This document shows, piece by piece, positions 1-57,514 of a DNA stretch of 57,514 nt. The notes under the pieces were generated by a model. It made no database searches. It had not been told where the DNA came from and was given only the letters and a program-made list of their open reading frames with translations. Made by a program: the position numbers and the translations under genes. Within the stretch, counting starts at the first letter, position 1. Every line of letters starts with the position of its first letter. This DNA comes from Ophiosphaerella korrae (lineage: Eukaryota > Ascomycota > Dothideomycetes > Pleosporales > Phaeosphaeriaceae). The stretch spans positions 1-57,514 of the forward strand of contig JALNQF010000260.1 of NCBI GenBank assembly GCA_028456385.1, written 5' to 3'.

Positions 1-2
1 TT

Positions 3-1897
3 AGAATATATAACCTAGACCTACTAGTAATAGTAAAAATAGACGTATCTAATTTAGTCTATAGAATAGTACTAATATAAGAAGACCTAAAAACTAAGAA
101 AGAATATTTAGTTAAATACTTCTCTAAGAAAATAAAGCTAGTAGAGCTTAACTATCTAATTTATAATAAAGAGATACTAGTAATCTATAAAGTATTTAAA
201 TAATAGAGAGTATACCTATAAAGAGTAAAATACTAAACAAAGGTCTATATAGACTATAGGAATCTTATAAGATTTATACTAAATAAAGAACTAATATAAT
301 AATATACAAGATAGTAGGAATTCTTATTAATATTTAATATAGAAATTATATATATAAAAGAGAAAGATAACTAATTTATAGACGCTTTTAGTAGAAGACT
401 AGACTTATAGAAAGAAGTAAGCGCTACTAGTATAGTTCTAGTTAAAAACAAAGAAGGATATTTAGTCCTAAATATACCTAAAATAGCTGTAATACTTAAA
501 AGAAAGAGTAGTAAGCTAGACGAATAGATTTAGGAAGAAATAAGAAAAGCCCCTAAAGAGATAGAAAAACTTAAGATTAAAGAAAGTCTTACAAAAGCCT
601 ATAGAAGAACGTATATTCTAAGAAAAATACAAAGAGAATTTATATAATAGTTCTATAAACTACTAGTATATAGATATTAAAGAATTAATAAAATACTAGA
701 TAGACTACTAAGAGATTACTATATCCTAAGAGTAAGATAACTAGTAATAGAAGTACTACAAGATTATATAGAATACTAAAAGAATAAGTATAGTAGGTAT
801 ATACTATATAGGAAGCTATAACTAGTAGAAGTACTAGAATAACTATAAGGAGTTATTATAATAGATTTTATTACAAAACTACCTAAGTTAAAAGACCTAA
901 TATTAGGAGTTAAGTATAATAGAATCCTAACAATAGTAGATAAACTTATAAAGTACTTATACTTTAGACTATATAAAGAGAAAAGTAGAATAGAAGTTAT
1001 AGTATACTAGGTTCTAGGAACTACAATTAGCTAATATAGACTACTAGATAAGATTATTATAGATAGAGATATAAGATTTATATTAAAACTATAGAGAACA
1101 ATAATAGTATAATTAGGAATTAAATATATAATATTAATAGCATACTACCTATAGATAGATAGATAATTAGAACGTATAAATTAGATAGTAGAATAATACT
1201 TAAGATACTACCTTAATTACAACTAGAATAACTAGGTATAGCTACTACCTATAGTATAGTTAGTATATAATAGCGTAAAGAATAAGATAATAGAAGTATT
1301 ACCTTTCTTTATAAACTATAAATTTAACCCTAGTATATATAGAATACTAAAACTAGAGATATCTTAGTCTCTAAGAGGAGAAAACTTTACTAATAGACTT
1401 AAAGATATATACAAGTAATTAAGATAAGATATAGAATTCCTATATAATTAAATAGTAAAGTACTATAATAAGAAATATAAAGAGGGACCCTAATTTAGAA
1501 AAGGAGAAAAAGTATAGTTAGTATAGAAAAATATTAAGAGCAAGAGACTAAGCTTAAAATTAGACTACGTTAAGATAGGACTATATAAAATTAAGAAAGA
1601 AGTTACGCTAGTTATATTTAAACTAAAGCTACTAAATAAAATAAGAATATACCTAACTTTTTACGTAGTACTACTTAAGATAGTACTATAAAACGTAGAA
1701 CTACTAGTGTATAAAGTAGACACGTATAGAGAATAAGAAGAATAGGAAGTTAAAGAAATCCTAGTATACTAGTTCTATAATAGTAGGAACTACTATCTAG
1801 TAAAATAGATAAGTATAGACGAAAAAGGACAATTATAAGAAGAAATATAAGAACTAGAGGATAATCTTAACTACTCTAAGAAACTAAAAGACTTCTA
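3..1897 (+). mobile_element. Ty3/gypsy pol remnant (RNase H, integrase, chromodomain-like end)
   Basis: In the frame starting at base 3, treating TAG/TAA as mutated Gln codons, a continuous polyprotein is readable. It starts inside RNase H and reaches the DAFSRR motif near 381, which corresponds to the usual ADALSRR. An integrase zinc-binding region at about 635-790 has its His and Cys ligands changed to Tyr. The catalytic core keeps D near 864, D near 1068 and E near 1170. A GPY/F-like segment and a weak chromodomain-like end at about 1735-1810 follow. The 5' part of the element lies left of the window. The RNase H-then-integrase order identifies the Ty3/gypsy class. It carries dozens of stops and cannot encode a protein. 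Confidence 0.85.
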
Positions 1898-2578
1898 AAG
1901 TTAAAACCTTCTAGAACGCCTAGCGGCAAACTAAGAGAACTAATATTACTATTACTAGATAGAGAGGCAATAGGAGCGCCTAACGTAGGACCTACTATAG
2001 TAATACTAAATACCTTATCTAAGTCTAGCTTAGCTTCTAGAGCTACTAACTATATAGCTAATTTCTTATTATTTAGCGCCTTTATCTTATAAAGATAAGA
2101 GAGATAAGCTTAATTTTTTACTAGCTTACTCTACGTAAGCTCCTAGATCTACTTACGCTTAGCTTTAGCCTCTATAATTTAAGATAGTAATTTCTCTTAA
2201 GCCTAGTTAATAGCTCTCCCTATTATTATTAAGCCTAGATACAAGAATAAGTATAATAAATATACACTCTATAAGAGAGATACTAGATATATTATAAGAA
2301 CTATAAACGTTTACATAGATATATACCTTATAAGCTCTACTATTATTTATAGAAACTATATAAAGAGAGTACTTAGGATTTAACTTAGAGGAAGTATAAC
2401 AAGAATAAGGAAATATTTTAATACTATTGCGTAACACGTAATTAGTAAGAAGATATTAATAACGTGTAGAAGAGGCAACTATAAGGAGTAATAAGGAACT
2501 AGAAATTAATAAAGAAAGTAGGTTAATAACCTTAGCTCTAGGATAGATAAATAAGGACCTACTTAGAGGAGAGGATAG
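1898..2578 (+). other. Element 1 tail up to the polypurine tract
   Basis: This lies between the end of the readable polyprotein and the 3' LTR. I see no coding signal in it. It ends in a purine-rich run, agaggagaggatag, directly before the TG that opens the LTR, which fits the polypurine tract that primes plus-strand synthesis. An open frame of 76 codons on the minus strand around 2,207-2,437 looks accidental. Confidence 0.5.
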
Positions 2579-3008
2579 TGTTACAATAGTAACAAGAGAA
2601 ATATAGATAGAACTAATTAGCCTTATAACTAAAGGATTAAGTTTTTATAAATACAAAGAATATAAACTTAATTAGGAAACTATATATAATTAGGATACCT
2701 AGGGTAATCTATAATCTATAGACTCTTAGCGTTAATAGATTATAGATTAAGGTAATCTATAATCTATTATTCTTAGTAGTAATAGATTAATAGATTAGGA
2801 TAAGTATATAGTTAGTAGCGACGCGCATTATTAAGATAGTATTAGTAATTTAATCCTTTAACTATAGAACGCTAATATAAGATAGTTATAAGATATCTTC
2901 TATTATTTATAGTTATTGTAGATTACTTATATAAACCTTTACTATTACCTTACAACCTACTAATACTAGAAAGGCTATTAGGAAGTCGACTCTAGTAAGC
3001 CTATAACA
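2579..3008 (+). repeat. 3' LTR of Ty3 element 1 (430 bp)
   Basis: A 430-bp LTR beginning TGTTAC and ending AACA, oriented with the pol remnant to its left. Two further copies of the same LTR lie inverted at 4155-4584 and 7200-7627. Shared features are the opening TGTTAC, a run of alternating 'aatctataatctat' motifs in the middle, and the closing region. The sequence after 3008 is the gag region of another copy, so this element appears to have inserted into that gag. The target duplication cannot be tested because the 5' end lies outside the window. Confidence 0.85.
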
Positions 3009-4154
3009 TGTAGTGTTTCTTTCTTTTTCTCTATTATCTTTAACTAAGTTTCCTTATCTTTTTTATAGTCCTTACTTTTATAGTCTTTTATATAGTGTTC
3101 TAGTTTTCTATATTTATAATATACTATATCCTTTTTCTTCTTTAATTAGTAGTCTTTTGTATAGTAGCCTTTCTTACTATAGTTAAAATACGTAAAGTCT
3201 TTGTTTTTCTTTCTCCTTTTGTCTTTATTTGCGTTAAGGATTATAGGGTCTCTAGCGTTCTAGTTTTTAGTTTAGCTACTATACTTGTTCTTTTTCTATT
3301 CTTAAAGGTTGTTGTTAATTTAGATTACTTATTATTTTAGAGCTTCTAGTATCCTAAGTTTCTCTATATATATTATCTTGTATTAAATTTTTACGTTTAG
3401 TCCTTATTTAAATTGTAATATAAGGGCTAATTTATTCTATTCTATATTTTAGCTTAGTTATTTAAATTATAATACGTATTCTAAGATACTTTTATTTTAT
3501 ATAAGCCTTTTAAGTTTCTCTTTAGCTTATTAGGTAATATCTATATCCCTAAATACTGCTCTTATTTATTTAGTAAAGTATTTATAGCTTCTAAAAATAG
3601 CTTTAGTTTTATCTTTTTAGGTTATTAGAGAGTACGTTATATAGTCTATCTAGTAGGGCTCGTACTATCTTATTGCGTCTTCTTTAAGGTGTAGTCTAAT
3701 ATATATTACCTTCTTTTCTTCTATATTAAAGTATAGTACTTATACGTCTATCTAGAGTTGTGCTAATACTATAAAGGGTCTTAAATTTTCCTTTATTCTA
3801 TTAAACTTTTTAAGAATAGGTATCTTAGGTAGTTTCTTTGTTGCACTTATTTCTAGTTATTAAGTAATTAGCTCTATCTAGTTCTAGCCTTTAATAATAG
3901 CTTTAATTTATACTTTATTCTATTTTAAGTAGTCTTGTAGTTTCTTATTCTACGTTTCTAGTGCTTTAATTACTATCTTTATATCTTCTTTATTATTAAT
4001 TAGTTTATTTATATAGTCTTTAATTATTTCTTATATAGTACTATCTAACTTATAACTACTTCTAGGGGCTTTACTTATTAAACTTTCTACTATTATATTA
4101 GCTAGACTATACGCTACTTACGCTTTACTCCTTGTAATAACTAGATTAGTAAGG
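3009..4154 (-). mobile_element. Truncated gag region of Ty3 element 2
   Basis: On the minus strand this follows the LTR at 4584-4155 and reads as a RIP-damaged gag. It aligns by eye along its length with 6075-7199, the gag of element 3. The nucleocapsid zinc knuckle (CCHC type) is recognisable near 3140-3200, with its Cys codons changed to Tyr. It stops abruptly at 3009, exactly where the LTR of element 1 ends, consistent with disruption by that insertion. Confidence 0.75.
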
Positions 4155-4584
4155 TGTTATAGGCTTACTAGGGTTAACTTCCTAATAGCCTAGATAGGTA
4201 TTAGTAGATTATAAGGTAATAACAAAAGCTCGTATAGTAATCTATAATAGGCTGTAAATAATAGAAAATGTTTTATAACTATTATTGTATTATTACTTGT
4301 AGTTAATAATTAAATTGCTAATACTATCCTAATAATGCGTATCGCTACTAACTATATACTTGTCCTAATCTGTTAATCTATTACTACTAAGAATAATAGA
4401 TTATAGATTATCTTAATCTATAATCTATTAATGCTAAGAGTCTATAGATTATAGATTACTCTAGGTATCTTAATTATGTATAGTTTCCTAATTAAGTTTG
4501 TATTCCTCGTGTTTATAAGAACTTAATCTTTTAGTTATAGGGCTAATTAGTTCTATCTATATTTCTCTCGTTACTATCGTAACA
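4155..4584 (-). repeat. LTR of Ty3 element 2 (430 bp, inverted)
   Basis: An inverted copy of the 2579-3008 LTR with the same length and ends (TG..CA on the minus strand). In its own orientation it precedes a gag region, so it is probably a 5' LTR. The sequence just upstream in element orientation (from 4585) is not a polypurine tract but the protease region of element 3. It is therefore better read as a second element inserted into element 3 than as the 3' LTR of element 3. Confidence 0.8.
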
Positions 4585-7199
4585 ATATATAACTATATTA
4601 GCTTTTAATATTTCTTTCTTAGGGTAGCTAATTCTCTCTATTCTCTAATTAATTCTTAGGTTAGTTATCTATAACTATAGTATTCCTAGTATTATATCTT
4701 GTTTATTATTAATTATTGTTATATCTATAACTATATTCTTAATTTCTAATCTTTCTAGCTTTAGTGTAGAGGGTGTTATTTTAAACTTTATAGGTTCCTA
4801 GAATAGTTTTCTTTTAATTATACTTAGTTGTTAAGAGTACTTCTTTGTAGTATAAGTTATTTCTTAGCTTTCTACAAACTTCTTTAATATAAAGTTCTTT
4901 ATAGCTCTACTATTAATTATTATTTGTACTTTCTTTCTTTAGTATATACCTGTTTTTGTAATGTATAGGCTTCTTATACCTTTTAGCTTTTCTTGCTTAG
5001 GTTTTTCTTTAAATTATCTATTCTTCTAGGGCTATTATCTTATTTTACGTTTATAGTTTTTATATTTTAGGTATTTGTTATAAGTATATTTGTACTATAG
5101 TTTTCTTTTAATATATTCTTTTAATAGTTTAGAGCCTAGTCTAATTACTATATATTCTTTGTTAGGTATTTTAATTATTTTCTAACCTTAGATATCTTTT
5201 CTTGTAATTATATTTACGTAATTGTATCCTTTTCTTTATATAGGCTATACGTAGTTTTATACCTTAAGTTCTCTATATATATAGTAATTTGTGTTTAGGT
5301 ATAATATCTATAATATCTTAGTATGTACTAAGTGTTCTAAGTTTATTCTCTTGTCGTCTCCTACCTTGTAACTATCTATTCTAGGTCTTGTGTTTATTAG
5401 GATATAGTATACTACTAGTACTTGTAGTATATAGGCTTTATTAATCTATTGCGTTTTTTTTACAAGAAACTACTATTCTCTTTATATAAGTATTCTTCCT
5501 ACTATAACTATATATTGTTCTATCTATTATTAGAATATTATAAACTTTTTTACTTTAAGATTACGTTCTTTCTACTCTTTATACGCTTTCTCTATACTTA
5601 TAACTAGTAAGTATTTCTAAATAAATTTCTATTCTTTATTTTGTTCTTTTATATCTATTATTGTGTAGCTATTATAGCTATACGCTCTTAACTAGGTATA
5701 CTTAGTACCTCTTATATTAGTTTATTTCTCGTCTCTTTGTAATTCTTTAGAGGAGACTATTATAGTCTCTTTATCTTATACTAGTCCTTTAGCCTAGATT
5801 AATAGTATCTAAGGTTCTTCCTTTTCTAAATCTTCTATTAGTAAGTCTATTATATATACTATTTCTTCTAGCTATACTTTTGTTCTTTCTTTTATTACTA
5901 CTACTTTATACTTTTATAAGAACTATCCTACTCTTTATTTACTAGAAAGATATATATAGTAGTTATCTTTATAATAAAAGGTCTAATAGAGTATTATATA
6001 CTATATTTCTTTACTTTTAGCTACTTTCTTTTAAAGTTTAGCTTATATCTTTAGTACTTCTTTTTTATTCTTAGTTGTTTTTAACTATATTTTTTTCTTT
6101 AGGTCTTTACTTTTATAGTCTTTTATAAAGTATTTTAGTTTCCTATATTTATAATATATTGTGTTCTTTTTCTATTTTAACCTATAATCTTTTACGTAGT
6201 AGCTTTTTTTACTATATCTAAATTACGTAAAGTCTTTGTTTTTCTTAAATTTCTTGTCCTTGTTAGTGTTAAGGATTATAGGGTCTCTAGCGTCTTGGTT
6301 TTTAGGTTGTCCTCTATATTTGTTTTTCTTCTATTCTTAAAGATTATCGTCTATCTATATTACCTATTATTTTAAGACTTCTAGTGTTCTTAGTTTTTCT
6401 ATATAAATTATCTTGTATTAGATTTTTAAGTTTAATCCTTGTTTAAATCGTAATATTAGTAATACTTTATTCTATTCTATATTCTATAATAGTTATTTAA
6501 ACTATAATATATATTTAAAAATACTCTTATATTATATAAGCCTTTTAAGCTTCTCTTTAGCTTGTTAAGTAATATCTATATCCCTAAATACTACTTTTAT
6601 TTGTTTAGTAAAGTATTTATAACTTCTAAAGATAGCTCTAGTTTTATCCTTCTATATTCCTAGTACGTATGTTATATAATCTATCTAATAGGATTTAAAC
6701 TATCTTATTGCATCTTCTTTAAGGTATATTCTAATATATATTACCTTTTTATCTTCTCTATTAAAGTGTAGTACTTATATATTAATCTATAGTTGTACTA
6801 CTACTATAAAGAGTCTTAATTTTTCTCTTATTCTATTAAATTTCTTAAGTATAGGTATCTTAGGTAGCTTCTTTGTTACACTTATTTCTAGTCTTTAAGT
6901 AATTTATTCTATTTAGTTTTGTCTTTCTATAATAGCCTTAATTTAAACTTTGTTTTACTTAATATAGTCTTGCAGTTCTTTGTTCTACGTTTCTAGGATA
7001 TTAATTATTAGTTATATGTCCTCTTTTTTAGTAATTAGGTTGTTTAGGCGTATTTTAACTACTACCTAGTTAGTTTTATCTAACTTATAACTACTTAGAG
7101 GTGCTTTACCTCCTTTCTTAGTTAAACTTTCTACTATTGTATTAGCTTAGACTGTGCGCTACTTACGCTTTGCTTCTCTTAATGTCTAAATTAGCAAAG
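4585..7199 (-). mobile_element. gag and protease region of Ty3 element 3
   Basis: This lies downstream, on the minus strand, of the LTR at 7627-7200. Gag spans about 7150-6075 with a degenerate CCHC zinc knuckle near 6200-6260. The part around 4960-4680 reads like a retropepsin, with the DSGA active-site motif degraded to NSRA followed by a typical NFI segment. Reverse transcriptase is absent, because the element is cut at 4585 by element 2. Stops and Tyr substitutions occur throughout. Confidence 0.75.
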
Positions 7200-7627
7200 T
7201 ATTACGTAGCTACCTACGTTAACTATAGGTAGCTATTAGGGTGTTAGTAGATTAAAAGTTAATAGTAAAGTTCGTGTAAGTAATCTACAATAACTAATAT
7301 TAATAGAAGATGTTTTGCAATTGTTTTGTATTAGCGTTCTATAGTTAAAGGATTGAATTGCTAATACTATCTTAACAATGTATATTGCTACTAACTATAT
7401 ACTTGTCTTAATCTATTAATCTATTACTACTAAGAATAATAGATTATAGATTACTCTAATCTATAATCTATTAATGCTAAGAGTCTATAGATTATAGATT
7501 ACTTTAGGTGTCTTAATTATATGTGGTTTCCTAATTAAGTTTGTATTCCTTGTTTTCGTAAGAACTTAATCCTTTAGTCGTAGGGCTAATTGGTTCTATC
7601 TGTATTTCTCTTGTTACTATCGTAATA
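7200..7627 (-). repeat. 5' LTR of Ty3 element 3 (428 bp, inverted)
   Basis: The third copy of the LTR, inverted. Its right end reads cgtaata where the other copies have cgtaaca, and its left end reads tattac where the others have tgttat, so both terminal dinucleotides have been altered by transition. It differs from the copy at 4155-4584 at many transition sites, as expected for RIP acting on repeated copies. Confidence 0.8.
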
Positions 7628-8441
7628 TTACGCCTGTAACAAAGAGCTACTCTTAATCTTAATAAGAAGAACGTTAATTAGCGTAAATTTAGGAAGTCTC
7701 TTGCTAGTAGTAATTAGTAGATTAATTAATCTTAAGAGAAGAAAAGATTAGAGCTTACTATATTAGATTATAGCTAAGTATTTTTAGTAGATTTTTATAG
7801 ATTGTTTAGATTAGAGCTAAGTAAAAGTAGATTTTTACGTAATACACTCTAAGCTTATAGAGTACAAGCTATATAACTTAACTAATTATAAATTAAGCTA
7901 AAAGTATAGAATAATAATACTTAACCTTAAAGTAAATACTAGTAATAAGCAGAATTGACGCTTAAAACGCCTTAATCCTAGGGGGTGTGTAGTAGAAATC
8001 AGTGCCTAGGAGAGGATTACACGATCTTGAGATCGCCTACCGAGGTAATCGGGCACCGGATTATTAGTCTTACTGATCCTCAAGTATATACACTTAGCTA
8101 GTAGTCTGATCAACTTCTCATTCACACAAAGATCGTTCTTTACGCTTCTACTTTCCATCACAGTATTTCATCTAAAAACCCCGGTTCATTGGTGCCAGAG
8201 CCCTTGCATGTAGCACGTTTTTAGCCACGTGAATGAGGCCCAGCAATTGTCCCGAATCTATCGAAAGATAGTGTCGGGTAATATCTACAATGCACCAGGA
8301 TGAATCTGGCACCGCCCTGTAACAGCTAGTACCAACCACGCGTAGGATCAACAACGCAATTGCAGGGTCTTCAGAAATGTTCTCAGAACCTAAGACAATT
8401 TTCTTAAATCGCGTACTTCAGAAAACGACATTTTCAAGCAA
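7628..8441. other. Edge of AT-rich block and intergenic DNA
   Basis: The left 330 bp is still RIP-like AT-rich sequence with no recognisable element. Composition normalises near 7,980. From there to the receptor pseudogene start at 8442 I find no gene. A 60-codon minus-strand frame at 8172-8354 has no recognisable content. Confidence 0.5.
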
Positions 8442-9704
8442 ATGGAGAACATTTTCCCCGCCGCGTATGATGCTGCGACACTCTACAATATAGATCATGC
8501 TGGTCGGGTGAGCCGAGAAACTTTTCAGGTATGTGGACTGTCAACCAAGAAAACACATTTTTGTACTAAAATATCTCATCGCAGACAATCGTAGGGTTCT
8601 TCTTCACATTGGCGACGCTGGCACTACTCGGTCGTGTGGGAGTCCGATTGATCATCCGTCGACGACTTTTCCTCGATGACTACATCCTTCTATTCGGATA
8701 TGCCGCACTCTGTTCTGCAACTGCAATGATATACAGATTTTTGCATTTGATATACGTACTCAATGCTCTAAAATACGATAAAACCGTGGTCCCAACTTTG
8801 CGCGATCTCGAAGCAATTGGACAAGCACAAGCGATCAATTACTCATTGATAGCAGTAATCTGGACTGCGATTTGTTCTGTCAAGTTTTGTTTTCTCGCAA
8901 CACTGAAGGTACTAATAGCGAATGTGTCAGTTCGAGTAATAGCATTTTACTGGTTTACAGTCGCAATCTCTGTTGTGACGTGGTGTCTCTCATGGACAAT
9001 AGCTTTCATCATCTGCCCATACGTTGGAGTGGAACTTAGTATGTCGTTACCACAACATCTTGAGCCCAGAAACCAGAAACTGATTTTTTTTTTTCAGTTG
9101 TGCACTGCTCCCCAGAGACACCATTTGTAAAGACGTTGGCGTTGAGCATCTTGGTTACTGTTTTGGACAGTGTAACGGATTTGATAAGTATGTAATGCCG
9201 TCGCAAGCTGTCTAATCCGTCTAACTGGCGAATAGTCGTTATTATACCTATCTGGATTCTACGAAACGTCTGACTGAGGTTGAAGCAGAAGTTAGCGATC
9301 GCCGTTTTTCTCTGCCTCTCAGTTGTGATGATAATCACCTCAGTAATCCGGATGGCCATGTCGCGCTTCAAAGGACATAATGATTATACATCAGAATATC
9401 TGATACTTTACCTCCAGGCGTGCATTGCCGTACTCATGGCATGTATCGCTGCCTTTAGAAGTGTTTTTTTGTGGAACATAAGCGCAAGGTTCAAGAGGAG
9501 CAGGTCCGCCTCCACGACTTAGCTGGCCCTGCAGATCTCCCACAACGCCCGAAAAACCTGCGCAGCCATATCCAGCGGATGAGAGCGAAGGCCAAAGAAA
9601 ATGATACAGAGTATCAAACCACATTGACTGGAAAAGCGAATTTTCTACCTAGGATGCAAACGGATGGACCAAAACTCAGTGGGGGTGTCTACCTTCATCA
9701 ATAA
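8442..9704 (+). pseudogene. PTH11-like rhodopsin-fold membrane receptor, broken
   Basis: Exons 8442-8528, 8585-9038, 9098-9187 and 9236 onward join in frame across introns of 56, 59 and 48 bp with canonical borders. They encode several hydrophobic helices, an early R-RxFLDDY motif, a CSPETPFVKTL motif and an IVIIPIWILR helix, the pattern of the fungal rhodopsin-domain family related to Pth11. Two lesions interrupt it. There is an in-frame TGA at 9271-9273, directly after IPIWILRNV, and a frame change at a T7 run at 9464-9470, after which the conserved tail continues in another frame to a stop at 9704. It is probably no longer functional, although the rest is well preserved. A sequencing error at the T-run would explain only the second lesion. 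Confidence 0.7.
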
Positions 9705-10167
9705 CTTAGGGACTCGCTCACAGACCACGACGTGCAGCTCTAAGACCATGACCGGGGAAACGAGCTCGTTCAGCAATGTAGGAAGCGATCGCTAGGCATG
9801 CTGGTACTCGAACTTGAGCAAGGGGCCAATGTGGCACAGACATCCGTGCCAACATCTGAGGTGAGGTAGGGGGTGGAGACAACAGGCACGAACCAATCAA
9901 ATTGTTGTTGGTAGGACTGAAGTGGTTTAGATGCATGTTTGCATGCACAAATCCCTGCAAGTATATCCCTGCATTCCCGATGAGACATTGGTTGAGGCTA
10001 GGGTGTCACGGTGTGCTTGCCCGGATAATCCCCGCGCGTTAGTGCTACCCGATGCACGTTGCCGCAGTGCGACGCGTTTAAAGCACAGCTCTGGTCAGGT
10101 CCGTCAAATATATCGTGATGCCTGTGTGTGCCTTTTTCACAACACAACCGGCCTCCACTCCTGCACA
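9705..10167. other. Intergenic, upstream of the Erg6-like gene
   Basis: No gene recognised. Several open frames of 70-140 codons overlap here on both strands but resemble no family and share no splice logic. The segment probably contains the promoter of the methyltransferase starting at 10168. Confidence 0.4.
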
Positions 10168-11312
10168 ATGGCCATCGCACAAAATATCCAATCTGCGGCC
10201 CCGTCGACAACAGTTGTTAACAGAGGCAGGGGCCAGAGCACCATGACCTCAGGATACTCGCACCATTGGGAGCGGAATGGCGAGGCTCTGCCTGACGATT
10301 GCGAAGCTCGCGACGCTCGGAAAAGCAAATATACCGAATTGGTAAACGAGTGAGTTATGGCTTGCACAGCCATGCTTCGCCTGCTTTTAACTAACACAAT
10401 GACACTAACAGCTACTATGATGCCGCGACAGACCTGTATTTGGAGGCCTGGGGTCAATCTTTCCACATGTGCCGCTTTCCGCGAGGACCAGAGAATAAGG
10501 AGAAGGCGACTGCACGGCACGAGCATTATCTTGCTCACATGATGAGCCTTCGCCCCGGGATGCGTGTGCTCGATGTCGGTTGCGGAGTGGGCGGCCCTGC
10601 GAAAGAACTCGCTACTTTCACCGGTTGCCACATTGTTGGCCTGAATAATAACGGCTACCAAGTTCTCAAGGCGACTGAGCTAGCCAAAGCTGATGGTATG
10701 CAAGATGTAGTAGAATTCATGAAGGGTGATTTCATGGACATTCCTTTTCCCGAGCATCACTTTGATGCAGCCTACTCTATAGAAGCCACAGTTCACGCCC
10801 CGTCTCTAGATGATGTATACGCACAAGTATATCGAGTTCTCCGACCTGGCGCAGTTTTTGGCGTGTTAGAATGGGTGCTAACGGACAGTTTCGACCCTTC
10901 TGACCCTTCTCATGCTGCTATTCGTCTTGGCATTGAGCGCGGCAACGGAATTCCTTCGCTGCAGACAAAGACAGTAGCTCGTACGGCAATGCAAAATGCA
11001 GGCTTCGAGCTGATTGTTGCGGATGACCTGGCGGAGAAGAAGGACGCATTACCATGGTGGTATCCCATCTCTGGAGACATTAAGTCGGCCAAAGGATTCG
11101 AAGACTGGTTGTTGGTCATCCGAAATACAAAATTGGGCAGGGTTGGCGTAAAGATCATCGTTAGACTCTTAGAGACTATACGCTATGCTCCCAAAGGCAC
11201 ACTGAAGATGACGGAAGAGTTCATTATTGCAGCTGATGGCTTAGTTGATGGAGGAAAGAAAGGCTTATTCACGCCGATGTACTTAATGATAGGCCGGAAA
11301 CCAACTATCTAG
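10168..11312 (+). CDS. Erg6-like sterol 24-C-methyltransferase paralogue
   Basis: Two exons, 10168-10349 and 10412-11312, joined across a 62-bp intron (GTGAGT...AACAG); phases close and give 360 residues. The SAM-binding motif VLDVGCGVGGPAKE lies near residue 113, followed by the GLNNNGYQ and IEATVHAPSL motifs diagnostic of sterol C24-methyltransferases. A sterol-methyltransferase C-terminal domain ends the protein. The family adds a methyl group from S-adenosylmethionine to C24 of a sterol side chain. The N-terminal 60 residues look unlike a housekeeping Erg6. The neighbours are broken P450 and Erg26-like genes, so I infer a specialised paralogue from a metabolite cluster rather than the ergosterol enzyme. 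All key motifs are intact. The substrate is unknown. Confidence 0.85.
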
Positions 11313-11400
11313 GATTCCTAAAAAGCTATTCATTCAACTAATTAACCATCGAGATCAATAACAAACATTTTTATCTACGGTAGCCGTGCATTATGTTGTA

Positions 11401-13024
11401 CTAAATCATGTGTGAAGAACAGGGTATTTTGAGCTCAACGTCTTCCCCCGGCTTTGGACCCATTATACCGAGTGATAGCAGTTCTTGTTCCATAGCTGAG
11501 AAGTTCTTTCTTCCTTGTGTTTGCAATCTAGACCTGGAACTTCACTAGAATAAGACTAATACGGTTAATATCTCCTTCTGCGCAAAGAATCTACCAGGAC
11601 AATGAGTAATACCACCGCCAAATGGTTGGAAGGCTTCATTCTTGAACAGAAACGGGGTCTTGGATGAAACGTTCTGCGTTGAATTTGCCTGCATCAGGTC
11701 CAAAAATCTGCCGGTGAATGAGAATCTGCCCCCCCCCCCCCTTTTTCCAAGCGTTTGCTACCGATGGTACAAGTCTCCTGAACCCGTCGGGCTGTCTTTG
11801 ATCCGGCTGTTGTTCGCAGGACTTCGCGAAAAGTAGCCATCAAAACTCGGCAGCTTTCGAGCTCAATTGCAAGCTCGTTGGGAGTTAATTCTGGATCCGC
11901 ATGTATATATGAGGAGAGATTTCCTGTGTGATGCGGGTTCAAAGATCGGGCGACCAGAGAATTCAGGCAACAACCCAGAATGCGACCTTCCACGGATTTC
12001 CATTTGAGCTGTGCGCAGTTCTAGTTAGCCTTATAAATTATCTTGCGTTGCTGCAGCTGATTATGAAGTGAAAGATAACCTACACCCGGTATATCATCAT
12101 GAGTTGCAAGCCAATGTCGCGCGAATTAAGGCCCACCCCCGAAATTCACCTTCTAGCTTCTTGATCATCCAACATGTGTGTGTTCAACATGTCCTTTGCC
12201 CATGGCTTTGGTACACGGTAGCTCACCTTCCAGCTAGCTTGATCAAACTTTTCAAAGTATTCCAAGAGGTTGGACTCGATGTCTAATAACGCCTTTCCAA
12301 AGAAAGATATCGTGGAAGTTTCCACTAATAAAGAAAATAGCAAACTTCGCAAAGAGAATGTTTTCTCATTACCTCCTTTCCTGTATTGCTGGAGACGCTG
12401 GAAGGTATTTCCTAGATAATTTCGTATGAGTATTCTCGAGGAAAGACTCGCAAAGTTCCTTAGCTTGGTTTCCTGGATGGAACTGAGTCCTAAATATTAA
12501 TTCCCCAAGGCGAGCGACACACTTCCTCGACGGATTCGGATATGCATCCAGACACTGTGTATTATCTTCTTGTGGCTCTTTCCATAAATTATGACTGGAA
12601 TTAGGCGACATACCAACCCGGATCGATATATTCTGGATGTATTCATCGAAAGCCAACTGGGTGTTGTTCTTGAAGACGGCTGACATGTCTTTGGCAGAAG
12701 TGATGAAGTAAAGGTAATTTCCTGCTATCACTAGAGCGAGTGGCTCTCTTTTATCCCCGATAGAAATGCTTAGAGTAGTTCAGCGTCGTCGAAACAACTT
12801 GTCGGGATAACATCACCGACCTACCTTTAGTGACTGTCCCATCTGCATCTCGCATAAAGCTCAGAAGGTGGCTGAAGACTATTCCTTGTTAGAAAATTCG
12901 TTTCAGTTCCAGGGCCTCAATAATAACACTAACAAGGCATCCAATAGGGATATATTCGTGGAGCATCGGTGTAGTAGAAGAGTGGCGATAGGGTGAAGCG
13001 CCACAACATCCATAAAAGGAGCAT
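11401..13024 (-). pseudogene. Cytochrome P450, decayed
   Basis: The minus strand shows an ordered P450. It has an N-terminal membrane anchor from 13024, a proline-rich hinge (APRIYPYWMP), the LYFITSAKD region near 12,720, an FFGKALLDI segment near 12,300, a K-helix region near 11,830 and a PERF-like segment (FNAERF) near 11,665. The heme-binding FQPFGGGITHCPGRF lies at about 11,591-11,633. A clean 58-bp intron is visible at 12872-12929. Lesions include a one-base frame change near 12,375, TGA stops at 11963-11965 and 11939-11941 in the I-helix, and another frame change near 11,650. The heme cysteine is still encoded. It resembles fungal P450s of the CYP7/CYP8-like group, though the exact family is uncertain. 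It lies tail-to-tail with the methyltransferase. Confidence 0.75.
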
Positions 13025-13419
13025 TATCAAAATTGAGTTGAAGAACAAAACTTCCGAACAAAATGATAGCACTCAAACACTGTATACTAGTTCTGGACGT
13101 TGCATATTGCGATACCTGTTGTCGAGGAAATTTCTCTTGAGTTTCGAAGTGTAAGTGTGCAATACCTGGGGTGAAGGCTTTTATCTGTTGAAAATGAGGA
13201 GGCAGGGCGACGGCGCACCATTAGCAAGGGTGTTCTCGATTCAGAAATTTCCACTTCTGAGATGAAAATAGCCAATTTTGTGGTGGAGGGCACGTCGGTG
13301 CGTTTCCATTATGCCACAAAGTTCTTGTAGCGCATGACAACCTACGGCAAGAAGTAAAGAATCTATGTAGGTTTGACAATCGATAATCTTCTTATCTAAA
13401 TCATTAATTCTAGTTTCAA
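13025..13419. other. Intergenic
   Basis: Between the P450 relic and the 3' end of the dehydrogenase relic. No coding signal recognised; a 68-codon minus-strand frame at 13087-13293 resembles nothing. It may hold the former P450 promoter. Confidence 0.4.
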
Positions 13420-14536
13420 TTATACGTCTTTGTTACGCTGAAACCATTTGACGGTCCTGCGTACGCCCTCGTCAGTCCCGCATATGGGCTCATAGTTCAA
13501 TCTCCCCCTTGCCTTCTCAATTGACTACCAGGATCCTCGATCTATGTAACTAAGCTGAGCAGATGATAAATTTATCTTAACGGTGTTCAAAGTGGAAATC
13601 CAGAGGGCCCATTCTATCATGGTTGCCACAGCTACTACTAACCCCATGGGAATCAGTTTGATTCTACTTAGATCTTTGCAGTTTTTGTCACCAGCAGCAT
13701 GCCACATTTTTCTTGAAAAATCCCAGAATTTGACTGGTGCGCCGTCCGTGACAAAGAAAGCTTCGCCACCAACCTGCATGTTGGGCGCCCTAGGGAGGTC
13801 ATCAAGCAGCGCTTTCGCGGCTAACACATGCGCATACGCAGCTTTGTCAAAATACAACCACTCGTGGTATGCTTTATTGTTCCCCAGCTGGATATGGGTT
13901 GCTCGGGTGTTTGCACGCTCCTAGAATCCGTGCGCTGGTTCGAAAGTCTCGGCGACCATACAAAGCCGGAATACGTATAACTGCGGTATGTAGAATTCCT
14001 TTGAGACCAGCTGCGGTGATAGGCGTATTTGGAGTGTTCATCGCTCTGGTGAGGGTGTCTGCCGCTCCTTTCGCGCGTTCGTATGCCACTCCATTTGAGG
14101 AAAGGTCATGCATGATGGCCGTATCTTCCGTTAATGGCGTTGACCGCGTATGGGAAGCGATTGATCTCGCAGAGCCAGTGTAAATAAAATCTCGTACAGC
14201 CGTATGCTCGCGTGCAATCTCAAGCACTTGCTTTGTCGACCGATAATTAATGCAGTATTGAACTTCATCGCTTTCATTGGCACCGGGTGCTACCGAATGG
14301 AAAATAACAGCTGGCCGAACCTCATTGATTAACTCTTGAACTTGAACATCATCGGTGATATCGCAACTTCTGTAAGCTACATCAGCGACACGCCATCGCT
14401 TTGGATTTCGACTGGCAGAAACGATGGATTCGAATGATCCGTGCGCTTGAAGTGCTTCGACAATGTGGCAGCCTAGGTACCCACACCCGCCCAACACCAA
14501 AGCAGTGCCGAATCGGCTCTTATTCGTCTCGGTCAT
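13420..14536 (-). pseudogene. Erg26-like 3-beta-hydroxysteroid / sterol-4-carboxylate dehydrogenase, broken
   Basis: The start at 14536 is followed by a Rossmann nucleotide-binding motif (LVLGGCGYLG). Further on come a GSAR segment, the catalytic YxxxK (YERAK), an IPALYG motif and the YAHVLAAKALL helix of the 3-beta-HSD/Erg26 family. Intact members oxidise the C3 hydroxyl, and Erg26 also removes the C4 carboxyl group. Two lesions are visible: a one-base frame change at about 13,905-13,925, and a TAG codon near 13,522 inside the conserved RW-Y-SIEKA motif. The expected end (DEGVRRTVKWF) continues in frame after that stop to 13420. The gene is only lightly damaged, suggesting recent loss. It may belong to the same former sterol cluster as the Erg6-like and P450 genes. 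Confidence 0.75.
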
Positions 14537-14973
14537 CATGTAAAAGGTTTTCTTGAGATAAGAAAATGTTCCGTCGTTTCTTTGCAATCAAATACGAATG
14601 AAGAACATGGAGCATGGACAGAGAGCCATTATTCCTGTTATTGTTTTCTTGGTTGCGTAGGTGGTGGTGCGGCACAGTAGCCGCCCCCCAATTTTGCATG
14701 CAGGTGACGAAGGTGGAGGTATTCAGTATTCAGTATATCGTAGTAAGATTGAATCGAGTGGGCCGACCAATGACGTAACTATGCCTTATCAGATACAAAA
14801 TGCGCAGCGAATAATGACTCACGCGGGCTAGTTGAGCGCCCACATCTGCACACATCATTCCCCTTGGTCAACATACGTTACCTACCAACCGTAATAAGAT
14901 CCGGCAGCCCGCTGATCGACAGTTTTCGCGAGTTAGTCGCCCACCGCGCCTTTGTAGCTACTAGCATCACCTA
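14537..14973. other. Divergent intergenic region
   Basis: Lies between the divergent starts of the dehydrogenase relic and the P-loop gene. I see no gene. It would have held both promoters. Confidence 0.4.
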
Positions 14974-15596
14974 ATGGCAACTGCCAAGATTGGACCTGTC
15001 GTCTGGATCAATGGATTCCCAGGCTGTGGAAAACTCACAGTTGCTTCTGTCCTAGAAGTCTTACATGGAGACATTATCTTGCTGGATAATCACAAGCTAA
15101 TAGAGCCTGTGGAGGCGAGGTTCCAGCGAAGCCACCCAGATTACCAAAAAGAACGACATCTATATCGACAACAAATCTTCAAGGAATATGTTTTTAACCC
15201 ATCAAAATTGTTCCAAGTTGTGATTTTCACCGGTAAGACCCCCGTTCCCGACTGTCAATAAAAGGCTGCTTACAATTCAAGATTATCAATCAAACAACGA
15301 ACTAGGACGAAAAGTCGCTCTCGAGTATCTCCAAGCGGCACAACAAGCTGGGCGATCTTTCAAGCCGGTGTATATGACTTGCGATGTTGACGAGAACATG
15401 AAGCGAATTGACACTTTTGATCGCGTTAATGGTGCCGCAAAAAAAGCTCATAGATCCTAAACTTCTTCGCGAATTCCGATCGCGATGCGACCTCTTCCAA
15501 TTTGACGGGTATCCCAACTCGACCTTCGATACAACGAATAAATCTCCTGGGGTAGTCGCTAGAGAGATTATGGAATTCATTAATGATGATAATTAA
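14974..15596 (+). pseudogene. P-loop (AAA_33-like) nucleotide-binding protein with one frameshift
   Basis: Exon 1 (14974-15232) and exon 2 (from 15282) join in frame over a 49-bp intron (GTAAGA...TTCAAG). The protein opens with the P-loop GFPGCGKLT, followed by LLDNHKLIEPVEAR and, after the splice, FTDYQSNNELGRK. This matches small fungal P-loop kinase-like proteins of unknown substrate. Near 15,437 an A7 run throws the frame, and the expected C-terminus (KLIDPKLLREFRS and onward) continues one frame over to a stop at 15596. A six-A run would restore continuity, so this is either a real single-base insertion or a homopolymer sequencing error. Everything else is intact. Confidence 0.65.
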
Positions 15597-17165
15597 GAAG
15601 CATTTCCAGGGTGTACATCCGCATGTCTGTTGAGAATTATGCCAATCAAAGGACATACTAGTTCTTTCGAAACATCCTATGTTAGCAATGAGGGATGGGG
15701 ATGATAGAAGATAGCTCTACATTCTACTTGTATATACTATTTAGATTTCTATTTTTGTTAAAAGCTTCAAGGTCTACAAGATTATGCACGTTCTCTAAAC
15801 TCTTTCTCAATTCACTCGACTAGACTTCGGCCCGGCAAGAAATCGTGAATATTGGGGATGTTCAAGACGCCATACAGTTATATGCTGTCAGATCTTATTA
15901 ACAAGCTATTCAGTATCTTCAATTTTTCCCGTTACCTCCAATGTATAAACAGTTTCGGAACAAGGATGGAGATATACGACCGGAAGAGGGATCCGGCAGC
16001 ATTTTAGAGTTTCTGGAAGTCCACGTAGATAGTATTTAGATAGACACCCATGGAGGCAGGTGACCAGAATTAATCCAGCGTGCCCGAATTTGCAGAAGTA
16101 GAGTTCGAAAAGACGCACGCCAATACAGTAGCGCAATCAACATAAGACCGATTTCGATGACAAAATCGCAATCAGATTGAGTGTCAACGCTATTCGCCAA
16201 GACGGAAATCCCCTACCTATCTTACTATAGGTTAGTTTCTCGGTCCAATGAAAGCAGCAGTACAAACCTACTTGATTGAGAACATAAAGTCACCTTATCC
16301 GTAAGTTTTCTACAAAAAGGAAAAAAGTACACCCAAAGACAATTAGACTTAGGCTCCATGCCAGTGCGCTTATACAGTACTAGTTTACTCGATTGAGCCT
16401 CAGCCAGCATTTGTTTTCTAGCCAATTGAAAGCCTTTTTCCGTACTCAAAGATAAAATATGATGTCAATATATCAGGCCAATTTTAATTTTCTACGCGCG
16501 AGGCGTTCGTCTCAGAAGTACTTCAATAATTAGCTGAATTTGTCAGGAATAAAGCCAAGTCAGGACCAGAACTGGGGGAAAATTGACCCATTGATACAAC
16601 TGGTCGAGAAAAACCACTAACTTATCTCCGCAGAATTTAGATAGAGGCTTGTAAAGGGGAAAGGGAAATGCCTTGTCTATGTTTGATTATTGCACGTCAT
16701 TGAAAGCTTTGTTCTCTACAGATAGCATATAATGATTCCTACAATCCTATGCAACACTACTTGTGGGCTAGTCTAGTTGAACGAACCAGATGTGAGGACG
16801 GTACTTTCATTAGGCTAGATGCCAATGGTTTTCGGGTGAGAATTAGTGCCGGAAAATAAACGCTTGTGAATTAACACCTAAGGTCCGTAAGAACACACCC
16901 GACGCATCTAATGAGATAATATTTTTCCGATTGAGAGCAGGTGTAAGACTTCGGCTTCAATTTACACTATTATACCCAAAAGAATCGCATGGCTGATTCT
17001 TCCTCAATATTTTCAGTGTTTGTCACCATAGAGTAGTGCTGTGGCCCGACAGTAGCTACTGTAGAGCCTGTAATAATCTTATATATATATATATATATAT
17101 TTGCGCTAAGATGGTAGAAAGTGGGCATTAGGTAGAGCCGCGCATCAGGCGGTGAGCCTCACTAT
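15597..17165. other. Long gene-poor stretch with a (TA)n run
   Basis: No gene recognised over about 1.6 kb; short open frames look random on both strands. A (TA)n tract lies at 17080-17100. The last 60 bp (about 17105-17164) contains a short repeat also found at about 23030-23092, listed separately. Confidence 0.5.
17105..17164 (+). repeat. Short repeat, left copy, at the outer end of the TIR/HeLo pair
   Basis: The sequence GGTAGAAAGTGGGCATTAGG, then a G-rich middle and CAGGCGGTGAGCCTCACTA, is matched with scattered changes by about 23030-23092 in the same orientation. The left copy ends two bases before the stop codon of the TIR-like gene. The right copy lies about 150 bp past the stop of the partner gene. 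Confidence 0.65.
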
Positions 17166-20100
17166 CTATCCCAATAATCTTATCTGTCGCTCCAAAAACA
17201 GTAGCGTTGGCCGATCACTTTCGTATGTTATTCTCTTTTCAGAGATATTGATATCGATGTCCAATGGTCCAGTGCGCAAATACTCATGTGCATTTTTAGG
17301 ATCAATAATGGACTCGTACCACAAATGTATACCGTATGCTTTCCTCAATGTCTGGATCATGAGTACTTCAAGACAAATCCATGCCTTCTCGTAGTATTCC
17401 TCATCGACGAGGCTTATCACAGCATTGCATTGGGCAAGGTTCATGAAGAGGGCAGCAACGCCTGGTCTCTGATTATTCTGGTCCACACAAGCAGATTCCT
17501 GATAATCTTTTTAGTATTCTTTACCGAAAATTGATGAAAGGGGTATACCTACAACCCAAATGCATAGTTGCTCTGGATCAACCTCACGATGAATATTAAG
17601 GAACTGCTCAATCGCCCTAAGCATACGGTGGTATTGCGTATGCACATCATCATCTTGCGAGAATACAGAAGCCTGGACACCAGTATTTTTCGCGATCCAT
17701 CTGTAGGAAAAGAACAAAATGAAAGGATTTTGGAGGCTTCCTTTTCCCTTGGAAGACTCCTGTGTATGCCCATCAGTTGACCTTGGCAGTCAACCACACC
17801 GCAGAAAGTCGACATAGCTTACATATTTCAACCCATCAAAGATGGATTGTTTTTCGGTGTCTTCTGCAAGGGATATTGCATATGCTTGACGAAGAATTTG
17901 TAGCGTTGAGTCTTTGCTTGTACTAAGAAGGACTGGCCGCAGTATATTTTGGAAGATGTCTCTATATCCTTTTCGAAGAGTCGCCTGATACCGCAATTGA
18001 GTGAGTTCTTGATTAACGTCGCCCCCTTCACTTAAGATTTGAACTCCTAACCCTTGTTCGATGATCTTTACGGTCGCATCGTCGTCATTGTATACAGCGC
18101 ATTCTAAAGCTGAATAATCCTGTTGGTCTCGAAGTTTTAAATCTGCACCAGCATTGATCATCTCGATTATGTACTGTCGGTGCTCAGGAGAAATCTCGCT
18201 GCACAAGGCAATAATAGGAGGGCAACCATGAGGCGTGTTAAACAAAGCCAAGGCTTCGTCTTTTCGTCCCGCAAAGAGTAGTGCTCGACCGAGAAACGCT
18301 TTGGCAAAGCCTAGCTTCGTTGCGTTTTGTTGCGTGCACATGAGATCGTAATTCTTCTGCGCTATTTGGATGGCCTTCTCGTAATCTCCTTTTGCAATAA
18401 AGTAAGAGAAGGCGGCTGAGTCGGCCCAATTGCTACGGCGTCTAGGGCTCTGCTGATGCGTAGCAGCCTGCGACAACGGCATCTGACCTTCGCTACTATT
18501 CGCCTCATGGCCCGTATATGACTCCCCCGATTCAGCTCTTCCGTCTCCTTCGCGGGGACTTTGGGTCCTTGTACCTGATGTAGACTCTTGGTCTTCCGTT
18601 GTCCTCCAAGACGAAAATCTTGAGATATATCCCACCTCCTTACTGGTGAGTACGTTTTCGAACTCGGCAGGAGATTGTCCATGACTTCTGGCCACAGAAA
18701 AGCCAAGGCTGCTTGACTCCGATTTGGTATCGCCCGTTTCGCCTTTGGACTCGAGTTTCGCCACCTGCACCGAAGCTCTTGATCCTCCAGTTTCTTCCTC
18801 TTCATCGATGTTGGGCAAGACGAAAAGGGCGATGTCCTCCATATGAGCGGCAAGATGTCCCTGTAATGCCGACAGTGGCAGTTTCTCTGCACAGATGAGA
18901 CATGAGTCTTTCTCGTCGTCTGAGACATCGACTTGGCGATCGCAGAGATCCATAACGACACCCAACCAGGCTGGCGAAATTGATTCGCTATAGTGCTCTC
19001 GGAGATGTGTCGACATTTCCTCTCTGTTGGAATATATCTTGTGGCACTCTTTGCAGACATACTCGCGCCGATGAATCTGAAGTTCGTGATAGATCCAGTC
19101 GTGGCGGCTAACGTATAGCTTCTCGGCGTTCTGACAGTCCTCGAACGTGCAGACGTACGGGCGGAGGTCACGAAATACATGACGCCTGTGCGATGCCTTG
19201 TCATTATGATTGGACCAATATTATGGTACTAGGGTGGTTGACTAACTTCCATGACTGCCTGTTCTGCATCTCAATAGACTCAAGTGTCATCCCGCAATAA
19301 GGACAGGGGAATGTGGCATTCTCATTCGCCGTCTTTGGGGGATCCGGGACAGAGTTTGATTGCCCTTGACCGATTGCTGTGCGCGCGTAGACTGTCCGTG
19401 GCCGAAAATTACTTTTCGTATCGTGAATGTCCGAGACAGCAGCCGTCGAGAAACTTCGCTTCGACACGGCTGACCTCGGCCCTTCACGTGAGAGGTTCGG
19501 ATCGGGTGGTTTGGGGGTAACCGTTTGGCTTTGCAATTTCTGCTTCTCTTTTTTAGTGAGAATCTGTACCATACCTGGTGTTGCAAGATGGGCTGCGTTG
19601 GTCGCATCCTGCTTGGGATCATACGGATGATCGGCCCAATACTGAACCTGCTCTCGTCGTCTTGTGTTCGCTCTTGCAAGTCGATGGCAGAACCACAGAA
19701 TGTCTTCTACCCGGTCACTTGTCAGCTCTTGCCCCACGGGAGTAACGTCTTCATCCTCAAACTTGATACTCCACCCACTCTTGGTCAAGCCGCGCCATTG
19801 CAGCACCTTCTCTACTATGTGGCTCTCGTCCGAACTGCCAAAAGCGACCATTAATGGCACCACACCCCCCGAGCTGCTTAGCGTGGCTGTATTTGGATTC
19901 GAATTAATAGAGTGGATATATTTGTCTGCAATCCTTGGACGGCGAAGCAAAGAAGATACGTCGTAAAGTGATTGTATCTGTTCCCGCATCCGCCGGACTA
20001 ATATACGAATCTTTAGCATCCTCTGATGTTCGAATTCACCATCATCTTCGGAATCAGAATTCGAGTCGGTGCTGACACTGCTGGTCGAATCGCGGTCCGA

Positions 20101-20498
20101 TCTGACAGCGGGATCATACTTCCTTTTGGCGATAGATGTTGCTACAGTAGAGTCAGATGGAAGTCTCAACAACGCCAACTATATTACTTGCTTTGGTCGA
20201 GGAGCACTCTCAGCCGTACGAGGATGGCCTGAACTAAATGCTTGAGCTCGTCATCGTGCCGGAGCGTGTCATCCAAAGAACCTCGAGCTCTTGCCGAGAG
20301 GCCTGCTTTGGTCTGATCGCCCCAGATCTTGGTCCTCCCGTACTCTTCCAATATTTCTGGAAGATGAACCTGTTTTAGGTGGATCACATAACAGTTGTTC
20401 TCGCTGAGAGCCAGTAGGAATCCTCCAAACGACTGGATGCACTCCCTGTATGACTCTGAAAGGGATGGGGTATTCGTATAGGTTGAGAGACACTCCAT
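17166..20498 (-). CDS. C2H2 zinc-finger / ankyrin protein with C-terminal TIR-like domain
   Basis: Five exons (20498-20188, 20122-19247, 19185-17823, 17759-17553, 17498-17166) join with all phases closing to give 1029 residues. The last three introns have canonical borders; the first intron's acceptor is the least certain point. The N-terminus has a conserved helical region (KIWGDQT, SLDDTLRHDDELK) and an SLLRRP motif. A C2H2-type Cys/His-rich region (CPYCGM..., VCTFEDC, CKECHKIY) spans about residues 370-470. A weak ankyrin-like part (GADLKLRDQQDYSALECAV) lies near 740. Residues about 864-990 read FILFFSYRW ... ACVDQ ... AWICLEVLM, resembling a TIR fold, with a Glu near 963 placed like the NADase glutamate of TIR enzymes. 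It sits head-to-head with the gene at 20961. Function is unproven; an immune or cell-death role is inference. Confidence 0.75.
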
Positions 20499-20960
20499 AA
20501 TAGCGAGCCATATAGTATTTGGATTATCGGCGCTTTAACATACCTTGGCGCCGCGACAGTCGAGAGTCTGCCTTTGTGATGTTGAGGGTTTTGACCGCAA
20601 AAACTATGATTTGTTGTCTTTGGAGCCTGATGCCATAGTACCGGGCCAGAGGGGCTTCGACTAATAGCGAGGAAATTTCCAATCAATGGGGACCATTTGC
20701 GGCCAGCACACTGCATGGCTTCTGCATGAGTGATCCTCGGAAACTCAGAAGCGGGTGACGTTGATGGGCTATTAGTTGACTGGCCCAATGAGATCCTGCC
20801 ACGCTAACCATGAGCATGCTGAACCCCGCTCGCCATATTGGCTCGGCAAGCGGGAGCTGAGCACAAATCCAGCCCACATCATCGCAGAACAAACAGCTAA
20901 CCTAAGCGAAGGGTGTTGTGCACTCACGACTCCCTCCCACCACGTTCTAACATTCTAACC
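20499..20960. promoter_or_regulatory. Shared divergent promoter region (462 bp)
   Basis: The TIR-like gene starts at 20498 on the minus strand and the HeLo-like/DUF7580 gene at 20961 on the plus strand, leaving one 462-bp region for both promoters. I identify no specific binding site. The arrangement suggests the two genes may be co-expressed, which is inference. Confidence 0.45.
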
Positions 20961-22884
20961 ATGGCTGAAGTCGTCGCGGGCCTTGTTCTAGGCGGTATCC
21001 CTATCGCAATTTGGGCCCTCGAGAAATATGCGGAGCCTTTTGAGGTCTTTAGCAATTACCGAACTTCAATAGAGACCTTCCGGACCAACCTGATCTTGCA
21101 AAACCGGCATCTCCAGACAACTCTCTCTAATATCGGACTAGGCAGTGAGCCATCGATTAATGAGCTACATGAATGCTTCGAGGCCAAGTATCATGGCATC
21201 TCTCGTGAGCTGGTGTTCATTGTTCAACGCATGGACGAGGTCACGGCTGGGCTTATGAAGAACCTAGATATCGACGTCAACGGAAAGGTATATAGCCTTG
21301 GAACAACGTCTATCTCGACCTCGGAGATATTGTTAGTATAGTTAAAGCTAAGCTAATTCGTGACGTATATGTAGCCAAATGCGCTCCCTAATAAGGTTCA
21401 CTGGGAATGGCGCAGGGTGAAACACGCCCTCAGCACAAAAAAACGCAACAAAGTGATCGAGGATCTGAGACATTGGAACGAAGACTTGAGGAGATCTCTT
21501 GAGAAGTCCGAAGTCCCTGCGGAAGACGATAGTTGCAAAGTTCATGATCTCAAGCGCTGTTTCAATATTCAGCATTGTAATTCTATCCGCCAGTGCTTGA
21601 ATTCTTTTCACCGAGTACTCGAGTCTGAATTCCGTTGTTCCTGTTCGCCTCCTCACCAAGCTGTCATCGATCTTGACTGGGCGAAGTATGGGTCTGATAC
21701 GGCCAAAACTTTCAAAGTGGCCATCTCTTACGGGACAAGCGCACAATCGCCCAAGGAACTTGGTTCATGGCGGAAGCTTTGCATTACTTCAGAGAATCCC
21801 ACAAAAATGGTCGATTCCATCCCTGAGCCACTGAACCTATCATCTCCGCTGGCTGGGGCTCCTTCCCCGACTTCCCTTCGATCCAAGGTTGCACATCTCA
21901 AGTTCGTCCGCTCATTATCCCGGGCACCCCCACCTCCGCCAACTCCCCCGGCTACGAGTAGTGAGTGACCAAAAGCTTCTCTCTAGAGAAAATTGTGTTA
22001 AGCTCGTAGTGGTAGTTCAATCTCCAAATCCGTGCCGGGCATTGACTGCTGCGTCAACCTCGGCAAGCACCCAGATAACCAGCCTCTGTGCTGTAGTGTG
22101 CGCAGAGCGTAACCCATGGACTCTGGCAGGCTTCCTCAAAGACCCACACGAGGACCAAAATCGAAGGTTTTCTCTCGACCATAATCAAACGGATTCGCCA
22201 AAAATAGTCAAAGCAGTTCCCCTGAAGTCTCTATTTTCATCTCATGAGCAGCAAACCCAGCAACGAAACCCTTGTCTTGCACTGTCCGCAAAACAGAGGT
22301 ATGGCATCGCCGCCGCCATTGCCTGGTCAGTCCTGCACCTGGGCGGTAGTCCCTGGTTTGGCGACCACTGGGACCAAAAGCAAGTGAACATTTTCCTCGA
22401 GAAAAACCAGAGCGGTCGGGAGGTTCTCTCGCGGTACCCGTGTGCCTCGTACACTTTCTCCGCGCCAGCAAGCCTAGAGGAGCCGCTCGCGAATGACTTC
22501 AAGCATCTCATTCCCAACAGAACCGTCTTTGCCCTCGGCATTTTCCTTATTGAGCTCTGCACCAACAAGCCTTTTGCGGAGATCCGACAGGCCGGTGAGG
22601 GCGCAACACCAGCTTCGCTGCTCGATGACTATCAGGCCGCGCTGAGCAACTTGGATGAGGTGTACCGCCTCGCGGGGGACTCTTATGGATATGCAGCGGA
22701 GCGGTGTGTGAAGTTCTCGTTCCAGGGGCGGGACGTGTACAAAGACTTTGATTTCTCACAGTTCCGGCAGCAGTTCTATGATGCTGTGGTTGCGCCGGTC
22801 CAGGCGACCTATCTTATGTTCCGGATTCTCATAATCCTGGATAAGTTCTTCGCGGTGGACTATATGTCCGAATTTATTAGGTGA
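20961..22884 (+). CDS. HeLo-like N-terminal / DUF7580 (pseudokinase-like) protein
   Basis: Exons 20961-21287, 21396-21960 and 22010-22884 join in frame (introns of 108 and 49 bp, the second GTGAGT...CGTAG) to give 588 residues. The start MAEVVAGLVLGGIPIAIWAL is a glycine-rich hydrophobic segment of the kind that opens HeLo-like membrane-targeting domains. The remainder matches the fungal DUF7580 family: KVQDLKRxF-like, WTLAGFLKDPHEDQNRRF, GIAAAIAWSVLHLGGSPW and VFALGIFLIELC. The last two resemble the C-lobe of protein kinases, but I see no clear HRD or DFG catalytic motif, so a pseudokinase fold is inference. A proline-rich linker ends exon 2. It shares a promoter region with the TIR-like gene. 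Confidence 0.8.
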
Positions 22885-23528
22885 TCAACGTATAACGATC
22901 CCCCTCCAAGCCTACATGCACTTTTACACACATAGAACGCTGTGATATTTTGTCACACACATGGTAGTAAAATTGAATCAAGCAGAACAAGTTAGAACAG
23001 AAGCAGAGCGAGCCTCATCTTTGTTTTGGCCAAGGTGGCAGAAAGCGTGCCATTAGGTGGGGGCGGGCACTAGGCGGTGGGCCTCACTACGGATGGGAGC
23101 TGAAACTGAACGGTGACACGTCGAACTTCAATCCCCTACATCTCAATCACCAAAGCGTGTATTTTGAACTTGAAGCGACGCTCAGGCAAAAGACCACAGA
23201 TACGTAGAGGTGCTAGGGTCTAGCAGCGTAAACTTTGCGCGACAGCATTTCCCTTGCTAGGTAGTTACCTAGCTTGCATGTTGTGGGAGTCAAGTGGCTT
23301 GTTCTGTGGCAGGTTCCCGCCAAGTAAGGAACGGAACGGCCCACTGTGACCACGCGCAGCAACACCTTCCGCTGAAACAACGGCCCCCTTTGGCACACAT
23401 CATGTCCCCGTCGCTGTGCCGCAGCACGTGCCATGACAGATGGCATTTCCAGTCCTTTAAATTGAGATGCCGCCCTGTTTGCGTAACTATCAGTCCGGCA
23501 CCTCTCCCATCTTTCTGTATTTGTGACA
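22885..23528. other. Intergenic with the right copy of the short repeat
   Basis: No gene recognised. Contains the repeat at about 23030-23092 and presumably the promoter of the PD-(D/E)XK-like gene starting at 23529. Confidence 0.45.
23030..23092 (+). repeat. Short repeat, right copy, past the HeLo-like gene
   Basis: Reads GGTGGCAGAAAGCGTGCCAT, then a G-rich middle, then CTAGGCGGTGGGCCTCACTA. It matches the copy at 17105-17164 in the same orientation with scattered substitutions. Together the two copies enclose the two-gene module. They could be ends of a lost mobile element or a dispersed repeat. Confidence 0.65.
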
Positions 23529-25915
23529 ATGCCAAACGGGAACATCAGCAGGGAAACCCTGCGCCGTTACAACATTCACTATGAGGAAGAGGTCTACCAA
23601 GCTTCAGACACGTCCGCGCAATCAACACCCCGCTCGCTTCCTGGCCACGTTGACGCAGTTCGCGAGGCACTTCTGTCGTTCGAGGGTACTATACCAGAAG
23701 ATTGGGAGACAGATTTACGTGCGGAATCAGATAAGTTTGGGGTCACGGACCTTGGCCCGACCCAGACCCATCGCCCACCGGATGTTGCTTTCATCCCTGT
23801 GCAGAACAATGGGCGTGTTTTCCGGGAACGTAGTGAAGAATACATGACAGCCCACAAGAATTTCAAATCGTTCCAAGACATAGCAAAACGTGCGCGGCAA
23901 CTACACGAGGAGCCAGAGTCAGAATGGAGCTTGTTCTGGAGGATCGGGGTCTTTGTGCGATTTGATGACGAATTACGGAGAAAATCTGGATTCAAGTGAG
24001 TTTGCTGCTTCTTTCTGTTTCCTGCCCCTCGAACTCTCCCCAAAACAAGCGGTGAAATTAATCACTTCAATGGTTATATGTTAACCAAGACCAAGTCCCA
24101 CACTGGATGCGTGGTCAATGTACGTCTCAGCTTTATATCCACTCCCATACCCTAATGAAGCTTTATATCCACCCTCATACTCTAATGAAGCTTATTAAGA
24201 ACAACAGCTACGAGAGTGTCTTATGGAATGGATTCGGGAGCCTACTGAAACCACTCGATGATGACACGAGACGTACTCAGCCTAAGCCGGACCTAACATA
24301 TGCATTTCCGGTTCACGCTACCTCTTACAACAGCCCTAAAGGCCTTGCAAGAGATGAATTCCTTAGAACACTTTCTCTTCCCGTGCTTAGTGGCTTAGCA
24401 GCAGACGGGGTGTCTTGTGTTCCTACGACTGGCTTACGAAACTGGACCAATGACCCAAATAACACGATCTTGAACGCTTATGACAAATGTTGCTTTCCAT
24501 GGGCCATTGTTGAGATGAAAAGAGAGCCTAAAAAGAAACGACGTGCTGTAACTCCTGATAAGTTGATTGAGAAATGTTATTGTCAGGCTGCAAACGCTGC
24601 AGCTGCAGCTCTTGAGCTACAAGCACAGTTGTTCGACAAACTTGGCGAGACATCTCTAGAGCTTCCGCCAGTCGTTGCTTTTACATGTATTGGGCCTATC
24701 GTTAAAGTCTGGCTCGTGTATCAGGATCAGACATCCGAATCTGAGAAACGAACTCGGGTAACTAAGATATGATCTGGAGTTCCCTGATTTCGGGCTGACC
24801 ATAGTAGCACATGATCTGCATATGGTCTACGTCTGTGAGACTGACTTGGGGGGGCGGCATCGCTACGTTTTATAGTCCTGAATATGCACATGTGGGCTGC
24901 ACGAGTATTAAAGCCTAAGATTCAAGCATGCGTCTATCAAGTCTCCCGATGCCTCAAACCAGCAATTCCTCGCGCCTCGCTGCTGGCCGGCACTGATAGT
25001 TCTGATGGGCGGTTGCGAGCATCAGAATTTGGAGGCCAGTCTGCTACCAGATTGGTCAGCACAAAGAAGATTCATGAGACATGCGCAGATGTTAACAATC
25101 TAGCCGAATCTTTTCAGTCCAGTAGACTTACAGATGCTTGCAAGCGGGGGAAAGGGGATGACCAGCACCTAAACAGTGCGGGTAACTCGAAGAAGAGCAC
25201 AAGGTCATTCGGAGGTTCCCCGGGCCACCGGAGCGCAAATACTGGGCAATTAGGCAGCAATCCCACAGCTAGGCACGCAACCAAACGCCGGGTCAGCCTA
25301 GAGACAGACAACGACTCTAATGACAATTGTATACCAGAGGGTTCCGCAACAACCTTCAAAAGTGCAGGCAGACTGTCCAATCTCTATACTACAACACTAT
25401 TTTCGGAATATAGGGAGAGAGAGCATGGATCGTATCGTACAGACCATTATCAGACAATCACCTTTCTTTCACCATACCAAGAGTTATCCCTTGAAGAGCT
25501 CAGGCTCGCTGATTATGAGCAAGGCCGACGATACGATAAATCAGGTGAGAAAGAAGAAGATGGCTATGAATCAAGCGAGGAAGAAGGTGACGATGAAAGC
25601 GTCGAAGCCGATGACATTTCCAAGTCCGACGCTCCCGATTGGGATAAATACACCAGTTACGGAGATTATTGGAATAAGCTGGTTCGAGAGAGCACCATAC
25701 GGGCACTACGATCACGTCCGCTGAGCGACGGTAAGCGGCGAGTGGATGGGCCCTCGCTGAAGTCAATTATCCGTGGTCTTGACACTGAGGGTCGGCGACG
25801 GGTCAAGAGGCTAGCGGATGGCTTTCACAACCCGGATGGTACATATAGCGTGCCCTTAAAGCGGTTACTGAAACTCTTGAATGATATTTTGGAAGAAGGC
25901 GACTGTATCATTTAG
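23529..25915 (+). pseudogene. PD-(D/E)XK nuclease-like protein, one frameshift
   Basis: Exon 1 (23529-23995), exon 2 (24208-24757) and exon 3 (from 24808) join in frame across introns of 212 and 50 bp. The central region has KPDLTYAFPV followed about 100 residues later by FPWAIVEMKRE. This gives the D...(E/D)xK arrangement of PD-(D/E)XK nuclease folds. Next come CYCQAANAAAAALEL and PPVVAFTCIGP, hallmarks of a widespread fungal family with this fold. In exon 3 a G7 run at 24848-24854 shifts the frame. The conserved NMHMWAARVLKPKIQACV and a long Ser/Glu-rich tail containing LSLEELRLADY continue one frame over to a stop at 25915. Either one base is inserted or the run is mis-sequenced. Intron 1 is unusually long and contains a 30-bp duplication. 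Confidence 0.65.
24129..24188 (+). repeat. 30-bp tandem duplication inside an intron
   Basis: Two adjacent 30-bp units, 24129-24158 and 24159-24188, each starting AGCTTTATATCCA and ending CTAATGA, with a few differences. They lie inside intron 1 of the PD-(D/E)XK-like gene and contribute to its unusual 212-bp length. Each copy carries a CTAATGA motif resembling a branch site. Confidence 0.85.
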
Positions 25916-26889
25916 ACGAAACAAACGAGATTGCTGCCAGCATCTGCATCACGGAGCTAGTTACTTGGATTGGGACTCTGCTGCATAATGACTACGTTAG
26001 TTCATGCCCGAAATGCTCTGCCATAGCTTTATCGGCTCCCCGTGTTTAGTTTCTGGGTTCGAGTTGACAGAATGCGTAGTATCTTCCCTACTGAGCTACC
26101 GGCTCGACCAGAAAAAGGCATCGAAATTAGGATTCACAAAACGTTTGACACGAAAGCTGACAGCCAAGCGGAAGAAATCTGTAGCTAGCACTCCACTTTT
26201 TTTCAACTGAAAGTCTCGCACCCGCAATCACGTTACCTACAGCCTTCTCCGCAACTGGTGTTACTGATGAAGAAAAGAAGTAATTGATAGAGAGTCACCC
26301 TGTGAGAACTGCAGACTATATAGCATGTACGCTAAGCCCAGATGGGGCACCATAACAATGCGACCAGTCACTTCCACCTCAGCACCAGCGGCGATTTCCT
26401 CTGGCGCAGATAGCTAACTACTGAGCTGAAGATAGTTCCTGCAACATTAAGATGGGATATGCCATGAACTAGCTCCTGATACGTGATCGCATGGATGTCT
26501 ATCCTTCCACTGTAACTTGCATCTGTCAAAAATGGCCATACAGCAACTGCCAAAGCACGTAACTGTACGCACGGCCAGCGAGCGCAGGAGCGAAATTGGA
26601 GGTTCTTGGGGCCAGACCTCTCTAAACGGGTAGCATCGTGTACATCCGTTTAAAGTTGCTGGTGTTGGGATAAACAGAGCAAGGGGGTTGGGAGACTAGA
26701 ATCAGGACTGAAATCAGGACAAGGAACCAGAAGGGAGTTCGAGCATGAGTAGCCTGAAGCACCATGATTTTGATCATGAGCAAGCCCGAAGTCAGCGTGA
26801 TTCAGGCTGAGCAGAATTGAGCCGAAGTTGAGCCGCGTAAGATTCTGCCGATGTAATTAATGGGCCAAAACCGACTAACCTAGTCAGTT
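25916..26889. other. Gene-poor stretch
   Basis: No gene recognised. It contains a tRNA-like A-box motif on the minus strand near 26,090, treated under rejected items, and short open frames without family resemblance. Confidence 0.4.
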
Positions 26890-27336
26890 GTATGCCAAGA
26901 ATAGATTCCACTTGAAAATAGCAGATAATATTTTGGATGCGGGTGCTGGGAGAGCATCTCCATAGTCTTGACCTCCTCAAATAACCCTTTGGGGAATGGA
27001 ATTAGGCGAAGAGCGTTGTGTTCTTGAAATACACCATATAGAGCAAGATCTGGGCGTTTGACATAGACATTGGATGGGAGTTATGTCTGGAGCCCTCGTG
27101 AGTTTCTCATTCCAAGGTGACCATTCTGGAAAGAGGTCATGATCGTGGATGGCAGCGAGAGCAGATGAGAGCTGCTCAAGGGCGATATCGTGTTTGCGGT
27201 GATTTAATTTGCCAAAGTAGGCAATGTCGTCTTCGCCGATAACAGCAAAGGTTGTGTGTCGGAATGCACCAGTTTTCTGGTCAAAATCTTCTTCAAAGAA
27301 GGATAAGACTTCCCACGTTACCGATCGCGGTGCCAT
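26890..27336 (-). pseudogene. Fungal serine/threonine protein kinase, N-terminal fragment
   Basis: From 27336 the minus strand encodes the N-terminal region of a fungus-specific Ser/Thr kinase family: FFEEDFD, FRHTTFAVIGE, ALEQLSSALAAI, DLFPEWSPW and LTRAPDITP. A one-base frame change near 27,070 follows. The next conserved part (NVYVKRPDLALYG, then EEVKTMEMLSQHPHP) continues in another frame to about 26,900. The catalytic loop, DFG region and the rest of the kinase domain are absent. It is a truncated and frameshifted relic. Confidence 0.7.
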
Positions 27337-27798
27337 GAGGACGGTTTTATTCCCCTCAAGCGAGTGTGGTGGTGTATTGTATCAACTCTTCGACAAGTGA
27401 AAGAGGAGAGGTAATGAAAGAAGCTGAGCGGGGTAGCGGCGAGTCGTCTTATATTTTTCAACTTTGACCACGCTATTATTTGGCTGCCATAAGAGAGCCC
27501 TTTCGTGCTGTAATTGCAGGGGTAGATGCGTCAGTGACGGGTTGTCAAGGGTTATTTTTATGGCTCCATTCACTGGTTCGTGCAGAAATCCCTCAATTTT
27601 GTATGGAGCTACGGTCATGCGCATGTGAACTTTCACTAGCTATGAATATCCAATTGCATGTTGGAATGATATTTCAATGATGGGAAAACAATAGCGAGCG
27701 GCGTGAGAGTTATTGAGACCCAGTCGACCAATTCATTCAGCGTCATATAACCCCGCGTAGAAATGATGCGGGTTAGAGCCTAGTCAACAGAGGTAGGC
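27337..27798. other. Intergenic
   Basis: No gene recognised. An 84-codon minus-strand frame at 27382-27636 has no recognisable motif. Confidence 0.35.
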
Positions 27799-28385
27799 TA
27801 AGCAATCAACCCTTCCTCACGGAGAGCTTCCTTCAAAGCCTCAACCGTAGGGAGTGGCTTCGAATCCGTGAAAACTTGATGGGTGTCTTTTTTCTCCGCA
27901 TAAACATCGTTACCCTTGCAAGAAGTGATCCATCCCATCATCTCGAACATGGAAAGACCAACCAGTAGTGATGCGGGGCCGCTCAAACCCAATGAGGTCT
28001 TTCTCGTCCACCATCAGAGTGGCCTGCGGACCGATCAAGAGCTCCATCCTGGTATTCTTCCGAGAGCTATCCAGCAATTGCAGAGCAACCAAGTCGGCTA
28101 GGTTGTTGTGGTGCAGGAAGTTGGCGAATTCCAGAAAAAAAATCGGGATTCGTGGTAAGTTCCTTGTTGTGTCTACCTTGCCCTCTTAGAGTTCATACGG
28201 GACGAATGTCTTCTCAGACTGCAAGCGAAAAACGTGACCGTGGACAGCTTTGTTTGCTAGATCAGCTATGGGGACAGGCTTAGTCCAGCAGGCGCGTGAA
28301 GTATCTGACAACTGCGCTTCGATACCAAGCAGCACGGTACCTGCGGGTGCGGCGAAGTGGCTGTGAAGCAAGTTTGCACTAGTTA
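27799..28385 (-). pseudogene. Unrecognised gene fragment with stop and frameshift
   Basis: The minus strand from about 28385 shows a long conserved-looking reading. Segments such as AAPAGTVLLGIEAQL, PVPIADLANKAVHGHVFRL, LVALQLLDSS and MELLIGPQATLM are followed by SGPASLLVGLSMFEMMGW and LPTVEALKEALREEGLIA. I cannot assign a family. The frame is interrupted by TAA near 28,189, directly after FVPYEL, and by a frame change near 27,990. No start codon is seen, and the 5' end runs into the tandem repeats at 28.49-28.66 kb. A degraded, 5'-truncated gene is the simplest reading. Confidence 0.5.
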
Positions 28386-28485
28386 ATAAGTGGTCGAGAT
28401 GTGCGTATCGCTTTACTACACTGCATGAGGCTTTTGTAATTGGGTGACTGGGTATACAATTGGTTGGATGCTACTTGTGTACCAT

Positions 28486-28655
28486 GTTGCTGTGCCGTAT
28501 TGCTCGGGTACCGAATTTTGAGGAGGAGCGTGGCCGATCAGGCAGCAGTGTGATGCAGTACGCTGCTGTGCCGTATCGCTTAGACAAAGGGCTTGAGGAT
28601 GTCATGATTGATTGGGTGATATCCATGGTGCAGTGTGTTGCTGTGCCGTATCGCC
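28486..28655 (+). repeat. Three units of an imperfect 75-76-bp tandem repeat
   Basis: The core GCTGTGCCGTATYGC occurs at 28486-28505, 28562-28580 and 28637-28655, spaced 76 and 75 bp. In the second and third units it is preceded by a related TGCAGT segment. The rest of each unit is diverged. It lies between two gene relics and has no coding signal. Confidence 0.7.
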
Positions 28656-28782
28656 GGGATAACAAACATTTCCTTGGGGCTACGTGATTTTGCTATTGCT
28701 CGTAACGCTGTCGTTCGTAATATGCACTTTCCTATACTAGCCTTGATATATTTCGAGCTCGAATTCTCTATTGATTTCGAAA

Positions 28783-29870
28783 CTAAGTGGGAGGCCATGC
28801 TTGCAGATATTTCCATGTCGAAGCTCCACTAGATGCCAATGCTTCTGAGGGTGAGCCATCCGCGTTGCGCTGGAAAGCATAGCGCAGAATAGCTCCGATC
28901 CTAGCCGCCTGCTCAGCCATATCACGAACTTTGCTTCGTTACCTATCATCTCCAACTCCAGAAGCAGACCAGAACTCATCCCAGAAAACTTCATGCAGTC
29001 GTGAGCGACAGGCATAGTCGTGCTAGCTACCGCGGTCTATATATCCCATCATTAAGAACAGATAGTCCAGCTCCATATCGAAGGGCATTATAGCGACGAG
29101 AGACCAGTCGATGATTCCTGTAATTTCGTAGGTATCCTCGGAAACTAAAATGTTGGTGGTAGAGAGGTCCCCGTGCGTAAGAACTTGCGGATAGTCTGAT
29201 GCGAAGAGTTTGGGGATGCTGTCGTCTAACTCTAGCACTACTAAGGTCCTAAACACAGATGAAAATCTTAGTAAAGAGAGTCTGCGTTGAATTCTCTCCA
29301 GCCCCTCTGCTCGTGCCTCTGTTGTCATATTCAGCGGTTTTGGCCAGCATCGAGAAAAGTACCTAACAGGTATAAGTGTTAGTCCGCGCTTGAACATCAT
29401 GCAACACAACCTACTTACCTGGCAAGATACCAAACAAAGCAAGTATGCCTAGCCTCCGTTTCCTCATCCATCTGAACCTGGCAGGTAAGAGCATTGAGGC
29501 ACGCGATTCCCGGCAAGAATGGCATGGTATAGATGGCCAGAGGGGGGACTGCATGATCGACTATACCATGTAGTGATACCTCAGGCACTAAGGAGCCGTG
29601 TATCTCCTGTGCTAATCTCCCCATACCCTGGTCGAAGTGGGCTTCTGGCTCTCGGAAAGACACAACAAGGCCGTGCTTCGCTAGCTGAGGACCTGTGCAG
29701 ACAACGGTGTAGCTCATCGAGCCTGGCGTATCGACATTGTAGACGTCCAAAGCATTCGAGACGGATCGCGCAATTTGGTCGCACTCGATCCTAGTAGGGC
29801 ATTCGCGGCCCTTGAAGAAGTTGTCAACAGCCCGCTGAGCCCAGGATGTTTCACCTATGATAAAACGTGT
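28783..29870 (-). pseudogene. Aminoglycoside phosphotransferase-like (APH) kinase, broken
   Basis: Read on the minus strand: GETSWAQRAVDNFF, MSYTVV and MPFLPGIACL. A clean intron (GTAAGT...CTGTTAG, about 29,365-29,425) follows, then VLTHGDLSTTNILV, the phosphotransferase catalytic loop, and GIIDWSL, the metal-binding motif. The expected C-terminus (HDYACRSRLHEVFWDEFW, then AARIGAILRYAFQ) continues in the same frame but is cut by TAG near 29,024 and TAA near 28,945. No in-frame ATG is visible at the 5' end. Members of this fold phosphorylate small molecules or proteins. Catalytic motifs survive, but the gene cannot make the full protein. Confidence 0.7.
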
Positions 29871-30690
29871 AAGGTTACTTAAATCACAGAAACTGATAAT
29901 GATAGGGTGCTAATGGAAAGGGCGATATTTCCGGGAGCGGGGTTGGACTAGCCGCTATCTTGGTAGGCCCCTTATCAAAACGTCACGCCGATTTCCGAGT
30001 ACGGATGAACTCGTGTTCGGGTGGTTGGTATTGAACGGCGTTATAATTCACAAACTTCCAGCTGCCCGGTCGAGCAGCAGCGTCGGCGCGCACATTTCAA
30101 TGCACACTTCATTATGAGGCGGCGTTAGAGACAGATGCCTGATGTGCTACACATGGTTACATGTTCAGTTTGTAGCTAACAGAGCACAGAATTTTGGCAG
30201 GGCTCAGGGACGATTGATTGAACCAAATTATCTATAAAATTGCAATTGGCTAGCACCCCACACGCTGACGTGATATGATTCAAAAGTATTAGAAAGAAGA
30301 GCCCACAAGCTCTACCAAACTTGACTAGTTATCTAGGTAATATCGCGATTGCGATGATTTCTGGAGCCTGTGATATTCCCGCCTGATTGATACTTATATT
30401 ATCAGCAGTGTCACCAAATGTCATCACTTACTAACCAAAAACTAATCAGAGTGCGGGGCAAAGGCGACTAACAAAGATGACGAGAGATTTTGGTGGGACC
30501 TAGTAGTGTAGGAGTTAAGGTGCTCCAAGCGCAGGACGAAGGAAGATGGAATCATGAAGGAAATCAGGCCCGCGACGGAACGCCTGTCCCGACCTTTGGG
30601 CCACATTCGCAGCACATCTTGACATACAACAACCAGTTTCCGGAGCACACTCATGAGCCGCTTCCGACACTATACATCCACTCTTAAAGC
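29871..30690. other. Intergenic
   Basis: No gene recognised in about 0.8 kb. Short overlapping frames at 30442-30687 on both strands look random. Confidence 0.4.
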
Positions 30691-30833
30691 CCGACGACCA
30701 GAGTCCGCAACAATCAATTGATCTACAGTTTGATTATTCAATTAAGTATTAAAATATCACGTTGAGGACCTTGGCCGCCTAATTGAGTAATCAATCTGTA
30801 GATCGATTGGTTGTTGCGGACTCTGGCCGTCGG
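30691..30833. mobile_element. 143-bp MITE with 54-bp terminal inverted repeats
   Basis: The left arm (30691-30744) starts CCGACGACCAGAGTCCGCAA. The right arm (30780-30833) is its inverted copy, starting CCGACGGCCAGAGTCCGCAA on the minus strand, with 5 mismatches in 54 positions. The centre is 35 bp. TTAAA lies beside both ends (30684-30688 and 30834-30838) and may be a target duplication, with two extra bases on the left. It has no coding capacity, so it is a non-autonomous DNA transposon. Confidence 0.85.
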
Positions 30834-30920
30834 TTAAACAGACGGAAGAAAGCTTTGGTAGAGTTGTGTGTGGCCTAGGTATAGTGGCGGTCAACAAAAG
30901 ACTTGTAACCACTTTTCAAC

Positions 30921-31748
30921 TCAATGACCACCTATGAAATCAATGTCATACTCGATTACCAAGCAAGGCTTCTCACTGACCTGTTCGATTCTTTCCTTCC
31001 AAAAATCTGCTGAAAAAGTGCAGTCACCGGAAGTAAACTCCAAATTCCCAATCTCAGACCACTGAACTGTGCACCGATGGCCAGCGGAATGCAGGAACTT
31101 CAAAGTTTCCAGGATCTCCATCAACGTTTCTTGCAGTAGGGAACCGTGAAGACAGCCAAGTTGCAAGCTACCGTATGTATGAATGCGGATCAAGAACTGG
31201 GTGCGATTGGGGAAGCGAAATCCGGCCATCTTCTTCAGCTGAAACGTCAGGACATGTATGTATCCTTTGCCAAGGCAGTTTGTTGCATAATTTACTGGGC
31301 AGCGGCCATCGTGAAAGCGATTCTCGCCCAGGTCGAAACGAACTCTTGAAAGATGCTCATTAGGCTTCAACCCCGCACCCCAACGGTCAAGCCACATGAA
31401 CTGATCGATGATCTCATCATTCTTGTCCCTATCCCAGAAATAGAACATTGACAATCGATACCACGTCTGAACTAACTCAGTGCGCACAATGTTCCCGACA
31501 TACTTTGCATCCCAATAATGCGCGTTGCTGTTTTTTTCACTTGGATTACCAGTATTTTCAAGATACTGCACTCCAACATAGACATAGTCCGGCTCAATGA
31601 TGTTCTCATACACCATGTCACGTAGCTCGCGAGGAAGTTTGCTGCATATATTTCTGCAAAGTTGCCGACAGCTAGTTTGTGCGTCAGAATGCATGCTCCG
31701 CGACTTGAAGAATTTCTGCTGCGCCGCGGCCCTCTTCTGGACATTCAT
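30921..31748 (-). CDS. F-box-like fungal protein of unknown function
   Basis: A single open frame of about 275 residues from the ATG at 31748; the frame stays open upstream but only with non-ATG codons. Near residue 35 it has CSKLPRELRDMVYENII, the short LPxELRDxVYxxI motif that opens many small lineage-specific fungal proteins and resembles the start of an F-box. The remainder (YVGNIVRTELVQTWYR, WGAGLKPNEHLSRVRFDLG) has no motif I can name. No signal peptide or membrane segment is seen. Substrate-adaptor function is inference only. Confidence 0.55.
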   Translation of the reverse strand: MNVQKRAAAQQKFFKSRSMHSDAQTSCRQLCRNICSKLPRELRDMVYENIIEPDYVYVGVQYLENTGNPSEKNSNAHYWDAKYVGNIVRTELVQTWYRLSMFYFWDRDKNDEIIDQFMWLDRWGAGLKPNEHLSRVRFDLGENRFHDGRCPVNYATNCLGKGYIHVLTFQLKKMAGFRFPNRTQFLIRIHTYGSLQLGCLHGSLLQETLMEILETLKFLHSAGHRCTVQWSEIGNLEFTSGDCTFSADFWKERIEQVSEKPCLVIEYDIDFIGGH

Positions 31749-32467
31749 TTCGTCGGTGTGCAAGTAGTAATCCCGTGATATTCGTGATGTTGTCAAGTCC
31801 TCTCGTCCACCAACTATAACATCAGTCTTGTTTGTGTTTCTATGCGGGTATTAGCTTCTGTTTCTTGGGCAGGCTGGCGTCACGTACGCTGTTGCGCTCA
31901 GCCGCACTTGATTCCAACTTCGGGTTTGCGATCTGAAAGTATGAAAGAGGATATCGAAACACAAAACGAGTGTTCGCAATTTCAAAATTGGGGCGAGTGT
32001 AGGAAATCGTGAAGCAATTATAGTCATTATATGAGAAAGAAAGCGACAGGGTGTTAGGGCACCTAGATAGCGCGCTTGGTGCCTAATGTGGCTTGATTGG
32101 TACGTGCGCTGCTAAGCTGGCTGTCTGTCTTAGACCAAAGGTAACGGTAACACGGCCTTACAAATTGCCGTCGAGTCTCGCTCATATCATTAGATTTACA
32201 GATAGCTGTTCACAAATCTTGATCTATTTTAGCAGCACAATGCGATCACGGTACGGCATTCCAAGGTTGTTATGAAATCTCCCGAGGTCGGCCATAGAAA
32301 ACAAATGTGGAAGCCTACTCAGCAGTGTCAAAATTAGGTCACTAGGAGTAAATAACAAGGATTAAAATATAAAAACCTCTAGCATTGTGATTTTGACTGA
32401 TTATCGGCCTTTTTCGCGACCCTTATTAGGCCAGCAGAGATAAAACCACGACGGAGCTTTACTACTC
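31749..32467. other. Intergenic
   Basis: No gene recognised in about 0.7 kb. Holds the upstream region of the F-box-like gene and the downstream region of the BNR-repeat gene. Confidence 0.4.
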
Positions 32468-33848
32468 TTACCGAGCAGAACTCACAGCCTTTTCAAAATC
32501 CATATAAGTGACCACAACATCGGCAGACAACCCTTTTCCTTCAGAACCACCCATGATACGAATTGCTCTTTTATCAACAGCTATCCACTATTAGCATTTA
32601 TCCCCTCGCTTTGAACAGGCAACAACATACCAGCTCGGACTTCTCTCGCATAAGCTCTTCCTGCTGGAGTAGAGAGTACTTTCCACGGACCATTACCAAG
32701 GGCTTGATTGATAAATAAAGAACTAGTTGTTGAGTCGGATAGGACAATGGTGCCGTTTGTACCGCCAACAGATGACCAAGTCACTGATGGAGCGCCCAGA
32801 GGTGTCACGCCAGAAGTGGTGGTGATGCTGCGCATACCCTCTGTGCCTGTATTTTCAGGCGTTGAGGTAATTTTAAAGTTGACGGCACCTTTGGTACTAG
32901 GATTTCCTTGAGAAGACTCGAAAGCGATGATGTATTGTTTGTTGGGTAGCTGGGGATATGTTAGATAAGGACTCTGAGAAGCCATAACAAACTGGTCGAT
33001 ATACCTTCGCAACACTTGCCATGCCTTCCTGGTCTGTGGCTGTGCTAGAAACAGCAACGTCAATTGCTGATCCCCAGTTCTCCCAAATATCGGTTGTAGA
33101 TTGTTGGGAGATCTTTTGCGCGTGCTGAGTGTCGCGTTGGTCTGAGTAGTATACAGTAAGGCGTTTATCGCTGCTCTATAGTTAGACATATTGTTTTTAG
33201 TAAACCTCAAGACATGGCGGCTTACTGGAAAAGAAGATGTGGCTCTCCAACAGCTTTCGCACCAACCGCTCCACCTTCAGCCACGCGATGCACAAAATCA
33301 AACGTGACACCTTTGTCCCAAGATGCGTAAAGTTCAATGTTGGTACTCTTATCATCTACTGCATTGACCGCAAGTAGCGTTAGGTTGGTGTCGCCACTAA
33401 AGGAGCCTTCAACAAACAATAGATACGGCTCAAGCAATCTTCTATTGGCGACTTTAGACTTTACAGTTCCATGAGGATACCATGAGAAACCATTATTATT
33501 AGACCGATAGATTGATAGGGTGCTATTAGTTTGCTCGGGGTCATTCCAAACCGCAAGGACAGTATTGTTTGGCAAGTTCTCAGTGCGTGGTGATGTGAGA
33601 TGATGCGACAAATTGTCAGGCTGGTATACAGTCGCATTTGCGAACGCATCGACGCCTGTAAATACTGGATCCGGGGGGTCCTCTATTTCGGAAGTCGTTG
33701 GTGTTGGTGGATCAGGCGGGCGCTGTGTTGGGGTTGGCCGCCGTGTTGGTGTTGGTCTCGGAGGGTCATCATCAGGATCTTCGTCCCATTGCGCTCTAGT
33801 TACACAAACAAAAAGAGCAAATGCGAGAAAAAACAACGTAAAACGCAT
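32468..33848 (-). CDS. Secreted BNR/Asp-box repeat (sialidase-superfamily) protein
   Basis: Four exons (33848-33226, 33173-33005, 32949-32631, 32580-32468) join with all phases closing (introns of 52, 55 and 50 bp) to give 407 residues. It starts with a signal peptide (MRFTLFFLAFALFVCVTRA), then a Pro/Thr-rich linker of about 40 residues. The beta-propeller region has an Asp-box-like SNNNGFSWYPHGT, LLEPYLLFVEG, GEPHLLF and YYSDQRDTQHAQK. Fungal relatives include GH93-like exo-arabinanases and other BNR-repeat glycosidases, so a secreted carbohydrate-active enzyme is likely. I cannot fix the substrate. Exon 4 is small but in frame, with MGGSEGKGLSADVVVTYMDF near the end. Confidence 0.75.
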
Positions 33849-34344
33849 GTTAACGATAGTATCATGCACACGGAGTCAATTGTATCGAGACTCTAACCGT
33901 GGTGCGCGAGAGGCACATTTTGTACGATATAGTGAGAAAGAAAACGTCAACCTCCTAATTACCGTAAATGAAGCACGATATTGTATTTCGTGGCCCTGTA
34001 GTACAACGATATTTTCTAGTAAGCTGTTACTGATGAACCATGATGGGTAAATGCAAATCTAGGCTAAACCTTGTAAATGCCTGTCATTCGAAAGATGGGG
34101 ATCCACCAATCCAATGCTAAAAGTTACCGTCTGTCACCGAGTCATTGGTTGAGATCCAAATTCTCCGACGGCAGTTGAAACATACTTCGATAGACGCAAT
34201 GGGGAGGTTGAGTATATCCGACGTATAGGTTTATTGTATCAGCCTCAGGGCCAATCGGATTTGATCCAAATTTCCCTTCATTTGCGGATATAGGGGGGGA
34301 CGCGTTGCTATTGCGGTTTCTGCCGCAATGCAAATATGTAATTT
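33849..34344. other. Intergenic
   Basis: No gene recognised. Between two secreted-enzyme genes transcribed in the same direction. Confidence 0.4.
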
Positions 34345-36225
34345 TCATTCAACTCGGATTCCCATACCTAAGCCTTCAAGCCGGTCTTTAAGCCCCCCCA
34401 AAATCTGACCTGCACGGTCTGACTTGCCTTCCTTTTGGTCTTTCTTTTCCCCATTTGCAGGATCGCCAGAAATGATATGCTGTGATCCCTGCATAGCCTC
34501 ATAATTAAAGTCGTTTTTGATGATACTTTCGGGCGCGACAGGTGCTTGTGTTTCTCCGATGCAGCTCCAAGCCGAGGCCCGCTTTAGGTCTCCGATACCC
34601 ATGTACCGCGCTGTGGCCGGCCACTTACAAAGACCTCTCGTGACCAAATCCCCCTCCTGACTGAAAATCTCTGCATCTAGCGTTACAGGTGGTTCGTCGT
34701 GTTCGACCCACCGAACGAGAGCTTCGAGGGGATCCGTTGGGGCTGGACCAACACCTCCACCACAATGTTCAACGCCAGGCGCAAGAAAGAGACGATAATA
34801 TTCGTCAACCTCATGCGCTCCGCCCATGACTGCTTCAACTTGTTTCCGGTAGTTCACAGTATTCTGATATGCAATCATCTGGTCATTAATACCATGCCAC
34901 GTGAGTAGCCTTGTCCTAGAATCGCGCAATCTAGACAGGTCAGGATCATCGGTATTGAGAAGGCCACCAAACTCCGATTCTGCAGATATCCACGCCGAGT
35001 TGAGATAATTTTCATCGAGTGCCGAGATAGGTACTGGCTGGCCCTGGAAAACCACATCGCGCAACCAATTTGCAGCAATGGCAAAAGCTTTTGGCGAGCG
35101 AGTGCCATCGTCAGTGATGGTTATATTTGCAAGTGTGGTCATTGGAACTCCCAGAGCAAAACCGGGAAATTTGTTGTTGTACAACGAGCCACCAGGTCCT
35201 TCGTGGATATCATGCACAACTTTTGCCATTGTCTTGGTGACAGTCACCTCTTGCCCATCGCATTCAAATTTTTCGCCAACAATCTCATCTGGCGTCCAAT
35301 TGCAAACGCTAGGATCTTCAAGGACTCCGATTTTTACATCCTCTAGCATCTCGCAGCCTTTAATAGCATGATATCGGAAAAATTCGAGTTCGCAATTCGA
35401 GAGATAGGTCTTGGCCATGTTCATTACCACCTGGGGCCACAGCTCGCTCATTACAAGATTGACAAAGCTGATAGCCGGTGCGTTTGCTAGTATGCCGTCG
35501 ACAAGCTCCGGGTACTTTTGGGCAATAGCGTAGCCTTGCCGGCCTCCAGTCGAGCAGCCATTCCAATATGTATGATGTGGTTTCTTTCCAAAGTACTGTT
35601 CGGTAATGCTTTTGCCTACCAAAATCTGATCGATGGAGCTCCGCGATGCCCAGTTGTGTATTAAATTCCAATTCATCTGCCTTTTATCAAAATAGTCGCC
35701 AGCGATTTTCGTCTGCCTGTCTTGTAGGGCCCAAGAAGCATCAGATAGCTTTTGCAAATCGGCATTGTGCCCACCGTCAGTAGAAACAGCTGCCCATCCA
35801 TTTTTGATAGCGTCGCCAAGATGAGCACCAAACATCCCTGTTGCAAAGCCCGCTCCTCCAGTCACTTGAAGGCGACCGTTCCAGTCCTCCAGGGTCAATG
35901 GAAGCCATACTTCAACAAGCACATGATCCTTAGTACCGTTTTGACCGAGCATGATATTGTTTTGAGTCTGATGGGTAAGGTAGATCTGTACCTGGCAAAA
36001 GTTGAGGCCACTCAAACGGGGCTGTAGTGGCCCTCCTGATATGCTCGTGAAATTGTACTGCGGCTGGGCATGAATGGAAAGAATCGTGATCCCACGGCCG
36101 GGCTGTGGCTTGTAGAAGGAATCAGAAGCGCAATTTGGCGATGGAGACGTTACACTATCCACACCGTCTTTAGCCCAAGCTGCCAGACCGAGCAGCAAGA
36201 GCAGTGCTGAGTGAAATCCAGGCAT
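34345..36225 (-). CDS. Secreted tannase / feruloyl esterase family protein
   Basis: An intronless frame of 626 residues beginning with a signal peptide (MPGFHSALLLLLGLAAWA). It carries the alpha/beta-hydrolase nucleophile motif GCSTGGRQG (Ser near 225), the acid in HGINDQM (Asp near 448) and the base in VEHCGGG (His near 487). Cysteines next to the Ser and His give the CS-D-HC arrangement typical of the tannase/feruloyl esterase family. WLPLTLEDWNGRLQVTGGAGF near residue 107 and GWAAVSTDGGH near 143 are also family features. These enzymes cleave ester bonds of gallates or hydroxycinnamates in plant material. The lysine-rich C-terminal tail is longer than usual. Substrate preference cannot be told from sequence. 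Confidence 0.9.
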   Translation of the reverse strand: MPGFHSALLLLLGLAAWAKDGVDSVTSPSPNCASDSFYKPQPGRGITILSIHAQPQYNFTSISGGPLQPRLSGLNFCQVQIYLTHQTQNNIMLGQNGTKDHVLVEVWLPLTLEDWNGRLQVTGGAGFATGMFGAHLGDAIKNGWAAVSTDGGHNADLQKLSDASWALQDRQTKIAGDYFDKRQMNWNLIHNWASRSSIDQILVGKSITEQYFGKKPHHTYWNGCSTGGRQGYAIAQKYPELVDGILANAPAISFVNLVMSELWPQVVMNMAKTYLSNCELEFFRYHAIKGCEMLEDVKIGVLEDPSVCNWTPDEIVGEKFECDGQEVTVTKTMAKVVHDIHEGPGGSLYNNKFPGFALGVPMTTLANITITDDGTRSPKAFAIAANWLRDVVFQGQPVPISALDENYLNSAWISAESEFGGLLNTDDPDLSRLRDSRTRLLTWHGINDQMIAYQNTVNYRKQVEAVMGGAHEVDEYYRLFLAPGVEHCGGGVGPAPTDPLEALVRWVEHDEPPVTLDAEIFSQEGDLVTRGLCKWPATARYMGIGDLKRASAWSCIGETQAPVAPESIIKNDFNYEAMQGSQHIISGDPANGEKKDQKEGKSDRAGQILGGLKDRLEGLGMGIRVE

Positions 36226-37677
36226 CGTTGATCCTAAAGTCAGGGCGGCTCCCTTGATTCAGCCAGACTGAAGTAATTCAGGAGAGTATGGCAGCAATGC
36301 GTGCAGCATCAAGAGAGCATAAGAGTGCAGGATCCGATGGGCCTGTACTCGGCATATTTCATGGTGGCTAAATGGTGGGGTTAGCCTCGGAAACTATTTG
36401 GGCTTGTCCAAATCTGGAACAATGGCTTGGCTATTCTTCTCCCTCTCCTGAAGCCACTCCCGTACAGCCTCAACCAATCATTGTTCGCTCGAAAACACCA
36501 CACCAAAGCAGACAAATGTTGCTTGGTTCAGAGAAGCACGCCGCCTTTGTACCTGTGCTCATCACTTAGTATGAAACAAATCGTGGGGGAATCGCCCCGT
36601 GTTCGGTGCCCGAAGAGAATGTTGGGACCAGGGTCGGATGGCCAGTCTAGACTTCGCTCTCAGGAACTCCAAATGTCGAAGTTTATGGCATTGGCACAAC
36701 GGCTGAGGCGTGCGGGAACGCGCGATTCCCGACGGTTGTTGCCTTAGCTGCCGGTCCCACTTTCGACCTGTAGGCACAGCAGATAACCTTGGGGGCTCGC
36801 TTGTTGCAGCCGTTTGGCGTATGTTCATCCGACCAACAAACCAATAATCTCACTTTCCAACAAATGGCTTTTCCAGACTGCGCCATGTCTCGGTCTCCAA
36901 GAGCTTATTCACCATAGCGTGAATAGCTGTGCCTGGTAAGTTTCCATGTTCGTGGCTCAGCATCAGAAAACCACCTAATCCGCCAGCGACACTTCTTTAC
37001 TCCTTCATTACGCTCTGCAATTCTAGCAGATCACAAAGCATAGTTCAAGAATTATGGCTCTCCTGAGATGTCATGTTCGTTGACAGCGGAAGAATGGGAG
37101 GTTCGCAACCCTGGTCCTGCATGTCAGCACGCCTCTCCAGGATCAGCCCTACCTATGTATATGAACGCCGGCGCTTAATCGACCCAAGATTAGATGTATG
37201 ACGTGACCACTCATGTTCGTCTCTGCCCTTACCATCGCCTGACAGAGTTATTCTAGCTATCCAGCGTGCATGTCACTCGCAAATATTCGGCGAACAACCC
37301 GAACTAGTCCTATCTGGAAACGGAGATGTACCTAAACGGTTTCCGAGCTGCTCATCGCTGTGAGCCTCGACTGAAATATGCCATTGCGATATTCTGAGCA
37401 TGGTACACCGCAGGTTTGTTTTTGGCAGAACGAATGCTTACCAAAGGTCATACATACCGAACACCCTACTCTTTGCCCCATCTACGACCTGACCCCCAAG
37501 CTCAGTCCATTTCGGCCCTCATCCTTCGTCGACACTGAATCTCATCGTCTACCCGGTCCAGGCTTTGGATCCTCTCGCGATGCTGACGGTGTTTCGGAGT
37601 GCGACCATTTGATTGTTCCCTTCTTTTCTTTGTGTTTGGCCTCTACGCTTTCATCATTTCATACACTGCGGCACGAT
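36226..37677. other. Intergenic, 1.45 kb
   Basis: No gene recognised. Short frames at 36372-36886 on both strands look random. The frame upstream of the receptor start (from 37378) is open but has no family match, so I place the start at 37678. Confidence 0.45.
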
Positions 37678-39668
37678 ATGAAATTACCCACCTCGTCTCT
37701 GGCACAAACGGCAACGATTGAAGATGATGATAGGTCAGGAAGCATCAAGCTTGTGACATGGGTGCTACTTGGGGTCACTGTTGCGGTGTTCATTTCTCGA
37801 CAGATTATGAAGGCGATTGTGTTTCGAAAGGTGGCACTGGATGATTTCTTTATTCTTGTAGCAACGGTATGCCAGGCCAAGAGCTCAGCCACTCGAAAGA
37901 GTACTGCTAATAGACCAAGGTGTTTGCCATCGGCCTGTTCATCACATATACCATACTAGCTTCAGAAGGCCTTGGCGTCAAAGGCATCTTGACGATCGAG
38001 CGAGCCGCTGCTTTGATGAAAGGCTACTATGCTTCGGAGTTCCTGTATATCTCATCGATATGCTTTTCGAAGTTGTCCCTACTTGTCCTCTTCTATGCTG
38101 TCGTTGCTGTGCGTGCGCATAGACGATTGGTACTTGGATTTGGGGCATTCATTGCAACTTGGGGCATTGCCTCGCTCGTTGTTATTGCCGTCCAATGTAA
38201 GCTTCCACGACCATGGGAACTGATGACACTGCGGTGCTTTAATACGGTATGTATAGTGCATGGTTGGGGACAGTATGTGTGCTAACCTCCTCAGCGAGCC
38301 TTCTGGATTGTTTACTGCATAACCGACCTTTCAACAGAGATATCGATCATCATGCTATCTGTGAATCTGGTGGTCTATCTACAGATTCGTGTCTCGCGCA
38401 AGATTGCTGTCGTTGCTTGCTTTGCTCCACGCGCGCTTGTTGCTGCTGCCTCACTTACCCGCTTGATCTGGCTATATCCTATCACACCGCACGGCAACCC
38501 ACAGTATGAGCTATGGCTACCCGCAATTCTTTCTCAGGCCCATGTTTGTTTGAGTATCTGCACTGCATGTATCCCCTATATGGTTCCGTTCTTCAAGAGC
38601 TTTGAGGGGAGTCCTCGCCGCACAAATTCATCAAAGAGCCCGGAATTTCGGATGGATGATAGATCTGGGCACAGATCATCTAGGGACAGACCATCGTCAC
38701 TATGGTTCCGCAGACAGAAAAAATCACAAGCCTTCGACTCGTGGGAATCTACTGCTGTGGCCAGCCTCCAGTATGAGCGCGTTCCACAAGCCTCACCCTA
38801 TATCCCCACACCGAGGGCAATGAGCCCTTTGACACCACCCCATTACAACTCACGGCCTGGATCAGCAAAATCCGCATCACCGAGCCAGCGAGGCCTCAGT
38901 ATCAGTATTCCGGACCGCAATAGTCCCCTCCCACTATCAACAGACATCCCAAGCCCACAGACCGCAAGCTCATTCGCCCTATCCCCATCCTGCACACCGC
39001 ACAACATCCCCCTCCTCCCCATGGGCTCCTTTGTCCCCTCCCGTAAGGCGCCATCTCCCCCATCAAAAGCAACTAGCCCGTCCCCACCCCCACCCAGCTC
39101 CCAATACTCCAGTCGCGCCCCCTCTCCCGCAAGCCCACCACGCCCCCAACGCTTCTCCCTCTTCCCCACCCAATCCTCCCCAAACCTCCGTTACTCCCCC
39201 GAAATGCACCAGAACGGCTTCACCCCCGTCCACGTGCCCCCTATCCGCGCCCTGCGCTCCCAAACGACCCGCACGCCCACCCCCCTCCGCCCCATAAGTC
39301 GCAAGCGCGCCTCAACCGCCGCTCATCAGCCTCCAAAATTCAGCACTGCACCGCTCACGCTGACCCCACCGGTATCTACCACTACCACCACCAAACACCG
39401 CTCCGCCGAACTTCGTTCCCCGATGGGCGATGCAATCGATAACTACTTCAAGAGCGCTGCGCCAGAGCTACCCCCTTCGGTCTCCGTGCCTGTGCCAAGG
39501 TCCGCTCACAGGCGCAATCAGAATGTGCTGGCGCCTACGAATACGCTGCGTACGCCCACGTACTCGCCACGCGCTGAGTATCACGACGTGGCGTTTTCGC
39601 GCGACTCGATTGTTATGAGTAACGTGGCGAGGGGTAGTCCGAGGCTGGTGGTGCATGAGGCGGTGTAG
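37678..39668 (+). CDS. PTH11-like rhodopsin-domain membrane receptor with long Ser/Pro tail
   Basis: Exons 37678-37866, 37920-38246 and 38295-39668 join in phase (introns of 53 and 48 bp, the second ending CTAACCTCCTCAG) to give 629 residues. Six to seven hydrophobic helices fill the first 290 residues, with VALDDFFILVAT at the end of exon 1, YISSICFSKLSLLVLFY, and RAFWIVYCITDLSTEI opening exon 3. This is the fungal rhodopsin-domain (Pth11-related) pattern. About 340 residues of Ser/Pro-rich cytoplasmic tail follow, with repeated SPxP motifs and a very C-rich coding strand around 38.94-39.3 kb. Start chosen at MKLPTSSLAQ, just before the first helix. The role is probably surface or nutrient sensing; the ligand is unknown. 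Confidence 0.8.
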
Positions 39669-40619
39669 GGTAGGGTAGGGCAGGGCTTGTATAGTAATAT
39701 CGTGTATATAGATTTTTGTGTTTGTACATTGTTGCATTGGTTGGTGTATTTATTGGATTGGGTGGGATGGGTTGGGTTGGGTTGGATTGGATTGGCGCAT
39801 ATTATATCCGAGCGTATGAATCTGGGTTATGATTTGGTGTTTTATTTGGCCGGTGGCATAGGGGTATAGGATGGGTTGGATTGGGTGGATTATGTGTTGC
39901 TTGCGTTACGACCTGTATTTTTTATTTTTTTATTTTTTTATTATATAACGTGTATCCTCCCGTAACGGAACAACCGCCGTGACGGAACAAAGCATAGGTA
40001 CTTGAACTTCATAGCAATAAAGCGGTTATGTGCGCCTTACTCTTTCCAAAAAAATCTACTTCAATTACCTGCTCTAATGATTTCCAAAACCCTCCAACTT
40101 CTTAGATACAAATATTACGCTCGCGTGGACACTTGTCTGCCTGATGCGCGAAGAGCGCATCTTTATAGCAGAGGCGAGCCCCATCCACCGCAAGGCTACC
40201 ATTATCATTTCTATCCATCATAACTGGTCAGGGACCTTGGCATACGTCTACAAATTCAATAGCAACGCCCATGAACCACAATTAGCCGTGAGGACTGATT
40301 GGGGCACTGATTCGCGCGCTATCGCCGCACAGCCTGACACCCACCTTCCCAATTACGACTGGCCGATCCAATCGCCTCTCACGCGCTAGAATAAAAGGAC
40401 AGCTGACATAGGAATCCGATATTCCTCGACTACAAGTGCGAAGAGCCGTTGACAAAGTATATAGAATCTTACGCAGAACGTAACACCATGGCGACAAGCC
40501 ACGAAGTGCATCCTCTCCGCTCTCTTTATGCTATACGCGCGGCTACCGATAACCACTAAGTATAGCTGAGAATGGCGGTTACAAGGCACGAGCTGCTGCA
40601 TGCCACTTATCTCCACGAC
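39669..40619. other. Intergenic, low-complexity
   Basis: Contains G/T-rich runs of ggttgg type (39,735-39,900) and a poly-T tract (about 39,918-39,943). No gene recognised; small frames at 40002-40616 have no family match. Confidence 0.45.
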
Positions 40620-41100
40620 GCGCGCCAGCGAGTAGAACTAACACGGTCGCCTAGAGACGATTTGGCGCCCTCCGCCATAAGGACCCGCTCGTCTGCATCC
40701 TCGATGCGCTGGCTTTCTACCTGCTCTATCGCTGGGGCCTGACGGACGAGCCATTCCTGGACTTTAGCGCGCGCCCAGCGTGATACGGCATCCGGCTGCT
40801 CAAGCTGAGCGCTGGCGACTGCCAGGAGCCTCTATCGTACACCTCACAGCGAGAACGGCTAGTCAAGGCTTTTGACTACGTTAGCATCTCCTCTAGCAAG
40901 AAGATGCACATCGGGCACGCTGCTGGAGCGGAGAAGGCAGGGCTGAACGGTGTCAGCGAGGAGCGGATCCAGCGTGCATGTAGGTGGAGTTAGGAGCAGA
41001 CGATCCGGCTGCTACCTCAACTCGCTACCGCGTGAATTCATGAGGATGGCCGGTCATCCAACGCAGGCTAGCTGGTTCGAGATCCGTGGAGAATTAATGT
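40620..41100 (+). mobile_element. Crypton-like tyrosine recombinase relic
   Basis: The plus strand carries pieces of a tyrosine recombinase of the Crypton type common in Pleosporales. DPLVCILDALAFYLLYRWGLTD is split around stops, followed by KAFDYVSISSSKKMHIGHAAGA and CYLNSLPREFM..AGHP near 41,010-41,060. The catalytic HxxR motif reads HIGH, so the second Arg is lost, and several stops interrupt the frame. The Tyr-containing segment is preserved. Only the C-terminal part is present. Confidence 0.6.
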
Positions 41101-41249
41101 GTTGCTTCTCACTATATTATTAGGCAAATACATACTATAGTTGCATAGGCACTTGAAACACTTGATCCAATCCATTCTGACCATTTCGTCCGAGCCGAAC
41201 AAATTAAAGAACTTAGACCATTTGCCGCAGCTCCGCCGCGCAGATATCC

Positions 41250-43115
41250 TCATCTATCTAGTTCTACGATCAAAAGATAGCGAAGGGAATATAAAAAGAT
41301 ATCGAAACTACCTTGGAGTAAAGCTATGCGAACTGTTGTAGTCAAAACTTTACCCCAGAACCAACCGCGCCTGCAACTCTCGCACATCTCTCCAAAAAAA
41401 ACACCGAGCGCAATTATCGTGAAGGCAAACACAACAAAGGCATACGAGAACAAGCAGAAGACTAAGAGGTATAGCCGTCCCTTTCCAATTTCTGTGAGCG
41501 CCGCATCGAAGCGAAGACGTTGGGCAATATTCGAGGCGCGTGAATACACACCGGCCGCATACGCCAGAAATTTTTGGCTAAAAGCCACGTCCATGACTGT
41601 CAGCTTGGAAAATAACATGGAGATTATGGCCTTCTGAAAGAGTTGATAGCTGCCAAATCCAGCTTGCAGGGGTGCTTTGATAATGGCGGCAATTCTAGGC
41701 TCAGCCAGGGTTGCGTCGAAGGCGTGGGTGCTGCCGTTAACGAGAGTGCAAAGCCCACGCGGCCGTCACTGATTTGGACAATGGTGCCTTGTGCCACCTG
41801 TGGGTCTTCGTACTCCATAAGGCCCCCGGTATTGATACTGTCCACCACGGCTGTGATGTTGTAACTGAAAGGGTTTAGCTGAAATGCGATCGAAATATGC
41901 CGTGGAGATCCGTCTTCAAGGTTGTAAAATGTTGTGTTCCAGCCCTTGAGCTGCTCGAGGCCATTTGTCGGTATCTGACCTAGGTCGCCGTTGGAAATTT
42001 CAGAGCAATGATACGGTATCGAGGAATTGGTGTTGTGCATTCCACATGCTATAGCGACAGGTTTGCACTTGGTCGTGAGTGAGGTTGTGGTAGTGATGAA
42101 GCTGAGCCTTAATCTATCATAATCCCTGTTTACTAGGTCGACGCTGCTTTTCAGCGAAACTGTCTTCTTGCGCAAGCGTTGGGTTGAAGAAGAAGAAGAC
42201 ATACTGATCACTGGTGACGGGATCGATATGTGTGACAAGTTGCAATGAATCGAACATGCCTAGTTCGGTAGCATTCAAAAGAGTATCGAAGTTTTGTTTG
42301 TTATAGTCGCTTTTTTGATTCAATAAACCCGTAGCTAGCACTCGATCTGTTGCTGGAGCTTCGTGAAGCGTCCAAGAATTAGTTCTGTTGTCGATTGAAC
42401 AAGGAGGATCGACATTGCTATCGTAGATGTTCGGAAGCATTTCTTCAGGGCATACTGTTCCATTAATTAGGAAGCTACCGTTGAAGTTGCGGGTACTGCA
42501 CTGAAAGACATCGATATAAACCCGCTGTGACGTTGTGGTAATAGTGCCCTACAACGGCTTATCTGATATTGTGAGCCTCGTCGAGATTCGGAGGATTATA
42601 GCTTACCTCTGGCTAGTAAAAGAACACTAATATGAGGATCAACACGCTGCACCCGCACCAGTTTCAAGCGAATACGTACGTGAGAACGAGGGGTATCAAA
42701 ACTCCAGCGCCAGTGATAACTGTTCCATTCGCTCCTTTGGTCTTCTCGGCACGCCAGAATCGATACACAGCCCAACGGGATAAAGCGGTTTTGTCGCCTC
42801 GCAAAAGCTTTATAACATCCTGGTCCTCGGTTCGATGTCGATTCGCCAGTTCGAGTGCGACAAGATACGAGAAAAGCAGCAAAAAGGGCGCAGCGGCGAA
42901 TTGGGCAATGTTGGAAGCGAACGAACCGGCGGGTGACACGGTTACTTGATAGAGCCGTTAAGAATACAGATTCTTTCATGGGAATAACAGTCTGGTTCTC
43001 GTTCCCTTCGGGCTGGTTTCGTATCGTCCAGTTCGGGAGTAAAACGAAAAGACAAAGCAGTGTTGCTAAGAGGACTAAAGGAAAGAATACGCTTAGCAAT
43101 GCGAATGCAATCTAG
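41250..43115 (-). pseudogene. Multi-pass fungal membrane protein, disrupted
   Basis: Minus-strand pieces in consistent order form one membrane protein. They are an N-terminal helix (SVFFPLVLLATLLCLFVLL), SPAGSFASNIAQF with a following helix, a Cys- and N-glycosylation-rich extracellular region (VYIDVFQCSTRNFNGSF, TKCKPVAIACG, WNTTFY), then KAIISMLFSKLTVMDVAF and two more helices before the stop at 41250. Frame changes are needed near 42,960, in 42,150-42,190 and near 41,700. Introns explain some junctions (for example GTAAGC near 42,605) but not all. The overall layout matches uncharacterised fungal transmembrane families. I cannot resolve the start or full splicing and judge it degraded. Confidence 0.5.
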
Positions 43116-44884
43116 AAAAATCTCGCAATGAAGTGCGTTCTTCCCGTTTGCTTTCCAAACTGGTTGGCACTGCTAGCCACACTGCTTGCAATTACCATCG
43201 TGTTCAGCGAACAATATACCTGTTGGTGTCGTAACAAATCAGTAAATGAATTTGGACATATATCGAAGTACACCCACCCAGTCCTCAAATCCTTCTGTTC
43301 TGTAGGGCACTCATAGACGAAGAGCTCGAGGATATTGACGCTCTGGAACAGCTTGGATGATAAAATCTATCGCTCGTATCTAGGTGCTGAACACATCAGA
43401 GCTAAAACGTATAGAAACTTAGCAGAGCGGCTACTAAAAACGGTTGTCATCTCTCGCAAGCGATAGCTCGCTATTCGCTCCAGGGAGAGGGTGTGGTTGC
43501 ACAAAGATCGGCCGATTATCTAGTAATGCAATTATAATCAGGCAACTGGCAAGGCCGAACCTTTACTTGCTCTACGATTCCTTGGATTAGTAAACGCCTA
43601 CCCGGTCCATGTGAGAAACGATAGATGAATGGTTGTCGGTTGCAGCACTACTACTCCGTAGATACTATAGTCGTGAAGCCGACCGTGCGACTCGCGTTCT
43701 AAAATGCGCTTGGAAGCTCAACGCTACTAAATTATGTATTTCTGTTGGCTCTTTTCTTCATATTTGGTGCGCCCTCGGGACTTCTGCCTGTTAAAGAAAA
43801 TATGATCTATATGCTACCTAGGGAGCCTCTAGTAGAGCTAGAGTAGCTAGAGTAGGCGCACAGAGCTAGATATTAAGCCTTGAGGTTACTACTTCTAGCT
43901 AAAATAGAACAAGGCTAGTAGCTTAAAAAGTTGAGTAGGTATTTATTATTGTAAAGGCCTAGCTAAAGGCTGCGCGGAAGGCTAGCAGGAATTCAAGTTT
44001 GGTAATGTAGTTAATATATGTCACAGGTGTTTCCTACAGGTAGCCCGTTGAGCCACCGATAGGCATCTAGTATATATACTATTCTGTGCCCAGTATGCCT
44101 ATTCGGCATACTGTACCTCTTTTGGTCACGTCTGGTCTGGTGGCACAGAACCTGGCCTTACAATATAGTCCTAGATTAGGCTCTTAACCTAACGGCTATA
44201 TTCCTTCTTTAATAGAGAGAAGCAGCCAATATCAAGAGGCTAAAGTAGGTAAGATAAGTAAGGTAGCATATAGATATTGTTTTCCTTATAGATCTTGTTA
44301 AACTCAAGAGAATAGCAGCTCGCGTGACTATTAAGTATAAGCAGCCAATGTATACTAACTACCTAGTTGTTTATATACTCATTAAAGTACTTAGGCTACT
44401 TGATACCTACCTAATCTATCGTCTAGCTACTGTTGCCAACTGCGATAGCCTAGTCTCGTAGGATACAATTATCCTAATGCTAGGCAGAGAGGTAGTACTT
44501 GTTAGGCCGCAGGCTAGGCTGGTAGGCCGAGCTGCAGGCCAAAGCAGCGCGAGCGCGCAAGTCGAAGGCTAAGGGCCCGGAGGACCCTTGGACAATATAT
44601 ACTGTTCTACTCTGGTAATCGACGTTATTGATTATTCGAACCTTTTTGCGTCCTAATAACTACTAGTATTAAAATCCCAGGTAGGGGTAGAGGTCTAATA
44701 TAAGTCTACTTAACCCCTACCTAACTCCTAGCTATTTACTAGCCTAGTTAGCTAAGTTTAAATACTATACACTATATAGTAATATAAATAGTAAAGTCTG
44801 TAGAGCTTAACTATATGCTTTCATTATATAAGTAGCTATATATTACTTTAAAGTAAATAGGTCTAACCTATAAACTTATAAAGA
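43116..44884. other. Gene-poor stretch with degraded repeats
   Basis: No intact gene. From about 43,800 the sequence is rich in CTAG/TAG words and looks like RIP-altered transposon DNA, but I cannot name the element. It contains the left copy of the inverted repeat at 44,562-44,640. Confidence 0.5.
44562..44640 (+). repeat. Inverted repeat flanking the gasdermin/protease segment, left copy
   Basis: Contains TCGAAGGCTAAGGGCCC, TATATACTGTTCTACTC and GATTATTCGAA in order, matched on the opposite strand by 49,223-49,295. The left copy has a short extra segment after GGGCCC. The pair looks like degraded ends of the same repeat family on both sides of a 4.6-kb gene segment. Confidence 0.7.
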
Positions 44885-46194
44885 TTAATCTGAACCAGCC
44901 CGTGAGCTAGGCAAGCTGGCAAATTGAGATTCATAGAAAGAGAGAAGGCTCGAAACATTTGATCTTGTGTGAAGTCTAAAATCCCATGATTTTTCAGATT
45001 GAGATGAGAATCTGCCATCGCTTGATCCGTCTAGGGAGTAGTTGTCGTCCTGGGCGAAGTAGCCATTCTGGGCAAAGTAGTCTTTTTCCGACTCCTCCAA
45101 ACTTCGTTCCTCGGTGTGTGCTGGTGGATTGTGGTCTAAGGCAAATGTTCTTCCTCGGGAGAAGTTGTGTCTACCCACTGAGCGATATGATTGACGTCTT
45201 TGAGGCTAACGTTGAATGTCCCGACAGGCTTGTTGAGGCTCAGTACGGGGCCCTTAGGCCAAGGAAGTGAGCATAGCGAGAATTGGTGGATGTGTTTTAA
45301 GACATGCTCTATTAACTCTGGGGAATCCGGGGGCCCAGAGGAATCGCAGAGTGGGCATTTTGTTATACCCATGACGTGGGTTACGGATTCAGACAAGACG
45401 TTGGCAATCTCATCATTAGGGACATCATCCGAATGATCTGTTTGGAGGTGGTTCATGATGCCAGCTAGTGAGGTGAAGATCGGAGGATCTCCGTGAGAGC
45501 AAGGATATTGCCATCGAGACTAATAGGCATTCATAGCATGCTCATTCCATTCTTTCTTAGTGACGAAAAGTTTGTAGGGAGTCGGACAGTTGTCGAAAAT
45601 GCAGGTGTAAGGGCACAAGTCGTGAGCCAAGTGCTTCCTAAACCGGCTGTCGTCTGTTTCTCTTGCGAGAATATCTCGGCAACAGCATGGGCATTTGAAA
45701 AAAAGTTGGAAGATACCCGAGACCTTCACCTTGGGATATTGAGCTATGGTAGCGATTCTAGTGACCCTTGACCCGGCTGGGCCCTTCTGTTGAAGTCTTT
45801 TAAAACCTGTCTCTAGAGCTATCTCGGGCGTCGTCAAGATCTCACTCAGAGTTCTAGAAATGACGGGCTTCAGCTCTTTTTTCATCGATGCCATATTGCT
45901 TACTTGGGGTTTCGAAACTTCTTGAGGATGGCCAAATGTTGTTGGACCTTTCAACAAGCGCGAATGTCTCTGAGCTTCCATGAATCGGTGTCGACGTCGC
46001 AAGTTAGCCTCGACTAGCCGGTCCTGAACTGGGTCAAGTTCTAATTTGGCGAAATAATCAAAGCTCCTTGTGTCTTTGTCGATATCTCTGGGGCCTTCAG
46101 TGGGTCTTGACACGATTACGGCAGCGAGATGTGCTCTGAGCTGGAGATATTTGTCCCTGTTCCTGTCGTGGATATTATGAGAGTTCCAGCACAA
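44885..46194 (-). pseudogene. C2H2 zinc-finger protein, C-ter part of a broken gene
   Basis: Minus strand: YLQLRAHLAAVIVSRPTEGP and ELDPVQDRLVEANLRRRHRF, then a Cys/His cluster (CPCCCRDIL, HDLCPYTCIFDNC, KKEWNEHAM), IMNHLQTDH, ITKCPLCDSSGP and SLPWPKGPVLSLNKPVGTF. This is the order seen in a large fungal C2H2 family. TAG at 45520-45522 interrupts the frame between the second and third Cys/His groups, with the family sequence continuing in frame afterwards. A further frame change near 45,150 precedes the acidic, Ser-rich C-terminus. The upstream STAND-like part lies in an overlapping frame. No intact product can be made. Confidence 0.7.
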
Positions 46195-47045
46195 GAACGA
46201 GGGAACATATTCTCCAGTCGGAGATATATTGCCCCCTCTGCCTCTAACCCGTCAAAGACCATAATCCAAAGTCCCTCATACGTCCAAGAGAGGTATCGGA
46301 AAAGTGCCTTGTCCCCACATCTAGACATTTGATCTCCTGATCCATCTCTAAGTTCCGTTCCGATGAGGGTTTCGAGGATTTGCACACATGACTTTTGGAT
46401 AGAAGCTACGCTTCGAGCGTCAACCCAGAGAATCGACCAATCCTCTAACTGCTCTTTCAACTCATTAACTAGCTCTACTATAATATTAGTGATCTTATCG
46501 GGATCACGCCCGGTGAGTATGATATTTGGCAGGAGACTCAGTTGTCTAACAAGTCCAACGTCATCCTTTGTCGGCTTCCTGAATTCTTCACCGAGAGGCA
46601 TAGGGCTGTTTTTGTACTTGTTAGAATGTCCGGTCAGATCGGTGTCTTTGGTCAAGCCAGTGTCTATCCTTTCCGCAATGTCTTCAATGTCGACTCGGTC
46701 TGGGCCGGGATATGGAAGAGGGAAATTGATGGGATACTTAACCTTTCCTAAGATTTATTTAACCAAATTCCATTTACCTTAACTGACAGCCGGGCTTTAG
46801 TATAAAGCAGATACGTGAAAAATTAACTTACTTTTGAGAAGATTCAGAAAATCTACTATGGCTGCCATTCCGCTAGCATCCACATCAAAAACTCGCTCTA
46901 GCGCTGCATTTAAAATATCCTGCTCCATCTCAAGTGTGATGTTGGGTGGCGGATGTGGTTGGTCTCGAATCCGTGGAATTTTATCAATGTAGCTAAAGAT
47001 TTGGCAAATCCCCAGTAGATTGACGAGTGGAGGACCATAACTTGC
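46116..47045 (-). pseudogene. STAND/NACHT-like NTPase fragment, 5' truncated
   Basis: Exons about 47045-46832 and 46747-46116 join across an 84-bp intron (GTAAGT...TCTTAG). The first reads PPLVNLLGICQIFSYIDKIP and LERVFDVDASGMAAIVDFL. The second has LVRQLSLLPNIILTGRDPDK, WSILWVDARSVASIQ, WTYEGLWIMVFDGLEAE and GTLIISTT, the order of a STAND ATPase with Walker B (IMVFDG). The P-loop position reads GRDPDKIT and lacks GKT/S. The frame is closed by TGA at 47046-47048 with no ATG, so the 5' end is lost exactly where the protease frame on the other strand begins. It overlaps the C2H2 part out of frame. Confidence 0.6.
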
Positions 47046-47047
47046 TC

Positions 47048-48018
47048 ATGGAACACGATATCGGGGCTAGGACTGGTCCGAATGTCATCAAGGTTGCCAT
47101 AATAGACTCGGGAATAGATTACAATCATCTAGAAGTTGATCGAAGCCGCATCAGGAACTAGAAATCTTGGATTGAAAATAGTGATGCAACAGTTGACAAA
47201 CTCGGCCACGGAACGCATACTGCTGGTATTATCTTGCAACTCCCTACCAATGTTGAATTGTATATTGGCAAGGTGACGGACACCAAGAAATTCAAGAGAG
47301 ACTTGATCACAGAGGTACGAATCTTCTAAGTCTTTGTATGCGGAGTCTATGGCTTATATAAAAACAGGCCATAAAACATGCGAGAACAGAGTGGAAAGTG
47401 AACATGATCTCTCTTTCCTTCGGCTTCGATGAGTCTGATACGGACGAGAACCGTGAAATTCAAAACTGCATCAAAGAAGATATCATAATATTCTCCTCGG
47501 CCTCCAACGACGGCGGTGAAGGGGGCCGAACCTACCCTGCCGCCTATGACCGAGTAATATGCACCCACTCGGCCACATCACAGGGAATTGCTGCCGCAAG
47601 CAACCCAAGTCCAATCCGCCAGAAAAACGTTAACAATTTCAGCACCGTTGGCGAGATGGTCAAGTCTTATTGGCATTTGCCCAAAATCGAGGAAGGACGA
47701 GATAAAGGGAGGGCCTACGAGTTCAGTTACCAATCCGGCACGTCTATGGCTACTCCTGTGGCTGTCTCGATAGCGGCATTCATGATAGGTTATCTTCGCA
47801 AGTACGCAGAAGGCCACCGATGGGGAATCAACCCGTGGACCCCGTTGGGAATGCAAGCGATCTTCCAGAAAATGAAGGAGGATCGGGGTGAATACGAATG
47901 GATTAGCCTGCAGAGGTATTTCCGTCAAAAGAAGACAGTCGAGGGAGTCTTACGCAGCTTAAAGAAAAGGTTAGCATCATCAATGCTATTTCCAAGCCTC
48001 TCAGATGGGTCATTATAA
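47048..48018 (+). pseudogene. Subtilisin-like (S8) serine protease, HET-Q2-like, with nonsense codon
   Basis: Exons 47048-47314 and 47368-48018 join across a 53-bp intron (GTACGA...AACAG) to 305 codons. All three catalytic positions are present: Asp in VAIIDSGIDYNH (codon 20), His in GHGTHTAGI (54) and Ser in GTSMATPVA (215), with an oxyanion-hole-like SASND near 136. Codon 38 is TAG (47159-47161), between the Asp and His motifs, with no splice site to remove it. The N-terminal part expected in longer subtilisin-like proteins is missing, since the frame abuts the STAND fragment. It is convergent with the gasdermin-like gene, 118 bp apart. In Cryphonectria the HET-Q2 subtilisin-like protease cleaves and activates the gasdermin HET-Q1, which makes this the likely former role. 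Confidence 0.75.
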
Positions 48019-48136
48019 TGGTAGTGAACTCTTCAGAAGTAGAAATTTAACTGCATTTTTCATATCAAGCTCCGAGTGATTCGTATCTCGTTATACACAG
48101 AAACAATACCATTTCGCTGCCCTTTGCAGGCCCAGG

Positions 48137-48901
48137 TTATTCAAGAATGAGTTCGTCAACAGTAACCGGCTTCTTGAGATCCTGAACCGCCTCACCATCC
48201 GAATCATCTGAATCATTCGCAGCCAACCGGCCGTCCTTAACAACAGGTCCCGAATCTCCCATTTTCAGTATCTTCGACTTGAACTTGGGCGTCGTCACCT
48301 TCCTCAACTCCAGCGCAAATATCTGGTTCCTGCCAGACTTCGCCTTGAACACGGTCGCCGTCTTCTTATGGGCTCCAGCGCCGACCCTTGGATTTCCAAC
48401 GTTCCCGCCCGGCACCCCCGCCACGGCAATTTCCCCAATTGGGGCCTCGACGCGCCCATCGACTTGTAGCTCACGCTTGTTTTCAAAGTCGATGGTGACG
48501 TCTTCGCACGTCATGATGCCCACCACCACCCACACCGGGTTGAGATACGGCCACTTGATCCACCTGGGCACAGTCTGCCTGACGGCCGGGTCGGCCTTGC
48601 GCTCGTCGAAGAACTGGTCGTGCTGCAGCAGCCGCTTGAACCGGATGAGCTTGCCCTCTAGATGCATCTTGTCTTCCTTGTCGGCGTGGACGTTGAATCC
48701 GGCGAGCGACTCGAGCGAGGCGGTGGCCGAGACGCCGCCTTCTTTGCTATTGGTGAGGTCAAAGTCGGTGAGGCATCCCTCGGTGAATTTGAGTTTGTTC
48801 CACTGGGCTTCTTCGACGGGGCAGTAGTCTTGCACGGGGCTGAGGTATTGCTTGACGATGGCACCGATTACCTCCTTTTCGAATTTTTCCGTGTCCGCCA
48901 C
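48137..48901 (-). CDS. Gasdermin-like pore-forming protein (RCD-1/HET-Q1 type), start codon replaced by GTG
   Basis: An uninterrupted 254-codon frame. Its size, the order of segments (TDFDLTNSKEGGVSATASL near 45, PVWVVVGIMTCEDVTI near 122, QIFALELRKVT near 193) and a short acidic tail (about 212-254, NDSDDSDGE) fit my memory of fungal gasdermins of the RCD-1/HET-Q1 group. Those are 240-280-residue proteins that form membrane pores and kill the cell after loss of a short C-terminal piece. I could not run a search, so the assignment is inference. The first codon is GTG at 48901-48899. The frame is open upstream for about 55 codons without any ATG, and the next in-frame ATG is codon 79, inside the fold. 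Expression is doubtful unless a near-cognate start is used. Confidence 0.62.
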   Translation of the reverse strand: MADTEKFEKEVIGAIVKQYLSPVQDYCPVEEAQWNKLKFTEGCLTDFDLTNSKEGGVSATASLESLAGFNVHADKEDKMHLEGKLIRFKRLLQHDQFFDERKADPAVRQTVPRWIKWPYLNPVWVVVGIMTCEDVTIDFENKRELQVDGRVEAPIGEIAVAGVPGGNVGNPRVGAGAHKKTATVFKAKSGRNQIFALELRKVTTPKFKSKILKMGDSGPVVKDGRLAANDSDDSDGEAVQDLKKPVTVDELILE

Positions 48902-50271
48902 GATTGGTATTTCAAGATGACAAACTCGGGATCTCGTTCCATGGTGAATCTTATATGTTTGCGGCGGCTGTGTTGGAAGGTTGGTTGATGATAATGAGGA
49001 TAATAATGATTTCTGGTCGGCTGCACAGCGCCTTTGGCTCTGTATAGCCCCACTCCTAGCTTATATAAACCATTTACATAATCTACGTTTACAGCCTGTA
49101 GACTTATCCTATAGCCCTTCCTATTAGTAGCCCTCTAGGACTTACTAATTATTAGCTTAGTGACCTCTTTATACTAGTTGTTAGAACATAGCTCTACTCC
49201 ACTACGGCAAACAACCAAAGAGATTCGAATAATCAACAACGTTGATTACTGGAGTAGAACAGTATATACGGTCCAAGGGCCCTTAGCCTTCGGCTTGCGC
49301 AGCTACGGCCTAGCCTACAGCCTGACATTTGTCCGTGCGGGCCTGCACGGACTAGTTATACCCATTTACCAGCCTAGGTAACTATACTCAAGCTAGCTCA
49401 AACTACTCAAGCTAGCTCAAATTACTCAAGCTTACTCAAGTCCAGCCACCGATTCCTATATATCTAGATAGCCCTCCAGCATTTGCAATATAGTGATCCT
49501 TTCCATGCCACTCCTAAGCTTAAATCGCGCCCGATTTCTCCTGTCACACATGGTTATCTTCCTACGCACTAGACCCCTACACCAAACCACAACAATCCAT
49601 TCTTTCCACGGAGAAAACTCCCAGAACTACCAAACTACATTTCCCGGGAGCATGCAAGTTAGGCCATGTATGAGAATGGAGAATGGAATGAGCAGAGCGT
49701 GTTTTCTGTTCTGGCGCGAGGGCGAGATGGATTTGCGAAGATGGGGGTTTATGCCGACGGAATTGGTATACAAGTGTGCTTTTATCTATACGTAGTCACT
49801 CGTTCTGGCTTTGGGGTCTCGCTCTCGCCCTTTTCAGTGAGCTTTTCTTGAAAAAAATAAAAAAAATAAAATAAAACGCTTTTAGACTCCCTCATCGATC
49901 AATCTGCCATACTGCTTTTCACGCCCATACTTGACCCTCCTCCCACTGCCTTCGCTCCAACTTTCATCACCAACCACAGTAACAAAAGAGCGCAAGCACC
50001 CACCCCCATTACCACAACACAGCAAAACACGATAGCACACAAAAATAACACAATCCATTCTCTCGTCCCGTTTCATCCATCCCTTCCCTAGCACCCAACT
50101 CCGCCACAAAAAAATACCCTTAAATAAATATAATACAAGTGCCCAATAGAGCATACCAGCATTACCCTACGTCATTTCCATTCCCCCTGCTTCCAAAAAT
50201 TGCATTCCCTGCAGTCATTACCGGTCGCTCCACTTGACTAAAACAGACACGTCAACCAAACTCCACTCTTT
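48902..50271. other. Degraded repeat DNA and intergenic region
   Basis: Holds the right copy of the inverted repeat (49,223-49,295) and a run of AAGCTAGCTCAAACTACTC-like words (about 49,385-49,445). No gene recognised. The last part is probably the 3' untranslated region of the CNNM-type gene ending at 50272. Confidence 0.5.
49223..49295 (-). repeat. Inverted repeat flanking the gasdermin/protease segment, right copy
   Basis: Opposite-strand match of 44,562-44,640: TTCGAATAATC, GAGTAGAACAGTATATA and GGGCCCTTAGCCTTCGGCTT on the plus strand. It is bordered by other low-complexity, repeat-like sequence. It is probably part of a retroelement end or of paired insertions. Confidence 0.7.
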
Positions 50272-52630
50272 CTACTCGTGCAACAAAGGTTGCGTCTCCC
50301 CTGCATCAGCATTCTTCTTTTTCTTACCTCGCTTCTTGCGCTTTTTCTTCGACTTGGTGCCCGTATGCGAGGACTCTGCTTCGGAGGTAGCTTGGAGGTC
50401 GTTAGTAGACGACACGAGAAGGAGTGCTTTGTCATCGTCATCACTGGAGGAAGTAGTTTCTAGGACGATCTTTTTCACGCCGTTGACATCGACGATGTTC
50501 TCCGAGATGCTGCCGCTGCGCGCGGTGTGGCGACGGGCGGGCGGGCTACTGGAGCGGGAGCGGACAGAGCGGAGGGAGGCGATGGTACTGACGGAGCGGG
50601 TGCGGGGGCGGGAGCGAGGAGTGGTGTTGTCGATGACGATTTCAGCGTCGGAGTGGGCGGTTGATTTTGGGGAGAGAGGTGCTGCGCCTGCGCTTCTTAG
50701 CCCTGAGCGTCCGGATTTCCACGACATACGATCGCCACTTGCTGCCATGGTGCCATATCCCACGGCTACGCTGTGGGCACCGTCGCTAGCCTCACGGCCC
50801 GCTGATGCCAACAGACCCTCTCCAATACCACCTCCAGGAGCATACGAATCTTGCGTCACTATGCCTGATGGGGATGATGCTGGTCGTGTATTCTCGGGTA
50901 TTGTTTGGGGAATGTCCGGCACAGCCACCGTGTTGCCAGGCTTGATCTTGACGGTGTTGATACGGGTCGACTTGGGTCTGTTGGCTGCGTTCGATGGTCC
51001 CAGATGTTTCAGATGTTCATACACGTCTGGGTCATCGCTTCGCATATGTTCCATAGACTTTTTAGTTCCACTACTGCGGCGGCGCATCAGAAAAGACTTG
51101 ACTGGGACATTGCCTGGCATCTCTGGCAAAGACAGCTTGCGTGGGGCATCCCCATTAGGCTCTGTGACTTCATCCGTCTCAATGAGTGCCTGTTCAGATG
51201 GCTTTCGAGCCGTATCGGAGACGACCTTGCCCTTGGGAACACGAGCGCGAGGAGCCGGGGCCATGCGGCGAATAGCTTTGTGGACGTCAATAAACACGTC
51301 AGATTCATCAATGATTTCCCTGCGCATGTTAGATAGGCTAGTGCGTTATGTGATGAAGACTTACTCTCCAATGAGCTCCTCGATAACATCCTCGAGCGTA
51401 ACAACACCAACAGCACCGCGAGCCTCTGCGGGGAATTCGGATACAAGCACCATGTGCGACTTGCCCTCCTGGAAGAAATTAAGGATATCAAGGCAACTTG
51501 TCTCCGGGCGGGTTTCTGGGAGAGTGGCAAGGGCAAAGTCACACACACGCAGGGCATCCTCAGGGTCGTAGGTAATGAGCATCTTGACAAGCAGCATGCC
51601 AACAAAGTCGCTCTTGTTGTTGGGATGATGGATAGGAATGCGCGAGTAACCGGCCGAAAGAATCTTGTCCATCATCTCCTCGTTCAGGACAGTGTCGGAT
51701 GACATGGTGAAGACATCCTTCATGGGCGTCATGATGTTGCCGACAGCCTTGGCCTTGAGATCCAGGACAGCGGTGATGATGGTGACTTCGTCCTCGTTGA
51801 GACGCTCTTCCGCATTGCCAAGCGACTTATGCAAGGTGACGAGCGTCTTCAAGCCCGTCTTCTTGTAGATTGTGCCGTGGTCCTCGCCCAGGAGGTAGTC
51901 GAGGAGTTTGGCCGTGGGCCAGGCGGCGATTCCCATGACGTACATGAGCACGAGCACGACAGGCGACATCCAGGCGCCAATGGGCAGACCATAGCGAACA
52001 CAGATGGATTGAGGAACGACTTCGCCGAAGATGACTGCGATGCTGATTAGCGGCCGCAAGGCAGTCGAGGGTGAAGGCACTACCAATGAGGACCGTGGAA
52101 CTAACAACGGCCGGCCAGCCTCCCCCTAGGGACCTGTCGAGCACGATGGGCAGGGTTTCGTTGGTGATGACATTGCTGAGGAGCAGGGTGACGAGGACCC
52201 AATGCTTGCCGCGCTTGAGCAGCCGCAGCACCCTCGAGGCGTTTTTGCGCTCATGCGCGTCGCCCGAGCGAGCGAGGACCTGGAGGTAGATTTCATCCTG
52301 GCCCATCAGCCTAGACAAACGCCATGACGGTTAGCGCGCGACAGACGCGGAAAGAGCATGGAGCAGAACATACGCAATCGTCAGGCCTGCAAATACACCG
52401 CCGGCCAGAACAAGGACAAGGGCGACAGTCAGGTAGAGCACGAGACTGGCATCCTGCCTGGGCAGCTCCTCGCCGGACAGGGCATGGACGATGCCGCCAA
52501 AGGGCAGAGGAATGGCCCTGACGACAGGCGCAAAGCCATGCAAGACGGCGACGAGCAGCATGTTGACGCGAGCAATGCCGGGCGAGGAGAAGCCATTGGC
52601 AGCGCCGGGGCGCATATTGGCAGCGCTCAT
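50272..52630 (-). CDS. CNNM/Mam3-type DUF21-CBS membrane protein
   Basis: Four exons (52630-52374, 52310-52084, 52034-51365, 51319-50272) join in phase (introns of 63, 49 and 45 bp) to 733 residues. The first half has four hydrophobic segments of the DUF21 domain, including [21 protein letters not shown] and [24 protein letters not shown]-domain pair follows, with [37 protein letters not shown] and [20 protein letters not shown]. Mam3 of yeast and the CNNM proteins act in divalent cation (Mg/Mn) homeostasis at the vacuole or plasma membrane. The long C-terminal tail is Ser-rich and ends in a lysine run ([12 protein letters not shown]). It is intact and divergent from the E1 beta gene. Confidence 0.9.
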
Positions 52631-53215
52631 GGCGGAAGCCAAACAGACTCTGGCAATGCCAATAAGGGTGGGGAGATGGAGTGCAGCGGATTGATAGTCG
52701 AGGAGAAGAGCTCCTGCTTAGCGCCTTCGCGTGTGGTGGGCAGCGGATGCCAAGACGCAACACCGGCAGGGAAGGCAGAGACAGTCGGCGACGGCGCCGA
52801 CCCAGAGACAGCCAAGAAGAGGAGGACCGCGTCTGGGCATTGGAGCTGCACTGAAGCTGCAATAAAGCTCCCACAGAGCCCCCGAGGCATGGCAATTTCC
52901 CCATGATACTCCTGCGAGCTCCTCATGGTCAAATATTTACACATGGCGGAGAATGGCGTGCAATGACGCAGACGCAAGGTTGTTGTGGCTAGGCCCCGCC
53001 GTCGTTCCAAGCCAGCCGCAGGCCTGGGACGAACGCTTGGGGGTCTGCAGGATGCATCACGTGCCCCCGGGCTTTAGCACCCTGTCTGCCCTCGCTAACG
53101 CCGGCCATGCAAATCTGGGGAAAGCCGCTGGTAACCGTTGTGGTCGGCTATGCCATTGCCCATCACCTCCCACCTGGTCCGGATCTTCGTCTCGCTGATG
53201 TTCCCATAATCTAAC

Positions 53216-53259
<44 letters not shown>

Positions 53260-53266
53260 CAGAGAC
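52631..53266. promoter_or_regulatory. Divergent promoter region with a (CT)n tract
   Basis: The 636 bp between the starts of the CNNM-type gene (minus) and the E1 beta gene (plus). A 39-bp CT tract lies at 53218-53256, ten bases before the E1 beta start codon. Pyrimidine tracts just upstream of the start are common in highly expressed fungal genes. Open frames through this region on both strands look like GC-rich shadows. Confidence 0.5.
53218..53256 (+). repeat. (CT)n microsatellite
   Basis: An uninterrupted CT dinucleotide run of about 39 bp in the leader of the E1 beta gene, ending ten bases upstream of its ATG. Length polymorphism between strains is likely and could affect the transcript leader. 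Confidence 0.95.
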
Positions 53267-54615
53267 ATGGCCTCCAAAACACCCTCCATCCGCGCCTTGT
53301 CGCGCTACCTCTTGCGCCCCCAGGCCTCGCTCCACCCACGCTGCCACCACCACCACCGCCAACCCCAAAACAAAGCCTATTCTGCCGCAGCAGCCGGTGC
53401 ACGTCTCAATGGCACCGTCGAGTACGACACCACGCCCATATTAAACCACACTTCCAAGTCGACCCTTTCCAATCCCGAACTCCCGCCCGAAATCCGCAAG
53501 GGCCAAACCAAGCGTATCAACCTATACACCGCCGTCAACGAGGCGCTCCGCCATGCCCTGCAAACCGACGAGCGCGTGCTGGTCTTTGGCGAAGACATCC
53601 AGTTCGGCGGCGTCTTCCGGTGCACCATGAACCTAGCCGCAGACTTCGGCACAGAGCGCGTCTTCAACACGCCGCTGAGCGAACAAGGCCTCGTGGGCTT
53701 CGCCGTCGGCGCCGCAGCAGAGGGCATGAAGCCCGTTGCCGAAATCCAGTTCGCAGACTACGTGTTCCCCGCCTTCGACCAGATCCACAACGAAGTCGCA
53801 AAGTACCGGTATCGCTCGGGCGCCACGGGCGTGAATTGCGGCGGCCTCGTTATCCGCATGCCATCAGGGAGTGTAGGCCATGGCGCGCTGTAAGCCCCAA
53901 CCCCAACCCCAACCCCCCCCCCTTTATCTTTCATCCCATCCGACTCTGACTTTTCCCAGCTACCACACGCAATCCCCCGAAGCCCTCTTCACGCATACCC
54001 CGGGCCTACGCGTCGTCATCCCCCGCTCCCCAATCCAAGCCAAAGGCCTCCTCCTCTCCGCCATCCGCGCCCCCGACCCCATTCTCTTCCTGGAACCCAA
54101 AATCCTGTACCGCGCCGCCGTCGAACACGTACCCGTCGACGCATACCACCTCCCCCTCGACAAAGCTGAGATCCTCAAGCCCGGCACTGACCTCACCATC
54201 GTGTCCTACGGCACCCCGCTTTACACGTGTTCCGCCGCTATCGCAGCTGCCGAGCGCGACTTCGGGTGCTCCGTCGAGCTGATTGATTTGCGCACCGTGT
54301 TTCCGTGGGATCGCGCGACGGTGCTGGAGAGTGTGCGGAAGACGGGGCGCGCGGTCGTTGTGCATGAGAGTATGATTAATGCGGGGGTGGGCGCTGAGGT
54401 CGCAGCGACGATCCAAGAACAGGCGTTTTTGAGGCTTGAGGCTCCGGTCAAGAGAGTAGCAGGGTGGACGACGCATACGGGATTGATGTTTGAACAGTTT
54501 ATTATTCCGGATGTTACGCGTGAGTTTGGGACTCTTTTTTTTTTTTTTCAAAGCTGTTGCTGAACTAACGGGGATAGGTGTTTACGATGCGATTCGGCAG
54601 ACGCTGGATTATTAA
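53267..54615 (+). CDS. Branched-chain 2-oxoacid dehydrogenase E1 beta subunit
   Basis: Exons 53267-53889, 53960-54519 and 54578-54615 join in phase (introns of 70 and 58 bp) to 406 residues. An Arg-rich, His-rich N-terminus without acidic residues is a mitochondrial presequence. The E1 beta motifs follow: [91 protein letters not shown] and [12 protein letters not shown]. The protein pairs with E1 alpha in the thiamine-dependent decarboxylation of branched-chain 2-oxo acids from Val, Leu and Ile in the mitochondrial matrix. The GGVFRCT motif favours the branched-chain enzyme over pyruvate dehydrogenase. It is intact. Confidence 0.92.
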
Positions 54616-55491
54616 GGCGGATGGGGCGGCGTGGAGTTGGTACGTTACTTCCTTCCTCACGAATTAGAGTGGATGGACAAGGAGGCTTGGAGAATGTGCG
54701 AGCGCAGCCGGCGAGATGGAAAAATCCCACAAGCAAAATCCCAAGCGAGAAAATTTCAGGAAAAAAAAAAAAAAAGAAAAAAAGGCAGGTATAACATGCC
54801 GTGCGGACGACACTATCCATCGCACCGTAGAAGAAAATTATACCCCGTTACGGGCCTTGAACGTGTATCAAGATGTTCACACACGCTATCCCCAACGCAA
54901 GCCGCTAGACTCATTTCCCATAGCTCCAGCGCTCCAGCAAGTCGAAATCACGCATCTTGTTGTGCGCCGCTTTCATTCGCACCGGTATCCCATCTACATT
55001 ATCCGCCCCGTCGAATGCGCAAAGCGACCAACGTGCCTTTGGTCTCTAATGTCAATTCACCTACTTCCCTCGCATAGTCCACGCCATGGCTCACACGTCG
55101 ACACGCCGAAGCAAGAAAAAGGCACTAGGCGAAGGCGCCGACCAACTGGGAAAGGCCAGCACGACAATCTTTCAGCGTAGTTCCATCCGCTCTCTTAGTC
55201 AGCCCAAGAACCTGCTTTCGGAATACTCGTCATATCACACCGACGAAAGACAAGATAAAAAGTATTATTGTCGCAACAAAGCGTGCCGCCCGCGGCTATT
55301 CTACATAAGTATCTAGTCCATAAGTCTCCCAATCTATTTTGCCCATCTCAATCCTCTATTCTAAACCAGCCGATAATGAATATATATGCTTTTTTCCCAT
55401 CTAATCCTTTTTCCATGCAATTATCGTATTCCTTTTCTTTTACAAACGCAATAGTAGTACAACAGTAATGCTTTTTTCGGCTGGGGCTTGT
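54616..55491. other. Intergenic between convergent genes
   Basis: Carries an A-rich run near 54,760-54,785. Open frames here (for example 54631-55316 plus) have no family match and probably arise by chance. Holds the 3' regions of the E1 beta gene and of the MFS transporter. Confidence 0.4.
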
Positions 55492-57004
55492 TCACCGCCA
55501 CAGCCCCAAGCCATCCTTCTTGCGAATCATGACATGCATGACAACATAGACGCCCACACCAACACCCAACATGCCGGAAATAACGCCAAAGCCTATGAGA
55601 TACTTGGGCGCATCTTTGGCGGGGAACAAATACGCACCATAAATCTGGGACAAATTACCCATAGAATTGACTAGCGCCAGCGCAATAGCGCGGACCTCGG
55701 GCCTCATACTGCCAAACGAAGCACTGGCAAAGGACAGAGCAACAGCGTTAGAAGCCCAGAGACCTGCGGCCATGAGGACGAGCAGGGCGTAGCGGGCTTT
55801 GAAGTCGTAGATGGCGCACACGAGGATGGAGGTAAGGAGCGAGAAGGAGAGCCACGAGGCGATGACGAGGCCGCGGTGGTTGGAGATGGAATCAGCGAAG
55901 TAGGTGGTGGCCGCGGTGCAGACGAAGGCAGCGGCATAGATGGGGGTAGTCATGTATTGCGCTTGCACGGTGGAGGTGTAGCCTAAGCCGTTGACGAGGG
56001 TGGGGTAGAAGTAGGAGAGGGTGGAGGAGCCGACAATGACCTGGGATGTTAGACGGGTAAAGGGGGTGTGTGGGGTTGGCGTACCATGTAGCCTAGGATG
56101 AATCCAATGGTTCGCTTGTCCATGATGGCGAGCTTGAAGGATTGCGCTTTGCCGAGGCGCTTGTCGCCTTCGATGTGTGTTTTCACGCCGCCGTCTTGGA
56201 GACGGGCGACGGCGATGGCGCGCTCGCGCCCGGTGAGGCGGGTGCTGTTGGCGGGGAAGTCGAGGAGGATAAAGGAGGCGCACACGGCCCATGCAATGGT
56301 AGCTAGGCCCTCGATGAGAAAGAGCCACCGCCAGCCTCGGAGGCCAGCGGTTCCTTCCATACCTCCAGTGATGGCGCCTGCCAAGAGTCCACCGAAGGCT
56401 CCAGATAGGATGGCGGCGGATATGTAAATGCCGAAGCGCTTGGACTGTTCCTCTTTCCTGTACCATGAACTGATGAGGAGAAGGATGCCAGGAGCAAAGC
56501 CAGCCTCGAAGGCGCCGACCAAGATTCGCAGGGCAACGAGGTGGGTGAAGTGCTGGACGACAGCCATGACACAGGTGAGGGCACCCCAGATAGCCATAAT
56601 GATGGGCAAGTACACGGAGGGCCGGATGCGCACGAGCAGCATGTTGGAGGGCGGCTCGAAGACGACATAGGTCACGAAGAAGACGACCAGTGCGGTCGAG
56701 TACTGGTTGGAGGTGAGTTGCAGGTCGGTGGCCATGCCGGCAATTTTGGCATTGCCAATGCTGAGCCATGTTAACAGACGCTAATGCGGTAGGCAGTGCA
56801 GCAAGCATACTTGGTGCGGTCCATGTAGGACAGCAGGTACATGAGCCATATGGTGGGCAGCAGAAAAAGGTCGATTTTCCTGACGAGGGCCTGCTCTTCC
56901 TCGGGCGTCCATTCCAGCTCGTCGGGCAGGTCGAGCTGATTGGCGGTGTTCACATGCACGCCCTTGCCGCCATGTGCCGACGGCGATGGTGGCGTCGGTG
57001 ACAT
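55492..57004 (-). CDS. MFS transporter, allantoate permease (Dal5-like) family
   Basis: Exons 57004-56811, 56760-56085 and 56040-55492 join in phase (introns of 50 and 44 bp) to 472 residues. The signature LLPTIWLMYLLSYMDRTNIGNAKIAGM spans the first splice and opens the anion:cation symporter family of the major facilitator superfamily. Later segments include FEPPSNMLLVRIRPSVYLP, LVGAFEAGFAPGILLLISSWY, WRWLFLIEGL and ALALVNSMGNLSQIYGAYLFP. About twelve hydrophobic segments are present. Members import small organic anions such as allantoate, nicotinate, pantothenate or dipeptides across the plasma membrane; the substrate here is unknown. Start chosen at MSPTPPSP, 40-50 residues before the first helix. 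It is intact. Confidence 0.9.
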
Positions 57005-57514
57005 GCTTCTAGAAACAGGGGGCTCAGAAGCGAATGGCTGACGGCGACCCAAACAAACTGACGCAAATGGCAAATCGAAGGCTCCTGACGATGATGGCCC
57101 AGCTGCAACGGCCACGCGCGGGAGCTCGCAGCTTTAAACAAACGGTTGATTTGGCTCGTCTGGTCCTGGCTTCGCGATGAATAGGCCATTCTGGTGAAGA
57201 CCGAGTAAGGGCCGTCCCAAAATGACCGATCCTTCTCCTGCTCTCCTCGTGCGTGCTTGGCTCTGCTAGCCCTACCCGGATCCAGGCTGCATGTCATCTA
57301 ACCATGGGTTTGCCAAGGATGCCATGGGCCTAACCAAGAAGAGGCACCGAAATACAGCCGACGTTCAGCCCATGGTTAGGCCGAATTTTCCCATGGTTAG
57401 GCCGAGTTTTCCCATGGTTAAGCAGAGTTTTCTTATAGTTATTTCTCGTAAAATCACGTTCTAAACACAATGGCCAGCTTAGATACTGCATTTGGCCTGT
57501 TCAACCCTTTCGCT
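57005..57514. other. Right edge, with 21-bp tandem repeats
   Basis: Upstream region of the MFS gene, then a repeat cluster. No gene recognised before the window ends. Confidence 0.45.
57369..57431 (+). repeat. Three tandem 21-bp units (CCCATGGTTAGGCCGARTTT)
   Basis: Units at 57369-57389, 57390-57410 and 57411-57431 share CCCATGGTTARGCMGARTTT; the third has two changes. A weaker fourth unit may follow. About 40 bp to the left, CCATGGGCCTAACCA (from 57322) contains the same word inverted, so the cluster has both direct and inverted copies. Confidence 0.9.

Follow-up and report, generated by a model that had tools for sequence, protein, structure and literature searches.

A probably decayed gasdermin-protease locus in Ophiosphaerella korrae and a recurrent Cys/His-rich neighbour gene

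Introduction

Gasdermins are proteins that kill cells through membrane holes. The described fungal members include RCD-1, which reportedly works without cleavage by means of two allelic variants (PMC12881547), and HET-Q1, a protein of 278 aa (PMC10989679). The protease HET-Q2 takes approximately 5 kDa off the C terminus of HET-Q1, and these genes as well as RCD-1 are described as allorecognition genes (PMC12881547, PMC10989679). The HET-Q1/HET-Q2 pair is attributed in the same two sources to Podospora anserina, not to Cryphonectria as an earlier note on this DNA had it. About 80% of fungal gasdermin genes are reported to adjoin a protease gene, and about 60% of those proteases are of the S8 type; protease-gasdermin clusters in fungi are already established (PMC12881547, PMC10989679, PMC10197012). 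Clusters of two or three genes are mentioned in general terms in the review PMC12881547, which also describes bacterial gasdermins that adjoin protease genes and act as anti-phage systems, and which names what the fungal protease-gasdermin sensors detect as a major open question.

Here, we describe a locus in a 57,514-nucleotide stretch of Ophiosphaerella korrae (contig JALNQF010000260.1), the whole of which is called the window. The locus is probably a decayed fungal gasdermin locus, in which a frame with a predicted gasdermin fold faces the convergent gene of an S8 protease; the intact form of this protease would probably have cut the acidic tail of the gasdermin.

Results

Layout of the locus and its lesions

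The locus comprises the following features:

48137..48901, minus strand: gasdermin-like frame of 254 codons, body and acidic C-terminal tail (frame list, relatives, predicted fold, profiles)
48898..48942, minus strand: first 15 codons of the gasdermin-like gene (MERDPEFVILKYQSW) in a different frame (family profile E 0.0013, as a separate piece)
48019..48136, no strand: gap of 118 bp separating the two convergent stop codons
47048..47314, plus strand: S8 protease exon 1 with the Asp and His motifs, starting at ATG 47048 (alignment of relatives)
47159..47161, plus strand: in-frame TAG within protease exon 1 (both flanks align to relatives)
47315..47367, plus strand: predicted protease intron, GT...AG, phase 0 (placed by hand; relatives match both flanks)
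47368..48018, plus strand: S8 protease exon 2 with the oxyanion Asn and Ser motifs (Pfam PF00082 E 1.4e-7, frame from 47398)
45139..46251, minus strand: third gene, Cys/His-rich, pointing away from the protease (profile and genome searches)
45520-45522, minus strand: in-frame stop of the third gene, inside a conserved stretch
46116..46754, minus strand: frame of 212 codons upstream of the third gene

The earlier note had described a plus-strand protease frame that ends at 48018 with Asp, His and Ser motifs, and this frame was found with all three motifs present: IIDSGID, GHGTH and GTSMATP, which we take to be the subtilase Asp, His and Ser motifs, respectively. The frame of the second exon matched Peptidase_S8 of Pfam (PF00082) with an E value of 1.4e-7. 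The opposite frame was likewise recovered as the note gave it, with 254 codons on the minus strand, an end at 48137 and 118 bp between the two stops; its coordinates hold, but its start does not, as position 48901 is a GTG, which is unusual as a fungal start codon. Close relatives of the gasdermin-like protein start with MKGDPEFV... (MKGDPEFVILKYQSWLD), and the matching start in the window is the ATG at 48942, which lies in the other frame. As the N-terminus of the relatives is encoded from this ATG, the gasdermin-like gene is frame-broken near 48896-48900, after codon 15.

The protease reading frame is not open across the catalytic domain either: the TAG at 47159-47161 lies between the Asp and His motifs. 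As a HET-Q2-like protease, the window copy is thus a relic at best, or else a member that has been mis-assembled. As assembled, each of the three genes carries one lesion. Intact relatives are known for the gasdermin-like protein (for example P0001 and P0006) and for the protease (P0025). The 212-codon frame at 46116-46754 had no relative at the other loci of the genome and no match in Pfam; it occupies the expected site of the N-terminal part of the third gene.

Positions 1-8000 of the window are AT-rich (22-28% GC per kb) and bear the signature of repeat-induced point mutation, with a TpA/ApT ratio of 1.72 and a (CpA+TpG)/(ApC+GpT) ratio of 0.22. This process was considered as the origin of the stops and rejected, the TpA/ApT ratios of the three genes being ordinary (0.37-0.68, against 1.72 at the AT-rich left end).

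Relatives of the gasdermin-like frame

The 254-codon frame had 65 relatives (best E 2.1e-151), of which every one with a source name is annotated as "hypothetical" or "uncharacterized". The gasdermin body, otherwise open, shares 91% identity with a Leptodontidium protein; P0006 of Trichoderma evansii is 82% identical to the window protein. A family tree was built from 64 rows after the fragments P0020 and P0081 had been dropped; in it, the window protein carried the class label Leotiomycetes, chosen after its nearest named relatives. In this tree, the window protein falls in a set of ten rows (100/100, branch 0.59) together with Leptodontidium, Clarireedia, T. evansii and six unnamed proteins. 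The copies of T. harzianum, Phialocephala and Tricladium fall elsewhere, that of T. harzianum far off, and the family tree conflicts with the species tree. The position of T. evansii beside Leptodontidium and Clarireedia suggests an exchange between fungal classes, as we assign these organisms to classes, or a very long retention of gene lineages.

The 254-codon protein compared with gasdermins

A Pfam scan of the 254-codon frame returned no family, and no gasdermin family of Pfam appeared among the 66 members of the window family, which gave only stray matches to 11 other families, each of these hitting one or two members (best E 0.0053). Three classical gasdermin-type genes of the same genome likewise had no Pfam gasdermin match at E<=0.1. 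A single-sequence search of the PDB with the 254-codon frame gave one match with an E value of 1.4, which was judged to be due to chance. With a sequence profile, the PDB match was RCD-1-2 only, and its E value of 0.068 is not significant alone.

Meanwhile, structure prediction pointed to a gasdermin. An initial fold model built from 21 rows had a pLDDT of 38 and was left out of the fold search. In the model used, that of a relative with 91% identity and of middling confidence, Foldseek ranks 1-32 and VIA rows 1-25 were gasdermin entries throughout, including the bacterial structures 7n50, 7n52 and 9a84. The TM-scores of this predicted model were 0.41/0.54, and 95 of its 268 residues were below pLDDT 50. 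The predicted fold is thus gasdermin-like rather than unrelated to gasdermins, and another membrane-attack fold of the MACPF/CDC type is very improbable for this protein. In the same predicted model, an acidic low-confidence stretch at residues 239-254 is followed by a conserved end at a pLDDT of about 81, which, by analogy, might be inhibitory.

A single hhalign comparison of the window family with the classical family of the same genome gave an E value of 5.1e-6 and a probability of 86 over the region VVGIM...IFALELRKVTT. A profile of the seven classical sister genes described below, with the window left out, scored the window frame at E 0.019, which ranks it first among 4857 frames once those of the seven genes themselves are set aside; a relic on contig C846 ranked next (E 0.092). 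With the leave-one-out profiles, the window frame scored between E 1.4e-4 and 0.3, while true members scored between 3.9e-13 and 4.3e-32. The reverse search with the window-family profile found L012 alone of the seven (E 0.22). The window protein is thus a very divergent relative, whose identity rests mainly on the fold and the locus. The gasdermin-like/subtilisin-like pair that the earlier note had proposed is thus backed by the predicted fold, by the profile comparison with classical genes of its own genome and by the architecture of the locus.

Seven sister loci in the same genome

The 14 matches of the protease relative P0025 in the 63-Mb genome fall on nine loci. One of these is the window, another is a weak match at C556 (E 0.066), and the remaining seven are the sister loci, which were thus picked on protease similarity alone; 9.9 kb around each were examined. 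At all seven, a frame of the classical fungal gasdermin type, initially spotted by eye, lay no more than some 1.5 kb away from the protease:

L011, 5560-6638: sister gasdermin-type frame
L012, 5880-6842: sister gasdermin-type frame
L013, 5693-6514: sister gasdermin-type frame
L014, 7040-7909: sister gasdermin-type frame
L015, about 7508-8454: sister gasdermin-type frame
L016, 2683-3693: sister gasdermin-type frame
L017, 3213-3896: sister gasdermin-type frame

Against the PDB, L012 matched RCD-1 sequences only (best E 0.0058). A genome search with L012 alone recovered five of the six other sisters (E 1.2e-19 to 0.031) and a relic on contig C846 and missed L017, which was also the weakest sister when each was scored with a profile of the other six. 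Relative to the protease, three of the seven frames have the convergent orientation seen in the window; a further three are in tandem and one is divergent. Searches of the genome found no further copy of the gasdermin subfamily of the window, the window being the sole match.

A genome search with the Pfam S8 family gave 24 matches at 19 loci, namely the seven sisters, the window and 11 others. No gasdermin-type frame was found in the 9.9 kb of any of these 11 other loci (best E 0.3). Such a frame therefore lies beside the S8 gene at 7/7 loci of the P0025-like type versus 0/11 other S8 loci, and the genome has at least eight gasdermin-protease loci. The relic on C846 (9137-9574, L018) is a remnant of the classical gasdermin type with five TAG stops and the remnant of a Cys/His-rich gene nearby, without an S8 match; it is perhaps a ninth, dead locus. 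Searches for related loci in collections of viral and genome contigs returned 32 and 30 stretches with the pattern, respectively, none of which was confirmed.

For the subfamily of the window itself, pairing in other organisms was judged from contig sizes. The longest contig was identical in size to that of one of the 65 gasdermin relatives for 5 of 16 protease relatives (3897, 6809, 17525, 107263 and 1750). The match at 1750 comes from the PF18998-bearing subtilisin P0034 and probably arose by chance. Among the closer protease relatives, 4 of 13 matched. The expected number of matches is 0.03, and a count of four was never attained in 20,000 jittered trials. These identical sizes indicate that the relatives probably adjoin S8 proteases, contrary to the prospect, raised in the earlier note, of homologues that never lie beside proteases.

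The Cys/His-rich third gene and DUF7580

Besides the window and the C846 relic, every one of the seven sister loci has a copy of the Cys/His-rich gene, whereas the 11 control S8 loci gave only noise (E 0.47 and 0.95). The match at L015 was weak (E 2.4e-4) because this copy runs past the examined stretch. When the L013 copy was searched against the whole genome, eight places reached E<=0.001 (12 candidates scored); these were the seven gasdermin loci and positions 45346-45642 of the window, with none outside gasdermin loci. The third gene is head-to-head with the protease in the window and at six of the seven sisters; that of L015 sits beyond the gasdermin gene.

The third-gene piece of the window, used as a query at E<=1, found all but two of the seven sister loci. 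It also hit eight places that are not gasdermin loci, with E values from 5.7e-6 to 0.17, some of them weak. Seven of these eight places (C190, C523, C889, C61, C512, C176 and C180:19080, the last in the window) are head-to-head with a DUF7580 gene at a distance of up to 4 kb, C334 being the exception. From the side of DUF7580, 14 of 27 loci have a Cys/His-rich neighbour and 13 do not, so the association is not obligatory from that side. The pair in the window is as follows:

17793-20178, minus strand: second Cys/His-rich gene, with weak C2H2 and TPR matches
20913-22884, plus strand: DUF7580 gene (E 9.6e-17), head-to-head with the Cys/His-rich gene

No S8 protease match was found beside this pair. 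Meanwhile, DUF7580 lies upstream of S8 in all seven sister proteases. At L013, the S8 match starts inside the DUF7580 frame, and a DUF7580-S8 fusion across introns is likely at the other sister loci. DUF7580 was found neither in the window protease nor in P0025 and P0029, the relatives being covered up to about 534 residues; a DUF7580-bearing form of this protease subfamily, longer than about 534 residues, may exist.

As the trio recurs at seven other loci, the third gene is likely part of a putative fungal self-destruct system. We tentatively propose, at somewhat less than even probability, that fungal gasdermin systems of this type are three-part: a dedicated Cys/His-rich protein, usually encoded head-to-head with the protease, would partner a DUF7580 sensor module wired to differing outputs, including S8 protease plus gasdermin, and the window would hold a stripped form, a protease without DUF7580, that has since decayed. 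We found no literature on DUF7580 and none joining fungal gasdermins and C2H2; no paper title among the matches listed concerned a third gene of gasdermin clusters, and the words "zinc" and "C2H2" are absent from the main text of PMC12881547. The Cys/His-rich third gene is therefore provisionally regarded as new; the primary HET-Q1/HET-Q2 paper may describe a third gene.

Discussion

By analogy with HET-Q1, the intact S8 protease would cut the gasdermin in its acidic stretch ahead of the conserved DELILE end. The cleavage zone would be the disordered acidic stretch, which in the relative P0001 spans residues 239-254, while the conserved end itself may act as an inhibitory plug. Such a cut would free the pore-forming body, which would then form membrane pores and cause cell death, and the third gene may take part in sensing or restraint. 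As neither gene of the window pair is open from start to stop as assembled, this mechanism is unlikely in the window copy. For the same reason, the locus more likely was such a module than is one, of the two options that the earlier note had left side by side.

It is rather unlikely that the lesions are errors of assembly or sequencing and that the living fungus has an intact, functioning locus. Such errors would agree with a gasdermin body that is otherwise open at 91% identity to the Leptodontidium protein and with the small size of every lesion, judged from the assembly alone; against them stand the separate lesion that each of the three neighbouring genes has, the frame of 212 codons ahead of the third gene, which has no relatives at the other loci, and a protease frame that begins about 20 residues later than P0025 and P0029. 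A protease unrelated to the gasdermin-like gene and adjacent to it by chance is extremely improbable: the layout of the window subfamily was read directly at the window locus only, but the contrast of 7/7 with 0/11 loci, the recurrence of the third gene and the matching contig sizes all speak against it.

The decayed gasdermin locus that we prefer need not have served allorecognition. The proposal of the earlier note that the locus serves, or once served, heterokaryon incompatibility (het) in particular, and not general defence, is doubtful; it was considered here in one genome. HET-Q1/HET-Q2 and RCD-1 serve allorecognition (PMC12881547, PMC10989679), and the family tree disagrees with that of the species in placing the T. 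evansii copy near Leptodontidium and Clarireedia in the ten-row set (100/100). A single genome with at least eight such loci argues against this role, and the stimuli of such sensors are a major open question according to the review (PMC12881547). As each of the eight loci detected in this genome carries the third gene, this gene is a concrete candidate for the missing component, be it a sensor, a guarded target or a brake. Moreover, as the subfamily was missed by Pfam and by the single-sequence PDB search, fungal gasdermins may be more numerous than present counts suggest.

The window locus shares features with several described systems. Bacterial gasdermin-protease operons have the fold, as predicted for the window protein, and the protease neighbour in common with it; a Cys/His-rich third gene is not mentioned for them in the review (PMC12881547). 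For RCD-1 of Neurospora crassa (PDB 8jyy, 8jyz), the identity is 11-15%. HET-Q1, with 278 aa, is a short gasdermin like the members of the window family (56 of 65 relatives have 266-307 residues), a likeness in length. HET-Q2, with 388 aa, is a short S8 protease, as are the relatives P0025 (307), P0027 (310) and P0029 (330 residues). The locus differs from the HET-Q1/HET-Q2 pair in that its gasdermin-like and protease genes are both broken and a third gene is present. Finally, the locus shares its layout and protease type with the Q2-L/fGSDM two-gene clusters; unlike in these, the gasdermin of the window is highly divergent (E 0.019 with the profile of classical members) and a Cys/His-rich third gene recurs in this genome.
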